Source of the DNA: Candidatus Zixiibacteriota bacterium
GTDB lineage: Bacteria > Zixibacteria > MSB-5A5 > GN15 > JAAZOE01
Reading direction: 5' to 3'
DNA: 64,000 nucleotides
Assembly: GCA_036480375.1 (NCBI GenBank)
Contig: JAZGGI010000003.1
Location: 1 to 64,000 of the forward strand
The notes beneath the pieces were generated by a model. The model ran no database searches and was not told the origin of the DNA. It saw only the letters and a program-made list of their open reading frames with translations. Both the position numbers and the translations under genes were made by a program. This document shows, piece by piece, positions 1 to 64,000 of this stretch. Each line of letters starts with the position of its first letter. Within the stretch, counting starts at the first letter, position 1.

Positions 1-42
1 CTTGAGTAATTCTTTGATTAGAGCGGGATCAATCGAACTCAT
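1..42 (-). CDS. N-terminus of an unidentified protein (runs off window)
   Basis: An ATG on the minus strand at position 42 opens a frame that begins MSSIDPALIKELLK and continues past the window edge. It is preceded by a good ribosome binding site (AGGAG, eight bases upstream of the ATG), which is why I call it although only 14 codons are visible. The function cannot be told from so short a piece. The 150 bp between it and the AbiE pair would hold its promoter; I see no clear consensus there. Confidence 0.5.
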   Translation of the reverse strand, partial: MSSIDPALIKELLK

Positions 43-191
43 GTTGGTCTCCTGTGTAAATGCTTCAGTTTTCAATTTCGAAGCATAATCAATTATTTAC
101 ATTTACACAAAATTCCTTACAGGCTCACTACAATTGCCGGCTAATATCTAATTGGTTTATTGTTGCCGGCAAGTCAATTTTCAAATATGAA

Positions 192-1109
192 TCATTTCCA
201 GTTTTTCGAATACGACCATCGTTTATTGAAATCCTTTTTGGATATTATTGATTGAAGTACGGGAAACAAAAATCGTTTTATGGAATCTACAACATCTCCA
301 AATCGCTCCGGCGCATCCTGAATCCGACCCACTTTAATAAACGCAGTCCACATTTTTTGTTTATCCATATCATTCCGTAGTGCTCCACTCAGGGGATAAT
401 CTGACTGGGGTATAGTAGTTCCCCGATTTGTAAAAGTAGCCATTAATGCCTCTTTCAAAATCCCCCCTTGAAAATCGTACATTTTTGACAACAACCATAT
501 ATCATAGAAATCTTTCATACGACTATTAATAACACCAAGTTTGACCATTGCCTCATATTTTTCAGAAATAACGCTTTCCATAGTATAGCCTTTGAGATTT
601 AGCGAACCCTTTTGTTTCAATATCCGGGGATACTCTATATCAATTGGTTTGGGATAAATCTTATCGTGAAATGCAATATCTACTTGCATATTTATTCTAC
701 TTTTCTCAAGATAAGCGATAAATGATACGCGAATTCCTTCATATTGAACATCCTCAGCTATTCGCTCACTGCGGATACTTTCTGTATCAAATCGTAATCC
801 ATCTGATTCCACCTCTATTGAACAAATCTCGCGAATTACACTTTCAATATTGGTCAGGTCATTGTCAATTCTTGCCAAAAAATCGATATCAATTGTTGGA
901 CGATTTTGCGGCGCTTGCCAGGCAACTAACATCAACGCGCCTTTTAAGAAAAATCGATCAATATATTTTGACATTGATAGCCGGTTAAGAAAACACTCCA
1001 TAGCATAATACTGCAGGATTTCGGAAAAAACCCTGCCTGTCTCGCGGGCCTTATTCTGTAACCGACCTCTAATTGATGCAGGAATATTTTTTATTTCGTC
1101 TGGGGTCAT
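192..1109 (-). CDS. abiEii: AbiEii-type nucleotidyltransferase toxin
   Basis: 305 residues matching the AbiEii/DUF1814 family, the toxin half of type IV toxin-antitoxin and abortive-infection systems. Members are polymerase-beta-like nucleotidyltransferases; characterised relatives modify tRNA or use GTP, and the target here is unknown. Visible hallmarks are KGALMLVAW near residue 57 followed by R-P-T-I-D-I-D-F-L-A-R, the metal-binding D-x-D of the fold, then MQVDIAF (the third acidic residue) and S-E-K-Y-E-A-M-V plus R-M-K-D-F-Y-D-I-W in the C-terminal half, typical of AbiEii. Its ATG overlaps the stop of the upstream AbiEi gene by 4 bp, so the two are translationally coupled. Base composition is AT-richer than the neighbouring housekeeping operon, consistent with horizontal acquisition. 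Confidence 0.88.
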   Translation of the reverse strand: MTPDEIKNIPASIRGRLQNKARETGRVFSEILQYYAMECFLNRLSMSKYIDRFFLKGALMLVAWQAPQNRPTIDIDFLARIDNDLTNIESVIREICSIEVESDGLRFDTESIRSERIAEDVQYEGIRVSFIAYLEKSRINMQVDIAFHDKIYPKPIDIEYPRILKQKGSLNLKGYTMESVISEKYEAMVKLGVINSRMKDFYDIWLLSKMYDFQGGILKEALMATFTNRGTTIPQSDYPLSGALRNDMDKQKMWTAFIKVGRIQDAPERFGDVVDSIKRFLFPVLQSIISKKDFNKRWSYSKNWK

Positions 1110-1738
1110 ATAATTGCTTCAAGATATGGTTTTACAATTCGAAAAACTCTGTTCATTCTTGCGTATTTTTCCAGCAAATCCATCCGTATGGGCATCTTTT
1201 TTCGATAAAGCTTAAGTGCTTCTATGGCAATATTGAGACCGATTTTGTTCCTATATTTGAAGCAATCCATAATTGTTCTCTCGGGACAATAAATCCTGAC
1301 AGGTACTTTGCCAACCTTGTGAATTTCAACACCCTTTTCAAAGTGATTTGCACTATATTCAAATGGTATAACTGGAAGAGCTTCAAATTCAGGTATTCTA
1401 GTGGATGCTTTAATCGCAATATAGAGTTCATGTGGTATTTGATTTGTCAATTCAAAGTAAGACAAAGATGAAATGAGGCATATGATTGAATTTGGTATCC
1501 TTTTCGATATTATTACATAATCTGAAAAACTTACTGCGGGTTGATCTCGAAGTCGAAATAGTCCCCTCGAAATGCGCTCTAGTCTTTCCCTTCTGTATAG
1601 TTCGTATATTGTGCTTTCATGAATCCCTTTTGATTTTGCCTGCGAAGTTCTAAGCAGACCATTGTTTCTTCGAAAAATTTTTATTGCTTTATCGAAGCGA
1701 TTTTCCCGTTTTATTGATTTTTTTGCTCTTTCAGACAT
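1106..1738 (-). CDS. abiEi: AbiEi-type antitoxin / transcriptional regulator
   Basis: 210 residues. The N-terminus has a winged-helix-like segment (LLRTSQAKSKGIHESTIYEL, then Y-R-R-E-R-L-E-R-I-S-R-G-L-F-R-L), the usual start of AbiEi antitoxins. A C-terminal domain follows with the conserved pattern (V-R-I-Y-C-P-E-R-T-I-M-D-C-F-K-Y-R-N-K-I-G). In characterised AbiE systems this protein binds inverted repeats in its own promoter, represses the operon and neutralises the toxin. It lies immediately upstream of the toxin with a 4-bp overlap, the canonical antitoxin-first order. The basic N-terminus (KKSIKRENRFDK) is unremarkable. The 197 bp upstream are very AT-rich and would hold the autoregulated promoter, but no clear operator was resolved. 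Confidence 0.88.
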   Translation of the reverse strand: MSERAKKSIKRENRFDKAIKIFRRNNGLLRTSQAKSKGIHESTIYELYRRERLERISRGLFRLRDQPAVSFSDYVIISKRIPNSIICLISSLSYFELTNQIPHELYIAIKASTRIPEFEALPVIPFEYSANHFEKGVEIHKVGKVPVRIYCPERTIMDCFKYRNKIGLNIAIEALKLYRKKMPIRMDLLEKYARMNRVFRIVKPYLEAII

Positions 1739-1935
1739 AATAGTAACCTCTCAAACAATTACAGTATATGAAGATATAGCAAATTGTTGATAATAACGCA
1801 ATGAAAAAGTATTATTTCGTGGCACAATTATCAAAAATTACCCATAATGCATTGATAAATAATAATTTAGAAGAAGCTCTCTAAAACTAAAAAATATCAA
1901 ATAAAAAATTTATTTTACTGCCTCAAAAAAAAAAT

Positions 1936-2697
1936 TTATTTCTTAAAATAATCCGTCAGGGTATCTCGCAAATCAGAACGATCAATGTCGCGATGCAACA
2001 TCCCCTGGTAGACCAACGAAATCTCCCCGGTTTCTTCCGAAACAACAACCACAATCGCGTCCGATTCTTCCGTCACGCCGATGGCCGCCTTATGGCGCAT
2101 TCCGTAGAGTTTCCGATACCGGGGATTTTTAGTCAGAGGCAAAGTGCAGGCAGCGGCTGAAATAAATTCACTCGAAATAATCACAGCGCCGTCATGCAGG
2201 GGAGTATAAGGCGTAAACAACGTCGTAATGACCTCGGCCGATAACTGAGCATTTAGTATTTTTCCGGTTTCGATAAAATTCTTCAGACCAACCGAGCGTT
2301 CAATAACCAGTAATCCCCCGTATTTCAATTCCGCCAGTCGTATCGCCGCCCGGGCGACCTCATCAATGATTTTGGTCCCCTCATATTTAACGAGCATCCG
2401 AAATACTCGACTATGCCCCATCTGAGCCAGCATTCCGCGTAGTTCCGGTTGGAAAATTATCACCACAACAATAATACCAACAGTCGCGAAACGAGTAAAC
2501 AGCCACATCAAACCTTCGAGACGGAACCAAAAAGCGATAAACGCCAAAGATAAAACCAAAATCAGTCCCGTAATCATCTGGGCCGAACGAGTGCCCTTCA
2601 TTAAGGTCAGGAGCTTATAAATTATATAGGCAACGATAAGAATATCGAGTAAATCGATCAGACGAAATTTGATAAAACCAAGAGTAAAAAGTTCCAT
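1936..2697 (-). CDS. cdaA: Diadenylate cyclase CdaA (c-di-AMP synthase)
   Basis: 253 residues. Three hydrophobic N-terminal segments (about residues 10-85) anchor a cytoplasmic DAC domain. The domain carries the catalytic D-G-A motif (PLHDGAVII, near residue 170) and the R-H-K-A-A motif (near residue 201) that bind ATP. It makes cyclic di-AMP from two ATP; this second messenger governs potassium and osmolyte balance and wall homeostasis. It is the last gene of the tilS-hpt-ftsH-folE-folP operon, and its ATG abuts the folP stop codon with no gap. The same window holds TrkH/TrkA, a class of transporter whose RCK domains are c-di-AMP targets in other bacteria. A regulatory link here is only an inference. 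Confidence 0.95.
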   Translation of the reverse strand: MELFTLGFIKFRLIDLLDILIVAYIIYKLLTLMKGTRSAQMITGLILVLSLAFIAFWFRLEGLMWLFTRFATVGIIVVVIIFQPELRGMLAQMGHSRVFRMLVKYEGTKIIDEVARAAIRLAELKYGGLLVIERSVGLKNFIETGKILNAQLSAEVITTLFTPYTPLHDGAVIISSEFISAAACTLPLTKNPRYRKLYGMRHKAAIGVTEESDAIVVVVSEETGEISLVYQGMLHRDIDRSDLRDTLTDYFKK

Positions 2698-3540
2698 CTA
2701 AGCCTCTCGCAACGCAAACGCCATATCCACCGCTTGCCGGGTTTGCGCCACATCATGAGTTCTTATAATATCGGCTCCGTTATTGACCGCGATCGCCGCG
2801 ACGGCAAGTGAACCTGAAACGCGGTCTTCAACTTCGGCCCTGGTAATTTTGCCAATAAACGATTTTCGAGATGCGCCTAACAAAAGAGGCAACCCGAACG
2901 ATTCAAAACTTTTCAAATACTTAATGAGCTTCAAATTATCTTCCACCCGTTTGCCAAAGCCTATCCCGACATCAAGAATCAACTTTTCTCGCTTAATTCC
3001 CTGAGCAACGGCAAAGTCAATTCTTTCTGAAAAATATATGGAGACTTCATTAATAACATCGTCATAATGCGGAGCGTCCTGCATCGATTTCGGAATTCCC
3101 TTAATATGCATCATAATAACAGGACAATCGAACCGCTTCGCAATTCCAGGCATATCGGCGTCAAAAGCAAAAGCCGATATATCATTAATTATATTTGCCC
3201 CCGATGTCAATGCTTTTCCCGCGACAATTGCCTTAGTAGTGTCAATTGATATAGGAATATTGGAAAAGCCGCGCAGGTTTTCAATGACCGGTATAACGCG
3301 ATTTAATTCTTCTTCGGATGATACAGGTTCCGAACCTGGCCGACTTGACTCGCCGCCAAGATCAAGAATATCGGCGCCTTCTTCAATTATACGCCTTGCG
3401 TTTGATATCGCTTCCTCCTGAGATGAATAATGGATAGTGAATGAATCGGGTGTACAATTAACAATCCCCATTACCGCCGGGCGGGTGAACTTTATTTGAT
3501 TGTTATCAGACAGCGTTATCGCCAACTTCTCGTTCGGCAT
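2698..3540 (-). CDS. folP: Dihydropteroate synthase
   Basis: 280 residues, a complete TIM-barrel DHPS that joins p-aminobenzoate to 6-hydroxymethyl-7,8-dihydropterin pyrophosphate in folate synthesis. Signatures: MGIVNCTPDSF near residue 24 (pterin pyrophosphate loop), D-I-L-D-L-G-G-E-S-S-R-P-G (second signature), I-S-I-D-T-T-K, N-D-I-S-A-F, the pterin-contact segment LILDVGIGFGK, LLLGASRKSFIGK, and a terminal I-I-R-T-H-D-V. It is the likely sulfonamide target. It sits 29 bp downstream of folE and directly abuts cdaA, inside one minus-strand transcription unit. Confidence 0.96.
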   Translation of the reverse strand: MPNEKLAITLSDNNQIKFTRPAVMGIVNCTPDSFTIHYSSQEEAISNARRIIEEGADILDLGGESSRPGSEPVSSEEELNRVIPVIENLRGFSNIPISIDTTKAIVAGKALTSGANIINDISAFAFDADMPGIAKRFDCPVIMMHIKGIPKSMQDAPHYDDVINEVSIYFSERIDFAVAQGIKREKLILDVGIGFGKRVEDNLKLIKYLKSFESFGLPLLLGASRKSFIGKITRAEVEDRVSGSLAVAAIAVNNGADIIRTHDVAQTRQAVDMAFALREA

Positions 3541-3569
3541 TAGAGCATTCTATATCTATCGAGAATTTA

Positions 3570-4208
3570 TTATTTTTGTCCCTTAATAAGAGCAAAAGCT
3601 TCGGCCCGAGTCGCGTCCTTGCGCATACATCCCCGGATGGCCGACGTTATCGTCATCGTACCTGGTTTTTTTATCCCTCGCATAGTCAGACATAAATGCT
3701 CGGCCTCGGTAACAATCAAAACCCCTTTGGGATTAATCGTTTTGCGAATGATATTGGCCGCCTTGGAAGTCATAACTTCCTGAGTCGTAGGCCTGCGAGC
3801 GAGAGTCTCTATAACCCGGGCCAGATGCGAAAATCCGGTTATTTTATTGTTGTTAGGGATATAGGCAACATGCGCTTTCCCAAAAAACGGTAGGAGATGA
3901 TGCTCGCAAATTGAATAAAATGGAATATCTTTGACAATTACCATTTCATCCCGATTTTCAGCCGTATATAATGAGACTTTTTCGCTGGCCTTAATCCCCA
4001 CTCCGGAAAACGCCTCAATATAAAATTCGGCGACTCGTTCCGGAGTCCGCAGCAACCCCTCGCGGTTGATATTCTCTCCGACACCCTCCAGTATCAGCCT
4101 TACCCCTTCGACAATCTTATCTCGATCAATCGGATTGCGGAGCTTTTTCCGGGGTTTCTTCTGATTTTCCGTCGGAGGGGTTGATGATATCGTCGATTTC
4201 ATTCCCAT
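3570..4208 (-). CDS. folE: GTP cyclohydrolase I
   Basis: 212 residues. It converts GTP to 7,8-dihydroneopterin triphosphate, the first step of folate/pterin synthesis. The core is typical of Fol[33 protein letters not shown] (zinc Cys and His), [20 protein letters not shown], and C-L-T-M-R-G-I near the C-terminus with the second zinc Cys. The listed ATG lies 83 bp inside the end of ftsH, a long overlap. A second in-frame ATG lies two codons later. No later ATG exists before the conserved core, so the long overlap seems real unless a rare start is used. The N-terminal ~25 residues are low-complexity and basic. Confidence 0.95.
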
Positions 4209-6090
4209 CGATTATTTCTTTTTCCAATAATGCTTCAGCAAGCCGGTGAAGCTTTTCAACATTTTCGCTCAATAATTTCGTCGCTGTCGCCTCTGCTTCC
4301 TCAACAAATCGTTTAATTTCGCTGTCGATTAATTGAGCCGTCGCTTCCGAAAAATCTCGCTGTTCCCGAATATCCCGTCCCAGGAAGATATGCTCCTTTC
4401 TGGAACCGAAATCGACCGGGCCTAACTTATCGGACATACCCCAATTGCAAACCATTTTCCTCGCCAAAACGGTTGCCTGCTGAATGTCTATTCCGGCGCC
4501 GGTATTGTAATCATTGAATATTAATTTCTCCGCTACCCGGCCACCCATCGAATAAACCAAGCGGGTTTCCATATACTTTTTGTTATAGTTATGCTTATCA
4601 TCGATAGGCAAATAATGAGTTACGCCCAGAGCCTGGCCTCGGGGAATTATAGTGACTTTATGCACCGGATCAGCCCCGGGAATCAGCTTTGCGAGTATGG
4701 CGTGACCCGCTTCGTGATAGGCGGTCGTTTTCTTTTCCTCATCGGTAATCACCATCGATCTGCGCTCGGCGCCCATCATGACTTTATCTTTGGCATCCTC
4801 AAAGTCCGACATCTCAACGGAATCTTTATCTTTACGAGCCGCCAGAAGGGCCGCTTCATTAACCAAATTGGCAATATCGGCTCCCGACAGGCCCGGCGTT
4901 CCTCTCGCAAGAATTTTCAAATCTACGTCGTTGTCCAGTTTAACTTTCCGAGTATGGACCTTAAATATTCCTTCTCGACCTCGAACATCAGGAATATCGA
5001 CCACAATCTGCCTGTCAAATCGTCCCGGACGCAAAAGCGCAGGATCCAAAACATCGGGACGGTTAGTTGCGGCAATCAGGATTACGCCTTCGTTAGATTC
5101 AAAACCATCCATCTCGACCAGAAGCTGATTGAGAGTTTGTTCGCGTTCGTCATGTCCGCCCCCTAATCCCGCGCCACGATGACGTCCGACGGCGTCAATC
5201 TCATCGATAAATATAATACAGGGAGCGTTTTTCTTGCCCTGCTCAAATAAGTCGCGAACGCGAGAGGCTCCAACGCCGACAAACATCTCTACAAAATCAG
5301 AACCGGACATTGAATAAAACGGTACGTCCGCCTCCCCGGCAATAGCCCGCGCCAGAAGCGTTTTGCCAGTTCCCGGAGCGCCTAATAGAAGAGCGCCTTT
5401 GGGAATTTTGCCGCCCAGTTTTTGAAATTTGCCCGGGTCCTTCAGAAAATCAATAATCTCCGATAATTCTTCTTTGGCTTCTTCGGCTCCGGCCACATCG
5501 GCAAAAGTGACTTTGGGTCGTTCATCGGTTAAAAGTTTGGCGCGGCTCTTGCCGAATGAAAATATCCCTTTTGGCCCTCCGCCGCCACCCTGCATCTGTC
5601 GAATCATGAATAACCAGAAAAATATCAAAAGTAACCAGGGTGCGGTTGAGATAAGAACCGTTCCCCAGCTAAAGCCCTCTTGACTGGCCTTGATAGCTAT
5701 CCCGGCTTCTGATAGCTTATCCACAAGCTTGGGATCTTCAAAAGGAATGCGCAGGTGAAATTTCCGAAAACGTCCGCCTCCCGCTACTGTCGCGACTGTC
5801 ATTTCTTCGGTAAAGCGCCCCGATAACTTACGATTGGTAAACTCAACCGACGCGACTTTATCCTGATCCAGATATCTCAAAAATTCTGAATATGAAATCT
5901 GAGCGACGTCCGTATCGGTATCGCCAATAAGGCTGTAAATAACAAGAGCGGATAGAATCAACATTATCCAGAAAAAGGCGGTCCGGCCGGTCCCTTTCCA
6001 GGAAGGTCCCTCTTTCTTATTATCAACCGGATGTTTTTTGCCTCCACCCCGAGGCACATTGGATTTATTATAATTATCGTTAAACTTCAT
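4126..6090 (-). CDS. ftsH: ATP-dependent zinc metalloprotease FtsH
   Basis: 654 residues, membrane-bound AAA+ protease that degrades misassembled membrane proteins and short-lived regulators. Order: two transmembrane helices (about residues 37-58 and 146-164) flanking a periplasmic domain; a glycine-rich linker; AAA module with Walker A GAPGTGKT, Walker [13 protein letters not shown] and the second region of homology ending R-P-G-R-F-D-R-Q; then the M41 peptidase domain with HEAGH and the distant Asp in [10 protein letters not shown]. Length is normal for the family. Its 3' end overlaps the start of folE, and hpt lies 18 bp upstream. The tilS-hpt-ftsH order is widely conserved in bacteria. 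Confidence 0.97.
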
Positions 6091-6108
6091 TAAGACTTTT
6101 CTCCGTAA

Positions 6109-6660
6109 CTATTTCTCAAACTCGACTACCTTTCCGATAACGGGCAAATTTCGATATAATTGATTATGATCGAGCCCGTATCCTATAACAAAATCCTTTT
6201 CAATCATAAAACCGGAATACTTTATTTCAATTTCAAGCTCCCGGCGTCCCGTTTTATTTAATAGTGTAACGATTTCTACACTGGCAGGTTCCATACTTTT
6301 TAGTGACTCCATTATGGAAACCGCGGTTCGGCCGGTATCAACAACTCCTTCCACCATCAGGATATGACGACGGGTTAGCGACACCTGGGGACCGCCGGAT
6401 AAAGTTAATTTGCCGGGCTTATCTCCTGATCCATAGCTATGAGCGGAAATAAACTCAACTTCTGAAGGAACAGAAATAGCCCTCACCAAATCAGCGATAA
6501 AAACAAAACATCCCTTTAGTACTCCCAGAAGAATCGGATTTTTGTCTTCATAATCTTCAGATATTTCCTCACCCAGATCGCTTATCACGCGATTGATTTC
6601 ATTTTGCGTGAAGAGCAGTTCAAACGGCTTTGCTTTTAATCTAACGCCTTCCGATTTCAA
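6109..6660 (-). CDS. hpt: Hypoxanthine phosphoribosyltransferase
   Basis: 183 residues. Purine salvage enzyme joining hypoxanthine or guanine to PRPP. It shows the type I PRTase layout: N-terminal LFTQNEINRVISDLGEEI, PPi loop LLGVLKGCFVFIADL, flexible-loop region F-I-S-A-H-S-Y-G-S-G, and the PRPP motif MVEGVVDTGRTA near residue 102. In that motif the usual second acidic residue (E-D) is Gly (E-G), which is unusual. C-terminal D-F-V-I-G-Y-G-L-D fits the Mg/purine-binding region. The start is TTG, overlapping tilS by 20 bp; a GGAAG stretch lies upstream inside tilS. Confidence 0.94.
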   Translation of the reverse strand: MKSEGVRLKAKPFELLFTQNEINRVISDLGEEISEDYEDKNPILLGVLKGCFVFIADLVRAISVPSEVEFISAHSYGSGDKPGKLTLSGGPQVSLTRRHILMVEGVVDTGRTAVSIMESLKSMEPASVEIVTLLNKTGRRELEIEIKYSGFMIEKDFVIGYGLDHNQLYRNLPVIGKVVEFEK

Positions 6661-8017
6661 TTTTCAAAATCTTCCTTGTTCGTCTGGTTATCGCTAACCT
6701 TTGATCAATTTCTATTCCCGCCAACCACACTACCCCCTCATTATCATATACGACGGGCAATTCATCGCGTAATGGACGAGGATACTTTATATCTGTCAAA
6801 AAATCTCGCGCCTTCTTCCTGCCCGGCCGACCGAAAGGATGAATTCTGAGACCTCGTTTGAGCCCCCCGATACTGAGAGGTAATTTGATTTTCTCCGCGT
6901 CAATACAGGCTGCGGATTTATCTCTCTTATATCTTTCTATATCCTCATCCTCGTCTATATATTCAAATTTAATCCAAACTCGGGGATAATCCAAATCATA
7001 TCTGCCCGGGATTTCAATATAAGCGCTCTTTATCTCCCGCCCCGGTCTAAAAACGAATAGTTTTTCATTCAAATAATCGGCATATAGCTCAGCGCTGATT
7101 TGAATCTTTCCGCTTTTACCGATTTTAACCTTCTTGAGCAACCTTTCGACAAGGGCATAATCAATTTCATCCACGTCGCACTGCTTCAACAAACGCACCA
7201 ATAAGCGACGCTGGAGCCATACATCATAGTCTAATTTGTTTTTCAAATCAAGAGTATTCTTCCCGCCCGGTGTAATGGCGTGAAGTTTTCCAAATAATTT
7301 CGAGGTATACTCGGCGAGAAACTCTTCCTCAGCCCGCAGGATTTCTGAAAAACGAATAATATTATCTTTGGCTGATGACGAAATATCCCTCTCGATCAGT
7401 TTTATCAAGCGCCTGCGTATCCGATTGCGAGTATAACGCGGGCTGGTATTGGAACTATCTATTACATAGGCAATCTTTTTATCTTCCAGATAATCATAAA
7501 TTTCTTCACGACTGACATCATATAAAGGCCTGATAACATTGTCTCGAAAAGGTTGGAATCCGATCATCCCATGGCGACCTGTTCCCCGCGCCAGATTAAA
7601 CAGAATCGTTTCCACTCGATCATCCCGATGATGTCCCGTCGCGATTTTGTTATATCCGTTCTCTTTTGCGATTTTTCGCAGCGCTTGATATCGATATTTC
7701 CGCCCTGTTTCTTCAGTACCGGTTTTTTCTTCCATTGATAGTCCGGGAATATCAATTTCATCTTGATAAAACGGAATGCTAAGCTCTTTGCACATTTCGG
7801 AACAAAACAATATTTCCTTCCTGGCTGCTCGGGGCCGAATTTTATGATTTATATATGCCGCGGCGAGTGAGATTTCGTATTGTTCTTTCAAATTATCAAG
7901 GATATGCAGCAATGCTACCGAATCCGGTCCCCCGGAGAGAGCAACTAGAATCTGATCGCCGGAAGCAATCAGCGAATATCGCCCGATTGTTTTCTTAATT
8001 TGAGTCTGCATATCCAT
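6641..8017 (-). CDS. tilS: tRNA(Ile)-lysidine synthetase
   Basis: 458 residues. It converts the wobble cytidine of the CAU-anticodon tRNA-Ile to lysidine, so that the tRNA reads AUA codons. The PP-loop ATP pyrophosphatase motif SGGPDS lies at residues ~29-34, followed by INHKIRPRAA and the family motif A-T-G-H-H-R-D-D-R-V-E-T. R-Y-T-R-N-R-I-R-R follows, then a middle substrate-binding domain and a C-terminal TilS-C domain (LRIHPFGRPGRKKARDFL). First gene of the six-gene operon; divergent from the cysteine synthase gene across a 240-bp intergenic space that must hold both promoters. Confidence 0.95.
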   Translation of the reverse strand: MDMQTQIKKTIGRYSLIASGDQILVALSGGPDSVALLHILDNLKEQYEISLAAAYINHKIRPRAARKEILFCSEMCKELSIPFYQDEIDIPGLSMEEKTGTEETGRKYRYQALRKIAKENGYNKIATGHHRDDRVETILFNLARGTGRHGMIGFQPFRDNVIRPLYDVSREEIYDYLEDKKIAYVIDSSNTSPRYTRNRIRRRLIKLIERDISSSAKDNIIRFSEILRAEEEFLAEYTSKLFGKLHAITPGGKNTLDLKNKLDYDVWLQRRLLVRLLKQCDVDEIDYALVERLLKKVKIGKSGKIQISAELYADYLNEKLFVFRPGREIKSAYIEIPGRYDLDYPRVWIKFEYIDEDEDIERYKRDKSAACIDAEKIKLPLSIGGLKRGLRIHPFGRPGRKKARDFLTDIKYPRPLRDELPVVYDNEGVVWLAGIEIDQRLAITRRTRKILKIEIGRR

Positions 8018-8257
8018 AAAATTATTATTCTTTCTGGCCTCAACTTATGGAATATAACCTATCAAAACGCCCATTTGAAGAAATATTTTGACAATTTTTT
8101 TTACGAATCTGGAACTCACGGGCGGAAAAATCGTTTCTATCTTATAGAATAACAAAAAGTTATGAAGGGAATTTTAATCTACGATTAACCGATGGGGATT
8201 TGAATAAATAATCCTTGACAAAATTAGTCTTTGATTTATCTTGATTGCGAGGAAAGT

Positions 8258-9298
8258 ATGAGCTACAATAAAACAAATTTCAAAATAAACGGCCAAATCA
8301 GGATGCCGGTCTCGGGATTGAAATCGAGAAAAGTTGACAATCTCCTCGAAACGGTCGGCAACACTCCTCTCGTTAAACTCAACCGTATGACCGATGGACT
8401 GCAAACGACGATTTACGTCAAACCGGAATTCATGAATCCCGGCGGGTCAATCAAAGACCGGATGGCCATATACATATTGAATAAGGCCATGGCCGAGGGC
8501 AAAATCGGTCCTAAAACCGCAATTGTCGAGGCCACCTCCGGTAATACCGGAGTAGCGGTAGCGATGTTCGGAGCGGTGCATAATTATCGGGTCATTCTCA
8601 CTATTCCCGATAAAATGTCCGACGAAAAAATAAATACTCTCCGCTCTTACGGCGCCGAAGTTCACGTCTGCCCGACAGCCGTCCCGGCCGAATCGCCGGA
8701 ATCTTATTACAGCGCCGCTGTCAGACTGGGCGAGGAAACGGGCGATTATTTTATATTGAATCAATATGAAAATCTCACCAATCCGGAAGCTCATTATCAT
8801 CTGACCGCCCCGGAAATCTGGGAACAGACCAGCGGCGATATTGATATTCTCGTCGGAGGCGTCGGGACCGGAGGGACCATGTCGGGATGCTCGAAATATT
8901 TGAAAGAGCGAAAACCAAAATTGATTTCAGTGGCAATCGACCCGATCGGATCGGTTTTCGCTGATTTTGCAGCATCCGGGAAATTAATCGATCCTCATCC
9001 CTATTTTGTCGAGGGAATCGGAGAGGACAAAAACTGCCCGACTTTGCAATACGAATATATCGATCATTTTATCAAAGTCTCGGATAAAGACAGTTTTCTT
9101 ATCGCACGGGAATTGACCGCCAAAGAAGGAATTCTTGCTGGTGGTTCATCGGGATCGGCAGTTTGGGGGGCGCTAAAGTACGCCCGCGAACATGACGCCA
9201 AACAAACCATGGTCGTCATACTGCCGGATTCAGGGGTTAAATATTTGTCGCGCATTTATAACGACCAATGGATGCGCGAACATGGTTTTCTTGACTAA
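8258..9298 (+). CDS. cysK: Cysteine synthase family PLP enzyme
   Basis: About 346 residues from the chosen ATG. PLP-dependent beta-replacement enzyme of the CysK/CysM/CBS family, expected to make cysteine from O-acetylserine (or a related activated serine) and sulfide. Seen: VGNTPLVKLNRM, the PLP lysine in NPGGSIKDRMA, the substrate loop EATSGNTGVAVA, phosphate-binding GGVGTGGTMSG, and C-terminal GILAGGSSGSAVWGA. An upstream in-frame TTG at 8231 would add nine residues, but the ATG at 8258 has GAGGAAAG just upstream, so I prefer it. The N-terminus is longer than in E. coli CysK. CysM or cystathionine beta-synthase activity cannot be excluded. A weak promoter-like TTGACA lies at 8215. Confidence 0.9.
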   Translation: MSYNKTNFKINGQIRMPVSGLKSRKVDNLLETVGNTPLVKLNRMTDGLQTTIYVKPEFMNPGGSIKDRMAIYILNKAMAEGKIGPKTAIVEATSGNTGVAVAMFGAVHNYRVILTIPDKMSDEKINTLRSYGAEVHVCPTAVPAESPESYYSAAVRLGEETGDYFILNQYENLTNPEAHYHLTAPEIWEQTSGDIDILVGGVGTGGTMSGCSKYLKERKPKLISVAIDPIGSVFADFAASGKLIDPHPYFVEGIGEDKNCPTLQYEYIDHFIKVSDKDSFLIARELTAKEGILAGGSSGSAVWGALKYAREHDAKQTMVVILPDSGVKYLSRIYNDQWMREHGFLD

Positions 9299-9320
9299 CA
9301 CCTAAACCCCGAGGTGACAC

Positions 9321-10142
9321 ATGCGCTACAATACGTTTAACGAAACTGCCCGAGAGTATGACAATATCGTAACTCCCTGCCGGGAGCATCAGGTCCGGAC
9401 TTTGGTCGAAGATTTGAAACTGACCGGAAATGAAAAAGTCCTGGATATCGGTTGCGGTTCGGGTCTTTTATCGCTGGAAGTTTTGAAAAAACTAAAAAGT
9501 CCGAAACAGTTTACCGGAATTGACCTGTCGGAAAAAATGCTTGCGTTGTGTCGCCGCAGACTTTGGAATAACGGATTTAAAGATATCGATTTAAAAATTG
9601 GCAATTCATTAGCATTGGAGTTTTCAGATGACTTTTTTGATGTTATTGTTTCTTCCAATGTACTTCCCTGGGTTGGTGATCAGGATGCTTTCATCGCGGA
9701 AGTCAAAAGGGCCCTCAGGCCCGGCGGATCGTTCGGCTTGATTGCGCTTCATACCGACGTCTACAAAGAATTTTTCAAAGTAATCGATGATGTTCGCGCC
9801 GTTTATCGAGATTGCTTCAACTGCAATTCGGTTCTGCAGGATATCGGCGTTTGCCTCGAGGATGTTAGTGGACATTGCCGGCGTCTGCAGTCGGCCGGAT
9901 TTCAGATTAGTCGCGGATATGTACTTTCCACCCAGGAACCGATTGACGCCGATGAATATGTTCGCCGTTTCAATGCCGTCACCGGAGAAACGCAGTTGAA
10001 CTCAGTCCCCGAAAACAAAAAAGATTTCATCCGACGTGAACTGTATAATCGCCTCCGCGGTAAAAACGGTAGTCTCAACGTCACCGAAGCGATCAATATC
10101 CTGATTTCAAAAAAAGCGGCAAATAGAACGGCGATGCAATAG
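9321..10142 (+). CDS. Class I SAM-dependent methyltransferase
   Basis: 273 residues. Rossmann-fold methyltransferase: motif I VLDIGCGSGLLSLEVL near residue 40, the acidic residue of motif II in FTGIDLSEKM, D-V-I-V-S-S-N-V-L-P-W (motif IV) and a post-motif R-A-L-R-P-G-G-S-F-G. This is the UbiE/Methyltransf_11 type. The substrate is not evident: the C-terminal 100 residues, which usually set specificity, resemble nothing I recognise. It starts 22 bp after cysK with a GAGGTGAC ribosome binding site, so the two are probably co-transcribed. That hints at a thiol or small-molecule substrate but does not prove it. Confidence 0.85.
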   Translation: MRYNTFNETAREYDNIVTPCREHQVRTLVEDLKLTGNEKVLDIGCGSGLLSLEVLKKLKSPKQFTGIDLSEKMLALCRRRLWNNGFKDIDLKIGNSLALEFSDDFFDVIVSSNVLPWVGDQDAFIAEVKRALRPGGSFGLIALHTDVYKEFFKVIDDVRAVYRDCFNCNSVLQDIGVCLEDVSGHCRRLQSAGFQISRGYVLSTQEPIDADEYVRRFNAVTGETQLNSVPENKKDFIRRELYNRLRGKNGSLNVTEAINILISKKAANRTAMQ

Positions 10143-10258
10143 GCTGACAATATAGTCTTGTGGAAAAGAGCCTAAAGGGCTCCTGCCAAAAAATTGCGCC
10201 TCATTGTCTATGTGCCAATCAGATGTCCAGAGGCTGTCCGGAAATACATTTTATGTAA

Positions 10259-10280
10259 CGACAACTCTCGAGTTGTCGTG
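10259..10280. repeat. Palindrome, CGACAACTC/GAGTTGTCG arms
   Basis: A near-perfect inverted repeat with 10-bp arms around a two-base centre. A related palindrome with CGACAACCC/GGGTTGTCG arms lies 87 bp further on (about 10347-10367). Both look like members of one short intergenic family. There is no T-run, so they are not obvious terminators for the methyltransferase gene, though the first lies only 117 bp past its stop. Confidence 0.75.
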
Positions 10281-10346
10281 GCAACTTTCGCCTGTTCCCC
10301 TTTTGAGAGGGGTGCCCGAAGGGCGGGGTGTGTTAGTCTTGCGTAG

Positions 10347-10367
10347 CGACAACCCTCGGGTTGTCGT
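10347..10367. repeat. Palindrome, CGACAACCC/GGGTTGTCG arms
   Basis: Inverted repeat with nine-base arms around a short centre. It is a sequence variant of the palindrome at 10259, with compensating changes (CTC/GAG to CCC/GGG). This suggests that the hairpin, rather than the exact sequence, is conserved. Confidence 0.7.
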
Positions 10368-10419
10368 CCAAATCCATCATCTTATCATTGCGAGCGAACA
10401 TAGTGAGCGCGGCAATCTA

Positions 10420-10514
10420 TGGTTTAAAGTTATCCACATATTCATTTTTTAAAATTCTTTGTATATCCTAATCCCTATTTAGGTTACAGCGAATTGGGTT
10501 CGTTTTGTCCTTTT
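10420..10514 (+). repeat. 95-bp dispersed element, copy A
   Basis: It begins TGGTTTAAAGTTATCCAC and ends with a 31-base block (10484-10514) starting TTACAGCGAATTGGG, with 46 bases between. The inverted copy at 25058-25152 has the same two blocks (the first with one difference, the second identical) and exactly 46 bases between them, although that middle has diverged. Equal spacing shows that these are homologous elements and not chance matches. Confidence 0.85.
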
Positions 10515-10536
10515 CGCAGGCTGGGGCCTGTTTTCT

Positions 10537-10588
10537 GCTGTCGGGGATGTCATCCCTTTTTGGCTGTCGGGGATGTAATCCCTTTTTG
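10537..10588 (+). repeat. Tandem 26-bp repeat
   Basis: Two direct copies of a 26-mer beginning GCTGTCGGGGATGT and ending ATCCCTTTTTG, differing at one base (C or A). A partial third copy (GCTGTCGCATAGATGG) follows, and a similar fragment (GGCTGTCGCGTAGATGA) lies near 10739. Each unit contains GGGAT...ATCCC and could fold on itself. Confidence 0.8.
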
Positions 10589-10610
10589 GCTGTCGCATAG
10601 ATGGCCTACC

Positions 10611-10640
10611 GTCGGTTCGCCGCTTCGCTAAGGAACCGAC
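10611..10640. repeat. Hairpin with GTCGGTTC/GAACCGAC arms
   Basis: A perfect 8-bp inverted repeat separated by 14 bases. It falls inside the repeat cluster, between the tandem 26-mers and the first 61-bp repeat. There is no adjacent T-run on either strand, so a terminator role is not supported. Confidence 0.65.
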
Positions 10641-10659
10641 GGAACAGTGAGCAACTTCT

Positions 10660-10720
10660 AAAATGGGTTTGTTTCCTCAGATTAACGTTTTTGGTCATAT
10701 CAAGTCGGTGGTGATTACGA
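10660..10720 (+). repeat. 61-bp direct repeat, first copy
   Basis: It begins AAAATGGGTTTGTTTCCTCA and ends GGTG(G/T)T(G/A)ATTACGA. The second copy lies exactly 150 bp downstream (10810-10870) with only a handful of differences. The sequences between the copies are not repeated, so this is a duplicated module and not a tandem array. Confidence 0.85.
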
Positions 10721-10809
10721 CAGGCAAAGGCCTGTTTTTGGCTGTCGCGTAGATGACCCGGATTTTTGGCCAAAGTTTTGATGACCGGCATGTGTCCACA
10801 TTTGCCGGG

Positions 10810-10870
10810 AAAATGGGTTTGTTTCCTCAGATTAACGTTTTGGGTCATATCAAACCGGTGTTAATTACGA
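10810..10870 (+). repeat. 61-bp direct repeat, second copy
   Basis: Second copy of the module at 10660, starting with the same AAAATGGGTTTGTTTCCTCA. Differences are at the G-run after ACGTTT and near CAAACCGGTG (CAAGTCGGTG in copy one). Read on the minus strand, both copies encode the same NVNLRKQTHF string, but no larger protein frame supports coding. Confidence 0.85.
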
Positions 10871-11108
10871 ATTCTTTTAGGAAACTCACCGTTTTGCTTT
10901 ATTGTATTTCGCATCATTAACGACTCCATCCAATAATTATCCTCACCAAAAGAGGGGAACTCGTAATTAAAGGTAACTTTGAAAGAAAAATGTGATTGCG
11001 ATTATCAGATAAATGGTCTATTATTAAATGCATTTGAGGAAATACTGGTTTGTCAAGTGATAAATCATTCCTCATGTCATTAGACGCGGAGTACCAAGGA
11101 TGAGATGA

Positions 11109-11918
11109 ATGACTGATAATCCTGATATTTTATATAAATATAGAGATTGGCATGTTGAAAAACACAGGCGAATCTTAAGCCATAATAAAATATTTTTCAC
11201 ATCCGCTCGAAATTTCAATGACCCATTTGATGGCACTATACCGTTACGATATGATAAAGGCTCGAGACAAGAAATTAGTGATAAATACAGTGATCGTATA
11301 AATAAAGATAATCCTAATCTGAATCGAATCCAGAAAAGAGATCTTGCAAAGAAATGGCGTAAGAAAGGGCTTTTAAGAAATCGTACGCACATTAAAATGA
11401 CTCAAGATATGACAAGAGAGCAACTATTTAATGACTTTGGCATTTTTTCATTATCTGCTGAGTGTTTAAATATCTTACTCTGGACTCATTATTCCAATTC
11501 TCACAGAGGCTTTTGTGTCGGATTCGATATGCAGAAGTTAGATAATATGAGAAACGACCCACTTTATTACGCTGACAATTTAATTGATATTCATAAAGTA
11601 GAATACGAGATCGACTACCCTCTCTTCAACCCATACAAAATGGATGATGAGGAAATAACTCAGAAGCCATTAATTACTAAATCGTCTGCATGGAGTTATG
11701 AAAATGAATATAGGCTAATTCTCTTTGATAAAACGAATGTAGAAATTGATTTATTGGATGAGATAATTGCTGAGGTATATTTGGGTTGCAAGATATCACC
11801 AGAGGATAAGGAACAGATTATTGATGCCTTGCAAAAACGGAAAAATCGGCCAGAGTTATTTATAACAAAAATGCAAGAAAATAGTTTTGGATTAATTAAA
11901 GAGTCCATAGATTATTGA
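11109..11918 (+). CDS. DUF2971 domain protein
   Basis: 269 residues of the DUF2971 family, whose function is unknown. Visible family marks are the N-terminal L-Y-K-Y-R-D-W and F-F-T-S-A-R-N-F-N-D-P-F-D-G, the central FSLSAECLNILLWTHYSNSHRGFCVGF, and K-S-S-A-W-S-Y-E-N-E-Y-R-L-I. The start is supported by AAGGA eight bases before the ATG. It stands alone between two repeat-rich stretches and is clearly AT-richer than the flanking genes. DUF2971 genes are commonly found scattered in accessory DNA and sometimes beside phage-defence genes. Here there is no partner, so no function is proposed. Confidence 0.82.
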   Translation: MTDNPDILYKYRDWHVEKHRRILSHNKIFFTSARNFNDPFDGTIPLRYDKGSRQEISDKYSDRINKDNPNLNRIQKRDLAKKWRKKGLLRNRTHIKMTQDMTREQLFNDFGIFSLSAECLNILLWTHYSNSHRGFCVGFDMQKLDNMRNDPLYYADNLIDIHKVEYEIDYPLFNPYKMDDEEITQKPLITKSSAWSYENEYRLILFDKTNVEIDLLDEIIAEVYLGCKISPEDKEQIIDALQKRKNRPELFITKMQENSFGLIKESIDY

Positions 11919-11932
11919 AAAATAACCTCAAT

Positions 11933-11955
11933 GTCGAAACCGCGGGGGTTTCGAC
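11933..11955. repeat. GTCGAAACC hairpin repeat
   Basis: Nine-base arms GTCGAAACC/GGTTTCGAC around GCGGG, followed by CTGCTAC. A degenerate relative at 13436-13461 reads GCGAAACCGCAGGGATTTCTACCTAC. They appear to be members of a short dispersed intergenic family. This copy lies 15 bp after the DUF2971 stop codon and could act as a weak transcription barrier, but it has no T-run. Confidence 0.7.
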
Positions 11956-11999
11956 CTGCTACTGCCAGTACTGCCGCAAACAACGAACGTCATGAACAA

Positions 12000-12197
12000 T
12001 TACATCCATCTGAAGTGTCGAAATGCTCTTTCGATACAAGGCTGTTTTTTCGAAGGGCACGGCTTGACACGCTTTTTGGGTGGAGTTCGTATCAAGGGGA
12101 TTTTATTAATTTCCTTGCAGTGCCCGATCCAACATGTCTGGGGCACAAACCCACAGTGGCTCCGTACCCATTCTTGAATATCTTTATATGTAGCCAT
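12000..12197 (-). CDS. Conserved small protein (MATYKDIQEWV type)
   Basis: 65 residues: N-terminal MATYKDIQEWVRSHCGFVPQ, then TCWIGHCKEINKIPL, a basic middle (KKRVKPCPSKK) and C-terminal IERAFRHFRWM. The pattern YKDIQ...GFVP.TCWIAH.KE...NPCP...I..A..HF is one I recognise from many short uncharacterised bacterial proteins of 60-75 residues; the compact helical composition suggests a small nucleic-acid-binding fold. The start has a strong ribosome binding site (GGGAGG, six bases before the ATG), which argues that it is translated. Four Cys and several His could bind a metal. The function is unknown. It is monocistronic and lies in repeat-rich DNA. Confidence 0.75.
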   Translation of the reverse strand: MATYKDIQEWVRSHCGFVPQTCWIGHCKEINKIPLIRTPPKKRVKPCPSKKQPCIERAFRHFRWM

Positions 12198-12217
12198 ACT
12201 TAACCTCCCGATATTAC

Positions 12218-13276
12218 TTAAATCTTAATAGTTATCCCAAGCGTGGAAGTGCCGTGATTATTTTCGGCTTCGTATTTTATCGCGTCGTGAATAATAGACG
12301 GCGGTTGTTTATCGTAATTGTAATTATAGCCCAGGGTAAGGCTGACATTGCCGTTACCGTGCTTATCTTCTTTTAGTGATAATTCAGCTTTGAATTCGGC
12401 ATCGACTCGAATATCATCGAAATCTACAAATTGGCCCTTAAAAGCGGCGGCTTTGACAAAACAAAGGCCTGTGATTTTTAAATCCTCGGTGGCCCGGTAT
12501 ATGAGCGACTGATATGCGACAAGACGATATAGTGTTTCGGATGGGATGGAAAAGGAGGTATCGATATCATTTATGGTCTCTACAATATCTTCCGGATGTT
12601 CTATCTCCTTAAATAGCGTAAGCGCCAAACCAATCCTTAATCGGCTATCTCGTTTTTTAATGGTGGACAGAGCGGTTTTCACATAAGGACTCAATGTACT
12701 CGTATCAGTTGCTAACATCTGCGTTTTCAAATGTTCAATTATTTTAGTATCCTTATCCGTTATCAAACCGAATAGATGGTTTTCCCATTTGGCGCCAAAA
12801 CCTATTTCAATCCTTTGATGAATGCCCAAATAACTATCTTTGAATTTTTCAATAAATGTGTACAATTCAATGTTCGGGTGAACGTAATAATCATAATTGA
12901 GCCGATATTTGGTTACATCATCTTCGACTTCTCCGTCTTCATAGCGCAGATGACCGGCTGCCTTAAATCGTAATTGCCCTGGATATTGGCCTTTGGTGAT
13001 ATTCACGGCACTGCTAAGATTGGTAGTGTTTTTGTCTCCGGCATCGTCGCTTTTGAAGCTCCCGGTAATCGACATCGTCAATTTATTTCTACTGTCTTCT
13101 TCCACCTTTAATAACAGCATTAGGCTATCGCAAGCGGATAATCCGGCGTCTTCTAAGGTCTTACCCCGAACGCATTCATAAATGCTTTCTTCGGTTATAC
13201 TTTCCTGTGCCAGCGACACCGATGCACTGACGAATATTATCAACGCCATCAGGCTTATTAGCCACAAATTACGCAT
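12218..13276 (-). CDS. Secreted, probably outer-membrane beta-rich protein of unknown function
   Basis: 352 residues. A signal peptide (MRNLWLISLMALIIFVSASVSLAQ) is followed by alternating polar/hydrophobic strands such as QLRFKAAGHLRYEDGE, YRLNYDYYVHPNIELYTFIEKF, FGAKWENHLFGLI and a terminal STLGITIKI, the pattern of an outer-membrane beta-barrel of the DUF481 kind. I choose the ATG at 13276 because AGGAGG sits six bases upstream; a GTG two codons earlier is also in frame. It lacks the YPNPY-type C-terminal sorting domain found in other secreted proteins here. The start follows a 250-bp intergenic space with a degenerate repeat at 13436-13461. Confidence 0.75.
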   Translation of the reverse strand: MRNLWLISLMALIIFVSASVSLAQESITEESIYECVRGKTLEDAGLSACDSLMLLLKVEEDSRNKLTMSITGSFKSDDAGDKNTTNLSSAVNITKGQYPGQLRFKAAGHLRYEDGEVEDDVTKYRLNYDYYVHPNIELYTFIEKFKDSYLGIHQRIEIGFGAKWENHLFGLITDKDTKIIEHLKTQMLATDTSTLSPYVKTALSTIKKRDSRLRIGLALTLFKEIEHPEDIVETINDIDTSFSIPSETLYRLVAYQSLIYRATEDLKITGLCFVKAAAFKGQFVDFDDIRVDAEFKAELSLKEDKHGNGNVSLTLGYNYNYDKQPPSIIHDAIKYEAENNHGTSTLGITIKI

Positions 13277-13435
13277 AATCACCCTCCTTAGGCCGATTCG
13301 TCCTTAAAGATAATTATCTATATATTTGTAATTTATCTTCAATTACGTTACAATAGTTGTTACAACAATAAAATAATATTCGAGATTAGTCAAGAATATT
13401 TATTGTATTTAGAATATAAAATTCAAATCCCATTG

Positions 13436-13461
13436 GCGAAACCGCAGGGATTTCTACCTAC
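13436..13461. repeat. Degenerate copy of the GTCGAAACC hairpin repeat
   Basis: It reads GCGAAACCGCAGGG then ATTTCTACCTAC, matching the hairpin at 11933 in order and spacing but with mismatches in the right arm. It lies between topA (stop at 13529) and the secreted-protein gene. No terminator was resolved for topA. Confidence 0.55.
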
Positions 13462-13528
13462 AAGATAAAAAAAAGGCTTGATCTCGCGCATTTTTTGAGT
13501 ATTTGAGTTTTGTATATCTGACTATTGA

Positions 13529-15796
13529 TTACTTGCTGACGGCTTCTTTGGCGGGTTGGGGGAATGAAACTGTTTTGCATTTGGGGCAGTAATGATGCAG
13601 GCCTTTGGCTTTGGTTTCTTTTTCGACGATGTAGGCATGACCGCAGGCTTTGCATTTTTTGTCAACCGGTTTGCTCCATGAGGCAAAATCGCATTTGGGA
13701 TATTTGCTGCAGCCATAAAACGGCCGGCCTCGTTTGGTTTTGCGCTCGACAATTTCACCTTTGCAATTATCATTGGGACATGGTACGCCGGTCGTAATGG
13801 CCATGGTGTGTTTGCATTTGGGATAGTTGGTGCAACCGAGAAATTTTCCGAATCGACCGTTTTTAATCTGCATATTGGCGCCGCATTTTTCGCAGATTAC
13901 GTCGGTTTCGATACCGTTTTCTTCCTCTTCGAGAGGCTTGGTCGTTTTGCATTCGGGATAATTGCTGCAGGCCATGAAGCGGCCGTTGCGGCCCCATTTG
14001 ATAATCATGGGCGAGCCGCAGTTTTCACATTTTTCGTCGGTCTGTTCGGTTAAGGATTCTTTTATCTCTTTGGCTTTGCCTTTGAGAGTTGCCATTTTTA
14101 GCGAGAAGGGATCATAGAATTCGTGAAGAACGTCTGTCCAGACAATCTTGCCTTCCTCGATTTCGTCGAGTTCATCTTCCATGCTGGCAGTAAATGAAAC
14201 ATCAAAAAGATGATTGAGATTATCTACCAGAATTTTCGTAACCGTAAAACCGAGCTCAGTTGGTATCAAGCGGCGTTCAGTCAAATCTACGTATTTTCGG
14301 GACTTCAGAGTCGCAATAGTCTGCGCATAGGTTGAGGGTCGGCCGATACCTTTGGCTTCCATTTCTTTTACCAGCGACGCTTCGGAGAAACGCGGCGGCG
14401 GTTTGGTAAAATGCTGGCTGGGATCGAATTTTCTGGCTTTGACTTCTTCCCCGATTTCCAACGGCGGGATTTCTTTTTTATCTTTATTATTTCCGTTTTT
14501 GCCGTTGCCGTTAGTTTCACTTTCCTTATAAATCTTCAGATAGCCGTCGAATTTCAGGTTGAGCGAACTGGCCCGGAAGAGAAACTCGTCGGCGGTGATA
14601 TCAACCGAGACGGTATCGTAAACGGCCGGTTCCATCTGGGAGGCGATAAAGCGATCCCAGATTAATGTATAAAGCGCAAGGCGATCTTTGGTGAGAGCCT
14701 TCTTTATTTTATCGGGGCTGTATTCAAGATAAGTCGGGCGAATCGCTTCATGAGCGTCCTGGGCCGATTTTTTAGTTTTGAAGAAGCGCGGCTTTTCGGG
14801 CAGATATTTATTGCCGAATTTTCTCTTGATATATTCGCGGGCGCCGTTGATGGCGTCGGGCTCAACGCGGACCGAATCGGTACGCATATAGGTGATAAGT
14901 CCGACGGTTCCTTCGTCGTTTTTGAGGTCGATGCCTTCGTATAATGCCTGCGCGACGCGCATAGTTTTATTCGGAGCGAAACCGAGCTTTGTGGCCGCAT
15001 CCTGCTGCAGGGTTGAAGTAATAAAAGGCGGCAGGGGATATCTTTTTTTGGTCCCGATTTTGATATCGGAGATTTCAAATTTTTTGGTCTGGAGGATTTT
15101 GAGAATATTGTCGGTAGTTTCTTTATCGGGCAGTTCCGATTTTTTATTTTTAATTTTGGCCAGCCTGGCCGTGAAAGTCTGTTTTTTCTTATTGGCGAAT
15201 TCGGCTTCGATTTCCCAGTATTCGCGGGGGACAAAATCAAGAACTTCCCGTTCACGCTCGCAGATTATTCGCAAGGCTACCGATTGCACGCGGCCGGCCG
15301 AGAGGCCCATTGCGATAGTCTTCCACAAGAAAGGTGAGACTTCATATCCGACCAGACGGTCAAGAATACGACGCGCCTGCTGGGCGTTGACCAGATTAAT
15401 ATCGATCTCGCGAGCATGATTGAAAGCTTCAGTCACGGCCTTTTTGGTAATAGCATTGAAAGCGACGCGACTGATGGGAGCAGTAATTCTCCGGTCTTTT
15501 TTCAGGCTATTGGCGACATGCCACGCGATAGCTTCGCCCTCGCGGTCGGGATCGGGAGCCAGATAAATATTTTCGGCTTTTTGGGCGGCAGCGCGAAGCT
15601 CTTTTATGATCTTATCTTTGCCGTCAATGACGACATAATCAGGTTCAAATTCATTTTCGACATCAACGCCGGTCTTTGATTTGGGTAAATCAATAATATG
15701 CCCGACGGTAGCTTTAACATCGAAGGTCCGACCAAGAAATTTCTTTAATGTTTTTGACTTAGCCGGAGACTCAACTATCAATAGATTCTTCGCCAT
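13529..15796 (-). CDS. topA: DNA topoisomerase I
   Basis: 755 residues. Type IA topoisomerase that relaxes negative supercoils. The TOPRIM domain starts at residue 4 (LLIVESPAKSKTL) with D-P-D-R-E-G-E-A near residue 80. The active-site Tyr lies in GLITYMRTDSVR, and GIGRPSTYAQTI marks the end of the core. Four C-terminal C4 zinc-ribbon repeats follow (CENCGSPM, CEKCGANM, CPNDNCKG, CKACGHAY), typical for long bacterial TopA. The start overlaps rpoZ by 26 bp and its ribosome binding site is weak, so translation is probably coupled. Usually this operon continues with coaBC/priA; topA as the last gene is less common. Confidence 0.96.
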   Translation of the reverse strand: MAKNLLIVESPAKSKTLKKFLGRTFDVKATVGHIIDLPKSKTGVDVENEFEPDYVVIDGKDKIIKELRAAAQKAENIYLAPDPDREGEAIAWHVANSLKKDRRITAPISRVAFNAITKKAVTEAFNHAREIDINLVNAQQARRILDRLVGYEVSPFLWKTIAMGLSAGRVQSVALRIICEREREVLDFVPREYWEIEAEFANKKKQTFTARLAKIKNKKSELPDKETTDNILKILQTKKFEISDIKIGTKKRYPLPPFITSTLQQDAATKLGFAPNKTMRVAQALYEGIDLKNDEGTVGLITYMRTDSVRVEPDAINGAREYIKRKFGNKYLPEKPRFFKTKKSAQDAHEAIRPTYLEYSPDKIKKALTKDRLALYTLIWDRFIASQMEPAVYDTVSVDITADEFLFRASSLNLKFDGYLKIYKESETNGNGKNGNNKDKKEIPPLEIGEEVKARKFDPSQHFTKPPPRFSEASLVKEMEAKGIGRPSTYAQTIATLKSRKYVDLTERRLIPTELGFTVTKILVDNLNHLFDVSFTASMEDELDEIEEGKIVWTDVLHEFYDPFSLKMATLKGKAKEIKESLTEQTDEKCENCGSPMIIKWGRNGRFMACSNYPECKTTKPLEEEENGIETDVICEKCGANMQIKNGRFGKFLGCTNYPKCKHTMAITTGVPCPNDNCKGEIVERKTKRGRPFYGCSKYPKCDFASWSKPVDKKCKACGHAYIVEKETKAKGLHHYCPKCKTVSFPQPAKEAVSK

Positions 15797-16022
15797 TGGA
15801 GTCTGTCTTTATCGTGACCTTTCCTTCGAGGCAGTCTTTTAATGCTCGAAAAGTGACTTTTCGACCGTCAATTTCAATTTTGTCGGCATTTTCTTTTGAT
15901 AACATTTCCAATTTCGCCAAGTGAATATCGTTTAATTGGCGAGCTCGCTGGGAAGCAACCAAAACCGCTTGATAACGGTTTTCAGTCATCTCATATAATG
16001 TATCGAGCGGTACAAATCCCAT
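15771..16022 (-). CDS. rpoZ: RNA polymerase omega subunit
   Basis: 83 residues from the ATG at 16022, which has a strong AGGAGG site upstream; a longer in-frame version starting at 16100 overlaps the end of gmk and is unlikely. The sequence LYEMTENRYQAVLVASQRARQLN is the omega signature, and D-G-R-K-V-T-F-R-A-L-K-D-C resembles the family C-terminus. Omega aids assembly of the beta-prime subunit. The gene order yicC-gmk-rpoZ is conserved across many phyla and supports the call. Confidence 0.93.
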   Translation of the reverse strand: MGFVPLDTLYEMTENRYQAVLVASQRARQLNDIHLAKLEMLSKENADKIEIDGRKVTFRALKDCLEGKVTIKTDSNGEESIDS

Positions 16023-16059
16023 ATATTCTCCTCCTGCATTCCTATTTTCGATTGATTGC

Positions 16060-16683
16060 CTACTCAGGAACCATATAGGTCCTCGAATTGTTCCGCCCAA
16101 AATAGGTAACGCCGACCGTCCATGATTTAATCATATAGTCGGCAGCGGACACAGCTTCATTAATGTTTTTATTTACTATAACATAGTTAAATTGTCTGAA
16201 TTTTTCATTTTCCTTGATGGCATTTTGGAGCCTGATTTCCATCTGGGCCCGGGTTTCCGTACCCCTCCTTTTCAATCTCTTCTTCAGTTCTCTAATTGAC
16301 GGCGGGCGGATAAACAACGACAAGGCTTCCGGATATTTCTTTTTGATACTGGCGGCTCCTTTGACATCCACGTCCAGGAGTATAACTCCCCCCTTCCTAA
16401 CGACTTGCTCAAGCTGCTTGCGGGGCGTGCCGTAATAATAAAGATGTACTCTGGCCGATTCCGCGAAAAAATCTTTCTCTCGAAGTTTTATAAATTCTTC
16501 CCGGTCAACAAAATAATATTGGCGGCCGTGGATTTCGCCTTTTCGCTTCTCGCGAGTTGTGTACGAAACTGAAAATTGCCAGTTTCTGTTTTTCCTGATT
16601 AATTTCCGGCAGATAGTCGTTTTGCCGCCTCCGGATGGCGAGGAGATAATAACGATTTTCCCTTTTTTTGCCGCTTTACCCAC
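16060..16683 (-). CDS. gmk: Guanylate kinase
   Basis: 207 residues from a GTG at 16683. ATP-dependent phosphorylation of GMP to GDP. P-loop SSPSGGGKTT, the GMP-binding region SYTTREKRKGEIHGRQYYFV, E-S-A-R-V-H-L-Y-Y-Y-G-T-P, V-I-L-L-D-V-D-V-K-G-A, and the lid R-R-G-T-E-T are all present. A longer frame starts at a TTG at 16731 inside yicC. I prefer the GTG because it lies just after the yicC stop, has AAGG eight bases upstream, and gives the usual length of ~205 residues. Second gene of yicC-gmk-rpoZ-topA. Confidence 0.93.
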   Translation of the reverse strand: MGKAAKKGKIVIISSPSGGGKTTICRKLIRKNRNWQFSVSYTTREKRKGEIHGRQYYFVDREEFIKLREKDFFAESARVHLYYYGTPRKQLEQVVRKGGVILLDVDVKGAASIKKKYPEALSLFIRPPSIRELKKRLKRRGTETRAQMEIRLQNAIKENEKFRQFNYVIVNKNINEAVSAADYMIKSWTVGVTYFGRNNSRTYMVPE

Positions 16684-16693
16684 CGATTTTGCC

Positions 16694-17563
16694 TTATTCG
16701 ATATTTTGAGCCTGCTCGCGTAGTTTTTCAATTTCTTCTTTTATTTCAATGGCCACCGCCGCTGTTTTGCCTGAGAGAGATTTGGAACCGATTGTATTTG
16801 CCTCCCGGCCCATTTCCTGCAGAATAAAAGTCATGCGTTTTCCGGACGGATCAGAGTTTTTCAAGGTATTAACAAACATAATTAAATGTGATTTTAACCT
16901 TGTGCATTCTTCAGAAATATCAGAGCGGTCGGCGTAGATTGTAACTTCTTCGGCCAAACGGGATGAATCAAGCTGAATGCCGTCGCCCAAATCATTAATC
17001 CTTTTTTCCAGTCGTTTTTTATATTCCGCTACATTCCGGGAGGCTTGTTTTTCCAATTCCTTTATGAACAGGCCTATTTGGCGGCAACGCTTTCTCATAT
17101 CTCGGGCGAGGTTTTTGCCTTCGGCCGCTCTCATTTTTTTCAAATCACGGATGGCTTTATTTAACAGTTTATCAATATCCGGCCATAATCCATTGGCTTC
17201 AAACGTCTCCTGAGGATTAACGAGGACTTCTCGTGCCGAGGCAATCTGAGAAATATCGAGTTCGCCTTTTAACTTTAGCTTTTTCTTGATACTTCTGAGT
17301 TGTTTATAAAACGCTTCGGCGGCGTCCATGTCGATAATCTGAGCCGACGAAGGGGATATTTCAATATTGACCGTGATAGTAATTTTACCCCGTGAAAAAT
17401 TACTCGATATTTCTTTCTTAATATTGCTTTCAAGACCGGCCAGAGCTCGCGGCATACGGCATATACTTTCAAGATAGCGACTGTTAATCGATGCCAGGTC
17501 AACGCTAAGCCCATATTCTTTGCGGTGTAATTCAGCCCGGCCATATCCGGTCATTGAATTCAT
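16694..17563 (-). CDS. yicC: YicC family endoribonuclease
   Basis: 289 residues. N-terminal MTGYGRAEL (after three extra residues) and C-terminal GKRMTFILQEMGREANTIGSKS are the signatures of the YicC/DUF1732 family. E. coli YicC is an RNase involved in small-RNA turnover. The middle contains a charged coiled-coil-like region. The start ATG at 17563 is preceded by AAGGATG, seven bases upstream. It opens a minus-strand operon with gmk, rpoZ and topA. The 85-bp gap to the response-regulator gene above should contain the promoter. Confidence 0.93.
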   Translation of the reverse strand: MNSMTGYGRAELHRKEYGLSVDLASINSRYLESICRMPRALAGLESNIKKEISSNFSRGKITITVNIEISPSSAQIIDMDAAEAFYKQLRSIKKKLKLKGELDISQIASAREVLVNPQETFEANGLWPDIDKLLNKAIRDLKKMRAAEGKNLARDMRKRCRQIGLFIKELEKQASRNVAEYKKRLEKRINDLGDGIQLDSSRLAEEVTIYADRSDISEECTRLKSHLIMFVNTLKNSDPSGKRMTFILQEMGREANTIGSKSLSGKTAAVAIEIKEEIEKLREQAQNIE

Positions 17564-17648
17564 AAGCTATACATCCTTTTTGATAAGCTGAGAATATAGG
17601 GAATTACACGATTTTGTCAATTGCTTTTATAAAATGTATCAATTTCGA

Positions 17649-18359
17649 TTAAACGACGATCCCCTTAGGCCTCCTTCCTCGCCTTTTAATCTTAAGCATT
17701 GGCCCGGCGGGAGTTTGCGTTATGGGAGCGTCGGTTAGAGATGCCATCTTTTGCGTTATATCCTGAATTCTCCGGGCAGAGGTGTCAATCATTTCAAGCT
17801 TATTTTTAATTTTTCGATCGGTAACTCCGGGGTCATCTAATATCAATTCCACGGTACCTAATATGGCCATGAGGGGATTATTAATTTCATGGTTCAAGGT
17901 CGAAGTTGTCATGGTAATCGTCTCAAATTTCTCAGCGATCCTGGCTTTCTCCTCTAACCGTCTGTTTTTTAAGATTAATTTCTGCTTTTGATAAGCCTGT
18001 TTTATTACCCTGGGGATCGTGGAAATGTAGTTGGAATTTTTGGTGATGTAATCGGTGGCGCCTGATTTCATAGCCTCAACCGCGGTCTGTTCGGAACCGA
18101 CTCCGGTGATGACAATGATGGGGATATCGGCCAATTCAGATCGTATAATCGATAACAGTTCAAGGCCGTTCTTATCGGGCAGATGATAATCAAGGCAGAT
18201 GAGATCAAACTGGTTTTTATCCTGAACTTTCAGGAAATCATTACCGCGCATAAATGACAATATTTCAAACCCGGGATATTGCTCCAGGACGGAGTGCTCA
18301 AAGAGAATAGCGTGATACCGGTTATCTTCAATTAAAGCTATTTTCATGTGCTTTTTCAT
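17649..18359 (-). CDS. Response regulator with histidine-kinase-like dimerisation segment
   Basis: 236 residues. An N-terminal receiver domain (about 5-125) has the acidic pocket E11-D12, phospho-acceptor D57 (LICLDYHLPDKNG), T85 and K107. A coiled linker (130-148) leads to a HisKA-like stretch with H157 in STLNHEINNPLMAILGTVELIL. There is no ATPase domain and no DNA-binding domain; the protein ends in a basic tail (KIKRRGRRPKGIVV). It starts three bases after the stop of the PAS kinase gene, so the two probably form one pathway. H157 could be a phosphotransfer site or only a dimerisation relic. No output target can be named. Confidence 0.85.
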   Translation of the reverse strand: MKKHMKIALIEDNRYHAILFEHSVLEQYPGFEILSFMRGNDFLKVQDKNQFDLICLDYHLPDKNGLELLSIIRSELADIPIIVITGVGSEQTAVEAMKSGATDYITKNSNYISTIPRVIKQAYQKQKLILKNRRLEEKARIAEKFETITMTTSTLNHEINNPLMAILGTVELILDDPGVTDRKIKNKLEMIDTSARRIQDITQKMASLTDAPITQTPAGPMLKIKRRGRRPKGIVV

Positions 18360-18362
18360 ATA

Positions 18363-20231
18363 TTAGTCCCCCTTTGATAACGGTAAAGTAAACATTACCG
18401 TTGTCCCGCAGTTAACATCGGACTCGATTTTTATATCTCCTCCCCAGGATTGGACGATTCGTTTGGCAATTGATAATCCGATTCCGGTTCCGGGGATATC
18501 GATGTTATCCGGATTTCTAAAGAAGGGGTCAAATACTTTATTTAAATATTCCCGCGGAATTCCAATACCATTATCGGTAACAGAAAATGTGTGCGCGTTA
18601 TCTTTGAGTGAATAATTAATTTTGATTTTAGGTTTTTTATTTCCCGTGGAAAATTTAAAGGCGTTTTCAAGCAGATTGCCAAACATCCGATTCAGTTGAT
18701 TTTTGGAGGCTTTGCATTCGGGGATATCATCGGGGATGTCAATCCTGTAATCTCTATCGGCATAGGCGATTTTCAGACGATCAATCTGGCCGTTTATTAT
18801 TTTAGAGACGGCCACCCGGGTAAGTTCTTCGCGATAATTCCACTGGCGTGACATTTCCTCAATACCCCCAATCATATCACTCATTATATCGATGTTTTCG
18901 CGGAGGCAGTTAACGGTGAACAGGTCATGCTCGTCAACGAAATTTGAACTTTTGTCGGCCAGTCGTCGGGCAAAGGCATCAATCGATATCAACGGTGCGC
19001 GCAAATCATGAGCCAGTGACTGGAGGATAAATTCTTCGCCAACGGAAGAGAGAACACCGAAATGAGAAAAGACCGCGTGGATGTATAAATTATTTTCGCC
19101 GAAATTGAGGGGGGCCGAAATTACCATATTCGGCTTTTTCTCCTGCAGATTAATCTGCGCCGAAACACAAGAATTATTTATTACGGCCTGATTGAACGGG
19201 GTTCCTGAGAAATCGACAGGCTTATCATCCATATTATATAAGTCAATGGAAAACAGGATATCTTTCAGGTTATTGGCGCTCGATATGTTTAATATTTCCG
19301 TTTGCCATATCTCAAAAGATTCGTTCTTGTACGCGATATCATATTTGTCATCGGTAATTGCCAATTTTATTTTCATCCGGTCGCAAATTTGCCCAATGAA
19401 GGAAAAGTTCTGTCCTATTGAATCGGATTCATCCGATGTTTGGAAGCGCATGTTCCAGAGTTTTACCATTCGCCTGAGATTATTGATCGCGGACGAACCG
19501 GGCTGATGTTCGACCGGTCCCACCAGACGCAGGACCAGATTGTTTATGCCCCGGTAATTTAAAAATTGCAGTGATTCCGAGCGATTCAGTCCGAAACCTT
19601 CGTGAAGCGCTTTATCATCGGGACTAAATGAATATCTATCCTGAGGTTCGATGGCGAACAATTCAATATAGGCCGGGGCGTTTATACCGGTTTCCCGTTC
19701 GGGGCAGGACGCGATGGTAACAAGCTGATCTCGTCGATTGGGAGAATAAAATTCGGCTTCGGCATATTCACCAGCCAGGCATAGAAGCCGGGCAAGCCTA
19801 TTCAAATCAATATTCTCAATGTCATTATCAAGCAGCTTTAAGAATTCTTTTTCGATATTTTCCGATTGTTTTTCATGTATCGGCTGCGCGGGAAGAAGAA
19901 TCAGTTGATAATTAACCGGACTGCCCCCGATAAAATTCAAAGTTATAACCGTGTCAATCTGATGATGCCTTCCGTCCTGGAGTTTATAAGATAACTGTAT
20001 CGCCTGGAAAAAAGACTCATATCTTTTATGATTATAAATGATTTGGTCTAACGTTCGCCTGGAAGAACCGGAGATGAAGTCATATATTGATTTTCCAAAC
20101 AATTCTTCACAGGTTAAACCGAACAGATCTTCGGTCCGCTCATCGATATAGACCAGGCGACCCTTAAGATCGATTTTAAACACGGCACACTGGGACGCCG
20201 TTTTTTGTTCAGACGCGATGGTATTGGGCAT
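18363..20231 (-). CDS. PAS-domain sensor histidine kinase
   Basis: 622 residues, apparently cytoplasmic, with no transmembrane helix. N-terminal PAS domain (about 12-120: VFKIDLKGRLVYIDERTEDLFGLTCEELFGKSIYDFI), a long middle region possibly with GAF-like folds, then the kinase core: H box SLAHDLRAPLISIDAFARRL near residue 408, N box LNRMFGNLLENAFKFS, G1 DNGIGIP, F box, and G2 GTGIGLSIAKRI. It should autophosphorylate on the H-box His and pass the phosphate to the adjacent receiver protein. It lies 5 bp downstream of the secreted subtilase gene, suggesting one transcription unit of protease, kinase and regulator. Confidence 0.92.
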   Translation of the reverse strand: MPNTIASEQKTASQCAVFKIDLKGRLVYIDERTEDLFGLTCEELFGKSIYDFISGSSRRTLDQIIYNHKRYESFFQAIQLSYKLQDGRHHQIDTVITLNFIGGSPVNYQLILLPAQPIHEKQSENIEKEFLKLLDNDIENIDLNRLARLLCLAGEYAEAEFYSPNRRDQLVTIASCPERETGINAPAYIELFAIEPQDRYSFSPDDKALHEGFGLNRSESLQFLNYRGINNLVLRLVGPVEHQPGSSAINNLRRMVKLWNMRFQTSDESDSIGQNFSFIGQICDRMKIKLAITDDKYDIAYKNESFEIWQTEILNISSANNLKDILFSIDLYNMDDKPVDFSGTPFNQAVINNSCVSAQINLQEKKPNMVISAPLNFGENNLYIHAVFSHFGVLSSVGEEFILQSLAHDLRAPLISIDAFARRLADKSSNFVDEHDLFTVNCLRENIDIMSDMIGGIEEMSRQWNYREELTRVAVSKIINGQIDRLKIAYADRDYRIDIPDDIPECKASKNQLNRMFGNLLENAFKFSTGNKKPKIKINYSLKDNAHTFSVTDNGIGIPREYLNKVFDPFFRNPDNIDIPGTGIGLSIAKRIVQSWGGDIKIESDVNCGTTVMFTLPLSKGD

Positions 20232-20236
20232 CTTTT

Positions 20237-22171
20237 CTAAAATTTAAAGACTTTTACTCTTTCCTCTATACCATCGGCAGTAATTCGAATAAAATAAACC
20301 CCGGAAGCTATATTTTGATTTTGTTGATTTTGTCCGCGCCAGACATATTGATTTTCATGGATATTTTGCTCAAGAATCATCTCCCCGTTGAGAGAGAAAA
20401 TTTGGATAACATAGCCCTGCTCAAAGTTAACCGCTGAATTGATGACCAGGTAATCGGTAAAGGGATTAGGACCGACTACAAAGGGCGAGCCAGCTCTTAC
20501 GGTAATTATAGTAAAATATAGTGAGTCAATCAGCCCGTTCTGTTCCCGCGCGACAATAGTATAGCTGTATGCGCCAACGCGCGTGGATAAACCGATGGCG
20601 TAAAGTGTGGCCGTTCCGTCGCCATTGTCAATAAGGTCAAAATCCGGAGGAAGATTTTCAATTTCCAGGGTGACGGTCATTCCTTCAAGTTTATCGACCC
20701 GAATATCAATAGCAGTATCCTGCCCGACGGAGAGGTAAACTATGGGAAGAGCCCTGATGCGCAGATTCTTGGCGGCTTTGAGAACATTGGGGATTCCATA
20801 GCCAAGGCGGTAGCTTAAATCGAAGCTGGGGTAATTGTTTCCGGATTCAATGAGTCGTTGCCTGATTTGATCAGGGTCGCCTTTCAAATGAGGATTGGCT
20901 TGAATAACCAAAGCGGCAATCCCCGCAATCTGGGGAGCGGCAAAAGAAGTCCCCGACAGGAAAGTTATACCCGTTCCAATGGTGCTTGCGCCGACGACCA
21001 TTGTTCCCTGAGCGGCCAGTTCCGGCTTAACGCGACCGTCATAAGTGGGACCGAATGAGGTAAAATCGGAGGGTGACAAATCGGGATCGACGGCTCCTAC
21101 CGCGATTACTGAATCACCGTCGGCAGGGGCGATAATGTAATGCCATGGTTTATTGCCCTCGTTACCGGCTGAAACAACGACCAGTATACCTCGCGAGGCG
21201 GCGATATCGGCGGCAATCGTTGTGACGGTGGTATTGCCGTCAAAGGCGTCATAGGTATAAGTCGTGTCATCAAAGTATGCGTACCCCAGAGAGGTTGATA
21301 TTATATCGGCGCCCATATCCGAAGCCCGTTCGGCGGCCATCACCCAGAGGTCTTCTTCGAGTGTGATTTCGATATCGACGATTTCGGTTTTGTAGAGCAT
21401 GTACTGAGCGCTGGGAGCCGGACCGATTAAACTACCCGGCATGTATCCCCCCATGACGGATAGGACTTTGGTTCCATGATTAATTTGACCGGCAGTGGGT
21501 AGATCATCATCAACTGAAGTATCATTGTTTATGAAATCATAAGAGTCTATGACAATGATTGAATCGAGAGCCGGATGACCGAACCTGAAACCGCTATCAA
21601 TCAGGGCGATTAAGACGCCCTGGCCGTCGAGTCCCAGAGCATGGGCTGAATCGACGCCAAGCATGTGATTCTGATTATATGACAGACCGTAATCGGCGCT
21701 GTCGGTCATCATCGCTTGTTCGATGACTTTTTGCTCTCGGGGCAAATCACGGCGCAGTGTTTTAACGATATCGATTTTGCGGATGAAATCAAATTTTGAG
21801 AGATATTCTATCGCGGATGAATTCATATATGCCGATACCGCATTCAACCATTTTGATTGATGTATGTTTTTGGCTCCGGTGTTTGCGATGCTATCGAGAT
21901 ACGATTGAGTTATTGGCAAGTCGTATTCATCGAGAGGAATATTGGCACGGCGGTTTTGAGCGCGTTCAGAGATCGCGTCAGCCGCTTTTTGGAAATTATC
22001 CGACGAAGTGTCTTTATCCGCAAAATATATCCAGACTTTATGAGTAGAATCGGCTCCGGTTTGAGACATTCGGGATTTTAGCAAAGGCATGATTTTATTT
22101 GAGTATTCGGCCCATACCGTCGGGCAGACAATTAATTGTATCAGAATTGAAATTAAAAATAATTTTCTCAT
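20237..22171 (-). CDS. Secreted subtilisin-like (S8) serine protease with C-terminal sorting domain
   Basis: 644 residues from the ATG at 22171, chosen because it starts a clear signal peptide (MRKLFLISILIQLIVCPTVWA) with GGAAGG just upstream; the frame extends 42 codons further without a plausible start context. Prodomain-like segment (to about 180), then the S8 catalytic triad: Asp in LIALIDSGFRFGHPAL, His in INHGTKVLSVMGG, Ser in LSGTSFAAPQIAG. An Ig-like domain follows, and the C-terminus (VVGPNPFTDYLVIN...GVYFIRITADGIEERVKVFKF) matches type A type-IX-secretion sorting domains. The enzyme probably works outside the cell or on its surface. Confidence 0.92.
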   Translation of the reverse strand: MRKLFLISILIQLIVCPTVWAEYSNKIMPLLKSRMSQTGADSTHKVWIYFADKDTSSDNFQKAADAISERAQNRRANIPLDEYDLPITQSYLDSIANTGAKNIHQSKWLNAVSAYMNSSAIEYLSKFDFIRKIDIVKTLRRDLPREQKVIEQAMMTDSADYGLSYNQNHMLGVDSAHALGLDGQGVLIALIDSGFRFGHPALDSIIVIDSYDFINNDTSVDDDLPTAGQINHGTKVLSVMGGYMPGSLIGPAPSAQYMLYKTEIVDIEITLEEDLWVMAAERASDMGADIISTSLGYAYFDDTTYTYDAFDGNTTVTTIAADIAASRGILVVVSAGNEGNKPWHYIIAPADGDSVIAVGAVDPDLSPSDFTSFGPTYDGRVKPELAAQGTMVVGASTIGTGITFLSGTSFAAPQIAGIAALVIQANPHLKGDPDQIRQRLIESGNNYPSFDLSYRLGYGIPNVLKAAKNLRIRALPIVYLSVGQDTAIDIRVDKLEGMTVTLEIENLPPDFDLIDNGDGTATLYAIGLSTRVGAYSYTIVAREQNGLIDSLYFTIITVRAGSPFVVGPNPFTDYLVINSAVNFEQGYVIQIFSLNGEMILEQNIHENQYVWRGQNQQNQNIASGVYFIRITADGIEERVKVFKF

Positions 22172-22364
22172 CACCCTTCCTTTTCTGGTCGCATCAGAAA
22201 CACGCATGGCACAATTTAAAAAGAGATATCGGAAAATGAAATTATAAAATTCATTCGAAACCGGATTTTTAGTTCCTGTTTTCTGTTGCACCTGCATCTC
22301 AGACGTTTATATTGAACGAAATATTAAACGCAATTTTATTTTTTGCTCACACCGGAGATTTTAT

Positions 22365-23741
22365 TTGGAATCATTTAGCGCCTTTTGGGCTGACGCCGTT
22401 GATATTGTTTGGGGAATTCCCCTTGTAATCCTGTTAATATCCGCCGGAATCTTATTTACCTTGATGGGAAAATTTATTCCCTTCCGAAGGCTCAAGCACG
22501 CCATAAATATTCTGCGCGGGAAATACGACAATCCGGATGATCCCGGAGAGATTTCGCATTTTCAAGCGTTGTCATCAGCGCTGTCGGCGACGATTGGAAT
22601 GGGTAATATCGCGGGAGTCGCTATCGCGGTTACACTGGGCGGACCGGGTGCGATTTTCTGGATGTGGGTGGCCGGACTGGTTGGCATGTCAACCAAGTAT
22701 TTCACCTGTACCCTCGCCTGCCTGTATCGCAAAAAAGATGAACGAGGAATCGACCAGGGCGGGCCGATGTATTTTATCGAAGTCGGCCTGGGTAAATACT
22801 TCAAACCGTTGGCGATGTTGTTCGCGCTTTTTGGAATGGTCGGTTGCCTGGCGATGTTTCAAACCAATCAATTATCGGGACTTCTTCACGCCGACTGGGG
22901 AATCAGCCGCTATGCGACCGGAATTATCTGCGCCGTTATCGTGGGAATCGTGATTCTGGGCGGAATCGTTCGAGTAGGGAAAGTTACCAGTAAAATCGTT
23001 CCGGCGATGTTCGTTCTCTATGTCGTTTCGGCTTTGTATGTCGTATTGAGCAACGCCTCGATGGTTCCGGATATTATCAAATCGATCTTTACTTCGGCTT
23101 TCGGCGGTCAGGCATTGATTGGCGGTGGGACGGCGGTTGCGTTTCGCGAAGTATTGGTGACCGGCATAAAACGCGCGGCTTTTTCCAACGAAGCCGGGTT
23201 GGGAACGGCTCCTATGGCTCACGGCGCGGCCAAAACCAAAGAGCCGGTGCGCGAGGGCTTGATTGCTATGCTCGGCCCGTTTCTCGATACCAATATCGTC
23301 TGCACGCTGACGGCGCTGGTGATTTTATCATCGGGAGTTCCGACGGCCGATGACGGCGTCGTGATGACGGTCAGCGCCTTTGAAAAAGCGATGCCGAATC
23401 TCGGTCGGTATGTCATGACGCTTATTATTGTGCTGTTTTCGGTCTCGACGATGATATCTTATTCTTATTACAGCCTCAAATGTTCGCGGTATCTTTTAGG
23501 TTATAAATTCGGTGATTATTATGTTTATGTCTATATCATCAGCATGTTTTTCGCGGCTATCTGGGCGCAGGATACGGTCCTGAATATGCTCGATACGGCT
23601 TTTGCGTTGATGGCCATCCCAACATTGATCGGAACGATATTATTATCTCCCGCCGTCATGCGCGCCACCAAAGATTATTTCAAGAGAATGAACAACCGCG
23701 CCAACGGTTCTTCTTCTGATATGTATCCTGATGTGGAGTAG
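22365..23741 (+). CDS. Alanine/glycine:cation symporter (AGCS family)
   Basis: 458 residues, about 11 transmembrane helices. AGCS transporters import alanine or glycine with sodium. Family motifs: FQALSSALSATIGMGNIAGVAIA, GGPGAIFWMWVAGLVGMSTKY, GGPMYFIE, and KRAAFSNEAGLGTAPMAHGAAK. The start is TTG, supported by GGAG seven bases upstream and by the expected N-terminus just before the first helix. It is transcribed away from the subtilase gene across a ~190-bp gap. No amino-acid riboswitch was recognised in that gap. Confidence 0.93.
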   Translation: MESFSAFWADAVDIVWGIPLVILLISAGILFTLMGKFIPFRRLKHAINILRGKYDNPDDPGEISHFQALSSALSATIGMGNIAGVAIAVTLGGPGAIFWMWVAGLVGMSTKYFTCTLACLYRKKDERGIDQGGPMYFIEVGLGKYFKPLAMLFALFGMVGCLAMFQTNQLSGLLHADWGISRYATGIICAVIVGIVILGGIVRVGKVTSKIVPAMFVLYVVSALYVVLSNASMVPDIIKSIFTSAFGGQALIGGGTAVAFREVLVTGIKRAAFSNEAGLGTAPMAHGAAKTKEPVREGLIAMLGPFLDTNIVCTLTALVILSSGVPTADDGVVMTVSAFEKAMPNLGRYVMTLIIVLFSVSTMISYSYYSLKCSRYLLGYKFGDYYVYVYIISMFFAAIWAQDTVLNMLDTAFALMAIPTLIGTILLSPAVMRATKDYFKRMNNRANGSSSDMYPDVE

Positions 23742-23883
23742 GGGGGGATATGGTAAGATAAATGGAGCAACTTTCAAATGAGTATAATAAACCGTGATAA
23801 AATCAAATTATATGTAAGAATAATAGATCAGGATGAAGCTAAACCATTTTCGTGAGTAATACTTAATCAAAAGGAGGCAAGCC

Positions 23884-24828
23884 ATGTACCGTGTCTATCT
23901 TGAGATTAATCAATTCGCAATTTCAATGCTTGGAGAAGAGTTATCTCCTTCAGGTCCGGAGGGTAGTGAGAAGGAATCTCTCGTTTCAATAGACAAACGT
24001 ATTAGTCGCAGGTACTTGTGGACATACTGGTTCATCTACCTCGTTATCTATGTGATATTTATAGTGCCACTGGTGTTTTTGGAGTCACGGTCAGATAGCA
24101 TGTTTGATGCGGTGAATTTTCGGTTCATGTTAATCGGCTCTATGTTATTTGCTATTCTTCACGGATATATCTTTTACAAAAGAGTAATCAAATATCACAA
24201 AAAGAATCCAACAGATGTATACAGATTTGGGAACCTATCATATGAGGATATTTATCCGAAGCAGCTTCGCAGAAGACTGTGGTTATGGAATTTGTGGCCG
24301 TTCATGTATCTCACATTTGCCATTGTTCCAATTGTTACTCGCATTCAGCATCTAGTTGAGACTTTAGTGCTTGCAAGAGTAATTATACAGAAAGGCGAAG
24401 GCGGCAAAGATACTGATCCAAGATTGAGCCAATATAATCTAATAAAGGACTTAATTCAAAGGAAAATCCACGACTACAGCGAGACTAAGGCACATCCTTT
24501 GGGCACTTTAAAGAAGCTTTTCGAGCGAAGGATTGCAACGATAAGCACCGACGTACAGAGAATTTCCATTATTCTAAGTTCACTCGGCATAGCTGGTTCT
24601 CTTATAGCCATCATAGTAAAGGACCCGATAGCAACGTATTTTAGTCAACCCAGCATTTCTGATGTGTGCCTTATAGTCAGTCTTGCCGCTCTCATAATGG
24701 GAGTCATTATTTACTTCATCAGTCAACTACAAATTCAAGTTGGGCAACGTCGAGCCCTATCAGTCGTTTTGGATGTTATTGACATAATGCTACTTCACTA
24801 TGAGCCCGAAAATGGGGCCGCTCAATAA
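23884..24828 (+). CDS. Unidentified multi-pass membrane protein
   Basis: 314 residues that I cannot assign to a family. About five hydrophobic helices: ~45-67 (YLWTYWFIYLVIYVIFIVPL), ~80-100, ~139-158, ~232-252 and ~264-288. A basic cytoplasmic-type stretch (KRVIKYHKKNP) separates the first two pairs, and a soluble loop (~160-230) holds R-K-I-H-D-Y-S-E-T and V-Q-R-I-S. A strong AAAGGAGG site lies seven bases before the ATG, so translation is likely. Codon use is AT-richer than in the upstream symporter gene. It stands alone between the symporter and a repeat cluster. Confidence 0.7.
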   Translation: MYRVYLEINQFAISMLGEELSPSGPEGSEKESLVSIDKRISRRYLWTYWFIYLVIYVIFIVPLVFLESRSDSMFDAVNFRFMLIGSMLFAILHGYIFYKRVIKYHKKNPTDVYRFGNLSYEDIYPKQLRRRLWLWNLWPFMYLTFAIVPIVTRIQHLVETLVLARVIIQKGEGGKDTDPRLSQYNLIKDLIQRKIHDYSETKAHPLGTLKKLFERRIATISTDVQRISIILSSLGIAGSLIAIIVKDPIATYFSQPSISDVCLIVSLAALIMGVIIYFISQLQIQVGQRRALSVVLDVIDIMLLHYEPENGAAQ

Positions 24829-25057
24829 TGGGTCTTTTATTATGGGGAAAACTGGCCAGGCGGTCCATCAGTGAATGTTGATTGGGAGGTCTATACGGTA
24901 GCCGATCCTATTAGAAGACCGGTGGGTTCCCACATAGAGCCTCCGCAATTTTCCATCTAATCCACCGCAATTACTGAAAACATCCGCATTATTGAATGAA
25001 ATGGTTTATGGTTGAGTGTTTGTGACCAATGGGAAAGTAGTCTTTTACGAAATACTA

Positions 25058-25152
25058 AAAAGGACAAAACGAACCCAATTCGCTGTAAGCAACAGATACA
25101 TATCGCATTACAGCGAATTTTGCAAAAATCAATTGTGGATAACTCTAAACCA
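25058..25152 (-). repeat. 95-bp dispersed element, copy B
   Basis: Inverted copy of the element at 10420-10514. On the minus strand it begins TGGTTTAGAGTTATCCAC and ends in the same 31-base block. Inside it, AATTCGCTGTAA (25077-25088) and TTACAGCGAATT (25108-25119) form a perfect 12-bp stem with a 19-base loop. In copy A the partner arm has decayed, so B looks like the more intact version. Confidence 0.85.
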
Positions 25153-25166
25153 AAGATTTTCGTTGC

Positions 25167-25205
25167 GGCGGGTCTTGATTTTGTGAAGCAAAATTGTGAC
25201 CTGCC
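25167..25205. repeat. Imperfect hairpin, GGCGGGTC.../...GACCTGCC
   Basis: Two 17-base arms (25167-25183 and 25189-25205) around TGAAG, complementary except at about four positions. The GGCAGGTC/GACCTGCC ends look like a repeat-family signature. It directly abuts the fossil gene start at 25210, which may mark an insertion or deletion boundary. Confidence 0.7.
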
Positions 25206-25209
25206 GCCC

Positions 25210-25238
25210 TAAAAGATTTGAAGTTCATAGTCACCCCC
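25210..25238 (-). pseudogene. Duplicated start of the FG-GAP gene (fossil)
   Basis: 29 bp identical to 28021-28049, the ribosome binding site and first codons of the intact FG-GAP gene. Read on the minus strand it gives GGGGGTGACT, then ATG and codons for M-N-F-K-S-F. After that the sequence switches to the palindromic repeat, so the frame no longer encodes a signal peptide. It looks like the remnant of a second, tandem copy whose body was deleted or displaced at the repeat. Confidence 0.7.
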
Positions 25239-25327
25239 GAAGGGTATGGTGGTCAAATTGTTTTTGTCCCCTATGAGCGGTTTGAGCGAGGAGTATATGT
25301 ATAGGATAAAATAACATTTGCTAATCC

Positions 25328-28039
25328 TTACTCACATCCCGCACATGGCGCCGGACCGTCTTTGAAGACGTGGTTGATTAAATAAACCGCATCGCCGACG
25401 TTGCATTCGTCGTCACAGTTAACATCACAGCTACCAATTGGATCAGGTGCAGGACCGTCTTTAAAGACATTGTTGATGATAAACACCGCGTCACCGACGT
25501 TTGGCTGGTCATCCATATTGGCATCGCCGCAGATGTAATCGCATCCGTTGGGTATGCCGTCGTCATCAGAATCAATATTATCATCATATCCGAAACATAT
25601 ATCACAAGCATCGGGTATTCCATCTGAGTCAGAGTCAGTATAATCCTGATCCGGATTATAAGTCAGCGGGCAGTTGTCGCATTCATCGCCGACGCCGTCG
25701 CCGTCGGTATCCGCCTGACCCGGATTTTTGGTATGGAGGCAGTTATCGTTGTCGTCGAGTACATGGTCGCAATCCGAATCATTCCGGCATGATTCCCCAT
25801 GGGTCGTATTTATCAGCATCATTGCCCCGACCGCAAGATCGATGTCTCCGTCATCATCAACATCCCCGCCGAACACCCCCGATCCACCAAAGTCCCCGAA
25901 ACCATATGTGATATTTTGAGTAAAAGTACCGTCACTGGCGTTCAGTAAAACCGACAGCCCATCCGCGCCATTATATCGCTCTATTTGCACCGCCAAATCG
26001 TAATCACCATCAGAATCGTAATCTGCTCCATAAACGCATGCAGGGAAGAAGGAATTTCCCGAGAGATAAAACACTGCGGGAGCAAAGGATCCGTCACCGT
26101 ATCCCTTCAATACAGAGATACTACTAAAAGAGGGATAGGGGGGATCGTTTTCAGATCCGCCACGGTTTACTACGGCAAGATCATGGATCGAATCACCATC
26201 AAAATCGGCGGCGCAGACGTCAACCGGATACCTCCCGACATTGAAGGATACCGCGGTTCCAAATGTGCCATCGCCGTTATTCAAATATGACGATACATAA
26301 CCGATATAATCGTCACTGTAATTTGTCGTTACCAGATCGGAATATTCATCACCGTTTAGATCGGCAAAAGTTATTGATGATATTCTATTCCCGGCACTAA
26401 AGCTCTCGGCAAGCGAGAAGCTTCCATCGCCATTGTTAGAAAACATGAAAATGTTGCTTGATGCAATTACCAAATCAACATCCCCATCATTGTCAAAGTC
26501 AGCACCAGAAATTCGCCCCGGGAATTGATTTCCAAAGTCATAATTGTATAGTGTAGTAAAGGACCCATCACCTTCATTCAAGAGAATACATAGAGCATAA
26601 GTATCAAAATAAGATACCACTGCAAGATCACAATCACCATCGCCGTCAAGGTCAGATTCAAAAAGATCGATAGGGTCTCGGGGTAGTGTCCTAAAAGCAG
26701 CAGAGTATGTCCCGTCACCATTATTCCATAACCATTCAAGCGATCCTGGTACCCACCCACTCCACACATCTGAAAAGTATCCGGGAGAGATCCCAACCAA
26801 ATCCAAGTCGCCGTCACCATCGAAGTCAGATCCGGAAATTGAAATGCCACTGGCTCCCTCACAATATCTATACGCCTGCGGAAAATAAGCGTCACCATGA
26901 TTGAATAACAGGGATAATGATTTAGAATCGTACCTGGCATTTATAATTGCAAGATCGTTTAGGCCGTCGTTATCGAAATCACCTGCATCTACTGCCTCAA
27001 CATCGGACTGTACGAATATATCACCGGCATCTTGAAAAATGCCATCTCCGCTATTCAATAATAGCGACAGAGCACTAATACCATAGGGTATGCCAATGAT
27101 ATCAAGGTCGTTGTCATTATCCAAATCTATTAAATGAAGTGAAAGTGAAGTGGCTGTATAGGAAAGGCTGTAATTTTCGAGCAACGCAAATGTCCCATCA
27201 CCCTGATTCAGGAAGATAAATAGTTCTGGAGGATTATAAGGAGGATAATAAGGAGGATTAGAACAAGATACAACTATGTCGATATTGCCATCGTCATTCA
27301 TATCACCTCCAGTAATATGACTCTGTCGATCATTTCGGGTCGTAAATGAAGTTCCAGCAACAAAAGTACCATCGCCATTGTTTAACAAAATCAAAACATT
27401 GTTCACCGATTTTCTATATAACGTAAAAGCCAGATCGTAATCCCCGTCATTGTCAAAATCAGCGCTATAAAAATGGCGAGGTCTATTAGGAATTGCAAAC
27501 CCTAAATCAAAATCGGTTACAAAAGTCCCATCACCATTATTGAGATGAATCAGGAAATATCCCGATATTAAAAACAAAATCCCTATATCTACATCACCAT
27601 CACCATCAAAATCGGCACAATGGATTTTGGGAGTATCGTCTAGAGTAGTATAATTGACAGCCGGGGCAAATGTACCGTCACCCTGATTCAATAAAACCGA
27701 AAAATTATATGAAAAATTATTCATGACGACCAGATCGATATCATCATCCTCATTAAAATTATCTGCCAATATTGTAATAGGATTATCACCAACGATATAA
27801 TTGGCTGTATCCTGGTAATTACCCATACCGTCATTTAACATCACGGTTATATTATCATCGCCGGTATTGGCGACGGCAATATCAGCCGAACCATCACCAT
27901 TAAAATCAGCCACGGTAAGATCGCGCGGGTAATTACCGACCGGATAATCGATCCGGCCTTCAAAAAGTTTATTGTTTGCCAGGACAATACCTGATAGACA
28001 GATTAATACTATAACTAAAATAAAAGATTTGAAGTTCAT
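25328..28039 (-). CDS. Secreted FG-GAP repeat protein with thrombospondin-3 and dockerin-like C-terminus
   Basis: About 903 residues from the ATG at 28039, which begins a signal peptide (MNFKSFILVIVLICLSGIVLA) after GGGGGTGA; an upstream in-frame start 14 codons earlier is less likely. The body contains about 14 FG-GAP/VCBS units with calcium-binding D-F-D-N-D-G-D-x-D-L-A motifs, predicting a beta-propeller or pair of propellers. Then thrombospondin type 3-like Ca repeats (ADTDGDGVGDECDNCP, DSDSDGIPDACD, DSDDDGIPNGCD), then two dockerin-like units each ending NVGDAV..IN.VFKDGPAP. Surface adhesion or carbohydrate attachment is plausible. The two C-terminal units are also similar in DNA. Confidence 0.9.
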   Translation of the reverse strand: MNFKSFILVIVLICLSGIVLANNKLFEGRIDYPVGNYPRDLTVADFNGDGSADIAVANTGDDNITVMLNDGMGNYQDTANYIVGDNPITILADNFNEDDDIDLVVMNNFSYNFSVLLNQGDGTFAPAVNYTTLDDTPKIHCADFDGDGDVDIGILFLISGYFLIHLNNGDGTFVTDFDLGFAIPNRPRHFYSADFDNDGDYDLAFTLYRKSVNNVLILLNNGDGTFVAGTSFTTRNDRQSHITGGDMNDDGNIDIVVSCSNPPYYPPYNPPELFIFLNQGDGTFALLENYSLSYTATSLSLHLIDLDNDNDLDIIGIPYGISALSLLLNSGDGIFQDAGDIFVQSDVEAVDAGDFDNDGLNDLAIINARYDSKSLSLLFNHGDAYFPQAYRYCEGASGISISGSDFDGDGDLDLVGISPGYFSDVWSGWVPGSLEWLWNNGDGTYSAAFRTLPRDPIDLFESDLDGDGDCDLAVVSYFDTYALCILLNEGDGSFTTLYNYDFGNQFPGRISGADFDNDGDVDLVIASSNIFMFSNNGDGSFSLAESFSAGNRISSITFADLNGDEYSDLVTTNYSDDYIGYVSSYLNNGDGTFGTAVSFNVGRYPVDVCAADFDGDSIHDLAVVNRGGSENDPPYPSFSSISVLKGYGDGSFAPAVFYLSGNSFFPACVYGADYDSDGDYDLAVQIERYNGADGLSVLLNASDGTFTQNITYGFGDFGGSGVFGGDVDDDGDIDLAVGAMMLINTTHGESCRNDSDCDHVLDDNDNCLHTKNPGQADTDGDGVGDECDNCPLTYNPDQDYTDSDSDGIPDACDICFGYDDNIDSDDDGIPNGCDYICGDANMDDQPNVGDAVFIINNVFKDGPAPDPIGSCDVNCDDECNVGDAVYLINHVFKDGPAPCAGCE

Positions 28040-28398
28040 AGTCACCCCCAAAACTAAGGCAATAATATAACGGCACAACACCCAATCATTCTGAAATTAA
28101 CGCACCATTTCGCCCAATAGTGTTAATAATGTATCAGATGTTCAGCGTAAGTTGTGCTCCGATGAAAAGTCATAAAGATTTGTGCGGCAACTGTGGTATG
28201 TAAGCACAAACAAAAACGATTGGAGCGCCTTATTTCAAATGTAGAATAAATAGTCGGTCTTGTCAACACATTTATTATTAATAAATATACCAATATTGGG
28301 TAATATTTGACATGCAGACCAATTGGACAAAAAGTACTCTTCAGTCTTGGAATTAAGTGGTTATTCAGCAATCCAGTATACGATTTTAAAAATAAAAG
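28040..28398. other. Spacer between the rRNA operon and the FG-GAP gene
   Basis: About 360 bp. It should contain the FG-GAP gene promoter and the 3' trailer of the rRNA transcript. Just past 5S the minus strand reads CTCTTTTATTTTTAAAATC, a T-rich stretch, but I could not resolve a strong hairpin terminator. I see no gene or repeat here. Confidence 0.5.
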
Positions 28399-28517
<119 letters not shown>

Positions 28518-28608
28518 ATATTTATAACAACATATTGCCGCAGGCTAAAAGTAAGCCAGCATCGTCATTAATTTCGAATCGATTTGGATAATCAGATAAG
28601 AAATTTTT

Positions 28609-31625
<3,017 letters not shown>

Positions 31626-31730
31626 ATAATTATTCAAATCGACTAAGATTTCATTTGGTAGCCTACTTAATGAAGATGCTCGCTAACTAGAATATAATTA
31701 AATACTCAAAATTAGCTTGCGACAATATGA

Positions 31731-31746
31731 AGTTGTCAAAGAGCAA
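31731..31746 (-). promoter_or_regulatory. boxA antitermination site before 23S
   Basis: The minus strand reads TGCTCTTTGACAACTT between tRNA-Ala and 23S, the classic NusB/S10 boxA form. It lets polymerase resist Rho through the 23S gene. A second, related boxA lies in the leader ahead of 16S. Confidence 0.7.
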
Positions 31747-31788
31747 TAAATCTATATCCAGACTTATAATAGTCTTTAATCGTCAAAG

Positions 31789-31861
31789 TGGAGATGATCG
31801 GGCTCGAACCGACGACCCCCGGCTTGCAAAGCCGATGCTCTCCCAGCTGAGCTACATCCCC
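31789..31861 (-). tRNA. tRNA-Ala (anticodon TGC)
   Basis: 73 nt. Acceptor GGGGATG pairs with CATCTCC; D arm AGCTCAGCTGGGAGAGC; anticodon loop CTTTGCAAG with TGC; T arm GTCGGTTCGAGCCCGAT. Discriminator A at 31789. The next bases do not spell CCA, so the 3' CCA must be added enzymatically. It sits in the 16S-23S spacer after tRNA-Ile. Confidence 0.97.
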
Positions 31862-31870
31862 ATAAAAAAA

Positions 31871-31944
31871 TGGGCCTAGGTGGATTTGAACCACCGACCT
31901 CGCGCTTATCAGGCGCGCGCTCTAACCAACTGAGCTATAAGCCC
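31871..31944 (-). tRNA. tRNA-Ile (anticodon GAT)
   Basis: 74 nt. Acceptor GGGCTTA/TAGGCCC (with a G-U), D arm AGCTCAGTTGGTTAGAGC, anticodon loop CTGATAAG with GAT, T arm GGTGGTTCAAATCCACC. CCA is not encoded. The standard Ile-Ala pair in the spacer shows an undivided rRNA operon. Confidence 0.97.
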
Positions 31945-32041
31945 ATTAATGAAAAAACGGTGCCGCCCGAAAAAGCGCTGGACGAAATTTATCACCAATA
32001 ATATGTGCGGCGATCACTGAAGAGGCGAACTGATCGACCTC

Positions 32042-32080
32042 GGTTTTCGATTAGACCGCTCAGAGCGGTTAATCGAAACC
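32042..32080 (-). repeat. Stem-loop just after 16S
   Basis: Arms GGTTTCGATTAACCGCT and its complement (with two bulged bases) around a three-base centre, 10 bp beyond the 16S 3' end. This position and length fit an RNase III-type processing stem or a spacer hairpin. It is not a terminator, because the operon continues through it. Confidence 0.65.
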
Positions 32081-32089
32081 TGCTCCTTA

Positions 32090-33650
<1,561 letters not shown>

Positions 33651-33815
33651 TTTAAAAAATTATTTCTTTTTTGAAAACAACGGAAGTATCCGCTCAAATC
33701 AGACACTTTCAATTGCTCGGATAGAATTGATGTGGTACCGATTATCTTATAATAAACAATCGTTACCACTTATACAGTTCATCTTCGACATGTGATCGCT
33801 TTGCACATATTATTT

Positions 33816-33831
33816 AGTTTTCAAAGAACCG
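33816..33831 (-). promoter_or_regulatory. boxA antitermination site in 16S leader
   Basis: The minus strand reads GGTTCTTTGAAAACTA, a boxA-like sequence about 165 bp ahead of 16S and 35 bp downstream of the main promoter. It resembles the copy between tRNA-Ala and 23S. Confidence 0.6.
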
Positions 33832-33866
33832 AAAAAAACTGCCGACCATTTCGCCGGCAGACTCGT

Positions 33867-33895
33867 ATTATAAAGCCATTTAGTAAGGGTGTCAA
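33867..33895 (-). promoter_or_regulatory. rRNA operon promoter P1
   Basis: Perfect sigma-70 type consensus on the minus strand: TTGACA (33895-33890), a 17-bp spacer, and TATAAT (33872-33867). Transcription should start near 33860, giving a leader of about 210 nt before 16S. Few promoters match all 12 consensus bases with ideal spacing. Confidence 0.85.
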
Positions 33896-33974
33896 GAGAT
33901 TATTTTACTTTTTTTCCTTAATCCTGATGTTCCAATCTCGTTGTATATCAACCCTTTCTATCAATCGGCAGGGG

Positions 33975-34003
33975 ACAATAATACTTTAATCACCTATTGT
34001 CAA
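33975..34003 (-). promoter_or_regulatory. Possible second rRNA promoter P2
   Basis: TTGACA (34003-33998), 17-bp spacer, TATTGT (33980-33975), about 108 bp upstream of P1. The -35 is perfect, the -10 imperfect. Tandem promoters are common ahead of rRNA operons. Confidence 0.5.
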
Positions 34004-34336
34004 GCCATTTTCCCAAAGATGTTCAAAATATTTTACCTGGCTCAAACCAATCTTGATTACGGCCATAACGTCTTGTTGCTTAATTACTTTCATTGAGAGC
34101 TTATCCTGCAGAAAATTGCAATGCCTGGTCTGGCCGAAAATTAAATACGATTTTTTTCAATATATCTTTAAAGAAAAACAAAACTCTCTCATTCCAAATA
34201 TGGTACGAAAAGAAATCTCGAATTTATTGAGTCCGGGCCCTAATAAATATCGCGGTCGGATTAATAATTATATTATACAAATTATATCTATTGCGATAGA
34301 ACCGGTTTATTTTTTACCGACTCCTTCTTTTGGCAT
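34004..34336. other. Spacer between the M16 protease gene and the rRNA promoters
   Basis: About 330 bp of AT-rich sequence. The short frame 34053-34340 has no family match I know and no ribosome binding site, so I do not call it. No clear terminator for the M16 gene was found. Confidence 0.5.
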
Positions 34337-37300
34337 TTAATTTACCAGCCAATAGTCACGCGCGTATATTTTATAGATTTCCTGTTTGCCTTCCGTCTCG
34401 GAAATATATTTATCGAGGCTCTCAAATTGGGCATCCGGCCCGATGACGAAAAATGAACCGTTGATTTCAGAGAGGGCTGGTCCATATCCGATCAGGACGG
34501 TACCGCAGACTTTTTCCAAACGAGCATGCAGAATATCATAGAGATTTTCCCTTTTCCTTAATTCGAGAATTCGTTCCCGAAATGCAATTACCACATCGGG
34601 CGTTATGCCGTCGGCCAAATTGGATGCCATCGCCCTCCCGCGGCTTTGATAGCTGTTAGCTCCTCGATTAACAAGAAACGGTTGAGCGATCGCGTATTCC
34701 GCGAGTTGAGGATCATAAGTCGCGTTTTTGAGTTCATTAACGACAAATCTCATGGTGGTGGCCAAATCAGGACACCGCTCGGCATAATATGAAGTCTGTT
34801 GAAACGAAATAGAAGATTGCAGTCCGTTCGAATAGGCCAAACCGGCGCTCCATGTTTTCATGAACAACGAGTGACTCCCGGTGCCGCCATATAATTTGGC
34901 CGTCAAAAAATCAAGGAGCTTTTCTTCGTCGACAGTATTATAGTCGGCGCCTTCAGCCCGGTAAATAAAGACTCCATTTCGAGAATCCTTTATGACCAGT
35001 CCGGCGTACACAGGATTTGTCAAATCCGGGTACCGGCTTTTCATTCTATCCCACACGGCGGGCGAATTGTCATAGGTTGGAAAGATGGGCGCGCGATCGT
35101 CAAGACATGCAATTAAATCTTCAACGACCGGTAGAAGTTTCTCTTTGTCTTCGGAATTGGAAATCAAATAAGTGCGAGCGGTATTTCTGTTTCGAATCAA
35201 TGCCAGAGTCTCTTTTAAGTCGGACAATACTTTTTCGGGCCGGAACAGCAAATCATTATTCATTTGATTGGCCAGATAGATCCACTCCTGGGCAGCATTT
35301 TCCGGCGGCACATGAGAAAGAATAGTAGCCATATCCGACAAAGCATCCTGAATTATATCCTGAGCCTCGACCGGACTTAACATATACGTCTCGACAAATT
35401 GTCCAAATAGTCCGCTTTCAAACCGCGCCGGATCGCCGGTGGAAAACGTGGAAGCAAAATCGATTAAATCTTCTTTGGATGAGCTTTCCCCTGCCGACGC
35501 CAGAGACGTGAAAAGTTCCTGAACGGACTGAATCGTATTTGTATTGCCGGGGTTCTTCAGCCGCCATTTGAGTTGATGCATGAAATGTTCCTGGGTCAGG
35601 AAACATGATGCAGTCATATACAAATGGTCGCGCTGATATTTGTAACCATTAGCGGGGGAAAAAACCCAGTATTCTTCAAATGTCTGGGTTCGTCTGCGCA
35701 GTGATGTTAGATTGTTAATTACGACGTCTCGAATTCGCGACAGGTTGTCAGATTCGAGATATGGATTCAGGAGTCCGGTTATTATCCAACCCAGGGCGTT
35801 TTCGCTTTCATCAATATTGCTGCCGGCCCCGGTTATCAATAATTCCACTCTTCCCGATATTGGATTTGACGAAAAGGAACCGTTCAGGCTCAGCACTTCA
35901 TTTTTCAATTTATCAGTCAGGCTTTCATACGAGATGGATTCGCCATCCTTGATGACTCCGATATCTCCAATCAATGAAGGAATCAAGGGAAGATATATTA
36001 ATTTATCCCGAGGGATAACTCTCAGGTTGAAAGCGATACCAAAAGTAGCGGAAGTGATATTGTTGAATTTTGAAAACACCAATGGCACATTTTCGGACAA
36101 GGTTTCGACTTGATAATCGAGTTGCGGATCGAGCGATAACGGCGGATTATCGATGAATTTTGGCATGGGGATTTTGGCCATTTCATCATCAATTATTTTT
36201 GTATCACGATCATAATCTTCTTTGAATTTGACCAGGGCTTCCTGCTCGTTATCGGTATTGTATTTATTCTTTAAGTTCTGGGCAAACGCGGTGAGTCGTT
36301 CCTTTTTCGCATTGGCGGCTTTCTCGAGTAATGTCGGATCGGCCCTGCATCCGACCGCGATCGGATCAACGTTAATCAGACGCGCTTTTTCTATTATCGA
36401 CTTCCAGATGTTTTCATTTTTCTCAATCTGATTGAATCCGTAATCAAAAAGATCATTATAGACTAAAGATATTTTGAATCCGGGATATTTTTCAAGGTCT
36501 TTGACGACGTCGTACCAATAACCTCTTCCCGATCTTTGACCAAAACCGGGCGGAGAGTTCAACATATTGGCCGCCGATTTTTTGCTCTGAACGAGATTGC
36601 TCTTTACACGATTATTGAATTCGGACAATTCATCTGAGCCTGATTGATATGCGGCGACGGCGGCAATTTCTTCGATTATATGTCTTTTTATCGTGGAGAT
36701 TGTTGAGTTATTGATATTTTCCGGGGAAACATTTGTAAAACCGACACTGACGCTATGGCCGATATAATCATCGGCGCCTCCCCATACGCCGTTGGCTCCG
36801 ATATCCATGACGCGGGTATCGGAATTAATAAATTTGTTATAAAGATTCGATGTCTGGCCGTTTGCCAAACCGTCCAGAAAGGCGTCAAGCAGGAATTTTT
36901 CCTCAAGAGTCAATTCAAGATTTGCCGGCCAGGCATACATTATATAACCCGGATCCTGTTCGCTGGCTCCGGGATAACGGGTGATCCTGATTTCGCCGGG
37001 AGTGAAATTGGGCTCCGGATTTGGTAACTTTTGAATTTGACGGGTTCCGGGTTCGGAGTATTCACTACCCAAATCACTCAGGATGACGTTCACACGCTCC
37101 AGGAATTCTTCCGCGGACACCGTTCCCGGAAAAGCAATCACGGCTCCCATGTTGTTTAACTGATAGTACTTTTCATGAAATGTTCTCATATCGGCCGCGG
37201 TCATATTTCGAATCGCCTCGGGAGTACCTCCTTCGCTAATGGCCAGGGGATGTGATTCGCCATAAATCATGCCATTAACGACATCGTAAAAATGATTCCA

Positions 37301-37903
37301 GTATTTTTCATCATAGCTTATCATCTCGGCGTGAATTGTTCCTTTTTCTTCCAGAAAGAGTTGGCCGGTAGATTCGTCGATTTCCACTCCGATATTATAA
37401 ACCTCGCGGCGAATTTCCTCGTCGGAAAAGGTCGGATTTAAAAGGGCATCCAGTTTTTCTTTGAAAAGCATATAAAAAGCGTCAGATCCACCGCCGGAGC
37501 TGAAAGGATAACAGGTATAGATTTGTCCGGTCCAGGCGGTGCGGCGGCCCAGGGACATGTTTTCGAGGGACGCGACATAGCGGCCCTTAGTTCCTTTTCC
37601 GAGAAGTAAATGTTCACAGGAATGCGGTTCTCCCTGGTCATTAAAATGATCGCTGTTGACCCATAAGAAAGCTTGCGGTTGCGATTGAATCTGAAATAAA
37701 TCGACTGTAAAGCCTGATTTTTTATGAATCAAGCGAGCTCCTGCCGCCTTATCTTTGGCGTCGAGATAAACCGTTTCGGCGATAAAATTATTATAGGTTC
37801 CATCCTCCTGTAAACCTTCGAGCCAATTATCGGCGAAAACGTTTATTGACAGGAGAATTAAAATTATTGTCGTAATTGCCGGAAGTTTTGTTTTGAAATT
37901 CAT
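34337..37903 (-). CDS. Secreted M16 family zinc protease (insulinase/PreP-like)
   Basis: 1,188 residues. A signal peptide (MNFKTKLPAITTIILILLSINVFA) precedes an M16 domain with the inverted zinc motif H-S-C-E-H near residue 97 and the third ligand in EEIRREVYNIG about 75 residues later. The long single chain, with two catalytic-type halves and a middle coiled linker (KERLTAFAQNLKNKY...), resembles the presequence-protease branch (M16C), which degrades peptides inside a closed chamber. Extracytoplasmic location is inferred from the signal peptide. No C-terminal sorting domain is visible. The start is preceded by AAAGGTC. Confidence 0.88.
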   Translation of the reverse strand: MNFKTKLPAITTIILILLSINVFADNWLEGLQEDGTYNNFIAETVYLDAKDKAAGARLIHKKSGFTVDLFQIQSQPQAFLWVNSDHFNDQGEPHSCEHLLLGKGTKGRYVASLENMSLGRRTAWTGQIYTCYPFSSGGGSDAFYMLFKEKLDALLNPTFSDEEIRREVYNIGVEIDESTGQLFLEEKGTIHAEMISYDEKYWNHFYDVVNGMIYGESHPLAISEGGTPEAIRNMTAADMRTFHEKYYQLNNMGAVIAFPGTVSAEEFLERVNVILSDLGSEYSEPGTRQIQKLPNPEPNFTPGEIRITRYPGASEQDPGYIMYAWPANLELTLEEKFLLDAFLDGLANGQTSNLYNKFINSDTRVMDIGANGVWGGADDYIGHSVSVGFTNVSPENINNSTISTIKRHIIEEIAAVAAYQSGSDELSEFNNRVKSNLVQSKKSAANMLNSPPGFGQRSGRGYWYDVVKDLEKYPGFKISLVYNDLFDYGFNQIEKNENIWKSIIEKARLINVDPIAVGCRADPTLLEKAANAKKERLTAFAQNLKNKYNTDNEQEALVKFKEDYDRDTKIIDDEMAKIPMPKFIDNPPLSLDPQLDYQVETLSENVPLVFSKFNNITSATFGIAFNLRVIPRDKLIYLPLIPSLIGDIGVIKDGESISYESLTDKLKNEVLSLNGSFSSNPISGRVELLITGAGSNIDESENALGWIITGLLNPYLESDNLSRIRDVVINNLTSLRRRTQTFEEYWVFSPANGYKYQRDHLYMTASCFLTQEHFMHQLKWRLKNPGNTNTIQSVQELFTSLASAGESSSKEDLIDFASTFSTGDPARFESGLFGQFVETYMLSPVEAQDIIQDALSDMATILSHVPPENAAQEWIYLANQMNNDLLFRPEKVLSDLKETLALIRNRNTARTYLISNSEDKEKLLPVVEDLIACLDDRAPIFPTYDNSPAVWDRMKSRYPDLTNPVYAGLVIKDSRNGVFIYRAEGADYNTVDEEKLLDFLTAKLYGGTGSHSLFMKTWSAGLAYSNGLQSSISFQQTSYYAERCPDLATTMRFVVNELKNATYDPQLAEYAIAQPFLVNRGANSYQSRGRAMASNLADGITPDVVIAFRERILELRKRENLYDILHARLEKVCGTVLIGYGPALSEINGSFFVIGPDAQFESLDKYISETEGKQEIYKIYARDYWLVN

Positions 37904-38026
37904 GATGACCTTTCTATTCGTTAATCAATGCGATAAGCGTTAAGGATATTAATTATAATAGACGAACGAATCAAAGAAAAGGTTCAATTGAAACTGTTAG
38001 AATTTTTATTAACGGGTTTGGCTCAA

Positions 38027-39631
38027 TTATTTCCAGAACGAGGGTCTGAAGACAATCAGGACGGTAAATATTTCAAGACGGCCGAGGAGCATACAGGCGA
38101 TTAATATCCATTTTCCGGGAATGGGAATCCATTGATAATTTTCGGCGGAACCGACACCTCCTAATCCCGGCCCGATATTATTGATGCAGGCGGCGGAGGC
38201 TGATATCGCGGTTGTTAAATCGGGGATGTAAAAAGTCAGTAGAAACGCGCTTGCGACGAAGAGCATCATAAATAGGATAAAAAACGACGCTATATTCGTA
38301 ATTTTGTTTTCTTCAATCAGAATACCGCCCATGCGTAGAGGCGCAATTAGTTTCGGTAATGTCAGCTTCCTGAGTTCTCTCCAGCCGGTTTTGATAAGTA
38401 TCAAAATTCTAATCTGCTTCATGCCCCCGCCGGTTGAGCCAGCGCACCCTCCAAAGAACATCAAAATCAATAATAAGAATCTTCCGATATCCGGCCAGAG
38501 GTCAAAATCAGCCGTTCCGTAACCTGTTGTTGTCGTAATGGCGACGGTCTGAAATAAACTTATCCTGACGCAATCATGAATTCCCGCGTATTTTGATTTT
38601 TCTTCAATTACGTGATTATTAAAATCCTCAAACGAAGCCTGCTCATATTTAAAATGTTGATACGAATGTTGTGCGGGTTTTACATCTCCACCGTAGAGAA
38701 TAATCGAAAACAGAAGGGCAACAGAGATAATGATTCCGGTATAAAATAAAAATTCGCGGTTAATAACGGCCTGACGCCATTTGCCTCGCAGGACATTGAA
38801 GTGTATCAGGAAATTAACGCCGGCCAGATACATGAAAATAATAATAATCCATTCAAAGTAGGCTGAGCCATAGGCGGCAATGGAACTGTTTTTGGTTGAA
38901 AACCCACCGGTAGCCATGGTTCCAAAAGTATGACACAGGGAATCAAAAAGCGACATTCCCCCCAATAATAGTAAGGCTGTTTCAGCGGCTGAAAGGAGCG
39001 CGTAAACTCCCCAGAGTATCGCCGCGGTTTGGGCCAGTCGGGGCCTGAGACGGTCAGCAGTAGGACCGGGAATTTCGCCACGGAACATCTGATAACCGGA
39101 AACGCCCATGGCGGGAAAGATTGCCAGGGCTAACGTAATAATTCCCATCCCCCCCAGCCAATGAGTCAGGCTTCTCCAGAATAGTAACGAATCCGGGATC
39201 GATTCGATGTCGGTTAATATGGTCGCACCGGTAGTTGTAAATCCCGACATGATTTCAAAGAAGCTATCGGTAAAGCAGGTTAATAAATTTGGCAGTGTGA
39301 AATCTCCGCTCATGGAAACAAAATACAGAAAGAACGGAATGCATCCCAGGAATGCGAAAACAATCCATCCGAAGGCCACAATGGCATAGCCTTCCCGAAT
39401 ACCCTGCTCATCTCGATGGGCTCGGCAAAACCAGGCTATCAGGGTTCCCGTTATAAAGCAAATAACAATCGCCAGGACAAAGCCTAAAGTCTCGGGGCTG
39501 GAAATGACGGCAGAAGCGGTTATTACCTCCAGGTCATATATCGCTATGCCAAAAGGGACACAGAGGATGACCGCAATCAACTGCATCATTTTGCCAATGG
39601 CGTATGCTACCGCTTTACCGTCCATAATCAA
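38027..39631 (-). CDS. trkH: Trk-type potassium uptake protein, TrkH
   Basis: 534 residues and about 10-12 membrane helices. It is the potassium-translocating subunit of Trk. The four pore-loop regions with selectivity-filter glycines are visible: SGFTTTGATIL, HTFGTMATGGFST, ITTTTGYGTADF and INNIGPGLGGVG. FFGGCAGSTGGGMKQIRIL is the usual sequence before the last pore. The gene starts 3 bp after the trkA stop, so the two form an operon. Confidence 0.95.
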   Translation of the reverse strand: MIMDGKAVAYAIGKMMQLIAVILCVPFGIAIYDLEVITASAVISSPETLGFVLAIVICFITGTLIAWFCRAHRDEQGIREGYAIVAFGWIVFAFLGCIPFFLYFVSMSGDFTLPNLLTCFTDSFFEIMSGFTTTGATILTDIESIPDSLLFWRSLTHWLGGMGIITLALAIFPAMGVSGYQMFRGEIPGPTADRLRPRLAQTAAILWGVYALLSAAETALLLLGGMSLFDSLCHTFGTMATGGFSTKNSSIAAYGSAYFEWIIIIFMYLAGVNFLIHFNVLRGKWRQAVINREFLFYTGIIISVALLFSIILYGGDVKPAQHSYQHFKYEQASFEDFNNHVIEEKSKYAGIHDCVRISLFQTVAITTTTGYGTADFDLWPDIGRFLLLILMFFGGCAGSTGGGMKQIRILILIKTGWRELRKLTLPKLIAPLRMGGILIEENKITNIASFFILFMMLFVASAFLLTFYIPDLTTAISASAACINNIGPGLGGVGSAENYQWIPIPGKWILIACMLLGRLEIFTVLIVFRPSFWK

Positions 39632-39634
39632 TAA

Positions 39635-40993
39635 TCAATTTGTCGATTTAAATAGCTTGCGAATGGATGGTAGCAATGTGGTGTAAGCTATCGTAATAAT
39701 ATGGTCATTTCCTTCAAGAACCGTCTCACCATCCGGGATAATCATGGTGTCGCCGCGAATAATAATACCGATAATGGCGCCCTTTCGGATTTTTTTCCAG
39801 GCTTTTTTCAAAGGGATACCGACGACTTTGGAATTTTCCGGGATAGTCATACCCACCGCTTCAATCTCGGCGTCGCCCAGCCGGACAACGGAACCGAAAT
39901 AACCGCGGCTGATAATTTGCATGATTTCTTTCGCGGCCGTTACCCGCGGATTGATGACATGATCAATCCCGATCGAATGAAACAGGTGATCCTGTTTTTC
40001 ATCCATGGAAACGGCAATGACTTCCCGGGCGCCCTCAGATTTGGCCAATAGGGCTGATAACATATTATAATCGGCTTCATTGGAGGAGGCAATAAAAAAG
40101 TCGGCCCGATTAATATCCATCTCCTTTAATGTATCGGCCTCGGTACAATCGCCAAAAATCACATCAGTCTTACTGAGTTCGGCGGCCATTAATTCGGCAT
40201 GTTCTTTATCGGGATCGGCCAATATTAAGGTGGGGACTTTTTCCTGGATAGCCGAAGCCAGCTGCATTGTGGATAAATTATTTCCGGTTATGATGACACG
40301 TTTCACCGGAGCCGGGGATTCATATATCAATTCCATGAATCGGGGCGCGACTTCGCGCGGGAATAGGGAAAACACCTTATCTCCAGCTTCTATGACAAAT
40401 TCACCCGGTGGAATAATACCTTTGCCGTCTCGAATCACGGCAGCAACAAGAAAGATATTCGGTTCGATAAGGCCGCGAAGTTCGATTAGCGATTTACCCA
40501 CTATCGGCATCCCGGCCACAATTTGGTAACCGCGTAAAAATATATTGCCGTCTTCAAAATTGACGGCTTCCCGGGCTCCGGGGGTATCTATATATTGAAG
40601 GATCGAATCGACGACGACCTGCTCGGGGAAAATAAATTGAGTAACTCCCAAATCTATCAGGCTGACATGCCGGTCCGGAGATATAAATTCGCGGTTGCGC
40701 AGTCGGGCAATGCGCTGAGTAACTCCATATTGCCGGGCGATACTGCAGACTAAGATATTTATTTCGTCAACGGGCGTGACGGCTATAACCATATCCGCAT
40801 TTTCGATTCCGGCCTGTTGAAGAACAGTGGGCGAAGACCCCGATCCGGACAACACCTGCAGGTCCATTTTTTCCGCTATATGTTCAGCAATATCAGGTGT
40901 CTGCTCGATCAAGATAACGGTATGCTTGTCATGCAGCAATTGCCGAGCCAGGCTATAGCCGACTACTCCCCCGCCAACGATAACAATTCTCAC
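39635..40993 (-). CDS. trkA: Trk-type potassium uptake regulator, TrkA
   Basis: 452 residues from a GTG at 40993. I prefer this to an ATG 21 codons upstream because it begins directly at the Rossmann fold (VRIVIVGGGVVGYSLARQL), has GCGGAG upstream and gives the standard length. Two RCK-N nucleotide-binding domains (first GGGVVG; second VIITGNNLSTMQLA near residue 230) alternate with two RCK-C domains. It binds NAD(H)/ATP and gates TrkH. c-di-AMP binds RCK-C domains in some bacteria, and cdaA lies in this same window. Confidence 0.94.
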   Translation of the reverse strand: MRIVIVGGGVVGYSLARQLLHDKHTVILIEQTPDIAEHIAEKMDLQVLSGSGSSPTVLQQAGIENADMVIAVTPVDEINILVCSIARQYGVTQRIARLRNREFISPDRHVSLIDLGVTQFIFPEQVVVDSILQYIDTPGAREAVNFEDGNIFLRGYQIVAGMPIVGKSLIELRGLIEPNIFLVAAVIRDGKGIIPPGEFVIEAGDKVFSLFPREVAPRFMELIYESPAPVKRVIITGNNLSTMQLASAIQEKVPTLILADPDKEHAELMAAELSKTDVIFGDCTEADTLKEMDINRADFFIASSNEADYNMLSALLAKSEGAREVIAVSMDEKQDHLFHSIGIDHVINPRVTAAKEIMQIISRGYFGSVVRLGDAEIEAVGMTIPENSKVVGIPLKKAWKKIRKGAIIGIIIRGDTMIIPDGETVLEGNDHIITIAYTTLLPSIRKLFKSTN

Positions 40994-41141
40994 ACAATTC
41001 TCCGCGTTTAAAAACCCGGTCCGTCCGGTAAAGACCACAGCTTCACATGAATTCACAAATAAACTAAGACATTAGTAATCAATCTGTCAATATTAAATGA
41101 CTGACATTTTGAGTCGATGGTAAATCAAAATAGACGCTATT

Positions 41142-41169
41142 AAAAAGGCGGCCGCGGGCCGCCTTTTTC
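41142..41169 (-). terminator. Rho-independent terminator after the C1B peptidase gene
   Basis: AAAAAGGCGGCC, a three-base loop GCG, then GGCCGCCTTTTT: a perfect GC-rich stem flanked by A and T runs, 12 bp past the peptidase stop codon. It isolates that gene from trkA. Confidence 0.9.
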
Positions 41170-41181
41170 GATATAAAGTGT

Positions 41182-42597
41182 TTAATTGTTTTCTCTAACG
41201 ACTTCTCCCATGGGATCCCAGGGCGTCAGCATAATCGGTTTCGATTTTGAGATATCGAGCAAATCTTTTGATAAATACCGCTTGTGAATGATAACTCCAT
41301 ACATATAGCGATCGAACCAGTCATCATAAAGGTACCATTTTCCGTCGTCTCCCCGCTTGGAACCCCAGCTATTTTCAACCAGCCATTTGCTTGGAAAATT
41401 ATCGACCGTATCGACTCCCATAAAAGCCATGGCATGGGTTGAGCCGATTAATCCCAGATGCATCAAATCTTCTCTGGGCAGATTGAATTCGAGCCCCAGG
41501 ATAGATTCGTAATCGTATATGCCCAGCCTCATGATGCCTTTGTCGCTATAATTTTCCTGACCGATATCCATCGCAAACCAGACCGGCATAGAATCAAGAA
41601 TAGATTTCATCGTATACATTTTCATCGTATCGATTGGCACGTTGACAATCATCAGATCTGGTTCATCATACATATTTCGACTCAGGGTCATGTTATAATT
41701 CAAATATAAGTCCTTACCGGGATAGTTAAACAACGCCACAAAATCATCAAGATCATCGCTGATGGCGGCTTTGAAGAAAGACTTGGGAGTATATGTTTCC
41801 GTTACGGTGCCTTCAACGGTGGTATCGGCTAATTCATGGCGCCAGGTAAATTCGGTCGGGGGCTGGCCCAGATGCAAAACCAGCAGTCGATAAGTTTCGG
41901 CGAGCATTTCTTCTTTTCTCTGCGACAAATCTTTTTCTGATATACCGTCCCGGGCCATGTTTCTCAATTCCATTCCAAATCCCTTAACAAGAAGTTTGAG
42001 GAATCCATTCATGCGTCCGGTTGCTGAGCTATTATGAGTTTCCGGCATTATTTCCTTGGGCGCCAAACCGTACTTTTTTACCAGCGCCGTAAAATAATTC
42101 CACCAGCCACCATCACCAATATTATCGCGCATAACCATTTCCATTTCGCGATCGTCAATAGGGCGATCGGCCAAATCAATCATCCTTTGCAGGAAGTAAT
42201 TTGATTTCTCGAATTTATCCCAGAAATGGATATAATTTTGAGAAAACTCTAAATCTTTAACCTTTAGATTTTTCATAGCCTGGATGCGCAAGACATTGAC
42301 TCCGGCAAATATCCAGCATCTTCCCGAGCTTTTCTGACTTGTTATATCGCTGGTTTTTATTTTGTGATTAACATGATTATTATGGGCAATCATCTTTTCC
42401 CGATTGACGGCAAATTCCTTGATGTCTTTATTGGCCAGAATATTACCGATTGTTTTATCCGTTTGTGTCATCGGTTTCGCCTGCAACTGGTCAATGAATT
42501 TTTCGGAAATCCCCCCATCATTTTTGGCAAGCGATGCTGTCGCTCCCATGATAATAAGCAGCCCCAACAAAAGAATTGCAGAAAGTTTTGAAGTCAT
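41182..42597 (-). CDS. Secreted C1B (bleomycin hydrolase/aminopeptidase C-like) peptidase
   Basis: 471 residues. Papain-fold cysteine aminopeptidase: catalytic Cys in SSGRCWIFAGVNVLR near residue 94, His in STHAMAFMGVD near residue 388, Asn in WLVENSWGSKRGDDGKWYLYDDWF. Most family members are cytosolic; this one has an N-terminal signal peptide (MTSKLSAILLLGLLIIMGATASLA), so it should act in the periplasm or outside. The C-terminus lacks a type IX sorting domain. Aminopeptidase trimming of peptides is the likely role. Confidence 0.9.
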   Translation of the reverse strand: MTSKLSAILLLGLLIIMGATASLAKNDGGISEKFIDQLQAKPMTQTDKTIGNILANKDIKEFAVNREKMIAHNNHVNHKIKTSDITSQKSSGRCWIFAGVNVLRIQAMKNLKVKDLEFSQNYIHFWDKFEKSNYFLQRMIDLADRPIDDREMEMVMRDNIGDGGWWNYFTALVKKYGLAPKEIMPETHNSSATGRMNGFLKLLVKGFGMELRNMARDGISEKDLSQRKEEMLAETYRLLVLHLGQPPTEFTWRHELADTTVEGTVTETYTPKSFFKAAISDDLDDFVALFNYPGKDLYLNYNMTLSRNMYDEPDLMIVNVPIDTMKMYTMKSILDSMPVWFAMDIGQENYSDKGIMRLGIYDYESILGLEFNLPREDLMHLGLIGSTHAMAFMGVDTVDNFPSKWLVENSWGSKRGDDGKWYLYDDWFDRYMYGVIIHKRYLSKDLLDISKSKPIMLTPWDPMGEVVRENN

Positions 42598-42626
42598 AAA
42601 AACTCCTTTTAAGATCGAAAGATAAT

Positions 42627-45134
42627 TTATTTCATGATAACGATTTTTCCGATTTGTTCTCCCATCTCCGATGAAACGGTATATATATATATTCCCGTGG
42701 TGATAGCTTGAGTATTACGCGAGATGACATTCCAGGTTTCGTGCTGGGCTTTGGGGCCGCCATCGGGCTTAAAATGTTTAATCTCCTTAACCAGATCGCC
42801 AGCCAGAGTAAATATCCTGATAGTACAAATTTTCGGCAAATTGATAAAGTGGATAGCCCGGGTACGTTCGGCGGAACGGGTGCGATCTCTATTTTCATAT
42901 CCGGCCGAGGCATACCCGCCGTCAATCCGGTAAGGATTTGGATAGACCTGAACCTTTAGCGCTTCCTCCTCAACTAATTCCGCTGACGGCAAAGCGTAAG
43001 CTTGAACCGCGTTGAGATTCGGGGCTGATTCCATGGCCGAGAGGGCCGCTTTTCGGCTCCCAAAATCAAAAGCCGTAACCGAAACGTAATATGGTACCGA
43101 GGGTTGCAGATTATCTAAAACATACTCATATTCGTAGAACCTGTGATGACCATTTTCAGTTATGTCAGAAGGATCATCCGGGTCGGAATCGGCGTAAACC
43201 TTTCTTATGCCACGCGGCTTTGATAATGAGGATTGATTCCAATCCTGCGCACGAAAATAGAAAAAATTTCCATCTTTGGCATAAGAGTTATCCGGTGATA
43301 AGTACTGATTGGGATCGAATCCCGGTCCCAATAAAGCCGAGATAGATTCCCGTGATAGAGGAATATCGGATTGTTTCCAGGTCTGTAATCTTGTATCCCA
43401 TGTGTACATATTGTAATTTTCGAGGTCATACGAAGTCACCAACACATAATCAGCTTCTCGATTATCTTCTCCAAAATACACCCGATAGCCTTCAAAATCT
43501 TTCAAGCCGGAGAAAACATCGACATTTGTTTCCGAAATCTCGCCATTCCAGCGGATACGAAGTTTTCCATATTCGGAGGTGACGTATAGCCTGGGCGGAG
43601 GTGGCGGAGCGGCGCCGCAAAAATCGGGAATCCCATCCCCGGTATAAAAATAGGCGGCTGAATCCATCGTTAACGAATCGATAACCCAGCGAACGCTGCC
43701 CGAGTCGCCGTCACCGTCGGTATCAACACCGGGATTATCAAATATCCAATTGGCCCACATTGCGTTTCGTCCGATATCCGATAAATCAAGTCTTTCCATG
43801 TAGGCGTATGGATTATAGGGATCCCAGGTATCAGAAAAATCCCTGGCCCGTACATGAAAGTTCTCACCGGCTACGTAGGCCAGAGTAATCGGCAGTGTAT
43901 CTCCGGGCTGAATATCAAAAGGTCCAAAGGAAAATAAATAACGATTATCATAACCGTCGGCAAAATCGGTTGAGTATTGAGGCGGCCCCAACCATCCCTC
44001 CGCGGAATGATTGACGGCAGATTCAAATTGGTCATAATCAAATTCATCGTTTGACATGACATGATATTTATTTAGATCTCCGGAAGGCCGTCCCATTCCG
44101 GTTCCGAAATCTCGAAAAGGTCGTTCTTCCGAACCGGCTAACCGAGGTCCCCAATCGAGTGAGGGTTCGGGATGAGCAATCCACCAATTAAAAGAAAATC
44201 TTAAATCAGAGTTTGGAGTTCTGAGTAGTGAGGTACCGGTAACGCTGGTGGCTGAAGTGAAGTCGAAAATAAATCCGGCTTCAATGTTGGGATCGCCATC
44301 GTTATCGGCATTCCAGGCTATCCTCACGGTATCTTCAAAACCGGGAGGATTGAACGAGGGAATCGAATGCAGGTATCCGCATATATCATCTTCATATCCG
44401 CCTTGATGAGAAGCGTGATATACATCGGCATCGACATATAAGCCCAGGTAAAGCTCTTTTAACGGGAATCGGTTTATATTCCGAATGGAATAATCGAGAA
44501 TAATGAAGTCCTCAGCATAATCGTAACTCCAGGCGTAACCGCGCTGGGTTACTTCCAGACCCAAAGGAATATGAGGCCTATTATCAACCGGGTCTTCGCC
44601 GGTCAAACTTCCGCTGGTATTGGTATCAGTGAAAACACAGATAAAGTCTTGCTCTGAAACGGCGTCTGGCAAATATTCATGCGAGGTACGCATATTGCTG
44701 CGACGAATAAAGGCTCCCCGTTCACCGGCATCGGGCCAGAATTCATTAACGTCATAATTTCCATCGGAGCCGACCGAGACCAGAGTGTCTCGCCCGACAA
44801 TTGCCCCCGCCCATATTGCCGCAATATATAAATAAGTAATATCGGAGCCGGCCGGATATTCGCACGACGGGGCAGGACGGCCCGTCTCCGGATCAATATA
44901 GGTGTCGGCGAATCCGGTACCGAACATGCCGGAGTTAGTTATCGAGAGCCAGAGCTTATTTATTTTATGGACTTCAATGCCAAAATTAGGAAAATCATCC
45001 GCGGATGGTCTTAGAAAAGCGAGTTTGGAATTCTCTGAATATTCAAATTTAGATTTGGATTGACAGGGGTTGAGGAGTATAAGAGGAATAATGATTCCCG
45101 TTATCAATCCCCTGACAAAAGTCGCATTACTCAA
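42627..45134 (-). CDS. Large secreted protein with sorting domain, paralogue 1
   Basis: 835 residues. It starts at a TTG, with a hydrophobic signal (LITGIIIPLILLNPC) that could be a lipoprotein-type or ordinary signal. The body matches the two plus-strand genes at 47870 and 50655 almost end to end: H-K-I-N-K-L-W-L-S-I-T-N-S-G-M-F-G-T-G, IWAGAIVGRDTLVSVGSDG, WSYDYAEDFIILDYSI, DFCGAAPPPPP, then a fibronectin-like domain and the C-terminus VYPNPYRIDGGYA...GKIVIMK. It is the most diverged of the three. Function unknown; a surface or secreted structural protein is likely. Confidence 0.85.
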   Translation of the reverse strand: MSNATFVRGLITGIIIPLILLNPCQSKSKFEYSENSKLAFLRPSADDFPNFGIEVHKINKLWLSITNSGMFGTGFADTYIDPETGRPAPSCEYPAGSDITYLYIAAIWAGAIVGRDTLVSVGSDGNYDVNEFWPDAGERGAFIRRSNMRTSHEYLPDAVSEQDFICVFTDTNTSGSLTGEDPVDNRPHIPLGLEVTQRGYAWSYDYAEDFIILDYSIRNINRFPLKELYLGLYVDADVYHASHQGGYEDDICGYLHSIPSFNPPGFEDTVRIAWNADNDGDPNIEAGFIFDFTSATSVTGTSLLRTPNSDLRFSFNWWIAHPEPSLDWGPRLAGSEERPFRDFGTGMGRPSGDLNKYHVMSNDEFDYDQFESAVNHSAEGWLGPPQYSTDFADGYDNRYLFSFGPFDIQPGDTLPITLAYVAGENFHVRARDFSDTWDPYNPYAYMERLDLSDIGRNAMWANWIFDNPGVDTDGDGDSGSVRWVIDSLTMDSAAYFYTGDGIPDFCGAAPPPPPRLYVTSEYGKLRIRWNGEISETNVDVFSGLKDFEGYRVYFGEDNREADYVLVTSYDLENYNMYTWDTRLQTWKQSDIPLSRESISALLGPGFDPNQYLSPDNSYAKDGNFFYFRAQDWNQSSLSKPRGIRKVYADSDPDDPSDITENGHHRFYEYEYVLDNLQPSVPYYVSVTAFDFGSRKAALSAMESAPNLNAVQAYALPSAELVEEEALKVQVYPNPYRIDGGYASAGYENRDRTRSAERTRAIHFINLPKICTIRIFTLAGDLVKEIKHFKPDGGPKAQHETWNVISRNTQAITTGIYIYTVSSEMGEQIGKIVIMK

Positions 45135-45217
45135 GGATGCACCCTTTTTTCATTACACACTTTGAATTGTCAGGCCAATATAATGGGAATCATCCGGTGA
45201 AACAAGATGATATTTAT

Positions 45218-46411
45218 CTATAAATCCTGCGATTTAATCATTGAAGATATAATACGAGCGGCTTGAGAAAAACCTGAATTTTCATATCTCCCCAATCCAT
45301 TATTTATCATTCTCTCCAAATCACTATTATTTCTGAAATCGTTAACTAATTGATTGAAATTCCGAGCAGTAACATTATCCTTAATTTCATAAGCAACTCC
45401 TTGTTCAAGCGCGAATTCGGCATTCAGTGGGGCAAATGATCCGTAGTGTGGGCAAAGGATAAAGTGAGGGATTCCAAGGCCTGTCCCCCAATTAGTCCTT
45501 TCGTGCGCGGGAGCAACGAAAAAATCAATATGAGGAAACATCCTGGCTGTAGTTTCGTTTTCAATGTCTCTATTTTCGCTGTATAATATCTTCAGGTTTG
45601 ATTCTATATTTAAGGAATCTGAGAATTCAATATCCGCGCGTTTGAAATGATTTGCCAGTCTGTACCTGAATTTTCTTGAATTTCCAGTGAAAATTATGAC
45701 ATCGTGGCCATGATTTAATAATGACTCTGCAATTAGGATGATCTTATTAATGTGCGCTGACGGATGCGCCCCGGAGGAGAATATCGCGGCGTGAAATTTA
45801 TTTGTATTTCTTAATCTTTCCAGGCGCGATTCAATTGTAGTCCTTAAACAGGAAATTAGTCTGTTTTCAATACATTGCCCGACGATGGTAATATTATTTG
45901 ATCGAACTCCGGCGTTTGTGAATTTATCTGCGGTAAATTGTAACGGGACAATTATTTTCCGGCAGTTTTTAACGATGGCTTCATCGGGAACGACTAATTC
46001 ACCGTGTTGGTAAACAACATTAAATCGAGGGCTGAGAATCTGAGCGAGGATAGGATGAGCAACGATTACTAATCCTGAAAAATCTTTAAGACGTTCAATT
46101 ATTTTTTTGCCCAAAATCCGTGATAAAAAAGTATTTCCCTTTCCCGGCTTTAAGTTATTTCTTAGCATGTTATATATTCTTGAAATAATTCCTCCTCGGG
46201 CCCCCAGGTAATAGATTGTGCGAATTATTTTCCAGAATAATAAAGACATTCCCGATGAAAGCGTGAATACATCGGTTCTATGGTATTTTATATCCGGGTA
46301 TTTTGTTTCAAGTATTTCGATAATGCCGTCAAGATATGTCGGATGTCCTCTTCCAATTTCAGTATATAGAAGGAAAACCGAGCATTTTTTTACGCTGCTT
46401 ACTTCAGGCAC
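45218..46411 (-). CDS. Glycosyltransferase-like protein (GT-B / family 28-like)
   Basis: 397 residues. N-terminal SVFLLYTEIGRGHPTYLDGIIEIL resembles the G-x-G-H start of MurG/UGT-type GT-B enzymes, and C-terminal FFVAPAHERTNWGTGLGIPHFILCP resembles the nucleotide-sugar binding loop where the acceptor-side Gly-rich motif would be. A middle KIIVPLQFTADKFTNAGV also fits. Donor and acceptor are unknown. The GTG start overlaps the MFS gene by 8 bp and has AAGGAAG eight bases upstream, so the two are coupled. A joint role in making and exporting a glycosylated product is possible. Confidence 0.7.
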   Translation of the reverse strand: MPEVSSVKKCSVFLLYTEIGRGHPTYLDGIIEILETKYPDIKYHRTDVFTLSSGMSLLFWKIIRTIYYLGARGGIISRIYNMLRNNLKPGKGNTFLSRILGKKIIERLKDFSGLVIVAHPILAQILSPRFNVVYQHGELVVPDEAIVKNCRKIIVPLQFTADKFTNAGVRSNNITIVGQCIENRLISCLRTTIESRLERLRNTNKFHAAIFSSGAHPSAHINKIILIAESLLNHGHDVIIFTGNSRKFRYRLANHFKRADIEFSDSLNIESNLKILYSENRDIENETTARMFPHIDFFVAPAHERTNWGTGLGIPHFILCPHYGSFAPLNAEFALEQGVAYEIKDNVTARNFNQLVNDFRNNSDLERMINNGLGRYENSGFSQAARIISSMIKSQDL

Positions 46412-47654
46412 TTGCTACGCTTCCTTTTTCGGCTTTCGAACCATTATTTACTGAGGCCGAAATTTTTCTTTCAAATTTCATATAGAGAATTCCCGCAGAA
46501 GCCGAGAAGCATGAAATAACAATCCACATGTAGGTCTGATTGTATGTAAAGGCATCGAGTAGAAATCCTCCCAGGGTGGGCCCCAATGACCAGCCTAATG
46601 TTTGGAACATGCCGAATATGCCCATGTATCTTCCATAATATCCGGGAGACGACAAATTAGCTACGATGGTTACCGAGGGCGGTGAGACAATAATTTCGGC
46701 CAGAGTTATCACAACCATGCATATAATCAGGCATATAAAGCTGGTCGCGAATCCGACACTAAAATATCCGATCGTATATATCCAGGCCCCCAGGGCTAAT
46801 TGCCTCGTTAAGCGAAACTTTTTTAACGCATCTGAAATAGGATATTGGAGGAAAACTACCATGGCTCCGTTAATTAAATAAAGAATTCCCAAATCCTGTT
46901 TGGTAATACCGATTGTATCCGTGCTGTAAACGGATAGGGCGGCAATTAACTGGGCCACCGCGAGAAAAAGAATTAGGGATATGACGCAATATTCAAAAAG
47001 CTTTTTATCCTTGCTGATATTAAATATGTCTTTCAAATTAAAATCGGATTGCCGGGATCGGGACTGAATAGGGACATCTCGCAAAAATACCATAAAAAAC
47101 AGACCGGATAAAAGCGCCATAACTCCGGAGCATAAAAATAGAGTCGCATACGATTTTTGCGCGATAAATCCTCCGGCCGCCGGACCGATGGCCCAACCCA
47201 GGTTACCGCCAATTCGCAAAAAAGCGTAAGCCGAAATCCGTTGTTCTTTTTTAACCAGGTCGGCGACCATGGCGTTGGCCGCGGGATGTACGAAAGCACC
47301 CAAAATGTAGTTAAGACCGATTATTGAGCCGATAACCCAAAATCCTTTGCCCATAGCGATCGCGATTGCAACCCCTGCAAAAGTGAAGGAACGCAATATT
47401 TGCGACCAGGCCATAAGCGGGACTCGACCCAACCGATCCGACAACTCACCTGCCACGGGCTGAGGCAATGTTCTGAGAATCGCGGAAAACCCAAAAAATA
47501 AGCCTATCGCCCCCATTGACATATGGAGTTCCTGAAAGAAATAAATGGTCATAAAGGGAATGACCATGGCAAATCCGGCCGATGTGACGAACCACCCTAC
47601 CCCAAGAATATAGACACGGGAATCAAATCCGTAAAATTTTGCAAACATTTTCAA
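46404..47654 (-). CDS. MFS transporter (drug/lipid efflux type)
   Basis: 416 residues with 12 predicted membrane helices. The motif between helices 2 and 3 (GELSDRLGRVPLMAW) is the MFS motif A, and AINPAA-like ILGAFVHPAANAMVADLV follows. C-terminal half TIVANLSSPGYYGRYMGIFGMFQTLGWSLGPTLGG is typical of the MdtG/TetA-like group. It starts at a TTG with GGAGGAAG nine bases before it; an ATG two codons later is further away from that site. A TATAAT lies at 47685-47680 but without a good -35. Confidence 0.9.
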   Translation of the reverse strand: MKMFAKFYGFDSRVYILGVGWFVTSAGFAMVIPFMTIYFFQELHMSMGAIGLFFGFSAILRTLPQPVAGELSDRLGRVPLMAWSQILRSFTFAGVAIAIAMGKGFWVIGSIIGLNYILGAFVHPAANAMVADLVKKEQRISAYAFLRIGGNLGWAIGPAAGGFIAQKSYATLFLCSGVMALLSGLFFMVFLRDVPIQSRSRQSDFNLKDIFNISKDKKLFEYCVISLILFLAVAQLIAALSVYSTDTIGITKQDLGILYLINGAMVVFLQYPISDALKKFRLTRQLALGAWIYTIGYFSVGFATSFICLIICMVVITLAEIIVSPPSVTIVANLSSPGYYGRYMGIFGMFQTLGWSLGPTLGGFLLDAFTYNQTYMWIVISCFSASAGILYMKFERKISASVNNGSKAEKGSVASA

Positions 47655-47752
47655 GAGTGATGTCTTCCTCCAGGTTGCTATTATACCGTCAAATCAGGGA
47701 TAAAGCGAGTAAGATTTATATCAGAAATTTGTAAAAAAATTACGTTTGGCAC

Positions 47753-47781
47753 TTGCCTGTCAAAGGATAAATAATTATTAT
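47753..47781 (+). promoter_or_regulatory. Probable promoter for paralogue 2
   Basis: TTGCCT, 17-bp spacer, TATTAT, leaving a leader of about 80 nt before the ATG at 47870. Four of six and five of six consensus bases match. A tract GTAAAAAAATTACG lies just upstream. Confidence 0.45.
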
Positions 47782-47869
47782 AAGTTTCTGTTTTACAAAA
47801 TGACAGCCAAATGCGTCATTATATTGAGAGGTATGAAAATTATTGTCACTTCTATATTGAGGGATTAGT

Positions 47870-50431
47870 ATGCGACAGCGAAACTTTCTTGCGGTATTGG
47901 GAATAATACTTTTTATTTCCCTTGGTTTAATAAGCGTCGGTAATTCCAGAGCGCTTTATGATTTGAATGAAAATCCCGGAATCATGTCACCCAGACCAAA
48001 TGTCGATTTGCCGAATAAGCAATTCGTGGTGCATAATATTGGCAAATTGGCCATGACGATAACTAACTTTGGGACTTTTGGTACCGGTTATGTAAGCGGT
48101 ACTTGCGATGGAGAAATATGCCCTTCCGCGGAATATCCTATCAACTCGGATATTGAGTATTTATTTACGGCCTCTTTTTGGATTGGAGCGGTTGTCGGAC
48201 GAGACACTTTGGTTTCTATTGGGGCTGATGGCTGGGCTCAACAAGTTACGGAATTATTGCCTGATCCCGGTGATGCCGGTGCTATCCAATTTCGATCGAA
48301 TATTCCGTCGCGCTCCGACTATAGCCCTGACGCGGTTTCGGAACAGGATTATATTTGTGTTTTCACAGATACTAATGTTGATCAAGCCGGAGTAGATGGA
48401 AATGATAATAGGCCGCATATTCCATTGAATGTGTCGATTACGCAATCAACGTACGCCTGGAGTTATGATTATGCCGAAGATTTCGTTCTTTTCGACTATA
48501 AAATAGCCAATATGGGAATATTCCCGATTTCTGACCTTTATATAGCTGTTTATGTTGATGCTGACGTTTGGCATGCTGCAAACCAACAAAACGGCCACAC
48601 TGATGACATTTGCGGATTTCGTCGGACAGTTGATATGGCGCCAGGATTTGGATTTGATCTGGATACGGTCAATATTGCCTATATCGCCGATAACGATGGT
48701 GACCCGGTTCGATCAGGCGGACAGTTGGTGTGGGATTTCAGATCTCCGGTCGCGGCAACGGGAACAAGAGTTATCCGAACTCCTAATGAAGATTTAAAAT
48801 ACGGTTTTAACTGGTGGGTTTCAAATGGGGATCCGGCGCTTGATTTTGGTCCTCGTATGGCTGGGACTGACGATGATCCATTTTATATATTTGGACCGCA
48901 TCTCGGCACCCCTAATGGCGACCGGGTAAAATATCATGTTATGAGCCATGAGGAATTTGATTACGATCAATTGTATAGCGCTGTGAGCAAACCTGACGAG
49001 GGATTTTTGCCTCCGCCACAGCCCAGTCTGGCGATTAATATCGCAGATGGATTTGATACTCGTTATCTGCTTTCGTTTGGACCTTTTGATGTCGCATCTG
49101 GAGATACTTTACCGGTAACGCTGGCATATTTGGCGGGCGATAGTCTTCATTCGGAGCCCGCGGATTTTGGACTGCATTTCGACGCATATAATCCCGAGGT
49201 TTTTTCTAATACGTTGGATTTTAGCGATTTTGGGAAAAACGCCCGCTGGGCCGACTGGGTCTTTGATAATCCCGGTTATGATACCGATGGCGATTTGGAT
49301 TCAGGAAGATATAATTGGTCGTGCCAGGGTACTGATTCAACATTATATTTTCCCGAAGATGAAACTCCTGATGACTCTCTCTTGCCCAGGTGTACAAAAA
49401 TATATTATAAAGGAGATGGCGTTCCTGACTTCAGAGGCGCCGCTCCGCCGCCGCCCCCTGTGATTACAGCTATTCCTGAACACGGAAAGATTACATTGCG
49501 CTGGAACGGAGAAATGTCTCAGAACTCTATCGATGTATTTTCCGGGAAAAAGGACTTCGAGGGATTTAGAGTATATTATTCACTTTCTGACCGCGTGTCT
49601 GATTTCGTCCTGTTAACTTCATTTGATGTTGATGACTACAAACGATTTGAATATAACGAAATTCTTCAGGTCTGGGAGCAAACGAGTGTTCCTTTTACTC
49701 GCGATAGCTTGGAAACGCTCTATGGGCGGGGATTTGAGCCTTTAGATTACTTTGACGAATCCAACCGCTTTGAAGATCCGACCACTAATCAATTTATGTA
49801 TTTCGCCCCTCAGGACTGGAATCAATCGGATTTATCCAATCCTGACTTGATACATCGAATATATCCCAACTCTTCCAGGGATGATCAGTCGGATACTACA
49901 GATGAGGGATGGCTTAGATATTATGAATACGAATATGTAATTGACAATCTTCAGCCATCAGTACCTTACTATTTCTCGGTTACAGCGTTTGATTATGGTT
50001 CTTTGAAGGTTGATTTGGGAGCTCTGGAATCATCTCCGCTGGTTAATGCCGTTCAGGATTTCGCGTTAACATCCGCAGAGGAAGTTGAGAAGGAAGGCAT
50101 GGATGTAATTGTTTATCCCAATCCTTACCGGATCGATGGAGGATATGCCGCATCCGGATATGAAAACCGTGACCGAACCAAATCTGCCGAGCGCACTCGC
50201 GTCATTAACTTTGCAAACCTGCCAAAATTGTGTAAAATCAGGATTTATTCCATTGATGGTGATTTAATTAAGCAATTTGATCACTACTATCCTGATGGAG
50301 GTCCCGGCTCACAGCATGAAACCTGGGATGTTATCAGCAGAAATACACAAGCGGTTGTCACCGGCATTTACTTGTGGCATGTGGAATCGGATATGGGGGA
50401 TCAGATCGGAAAACTGGTCATCATGAAATAA
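47870..50431 (+). CDS. Large secreted protein with sorting domain, paralogue 2
   Basis: 853 residues. Signal peptide MRQRNFLAVLGIILFISLGLISVGNSRA, then VVHNIGKLAMTITNFGTFGTGYV, SFWIGAVVGRDTLVSIGADG, YAWSYDYAEDFVLFDYKI, a DNPGYDTDGDLDSG calcium-type loop, DFRGAAPPPPP, a fibronectin III-like segment (GKITLRWNG...) and the sorting domain VIVYPNPYRIDGGYAASGYENRDRTKSAERTR...GDQIGKLVIMK. Nearly collinear with the gene at 50655, with long stretches of identical protein and DNA, so the two are a recent tandem duplication. Function unknown. Confidence 0.88.
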   Translation: MRQRNFLAVLGIILFISLGLISVGNSRALYDLNENPGIMSPRPNVDLPNKQFVVHNIGKLAMTITNFGTFGTGYVSGTCDGEICPSAEYPINSDIEYLFTASFWIGAVVGRDTLVSIGADGWAQQVTELLPDPGDAGAIQFRSNIPSRSDYSPDAVSEQDYICVFTDTNVDQAGVDGNDNRPHIPLNVSITQSTYAWSYDYAEDFVLFDYKIANMGIFPISDLYIAVYVDADVWHAANQQNGHTDDICGFRRTVDMAPGFGFDLDTVNIAYIADNDGDPVRSGGQLVWDFRSPVAATGTRVIRTPNEDLKYGFNWWVSNGDPALDFGPRMAGTDDDPFYIFGPHLGTPNGDRVKYHVMSHEEFDYDQLYSAVSKPDEGFLPPPQPSLAINIADGFDTRYLLSFGPFDVASGDTLPVTLAYLAGDSLHSEPADFGLHFDAYNPEVFSNTLDFSDFGKNARWADWVFDNPGYDTDGDLDSGRYNWSCQGTDSTLYFPEDETPDDSLLPRCTKIYYKGDGVPDFRGAAPPPPPVITAIPEHGKITLRWNGEMSQNSIDVFSGKKDFEGFRVYYSLSDRVSDFVLLTSFDVDDYKRFEYNEILQVWEQTSVPFTRDSLETLYGRGFEPLDYFDESNRFEDPTTNQFMYFAPQDWNQSDLSNPDLIHRIYPNSSRDDQSDTTDEGWLRYYEYEYVIDNLQPSVPYYFSVTAFDYGSLKVDLGALESSPLVNAVQDFALTSAEEVEKEGMDVIVYPNPYRIDGGYAASGYENRDRTKSAERTRVINFANLPKLCKIRIYSIDGDLIKQFDHYYPDGGPGSQHETWDVISRNTQAVVTGIYLWHVESDMGDQIGKLVIMK

Positions 50432-50454
50432 ATAATAAGGCATAACTAATTAGT

Positions 50455-50484
50455 AAAACCAGCCCTGCGGGGTTGGTTTTTTTT
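50455..50484 (+). terminator. Rho-independent terminator after paralogue 2
   Basis: AAAACCAGCCC, a short loop, GGGGTTGG and eight T, 24 bp past the stop codon. It separates paralogues 2 and 3, which therefore have their own promoters. Confidence 0.85.
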
Positions 50485-50654
50485 ATTTAGGTCATTTTAA
50501 CGATCCATCCTTAATATCGTATTCGAGTTAAAGTGCGCGAAATGCGGTCAAAAACAGCTTGATTCGACAATAATCAAGTATTAGATTGTTGATGCGCAAT
50601 AAATGAGCTTTAGGCTAGCGCTCAATTTCTTATTATTGAAAAGGTGTGTGACAG

Positions 50655-53237
50655 ATGCTACAAAAAAATACTACTTCAAGTTTTCTTTTTGCTATCTTCC
50701 TCACAATTTATTCGACAAGTATGGTATTTGGCCGGGCAGAATTCGGTCCCCAGCCAGGATTTAATAGTAATCCTGCCTTAAGGCCAACCGTCGAAAATCC
50801 AAACACACAATACGCTTATCATAATATTGGCAAGCTTGGAATGACCATTACCAATTATGGGACTTTTGGAATTGGCGATGACGGTTTTTTATGCGACGGC
50901 GAGCCCTGCCCCAACGCAGAATTTCCAATTAATTCCGATCTTGAGTATCTCTACGCCGGAGCTCTTTGGATTGGAGCCATTGTTGGCCGTGATACGTTGG
51001 TTTCAACCGGTTCCGACGGCTGGGTACGAGGTATGCGCGAATTACTCCCCGATCCGGGACCTTCCGGAGCAATTATCGCGCGATCAAATCTTTCCTCCAG
51101 AAATGAATATCATATTGACGCTGTTTCCGAGCAGGATTTTATTTGTACTTTTACCGATACAAATATTCGCCTGCCGGGCGCGGATCCTTATGAAAACCGA
51201 CCGCATGTTCCGTTAAATATTGCTGTCAAGCAAAGCAGTTATGCCTGGAGTTATGATTACGCTGAGGATTTCATTCTATTTGATTATCAGATTACCAATA
51301 TCGGTATTTTTCCCATTCGGGAAATGTATATCGCTGTTTATATTGATGCCGATGTTATCCATCTTTCCGAACAGGCCGGACACATCGACGATATTTGCGG
51401 TTTTCGTGATACGGTTGCCATGCCACCGGGATTTGGATTTGATCTGGATACGGTCAACATAGCCTGGATCGCGGATAATGACGGCAATCCGATCAGGTCG
51501 GGCGGTAACTTGGTTTGGGATTTCAGGTCACTAATCGCCGCTACCGGAACAAGAGTGGTTCGTTCGCCCAATATTGATCTAAACTATAGCTTTAACTGGT
51601 GGATTTCGAATGGGGTTGCGACGCTTGATTTTGGGCCGCGTATGGCCGGAACTGACGACAATCCATTCAGAGATTTTGGAGGCGGCGGTCACGTGGGTAC
51701 GCCGACTGGAGATAAAAACAAATATTATGTGATGTCACAACCTGAATTTGACTATGATCAACTATTTTCTGCCGTAAATCACAGCGGAGAAGGATATCTT
51801 CCTCCTCCGCGACCCGGTCAGGCTATTGATTTTGCGGACGGTTTTGACACGCGATATCTGCTATCATTTGGGCCTTTCGACATCAATCCGGGTGACACAT
51901 TACCGGTGACTCTCGCTTATCTTGCGGGTGATGAGGTTCATCAATCGCCTGATAATTTCGCGGAATATTTTGACGCCTATAATCCGGATGCCTTCTATAA
52001 TACACTCAGTTTTGATGACTTCGGGAAAAATGCCCGGTGGGCGGCGTGGGTATTTGACAATCCCGGATACGATACCGATGGAGACCTGGATTCGGGCCGT
52101 TATAACTGGTCATGCGCGGGAACCGATTCGATCATTTATTTTACCGAAGATGAGATGCCTCCTGATAGCATGCTGCCCGACTGCCGGAAGGTGTATTATG
52201 CAGGAGACGGGGTTCCCGATTTTCGCGGAGCGGCACCGCCGCCCCCTCCGGAGATTAAAGTCATAGCGGGCAAGGGAGAAGTTACTATTCGATGGAATGG
52301 ACAGCGCAGCGAAAATTCGATTGATGTTTTTTCGGGCAAAAAGGATTTTGAGGGATATCGCGTTTATTATTCTCTTACTGACCAGGAATCCGATTTTGTA
52401 TTATTGACTTCTTTTGATGTGGATGACTATAAGAAATTTATATATAGCGAACTTCGTCAGAGCTGGGAGCGATCGGAGGAGGAGGAGGATCCTCCTGTCT
52501 TCACTCGCGATTATCTGGAAAAGCTATATGGCCAGGGCTTTGAACCTTTGGATTACTATGACGAGTCCAAATACTTTGTCGATCCGACCAGAAATCAATT
52601 TATGTATTTTGTCCCCCAGGACTGGAATCAATCGGATTTGTCCAATCCCAATCTTATTCACCGGGTTTACCCCAATGCATCGAAAAGCGATCCGACTGAC
52701 ACTACCGATGAAGGCGGGATGAGATATTATGAATATGAGTATGTGATTAGGAATTTACAGCCTTCCATCCCTTATCATTTTTCTGTCACCGCTTTTGATT
52801 ATGGTTCTTTGAGTTTTGATCTGGGAGCCCTGGAATCATCGCCGCTGGTAAACGCCGTCGAGGATTTCCCGCTTCCCTCCAGCGAAGAAGTTGAGGAAAA
52901 CTCGCTGAATGTTTCGGTCTATCCAAATCCGTATCGTATTGACGGTGGTTACGCCGCCGCCGGTTATGAAAATCGTGACAGGACCAAATCCGCCGAAAGG
53001 ACAAGGGTAATTAATTTTTCTAATTTACCAAAAATCTGTACGATTCGGATATATTCAATAGATGGTGATCTGATTAAGGAAATAGAGCATTATCACCCCG
53101 AAGGCGGTCCGGGAACTCAGCATGAAGTATGGGATGTCATCAGCCGCAATACGCAAACGGTTGTCACCGGCATTTACTTTTGGCATGTGGAATCGGATAT
53201 GGGAGATCAGATTGGAAAACTGGTTATTATGAAATAG
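50655..53237 (+). CDS. Large secreted protein with sorting domain, paralogue 3
   Basis: 860 residues. Signal peptide MLQKNTTSSFLFAIFLTIYSTSMVFG; the rest follows paralogue 2 segment by segment (HNIGKLGMTITNYGTFG, LWIGAIVGRDTLVSTGSDG, YAWSYDYAEDFILFDYQI, DFRGAAPPPPP, VYPNPYRIDGGYAAAGYENRDRTKSAER...GDQIGKLVIMK). A short acidic insertion (EEEEDPPV) near residue 613 distinguishes it. The C-terminal 100 residues are almost identical to paralogue 2, including silent DNA positions, suggesting recent duplication or gene conversion. Function unknown. Confidence 0.88.
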   Translation: MLQKNTTSSFLFAIFLTIYSTSMVFGRAEFGPQPGFNSNPALRPTVENPNTQYAYHNIGKLGMTITNYGTFGIGDDGFLCDGEPCPNAEFPINSDLEYLYAGALWIGAIVGRDTLVSTGSDGWVRGMRELLPDPGPSGAIIARSNLSSRNEYHIDAVSEQDFICTFTDTNIRLPGADPYENRPHVPLNIAVKQSSYAWSYDYAEDFILFDYQITNIGIFPIREMYIAVYIDADVIHLSEQAGHIDDICGFRDTVAMPPGFGFDLDTVNIAWIADNDGNPIRSGGNLVWDFRSLIAATGTRVVRSPNIDLNYSFNWWISNGVATLDFGPRMAGTDDNPFRDFGGGGHVGTPTGDKNKYYVMSQPEFDYDQLFSAVNHSGEGYLPPPRPGQAIDFADGFDTRYLLSFGPFDINPGDTLPVTLAYLAGDEVHQSPDNFAEYFDAYNPDAFYNTLSFDDFGKNARWAAWVFDNPGYDTDGDLDSGRYNWSCAGTDSIIYFTEDEMPPDSMLPDCRKVYYAGDGVPDFRGAAPPPPPEIKVIAGKGEVTIRWNGQRSENSIDVFSGKKDFEGYRVYYSLTDQESDFVLLTSFDVDDYKKFIYSELRQSWERSEEEEDPPVFTRDYLEKLYGQGFEPLDYYDESKYFVDPTRNQFMYFVPQDWNQSDLSNPNLIHRVYPNASKSDPTDTTDEGGMRYYEYEYVIRNLQPSIPYHFSVTAFDYGSLSFDLGALESSPLVNAVEDFPLPSSEEVEENSLNVSVYPNPYRIDGGYAAAGYENRDRTKSAERTRVINFSNLPKICTIRIYSIDGDLIKEIEHYHPEGGPGTQHEVWDVISRNTQTVVTGIYFWHVESDMGDQIGKLVIMK

Positions 53238-53253
53238 CTATTTGAGAATAATT

Positions 53254-53284
53254 AAAAAAAGCCGGTATTTTATCGGCTTTTTTT
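53254..53284 (+). terminator. Rho-independent terminator after paralogue 3
   Basis: AAAAAAAGCCG, nine-base loop, CGGCTTTTTTT, 17 bp past the stop codon. The A and T runs make it work in either direction. Confidence 0.85.
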
Positions 53285-53430
53285 ATGCCCAACCATACAA
53301 TTCCTGATAAGAATATGCATATTAACACCTTGAGGGCGAACAGTTTTTTATGGAATTTTCAAAACATAAATTAAAAACGCAACCTTAAGGCGGCAATTTG
53401 CGTCTAAGTAAATGAGAAGGGTTTGACAGA

Positions 53431-53468
53431 AAAAGGCCGCGGTTCGATTCGATTCGAACTGCGGCTTT
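53431..53468 (-). terminator. Rho-independent terminator after the DUF3179 gene
   Basis: On the minus strand: AAAGCCGCAGTTCGA, loop, TCGAACCGCGGCCTTT, with one G-U pair in the stem, 6 bp past the stop codon at 53474. An intact terminator argues that the gene ahead is a maintained unit. Confidence 0.8.
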
Positions 53469-53473
53469 TAATT

Positions 53474-54493
53474 TTATGGCGTATATACGTCAGTTGACGG
53501 GAAAAACGATTTCCAGGCAAACCAAAAAGCAGTAATAACCGGATGGCTATCCAGTTTTTTCCCGGATACTTGAATTATCCTATCAAATTTCAATTCACCA
53601 AAATTTTCATCGCCGGTTTGTAATATCGTTGTATTCCGATCCGGGAATGAAACGGCTAAATCCTTGAGATGATCCGGAATTTTGTATCCCGCGACGGTAT
53701 TATCTTCTCCCCCTATAAGCATAATCTTCTGATCTCCGAGAGTGGCAATAATAACGCGTTTTTCATTAAGATACTCGCTTTTGACGGCCAGTCTTGCGGT
53801 GCTTGATTGCAGGCCGTAAATAATATCTTTGGACGCGAAAGTTGAGTCATCAAAAGTATTGCCGAAAATTCCGATTTTATTATTATCCACGAAGTACTTT
53901 TCATAAACAGATTTGTCGCCGCCTCTTTCCGGCTTTTTCAAAAATTCAATTCCGGGTATTTCAAGCGCGGATTTGAAAATTGTCATACCGGAGGGAAAAA
54001 GGGTTAGCTTTTTACCTTGCATCTCCCCTTTAATGCATTCCCCGGTTATCTGCGACCAGAGCGAACCGGTTTGATCGTCTTCCATGACAAGAGCGTCTCG
54101 CCATAATCGTCCGGAGGCTTCAAACGTTAGAGTTTTCCCATCGATCTCTGCGGCATAAACTATGCCGGTGTAGCAGAGCGGTCACCAGGTAGCGGTGATT
54201 GCCTTTCCGGCGATGCGATCGTTGACGATTTCATGATGGTCAAGATGCCAAATGGAATAGGCATGAGTTTCATCTCCCGAACTGACTATCATAACAGGTT
54301 CGTTATCAAAATAAAACTCCTTTGCCTGCTCCTGAGATATGTATTCGGGATTATAAATGCCGGGGATCATGCCTTTTTCCAATACAATATACATGGTGTG
54401 TCCATTGACCATTTCCGTTTTCACGTCCCGTTGAGCCATGGATATACCTCCAAGAATAAACAAGCACAATAACAGAAGGTTGATGTACTTCAT
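53474..54493 (-). CDS. DUF3179 family secreted protein, probable selenoprotein (in-frame UGA at residue 104)
   Basis: Two open frames (54493-54182 and 53474-54085) lie in the same phase and join with no other stop if the UGA at 54184-54182 is read. The result is 339 residues: signal peptide MKYINLLLLCLFILGGISMAQ, then P-G-I-Y-N-P-E-Y-I-S, HEIVNDRIAGKAITATW-U-PLCYTGIVY, TFEASGRLWRDALVM, SLWSQITGECIKGEM and a C-terminal domain. DUF3179 proteins normally read (T/Y)-(Y/W)-C-P-L-C at this point, so the UGA replaces the first Cys of a CxxC. A hairpin that fits a bacterial SECIS starts three bases after the UGA. The ribosome binding site is GCGAGG, and a terminator follows the stop. The alternative is a point nonsense mutation. 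The family's biochemical role is unknown. Confidence 0.8.
54146..54184 (-). promoter_or_regulatory. Putative bacterial SECIS element (UGA plus hairpin)
   Basis: After the UGA (54184-54182) come CCG, stem CUCUGC (54178-54173), a six-base bulge UACACC, upper stem GGCAUA (54166-54161), loop GUU (54160-54158), UAUGCC and GCAGAG. Both stems are perfectly paired. The apical loop begins 22 nt past the UGA and its first base is G, as expected for SelB recognition. The same bases encode PLCYTGIVYAAE, so the structure must coexist with coding. Confidence 0.72.
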
Positions 54494-54620
54494 AACGCCT
54501 CGCTTTCTCTGAATTTATTACGTCGCATCCATAGATTCATTGAGATATTTGGGGATATAAGTTGCCTTCATCCCGATAATCTACTATTATTGAGCCTAAA
54601 ATCAACAACAGAGGTACATA

Positions 54621-55757
54621 ATGAAAGATAAACGCAATGAAATTCTCGCCAAAAGCCTAATCCATTATTCATGCAAGCTTAAAAAAGGCGAAAAGATAAT
54701 GATTGAAGTCAAGGGTAAGGAAACTCTTGAACTCGCAAAAGAATTGATTAAGGAAACGACTAAAATCGGCGCCATACCGTTTTGGTATTATAATGATGAA
54801 TCCCTCCAGAGAAACTGGATAATGGGCGCGTCCGAAAATCAATTTACAGCATTCGGAAAACTTCATCTTAAACTAATGAAGGAATTCGACGCCTATTTGG
54901 GCCTGCGCGGTTCGGACAATCCGTTTGATCTGGCTGACGTTCCGGGAAAACAAATGAACATGAATAAAATGCATTATTATAAGCCGGTGCATCTCGAGCA
55001 ACGGGTCAAAAGAACTCGTTGGTGCGTTCTGCGATATCCCAATAATGCCATGGCACAATTGGCCGAAACCAGTCAGGAGACTTTTGAAAAATTCTACTTT
55101 GATGTCTGTTGCCTGGATTACGCCAGGATGTCGAAAGCGATGACTCCCCTGGTGAATAAGCTTCGTAAAACGAATATGGTTCGCATTGTCGCACCCGGAA
55201 CCGATTTGAATTTTTCGATTAAAGGTATTGGGGTTGTTAAGTGCGATGGCGAGCGCAATATTCCGGACGGCGAGGTTTATACCGCTCCGGTCAAAGACAG
55301 CGTCAATGGTTATATTACCTATAACACACCGTCATTGACCGAGGGGATAACTTTTGAGAATATTAAATTTGAGTTCAGAAACGGAAAGATTGTCCATGCC
55401 GAATGCGACAATCATACCAAAAAGCTCAATGAGATTCTGGATACCGATAAAGGTGCTCGCTATATTGGTGAGTTTGCAATCGGCGTCAATCCGTTTATAC
55501 TGCATCCGATGAAAGACACCCTCTTCGACGAGAAAATTGCGGGTTCATTCCACTTCACTCCCGGACAATGTTACGATGAAGCTCCCAACGGCAACAAATC
55601 CGCCATTCATTGGGATTTAGTCCAGATTCACCGCAAGGAGTACGGCGGCGGAGAAATTTATCTTGACGGAAAGCTATTCCGCAAGAACGGGATATTTGTT
55701 GACAAAAAGCTCGAGAAATCATTTTCAGCTTCGGCACTCAGAAGCAAAGGTATTTAA
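54621..55757 (+). CDS. M29-type aminopeptidase
   Basis: 378 residues of the thermophilic aminopeptidase (M29, AmpS/AmpT) family. N-terminal Y-S-C-K-L-K-K-G-E-K-I-M-I-E-V, then the metal-site region: G-E-R-N-I-P-D-G-E-V-Y-T-A-P near residue 213 and G-E-F-A-I-G-V-N near residue 280 (Glu ligands), SFHFTPGQCYDE, and S-A-I-H-W-D-L-V near residue 330 (His and Asp). A dinuclear metal site and broad N-terminal exopeptidase activity are expected, in the cytoplasm. AGAGG lies seven bases before the ATG. Divergent from the DUF3179 gene across 127 bp. Confidence 0.88.
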   Translation: MKDKRNEILAKSLIHYSCKLKKGEKIMIEVKGKETLELAKELIKETTKIGAIPFWYYNDESLQRNWIMGASENQFTAFGKLHLKLMKEFDAYLGLRGSDNPFDLADVPGKQMNMNKMHYYKPVHLEQRVKRTRWCVLRYPNNAMAQLAETSQETFEKFYFDVCCLDYARMSKAMTPLVNKLRKTNMVRIVAPGTDLNFSIKGIGVVKCDGERNIPDGEVYTAPVKDSVNGYITYNTPSLTEGITFENIKFEFRNGKIVHAECDNHTKKLNEILDTDKGARYIGEFAIGVNPFILHPMKDTLFDEKIAGSFHFTPGQCYDEAPNGNKSAIHWDLVQIHRKEYGGGEIYLDGKLFRKNGIFVDKKLEKSFSASALRSKGI

Positions 55758-55767
55758 TAATTATGTA

Positions 55768-55805
55768 AAAATGAGCGGTTCGGATTCAATCCGGATCGCT
55801 CATTT
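55768..55805. terminator. Bidirectional terminator between convergent genes
   Basis: AAAATGAGCGGTTCGG, loop ATTCAAT, CCGGATCGCTCATTT: a long near-perfect stem between the aminopeptidase and EamA stop codons, overlapping the last codons of the EamA gene. A and T tracts on both sides let it serve both strands. Confidence 0.8.
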
Positions 55806-56708
55806 GACTAATTGCGTAACTGTCACACCTGCGATAATTATCATACCACCGAGAATAAATAATCCGCTGATTGATTCTCCCAGAATATAATAACCCAATA
55901 TCGCGGCGATTATCGGTTGAATATTGACGAGAACAGCCGCCCGGCTGGCCTCCATGTACTTTAAAAACCAGTACCAGATACTATAACCGATTACCGAAGT
56001 CATAATTGAAATGTACAACAGTCCCCACCAACCGTAAGCGTCGATGTTTGATAGATCGGCTGTGACAGCACGCCAGATTCCGATCGGGAAATAGATAATT
56101 GCTCCGGCTCCGATCGAATAAGCGGTAATTCGAAAGGCTCCGTATTTTTGGACCAATGGTTTTCCATAGACGGTATAATATCCCCATGCGACCACGGCGA
56201 TTAATATGATGATATTGCCAAGGAGTATATTATCGCTGAAATCAATAATATCTTCTCCAAAGATTAACGCCGCGCCGGCGACAGTTAGCAAAATACCCAG
56301 TCCTTTTTTGAGCGACCATTTTTCACCCAGATGCCGCATGGCCATCAAATAGACGAAGACCGGAGTCGTCGCGAATAGAATACCGCCGTGGGCCGCGGTT
56401 GTGAATTTTTGCCCAACAAGATACAAAGTTTGATTGAGCATGATTATTACCAGGCCGAGGATGATAATTTTTTTCTTATCGGCAGAAGTTATAGGAATGG
56501 ATTTCCCGTTTTTACTTATACGAATCGCGATTGAACACAATATCGTAGCCGAAATACAATAGCGGAAAAAAGCCACCGCCAGCGGATCGGTTTGAAGTAA
56601 AACATATCGGGCGGCAATGAAAGTACCACCCATAATAGTCTGGTGCACCAGCGCTATTGCCAGAAGCAGCGATAGCGACGGACTGCCGAAAGATCTCGAT
56701 ATATTCAG
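55800..56708 (-). CDS. EamA/DMT superfamily transporter
   Basis: 10-helix drug/metabolite transporter with two EamA repeats (first: ALVHQTIMGGTFIAARYVLLQTDPLAVAFFRY; second: WGYYTVYGKPLVQKYGAFRITAYS). The first canonical start, a GTG at 56648, would cut off half of helix 1. The open frame continues upstream through LSLLLAIALV, which completes that helix, but has no ATG, GTG or TTG before it enters the SDR gene. A CTG at 56708, overlapping the SDR stop (cTGA) and preceded by AGGG, is the best candidate start, giving 302 residues. This is an inference. The substrate is unknown. Confidence 0.75.
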   Translation of the reverse strand: MNISRSFGSPSLSLLLAIALVHQTIMGGTFIAARYVLLQTDPLAVAFFRYCISATILCSIAIRISKNGKSIPITSADKKKIIILGLVIIMLNQTLYLVGQKFTTAAHGGILFATTPVFVYLMAMRHLGEKWSLKKGLGILLTVAGAALIFGEDIIDFSDNILLGNIIILIAVVAWGYYTVYGKPLVQKYGAFRITAYSIGAGAIIYFPIGIWRAVTADLSNIDAYGWWGLLYISIMTSVIGYSIWYWFLKYMEASRAAVLVNIQPIIAAILGYYILGESISGLFILGGMIIIAGVTVTQLVK

Positions 56709-57493
56709 ATTATCCCTGCCGATCGACCGCCGTCGGCGGCAATGGCAGTCCCGGTAATATAGGCCGCCTGCTGAGAAGCCAAAAATGTTATCAAAGCGCC
56801 TAACTCTTCCGGTTTGCCCAGCCGCTTGACTGGAACGGTTTGTTGCCAGCTATTATATATTTCTTCCCGAGATTTGCCGGTCTGTTCATTTATCTCTTTG
56901 GCAAAATAATCGAGTCGATCAGTGGCGGTATATCCGGGAAGGACGGTATTGACCGTTATGCCGTTTTCTGCAATTTCCAATGAGAGAGTTTTTGCAAAAC
57001 CGAGTAATCCTGCCCGGTACGAGTTTGAAAGCATCAGATTGGGAACCGGTTGTTTGGCGGCCATTGATGTGATAAGGATAATACGGCCGAATTTTCGTTC
57101 TTTCATTCCCGGCAGGACACTCTGGATCAATCGAATGGTTGACATAAACGTCAAGTTATAAGCCAATTCCCATTCCTTTTCGGTCAGGTTTTCATGAGTC
57201 CCCAGGGGAGGTCCTCCACAATTCGTGACGAGAATATCTATTTTGCCAAAATGCGCTTCTGTCCTATCAATCAAAGTCTTAATCTGACTTTCCTTGGAAA
57301 GATCACACATAATCGGTAGAACTTTATTAGTGTCTTTGGAGAGCGATATCGCCGCTTTATCGATTCGTTCCTGATTGCTGGAACAGATAGCAAGACGGGC
57401 GCCTTCTTCAAATAATGTTTTCGCGGCAGCGAAACCTAATCCGGCTGACGCCCCCGCTACCAGAGCTACTTTGTCATGTAGTTCAAAATCCAT
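56705..57493 (-). CDS. SDR family oxidoreductase (FabG-like, divergent active site)
   Basis: 262 residues. NAD(P)-binding G-A-S-A-G-L-G near residue 14, N-C-G-G near residue 91, and C-terminal ITGTAIAADGG. Where classical SDRs have Y-x-x-x-K, this sequence reads SNSYRAGLLGFAKTL, so Tyr is present but Lys is not at +4. The S-N-x-x-R-A form is known in a subgroup annotated as 3-oxoacyl-ACP reductases, so it may still be active. Last of three co-directed genes with M20 peptidase (4 bp gap) and EamA (overlap). Confidence 0.85.
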   Translation of the reverse strand: MDFELHDKVALVAGASAGLGFAAAKTLFEEGARLAICSSNQERIDKAAISLSKDTNKVLPIMCDLSKESQIKTLIDRTEAHFGKIDILVTNCGGPPLGTHENLTEKEWELAYNLTFMSTIRLIQSVLPGMKERKFGRIILITSMAAKQPVPNLMLSNSYRAGLLGFAKTLSLEIAENGITVNTVLPGYTATDRLDYFAKEINEQTGKSREEIYNSWQQTVPVKRLGKPEELGALITFLASQQAAYITGTAIAADGGRSAGII

Positions 57494-57497
57494 AATA

Positions 57498-58865
57498 TTA
57501 AACCTTAACTTTCGCTAATTCTTCAAGCAGAGCCGCGGAAGTACGGCATCCTAAATGAAAATCAGATATCCTGAATCTCTCATTGGGTGAATGGGCATTG
57601 TCATCCTTTTGCCCGAAACCGACGAGCAGCGTTTCAAGCCCCAAAACGGTTTTGAATGTTTCCACGATTGGAATCGATCCGCCCTCTTTGGTAAAGAAGG
57701 GTTCTTTTCCAAAACCGGTCTTTATGGCTCGAGCCGCGGCATCGAGCCAGGGGCCTTCGGTCGGAACCTGAACCGGACGGCCGCCGCCATGTTTGACTAT
57801 TTCAAGTTTAGCCGTGTCGGGACAAATTTTCATTAAATAAGTCTCAATTTTATCGCATATGTCATCCGGCTCCATATCCGGTACCAAACGCATGGTTATT
57901 TTGGTTGATGCCCACGAAGGAATGATTGTTTTGGCCCCTTCTCCCTGATACCCACCAGTTATGCCGTTACAATCGAGAGTCGGGCGCACCCAATTTCGTT
58001 CCAGAATTGTGAATTCTTTTTCGCCCCAGAGTTTATTGACGCCGGTCGAGGCCTTATAGTCGTTTTCATCAAATGGAAGTTTATCGAATTCAGCTTTTTC
58101 CCAATCACTCATGGTATAGGTATCATCATAAAAACCGTCAATCATTATTTTACCGTTATCGTCATGAAGCTGCGCTATTATTTGGGCCAGCATATGAATC
58201 GGATTGGCGATGGCTCCTCCGTAACCGCCTGAATGCAGGTCTTTGTCCGGCCCGATAATTTTGACTTCAACAAAGGCTATTCCGCGCAACCCAAAAGTTA
58301 TAGCCGGCATACCAATTCCATACTGGGCGCTGTCGGAAACCAATACTATATCGGCTTTGAGTTTATCTTTATATTTTTCGACAAACACCGGAAGATTTTC
58401 CGAGGCGACTTCTTCTTCACCTTCAATCAAAAACTTCACATTCATGGGAAGAGAACCAACAGTTTTGAGATATGATTCCACTCCCTTAAAATGTGTAAAC
58501 AATTGTCCTTTGTCATCGGTCGAGCCTCGGGCGCAAAGATAACCGTCTTTTTCGATCGGATCAAACGGACCGGAATGCCAGAGATCCAAAGGTTCGGGAG
58601 GTTGAACATCGTAATGCCCGTATATTAAAACGGTCGGCGCGCCGTCAGCCTGACAATGCTCGCCATAAACCACCGGATGCCCGCCGGTTTCCATGATTTC
58701 AGATTTGATGCCGATATCATTCATATATCCTGCAACCCATTCGGCGCATTTTATCATATCATCGTTGTAAGCTGACTGAGCGCTGACGCTCGGTATCCGC
58801 AGAAGCTCTTTTAATTGTTCCAAAGAATTAGATTCTTGTTCTTTCAGGTAATCCAACGGGATCAT
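57498..58865 (-). CDS. M20 family dipeptidase
   Basis: 455 residues. Metal-dependent peptidase with VLIYGHYDVQPPEPLDLW near residue 80 (His and Asp ligands), a Glu pair in LIEGEEEVASENL near residue 150, D-S-A-Q-Y near residue 180 and terminal GQKDDNAHSPNER with the last His ligand. This is the dipeptidase branch (carnosinase-like, M20A/M20F), probably cytosolic, cleaving dipeptides or related amides. It starts a short operon with the SDR and EamA genes. Confidence 0.92.
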   Translation of the reverse strand: MIPLDYLKEQESNSLEQLKELLRIPSVSAQSAYNDDMIKCAEWVAGYMNDIGIKSEIMETGGHPVVYGEHCQADGAPTVLIYGHYDVQPPEPLDLWHSGPFDPIEKDGYLCARGSTDDKGQLFTHFKGVESYLKTVGSLPMNVKFLIEGEEEVASENLPVFVEKYKDKLKADIVLVSDSAQYGIGMPAITFGLRGIAFVEVKIIGPDKDLHSGGYGGAIANPIHMLAQIIAQLHDDNGKIMIDGFYDDTYTMSDWEKAEFDKLPFDENDYKASTGVNKLWGEKEFTILERNWVRPTLDCNGITGGYQGEGAKTIIPSWASTKITMRLVPDMEPDDICDKIETYLMKICPDTAKLEIVKHGGGRPVQVPTEGPWLDAAARAIKTGFGKEPFFTKEGGSIPIVETFKTVLGLETLLVGFGQKDDNAHSPNERFRISDFHLGCRTSAALLEELAKVKV

Positions 58866-58967
58866 AGATATTCTCCTTTTGAACGAAAATTAACATTAAT
58901 CAGGGAATATATACGTCGGGGAATAAATTATCAAGTGAAGCTTTGTACGTCGAGGAAATAAAGATTA

Positions 58968-59765
58968 TTAATAATCGCGGCGTTTGAAAATCAGCATACC
59001 GATTAATAACAACGACGCCCCAAAGAGCAAGGATGACCAGACCGGATAATAATCTATGCGACCATGCTGGGACATGATTGAAACGTAATTGTCGGATATT
59101 TCGGAAATTTTGGCCAATATATGGTAGGCCGTATCTAAAATGTTTTCCCAGGTCTGATTATTTAGAAACGCATAAATACCTTCACGGATAGACAGCAATT
59201 GTCCCGCGAAATATAACATAAAATATCCCATGATGGCGATTCCGGCCGAATTCGACCAGAGACCGAGAAAGAACACGATACTATAAATTATCAGGAATTG
59301 AAGCGCGGCGTATAGCAGACCAAAGAAAAAACCGCTCGGATAGGTTCCTATTCTAATAACAATCGTCAGCCAGATTAGAATTGATACAATCGCCAGTACG
59401 ACGAATTGAATCAAAAAGACCGCGAAGAATTTCATGATTAACAGATTATATCGATTTATCGGTTTGGACAGGGCCAGCTCGACTCGTCCTTTGGAAAGAA
59501 ACGAAGGCAAAAGTCCGGCGGTACCGAAAACCATCAATAGCATGAAAAAGCCGAAGAAGCGTCCAAAATAATGGCTTAGAGCTTCATTGAGGAATTCCGG
59601 GGGAATAATATCCGAATCCATGATATTAGTGCCATTGATCTGCAGATCGGGAAGAAGGGCGATAATAAAAATATTTATCAGAGCCACAATCCAATAGAGA
59701 TAGAAAATTTTGCGGACCTTAATTTCGAGGAACGAATCATGCAGTATCGCCAGGAACTTAGGCAT
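58968..59765 (-). CDS. ABC transporter permease (ABC-2 type)
   Basis: 265 residues with about six membrane helices. N-terminal sequence FLAILHDSFLEIKVRKIFYLYWIVALINI is the ABC-2 permease type, and G-R-V-E-L-A-L-S-K-P-I-N-R-Y-N-L is the cytosolic coupling segment seen in NosY/GldF-like permeases. It overlaps the ATPase gene by 8 bp. The substrate is unknown; the position beside surface-polysaccharide genes may be coincidental. Confidence 0.88.
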   Translation of the reverse strand: MPKFLAILHDSFLEIKVRKIFYLYWIVALINIFIIALLPDLQINGTNIMDSDIIPPEFLNEALSHYFGRFFGFFMLLMVFGTAGLLPSFLSKGRVELALSKPINRYNLLIMKFFAVFLIQFVVLAIVSILIWLTIVIRIGTYPSGFFFGLLYAALQFLIIYSIVFFLGLWSNSAGIAIMGYFMLYFAGQLLSIREGIYAFLNNQTWENILDTAYHILAKISEISDNYVSIMSQHGRIDYYPVWSSLLFGASLLLIGMLIFKRRDY

Positions 59766-60720
59766 GGCGATCCTCCCGGGAAACGAGCTGCATAAAGCTG
59801 TCCTCGAGCGATATTTTTTGCGGGGTGACCGAGATAATTTCGACCTCGAGTTGTCTTAATAGATCGATTATAGAATTTATCAGCCGCATTTCTTCAAGTT
59901 CGATAATAATCGAGTTTTCCTTAAGATGCGCGTCTGGAAATTTTGTCTTGAATGTTTCCGATACGTCATGGGATAAATTCACCGTTTCGATTTTATACTG
60001 CGGGCGCTTTTTTATAAGTTCATTGATTGGTCCAAAGGCAATAAGTTTGCCTTTATCCAGAATGGCCACTTTGTCGCACACCGATTCTACTTCAGCGAGA
60101 AGATGAGAATTCAAGAAAATGGTTTTGCCCTTTGCTTTTTGTTCGCGAAGGATATCGCGAATTTCGCGCCTGCCAATCGGGTCAACGCCGTCGGTCGGTT
60201 CATCGAGAAATAATATATCGGGATCGTTAAGAAGCGCCTGCGCCAATCCCAGCCGTTGCATCATTCCTTTAGAATATTTTTTAATTCGAGTATTTCCCCA
60301 GCGGGACATGCCGACCAGTTCAAGAAGCGCAAGCGATCTTGTCTTAATAACGTTAGATGAGAGACCGGCCATCCCTCCGAAAACTAGTAGCATCTGGATT
60401 CCCGTCAAGTAGGCGGGAAATCTGTGGTTTTCGGGCAGGAATCCGATTTTGGATCGCGCGGCGGAATTATTTATGGGAAGGCCGTTAACGGTTGCCGAGC
60501 CGCTGGTGAGATTCAACGCGCCGATAAGAATTTTGACCATTGTCGTTTTACCGGCTCCGTTGGGTCCCAGAAGCCCGAAAACCTGCCCCGTTTCTACATC
60601 GAAACTAACGCCCGACAGAGCTAATACTTCCTGACCTTTGAGGCCACCCTTAAAGCATTTGGATAATTCATTTACTGAAATTGCTTTTCCTGCCATTGCC
60701 ATAATAATCTTGACGTCCAC
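59758..60720 (-). CDS. ABC transporter ATP-binding protein
   Basis: 320 residues. Walker A GPNGAGKTT, Q-loop region FLPENHRF, signature Y-S-K-G-M-M-Q-R, Walker B DILFLDEPTDG, switch His in FLNSHLL. The C-terminal ~80 residues (FKTKFPDAHLKENSIIIELE) form the extra domain found in ABC-2 type ATPases such as NatA/CcmA-like proteins. The frame opens at a GTG at 60720; an ATG six codons later is equally possible and neither has a strong ribosome binding site. Forms a transporter with the permease just downstream. Confidence 0.92.
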   Translation of the reverse strand: MDVKIIMAMAGKAISVNELSKCFKGGLKGQEVLALSGVSFDVETGQVFGLLGPNGAGKTTMVKILIGALNLTSGSATVNGLPINNSAARSKIGFLPENHRFPAYLTGIQMLLVFGGMAGLSSNVIKTRSLALLELVGMSRWGNTRIKKYSKGMMQRLGLAQALLNDPDILFLDEPTDGVDPIGRREIRDILREQKAKGKTIFLNSHLLAEVESVCDKVAILDKGKLIAFGPINELIKKRPQYKIETVNLSHDVSETFKTKFPDAHLKENSIIIELEEMRLINSIIDLLRQLEVEIISVTPQKISLEDSFMQLVSREDRHA

Positions 60721-60755
60721 TGTCTTTAAAAGTTGCGCCTAAGCATCCAATAATA

Positions 60756-61493
60756 TTAAAAATTCAATTTCTTAAAAATCTTCTCAGGGATATGCCTGAT
60801 AATAAACATTATCCAATACCAGAATTTGGGCACATAGGCGACGCCTTTTCTTTTGTCAATCGCCGCTTTAATACATTTCGCAATCGTTTCGGGTTTGCTC
60901 CAGAGCAAACCCTTTTCATACTCCTGCGTCATCGGCGTGTCAACGAAGCCCGGTTTGATTGTAATCACATTGACGTTGGATTGAGCCAGGCGGCCCCGCA
61001 GACCATCCAGAAAAATCGACAAGCCGCCTTTCGAGGCGCCATAAACATAATTATTTTTTCTGCCCCTGTCCCCGGCGACGGAAGATATAACGGCGATTGA
61101 TCCCGTTTTTTGTTTTTCAAATTTCCCGGCCATAATGGTTAAAATTGAAATGCAGCTCATGAAATTGACATTCAGAATGAACTCGATTTTCTTGAAGTCG
61201 TTTTCATCTTCATGTTGTTTCCCCAGAACGCCGTGAGCGATCAACACTATATCTACTTCGCCCAGATTTTCCCAGGCCGCATTGATGATATCTTCATGCT
61301 TATCATAGTTCAAAACATCCAGCGTTCTGTACTCGACCGCTCCCGCGCCCCTGACCGATAGGTCATCGGCAACCGTGCGAAGTAAATCATCTTCCAGGGC
61401 GACCAGAAAGAATTTGTTTCCAGAATTGGCATAAAGCTTAGCTGTTTCCTGCGCGATTGCCGAGGTCGCGCCCATAATCAAAATATTACTCAT
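60756..61493 (-). CDS. dprE2: DprE2-like decaprenylphosphoryl-2-keto-ribose reductase (SDR)
   Basis: 245 residues. N-terminal ILIMGATSAIAQETAKLYA carries the G-A-T-S-A-I-A motif of the DprE2/BekA-type SDR branch. Catalytic Ser in V-I-S-S-V-A-G-D-R-G-R and Y-G-A-S-K (residues ~150) are complete. KPGFVDTPMT follows. In mycobacteria DprE2 reduces the 2-keto intermediate made by DprE1, giving polyprenyl-phosphoryl arabinose. The dprE1-like gene sits 12 bp upstream, in the same order as in Actinobacteria. AAAGGACG precedes the start. Confidence 0.85.
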   Translation of the reverse strand: MSNILIMGATSAIAQETAKLYANSGNKFFLVALEDDLLRTVADDLSVRGAGAVEYRTLDVLNYDKHEDIINAAWENLGEVDIVLIAHGVLGKQHEDENDFKKIEFILNVNFMSCISILTIMAGKFEKQKTGSIAVISSVAGDRGRKNNYVYGASKGGLSIFLDGLRGRLAQSNVNVITIKPGFVDTPMTQEYEKGLLWSKPETIAKCIKAAIDKRKGVAYVPKFWYWIMFIIRHIPEKIFKKLNF

Positions 61494-61505
61494 CGGTACC
61501 GTCCT

Positions 61506-62819
61506 TTATTTATTCGTAACCCGCCGCCAGAAACTCGAAGAAAATCGAGGATCGATAAATTTGGCAAACGTTTCCCATTCGGGATAATACGATTGAAAAT
61601 CTCCGGCGGACATACAGGAGTCTTTGGCCGGATATAGTCGTCCACCAGCTTCTCGAACAATGACGTCAAGTTTCTTAAATAGCCTGAATACGGATTCTTT
61701 GGCCGGAAAATCCAGAGCCAGCGTTATGCCCGGTTGGGGAAAAGACATCATGCCTGCCGACGGAATATCCCCCATGACTTTAATGACCGCAAGAAACGAT
61801 CCCTGCCTGGAATCCGATATGGTTTTCAAGATATTTCTAATCACATCGGTATCATGATTGGGTACCAGGCATTGATATTGCAACAATCCACGCTTGCCAT
61901 AGATTCGATTCCAGTCATTGATACCATCCAGGGGATAAAAAAACGAATCAAAATCGGTCAATTTTTCTTTTTCACGGCGACGCTGTTTATGATAATACAA
62001 TTTATTGAACAGTTTAATGGAAAAATTATTGAGAACAAATTCTGGGAAATCGAAAGGAATCGAAGATGATTTTTGATTTTGGGGATATGCCAGGGAAATG
62101 CCGTTTTTGACGGTGGCGTGATTTCCGGCCATAAACAATCCCCGTCCCAGGGATTTTCCCGAGGCGAGACAATCTATCCAGGCGACAGTGTAGTCGTAAT
62201 CGGGAGCCAGGCGATTTGATAATTCAAAAAAATCTTCGAGTCTTTTAAACTTAATCGTCTTTTGAGCGATTCGGTTATTTACAATGGGGATCAATTTTAT
62301 CCTGGCCCAGGTTATGAGTCCGGTTAAACCCATACCGCCAATTGTTGCATTATAATAGTCTTCGTTTTCCGTGGCAGTGCATAAGAGACGACTGCCGTCC
62401 GAACGGAGTAATTCAAATTGTGTGACGAAGCATCCGAAAGAACCGGCGACATGATGGTTTTTTCCGTGGACATCGTTGGCGATAGCTCCTCCAACGGTGA
62501 CAAATTTTGTACCCGGCGTTACGGGAAGAAACCACCCCTGGGGAACAATTAATTTCAGGATTTCATCGAGGCTAACGCCCGCTTCGCATATCAGGATTCC
62601 ATTTTCCGTATCAAAAGATATGAAATGATTGAGGGCTCGGGTCAGAATCAGCGTTCCCCCATCATTGAGACAGACGTCTCCATAACTGCGCCCCAAACCG
62701 TAAGGCAAACCGGATGGAGTGATTTTCTCAGGCGGCAAATTATCCTGCCGTAGAAGAATCGACCACGATGTCTGTCGTGCGGTTGGGTATCTACCCCATG
62801 ATTTGTATTGGCTATTCAT
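61506..62819 (-). CDS. dprE1: DprE1-like FAD-dependent oxidase
   Basis: 437 residues. FAD-binding PCMH/VAO fold: GLPYGLGRSYGDVCLNDGG, G-T-K-F-V-T-V-G-G-A-I-A-N-D-V-H-G-K-N-H-H near residue 105, GSFGCFVTQFELL and terminal RLYPAKDS, which I recognise as the Lys-containing end of DprE1. DprE1 oxidises polyprenyl-phosphoryl ribose at C2. From memory of mycobacterial DprE1, its inhibitor-binding Cys lies in the sequence corresponding to ITLALDFP here; this protein has Ala at that position. The gene is followed by dprE2, and both sit beside polysaccharide genes. A related sugar epimerase is the alternative. Confidence 0.85.
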   Translation of the reverse strand: MNSQYKSWGRYPTARQTSWSILLRQDNLPPEKITPSGLPYGLGRSYGDVCLNDGGTLILTRALNHFISFDTENGILICEAGVSLDEILKLIVPQGWFLPVTPGTKFVTVGGAIANDVHGKNHHVAGSFGCFVTQFELLRSDGSRLLCTATENEDYYNATIGGMGLTGLITWARIKLIPIVNNRIAQKTIKFKRLEDFFELSNRLAPDYDYTVAWIDCLASGKSLGRGLFMAGNHATVKNGISLAYPQNQKSSSIPFDFPEFVLNNFSIKLFNKLYYHKQRRREKEKLTDFDSFFYPLDGINDWNRIYGKRGLLQYQCLVPNHDTDVIRNILKTISDSRQGSFLAVIKVMGDIPSAGMMSFPQPGITLALDFPAKESVFRLFKKLDVIVREAGGRLYPAKDSCMSAGDFQSYYPEWETFAKFIDPRFSSSFWRRVTNK

Positions 62820-62849
62820 TTATCTAATATCTGAGATTTCGAACAATTT

Positions 62850-63704
62850 TTAAACAAAATTTTTCGTATTTTCTCGAAGTTCGTAAAGATAATCGTCCAT
62901 GGATTGAAGGTCAAAATCGTTTAATAATTTCGCCAATTTAGTCTTTACAGTTTTCAGATTCCCATATTGGCGTATTTTATTTTTACGACTCATCTGCACC
63001 CGGGGAACATTGTCATCCAGTTCCCAGGGATGGAAATAGACTACCGCGGGCATATTTTGTTTGTTTATTGTTTTAATGCCCCAACGCGTAAACCAATAGG
63101 GAAAATGCCTCAGCCATCCCCCGCCGCCGATAGGTATTCTAGCCCCCATAATTTTTATAGTCGACGCCGGTATTTCTACGATATTCTTACCGGACTTCAA
63201 TTCTATCTCAAAAGTGCGTCGGGGAGCATCAGGGTCTCCATAAATATCATGATAAATGGGATAGATAGACGAATCATATTCAAAACCCAGTTCCCCGAGA
63301 ATTTCAAAAGCCCACTGCATATCGCGTTTTATGCCCCAGCTGGGCGACCGATATCCCGATGGGATTACCCCGCACGATTTAACGATTGCATTTACGGCTT
63401 TTTCGGTATCTTTTTTAAATTCTTCGGGAGTCAACGACGAAACCATGCGATGATAATAACTATGGCAGGCGATTTCATGTCCGGCAGCGGCGACATCCGC
63501 AATCACGGCGGGATATTTATCGGCAACCCAGCCCAAAACAAAAAAGGTGGCCTTTAGTTTTTTCTCATGGAAAAGATTTAAGATATCATCAATGTTTTTG
63601 ATTAGTGAGGATTCAAGCTCAGGCCATTTATTTCGACTGATGACATCTTGAAGGGTTTCGACGGAAAACCAGTCTTCCAGATCAACGGTTAGAATATTTT
63701 TCAT
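62850..63704 (-). CDS. Exopolysaccharide-locus polysaccharide deacetylase
   Basis: 284 residues of the NodB-like carbohydrate esterase 4 fold: N-terminal LTVDLEDWFSVETLQD, metal His pair in GHEIACHSYYHRM, Y-R-S-P-S-W, and V-Y-F-H-P-W-E-L-D near residue 230. The DLEDWF start plus a C-terminal HPWELD/DUF3473 region is the form found in exosortase/XrtA-associated capsule clusters. It likely removes acetyl groups from an extracellular polysaccharide or its precursor. It begins 5 bp after the stop of the kinase fragment, so they are co-transcribed. Confidence 0.9.
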   Translation of the reverse strand: MKNILTVDLEDWFSVETLQDVISRNKWPELESSLIKNIDDILNLFHEKKLKATFFVLGWVADKYPAVIADVAAAGHEIACHSYYHRMVSSLTPEEFKKDTEKAVNAIVKSCGVIPSGYRSPSWGIKRDMQWAFEILGELGFEYDSSIYPIYHDIYGDPDAPRRTFEIELKSGKNIVEIPASTIKIMGARIPIGGGGWLRHFPYWFTRWGIKTINKQNMPAVVYFHPWELDDNVPRVQMSRKNKIRQYGNLKTVKTKLAKLLNDFDLQSMDDYLYELRENTKNFV

Positions 63705-63709
63705 GAGGA

Positions 63710-64000
63710 TTAATCGTTCGGAGATTGTTTATACTCATACCCGTAATACGATTCGTTGTAATAATATGGCAGGGCATTTTCCAGATTATTCAGGACTATT
63801 CCGACGAAATTGGATTTGTTGTTTTGCAGGAGCCGGGCGGCTCGTTGGGCTACCTCCCGTGGAGTGCTGCCGGCTTTGACGACCATGATAACGCCGTCCA
63901 TCAACGGAGCCAAAAGCATAGGATCCGATACGGGTAAAACCGGGGCGCAATCGAGGAGTATCAAATCGTAATAAAACCGGCCTTCATTGAGGAAATTGTG
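63710..64000 (-). CDS. C-terminus of a BY-kinase (capsular exopolysaccharide chain-length kinase), runs off window
   Basis: About 96 residues of the C-terminus are visible. YYDLILLDCAPVLPVSDPMLLAPLMDG carries the Walker B-like element, VMVVKAGSTPREVAQRAARLL and the segment NFVGIVLNNLENA are typical of Wzc/CpsD-type bacterial tyrosine kinases. The tail PYYYNESYYGYEYKQSPND is the Tyr-rich cluster that such kinases autophosphorylate. A frame start at 63964 (TTG) is only an internal codon; the gene continues past the end. It controls export/assembly of exopolysaccharide. Confidence 0.9.
   Translation of the reverse strand, partial: HNFLNEGRFYYDLILLDCAPVLPVSDPMLLAPLMDGVIMVVKAGSTPREVAQRAARLLQNNKSNFVGIVLNNLENALPYYYNESYYGYEYKQSPND

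Follow-up and report, generated by a model that had tools for sequence, protein, structure and literature searches.

DUF3179 proteins with a UxxC/T motif are listed as a prokaryotic selenoprotein family in two reviews (PMC9312934, PMC13188914). PMC9312934 credits these selenoproteins to the Olavius algarvensis symbiont study of Zhang & Gladyshev 2007, and PMC13188914 likewise cites earlier work. Matched by elimination, they are probably the 'OS_HP1' UxxC family of PMC2398784. Proteins named 'DUF3179 domain-containing (seleno)protein' already occur in NCBI annotation. Since DUF3179 selenoproteins are already on published lists and in NCBI naming, we rejected the proposal of the first-pass annotation that the locus described here encodes a 'new-type' selenoprotein. 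A paper naming both Zixibacteria and selenoproteins describes, in its available part, no selenoproteins of that phylum.

The locus lies in a stretch of 64,000 nucleotides, the whole of which is referred to as the window, from a Candidatus Zixiibacteriota genome of 3.59 Mb (50 contigs, 97% complete). The gene, hereafter Sec-DUF3179, and the features next to it are the following:

53474..54493, minus strand: Sec-DUF3179 gene, 339 codons with UGA as predicted selenocysteine (U104), TAA stop
54182..54184, minus strand: UGA codon, predicted selenocysteine 104, in the motif T-W-U-P-L-C-Y-T-G-I-V-Y; TGA invariant in the form-1 orthologues read
54431..54493, minus strand: probable N-terminal signal peptide MKYINLLLLCLFILGGISMAQ, by eye from the sequence, with a hydrophobic start
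53427..53465 (about), minus strand: hairpin and T-run resembling a Rho-independent terminator, 3' of the gene, by eye
54621..55757, plus strand: divergent neighbouring gene for an M29 aminopeptidase (Pfam)

The gene had been described as two same-phase frames separated by one UGA, and TGA 54184-54182 (codon 104) is indeed the single internal stop in the minus-strand frame 54493-53474, which standard translation splits into 103 + 203 codons. When the TGA is counted as a residue, PF11376 (DUF3179) matches residues 41-334 of 339 with E=3.2e-59 and 201.2 bits against a gathering cut-off of 27, covering positions 2-292 of the 292 in the profile, and thus on both sides of the UGA as claimed. The candidate ribosome-binding site and terminator noted earlier are likewise visible by eye, as a GAGG and as the hairpin with T-run. 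Judged by eye from its hydrophobic N-terminal stretch, the protein looks secreted and would be exported via a signal peptide; just after this stretch follows Q21, which is nearly invariant in relatives. Genes for an M29 peptidase, EamA, SDR and M20 adjoin Sec-DUF3179, and by sequence inspection the same neighbours are found at the orthologous locus L050 and in part at L051 and L052, the neighbourhood being kept in other families of the order. An EamA gene near DUF3179 is seen in Zixibacteria and also on a Thiothrix plasmid (see below). No family was matched by the protein in an NCBIfam search, an Rfam scan of the gene region returned chance matches only, and no relatives of the gene were found in viral contigs and phages. 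Elsewhere in the window, at about 39637 on the minus strand, two same-phase frames of 479 and 536 codons are split by a TGA without a SECIS-like hairpin; these are probably two tandem genes, with an ATG closely after the TGA.

Relatives were sought in 99 related genomes and then in 133 genomes of the phylum. We refer to the clade of the window gene, with the motif W-U-PLC, as form 1. Form-1 genes were found in 28 Zixibacteria genomes, every copy with one TGA in the same column; the carriers seen belong to this one phylum and are mostly draft MAGs, and every named near relative is a Candidatus Zixiibacteriota MAG. W-U-PLC is present in each form-1 sequence read, in almost all cases as TW-U-PLC, and none of the form-1 orthologues in the 28 genomes has a cysteine at the Sec column. 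More distant homologues do have it: ten Zixibacteria paralogues read YCPLTG there, and plasmid-borne genes of haloarchaea and Thiothrix read TWCPIC, TYCPLC or TYCPLT. The expectation of UGA or Cys at this column in relatives was thus confirmed. The earlier assignment of the UGA to the first cysteine of the family's CPLC motif holds in so far as a cysteine is aligned there, but the second cysteine is not family-wide (CPLC, CPIC, often CPLT). The absence of decay was corroborated as well, with the TGA as sole stop in 28 genomes and dN/dS values of 0.08-0.14 on the 3' side of the UGA in the cases that allowed an estimate, and similarly low values on its 5' side. One long-branch DUF3179 gene, L058 (G086:C270), joins form 1 in the tree and has a serine at the Sec column (TWSPF), which may be a Sec-to-Ser loss.

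A further set of TGA-containing genes, which we call form 2, consists of these members:

L053-L057 and L048: form-2 members in genomes G031, G026 (three), G029 and G073
G105:C63:11279-11581: further candidate form-2 member

According to Pfam, form-2 genes are fusions of a C-type lectin domain (Lectin_C) with DUF3179, of which they have the N-terminal half, and dockerin-like repeats are also present by eye. The motif is Y-U-P-[L/I]-[K/Q/A], i.e. YUPL(K/Q) or YUPIA, with no Cys at +3, and most of the members read have closely spaced cysteines (GCGC-like) about 50 residues past Sec. In a tree with long branches and no root, form 2 groups with the Cys paralogues against form 1. It lies outside the listed UxxC/T motif and may be new. 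We incline, if only narrowly, to the view that form 2 is a second, separate Sec-DUF3179 clade and a selenoprotein form that is new; it might be a selenoenzyme bound to the surface and associated with sugars or a scaffold.

As to the role of the predicted selenocysteine, W-H-L-D-x-H-E and T-W-U-P-L-C are invariant in the alignment of relatives and the protein looks secreted, for which reasons we favour U104 and C107 as a redox pair in the envelope with a possible metal site, albeit with chances that we judge to be about even. Sec104 and Cys107 of U-P-L-C would probably form a reversible selenenylsulfide and might, together with the invariant H83, D85, H87 and E88 cluster, serve as a thiol- or metal-redox site. 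Alternatively, Sec could be inserted but work by itself as a nucleophile, or bind a metal along with the invariant histidines, as the lone Cys of the CPLT homologues would need to do. Many Cys homologues are CPLT without a Cys at +3, in form 2 this position is K, Q or A and WHLD(x)HE is invariant, all of which is in line with such a role, but the +3 Cys is invariant in form 1, which suggests a working pair in that clade; we regard this alternative as possible without preferring it to the U104-C107 pair. An AlphaFold prediction from four sequences had a mean pLDDT of 35 and a PDB search by sequence found no related solved structure, so that any enzymatic role of the protein is a guess from the motif.

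The genome was searched for selA, selB, selC and selD, and all four score over their cut-offs: selA (C7:14981-16312, 493.7 bits) adjoins selB (C7:16339-18189, 318.9 bits), tRNA-Sec (selC) is located at C10:70897-70988 (74.3 bits against an Rfam cut-off of 47) and selD scores 383 bits. The selD gene (L019, G000:C26:126288-127211) has one in-frame TGA itself (SGAG-TGA-ASKIGP); Sec-containing SelD proteins with an in-frame TGA are a known type. Almost all genomes of the phylum have selB (117 of 133), which makes its co-occurrence with Sec-DUF3179 uninformative. In three of the 28 form-1 carriers (G001, G050, G076) no gene passes the selB threshold, probably a result of incomplete drafts.

Downstream of the UGA, the transcript can fold into a SECIS-type hairpin, CUCUGC-(6 nt)-GGCAUA-GUU-UAUGCC-GCAGAG, with two parts:

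54146..54178, minus strand: whole hairpin including the lower stem CUCUGC/GCAGAG, from the MFE fold; lower stem perfect in this species
54152..54166, minus strand: putative SECIS core GGCAUA-GUU-UAUGCC with the conserved loop G at 54160, from the bSECIS model, covariation and synonymous constraint

The first-pass annotation had placed a double-stem hairpin at 54178-54146 with a G-starting apical loop, beginning 22 nt past the UGA; the hairpin exists and its loop does start with G, but the distance from the UGA is 3 nt for its base and 21 nt for the apical loop. We applied the bacterial SECIS constraints of PMC13188914 by hand, i.e. a loop of 3-9 nt with a G within its first two positions, an upper stem of 4-16 bp, a distance of 16-37 nt from the UGA and an MFE of at most -7.5. 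The element has a 3-nt loop GUU (G then U first), a 6-bp stem, a spacing of 21 nt and an MFE of -15.6 kcal/mol in a 61-nt stretch. By folding energy alone the hairpin is unremarkable (z -1.6, with 14 of 200 shuffles equally good), and we judge it to be real because of the comparative evidence and not because of its energy.

The form-1 consensus of the hairpin is GGCAU-[A/C]GUNU-AUGCC. The lower stem was rejected as part of the conserved element, since it is paired in 65% of cells across 26 orthologues; the upper stem (54166-54152) alone is conserved. In the stretch from codon +6 to codon +10 past the UGA, the Tyr codon is TAT in 26/26 sequences compared to 50% elsewhere in form-1 genes, the codon for Ala/Val/Thr has C as its third base in 26/26, and Ile is never ATT. 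This codon usage indicates that codons +6 to +10 are constrained beyond the needs of the protein. The apical-loop alternatives AUA-GUU/C-UAU and AUC-GUG-UAU (54164-54156 and equivalents) are never mixed in the 26 sequences. In form 1 alone, one stem pair has double changes and covariation is not decisive; it became strong once form 2 was included together with two distant members of form 1. Form 2 and the distant L076 have the hairpin in the register of form 1, built from other bases (GCUGU/ACAGC, GCCGU/ACGGC, GGCGUG/CACGUC). Over the two Sec-DUF3179 clades, 99.4% of stem cells are paired and 20 cells have double changes, with none of 500 shuffles as good, a control that ignores the relatedness of the sequences. 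Slid-register controls gave at most 55% pairing, and in the Cys paralogues 25 of 50 cells pair in the same register (50%), never with all five pairs.

By the standards of sequence evidence, the way in which machinery, column, hairpin and selection fit together makes Sec insertion near certain, and the UGA at codon 104 is thus very strongly predicted to insert selenocysteine, as the first reading of the locus had it from its UGA, column and hairpin. SelB with Sec-tRNA-Sec would recognise the GU-loop hairpin just past the UGA, by which selenocysteine would be placed at residue 104. Decoding as another amino acid, through a reassigned code or near-cognate readthrough (e.g. Trp, Cys), is conceivable in so far as readthrough of a UGA does not require Sec and residue 104 is deduced from the sequence, but the other window genes examined are intact frames under table 11, the genome has the full Sec machinery, the SECIS-type hairpin occurs in both TGA clades and is absent from the Cys paralogues, and homologues hold Cys, not Trp, at the column, which makes this very improbable. 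A nonsense mutation or sequencing error, leaving a pseudogene or two truncated peptides of the 103 and 203 codons given by standard translation, is refuted in practice and has a negligible probability in view of the form-1 genes in 28 genomes, whose sole stop is this TGA in one and the same column, and of purifying selection downstream of it, an RNA hairpin with compensatory changes and a neighbourhood kept in other families of the order. No reading other than insertion of selenocysteine accounts for machinery, column, hairpin and selection at once.

These results place a listed but uncharacterised selenoprotein family in an uncultured phylum as a recurring, conserved gene, and the conservation of the UGA and the RNA covariation lend strong comparative support to a Sec insertion element in DUF3179 genes. 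Gene finders will split the gene in many Zixibacteria genomes. An invariant Sec clade beside Cys paralogues, some of them in the same genomes, also offers a natural Sec/Cys comparison for DUF3179.

Compared to known systems, the in-frame UGA of the window gene falls where Cys homologues have their conserved cysteine, and a C follows at +3 (UPLC), i.e. the UxxC form of the listed motif. Like the published DUF3179 (PF11376) selenoproteins, its product belongs to this Pfam family with the predicted Sec in UxxC, the difference being that the host phylum here is Zixibacteria; for the published examples MBW1804167.1 and MDJ0986319.1, the likeness rests on the family and the described motif. WP_338918211.1 from a Salinirubellus plasmid, named '(seleno)protein' by NCBI, is of the same family and its TWCPIC aligns with TWUPLC, but it is archaeal and has Cys instead of Sec. 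The DUF3179 Cys proteins, with CPLTG in Zixibacteria paralogues and haloarchaea or CPLCG on a Thiothrix plasmid, share the domain with Cys at the Sec column, but are without Sec and often have Thr for the second Cys. On the Thiothrix subterranea plasmid NZ_CP133216.1 (L097), the Cys DUF3179 gene (CPLC) lies between genes for a 'GDCCVxC domain-containing (seleno)protein' and an EamA transporter. Unlike the window gene, the Zixibacteria Cys paralogues tested are without a SECIS-like hairpin. On this comparative evidence, the window gene is a well-supported further member of the already listed DUF3179 selenoproteins.
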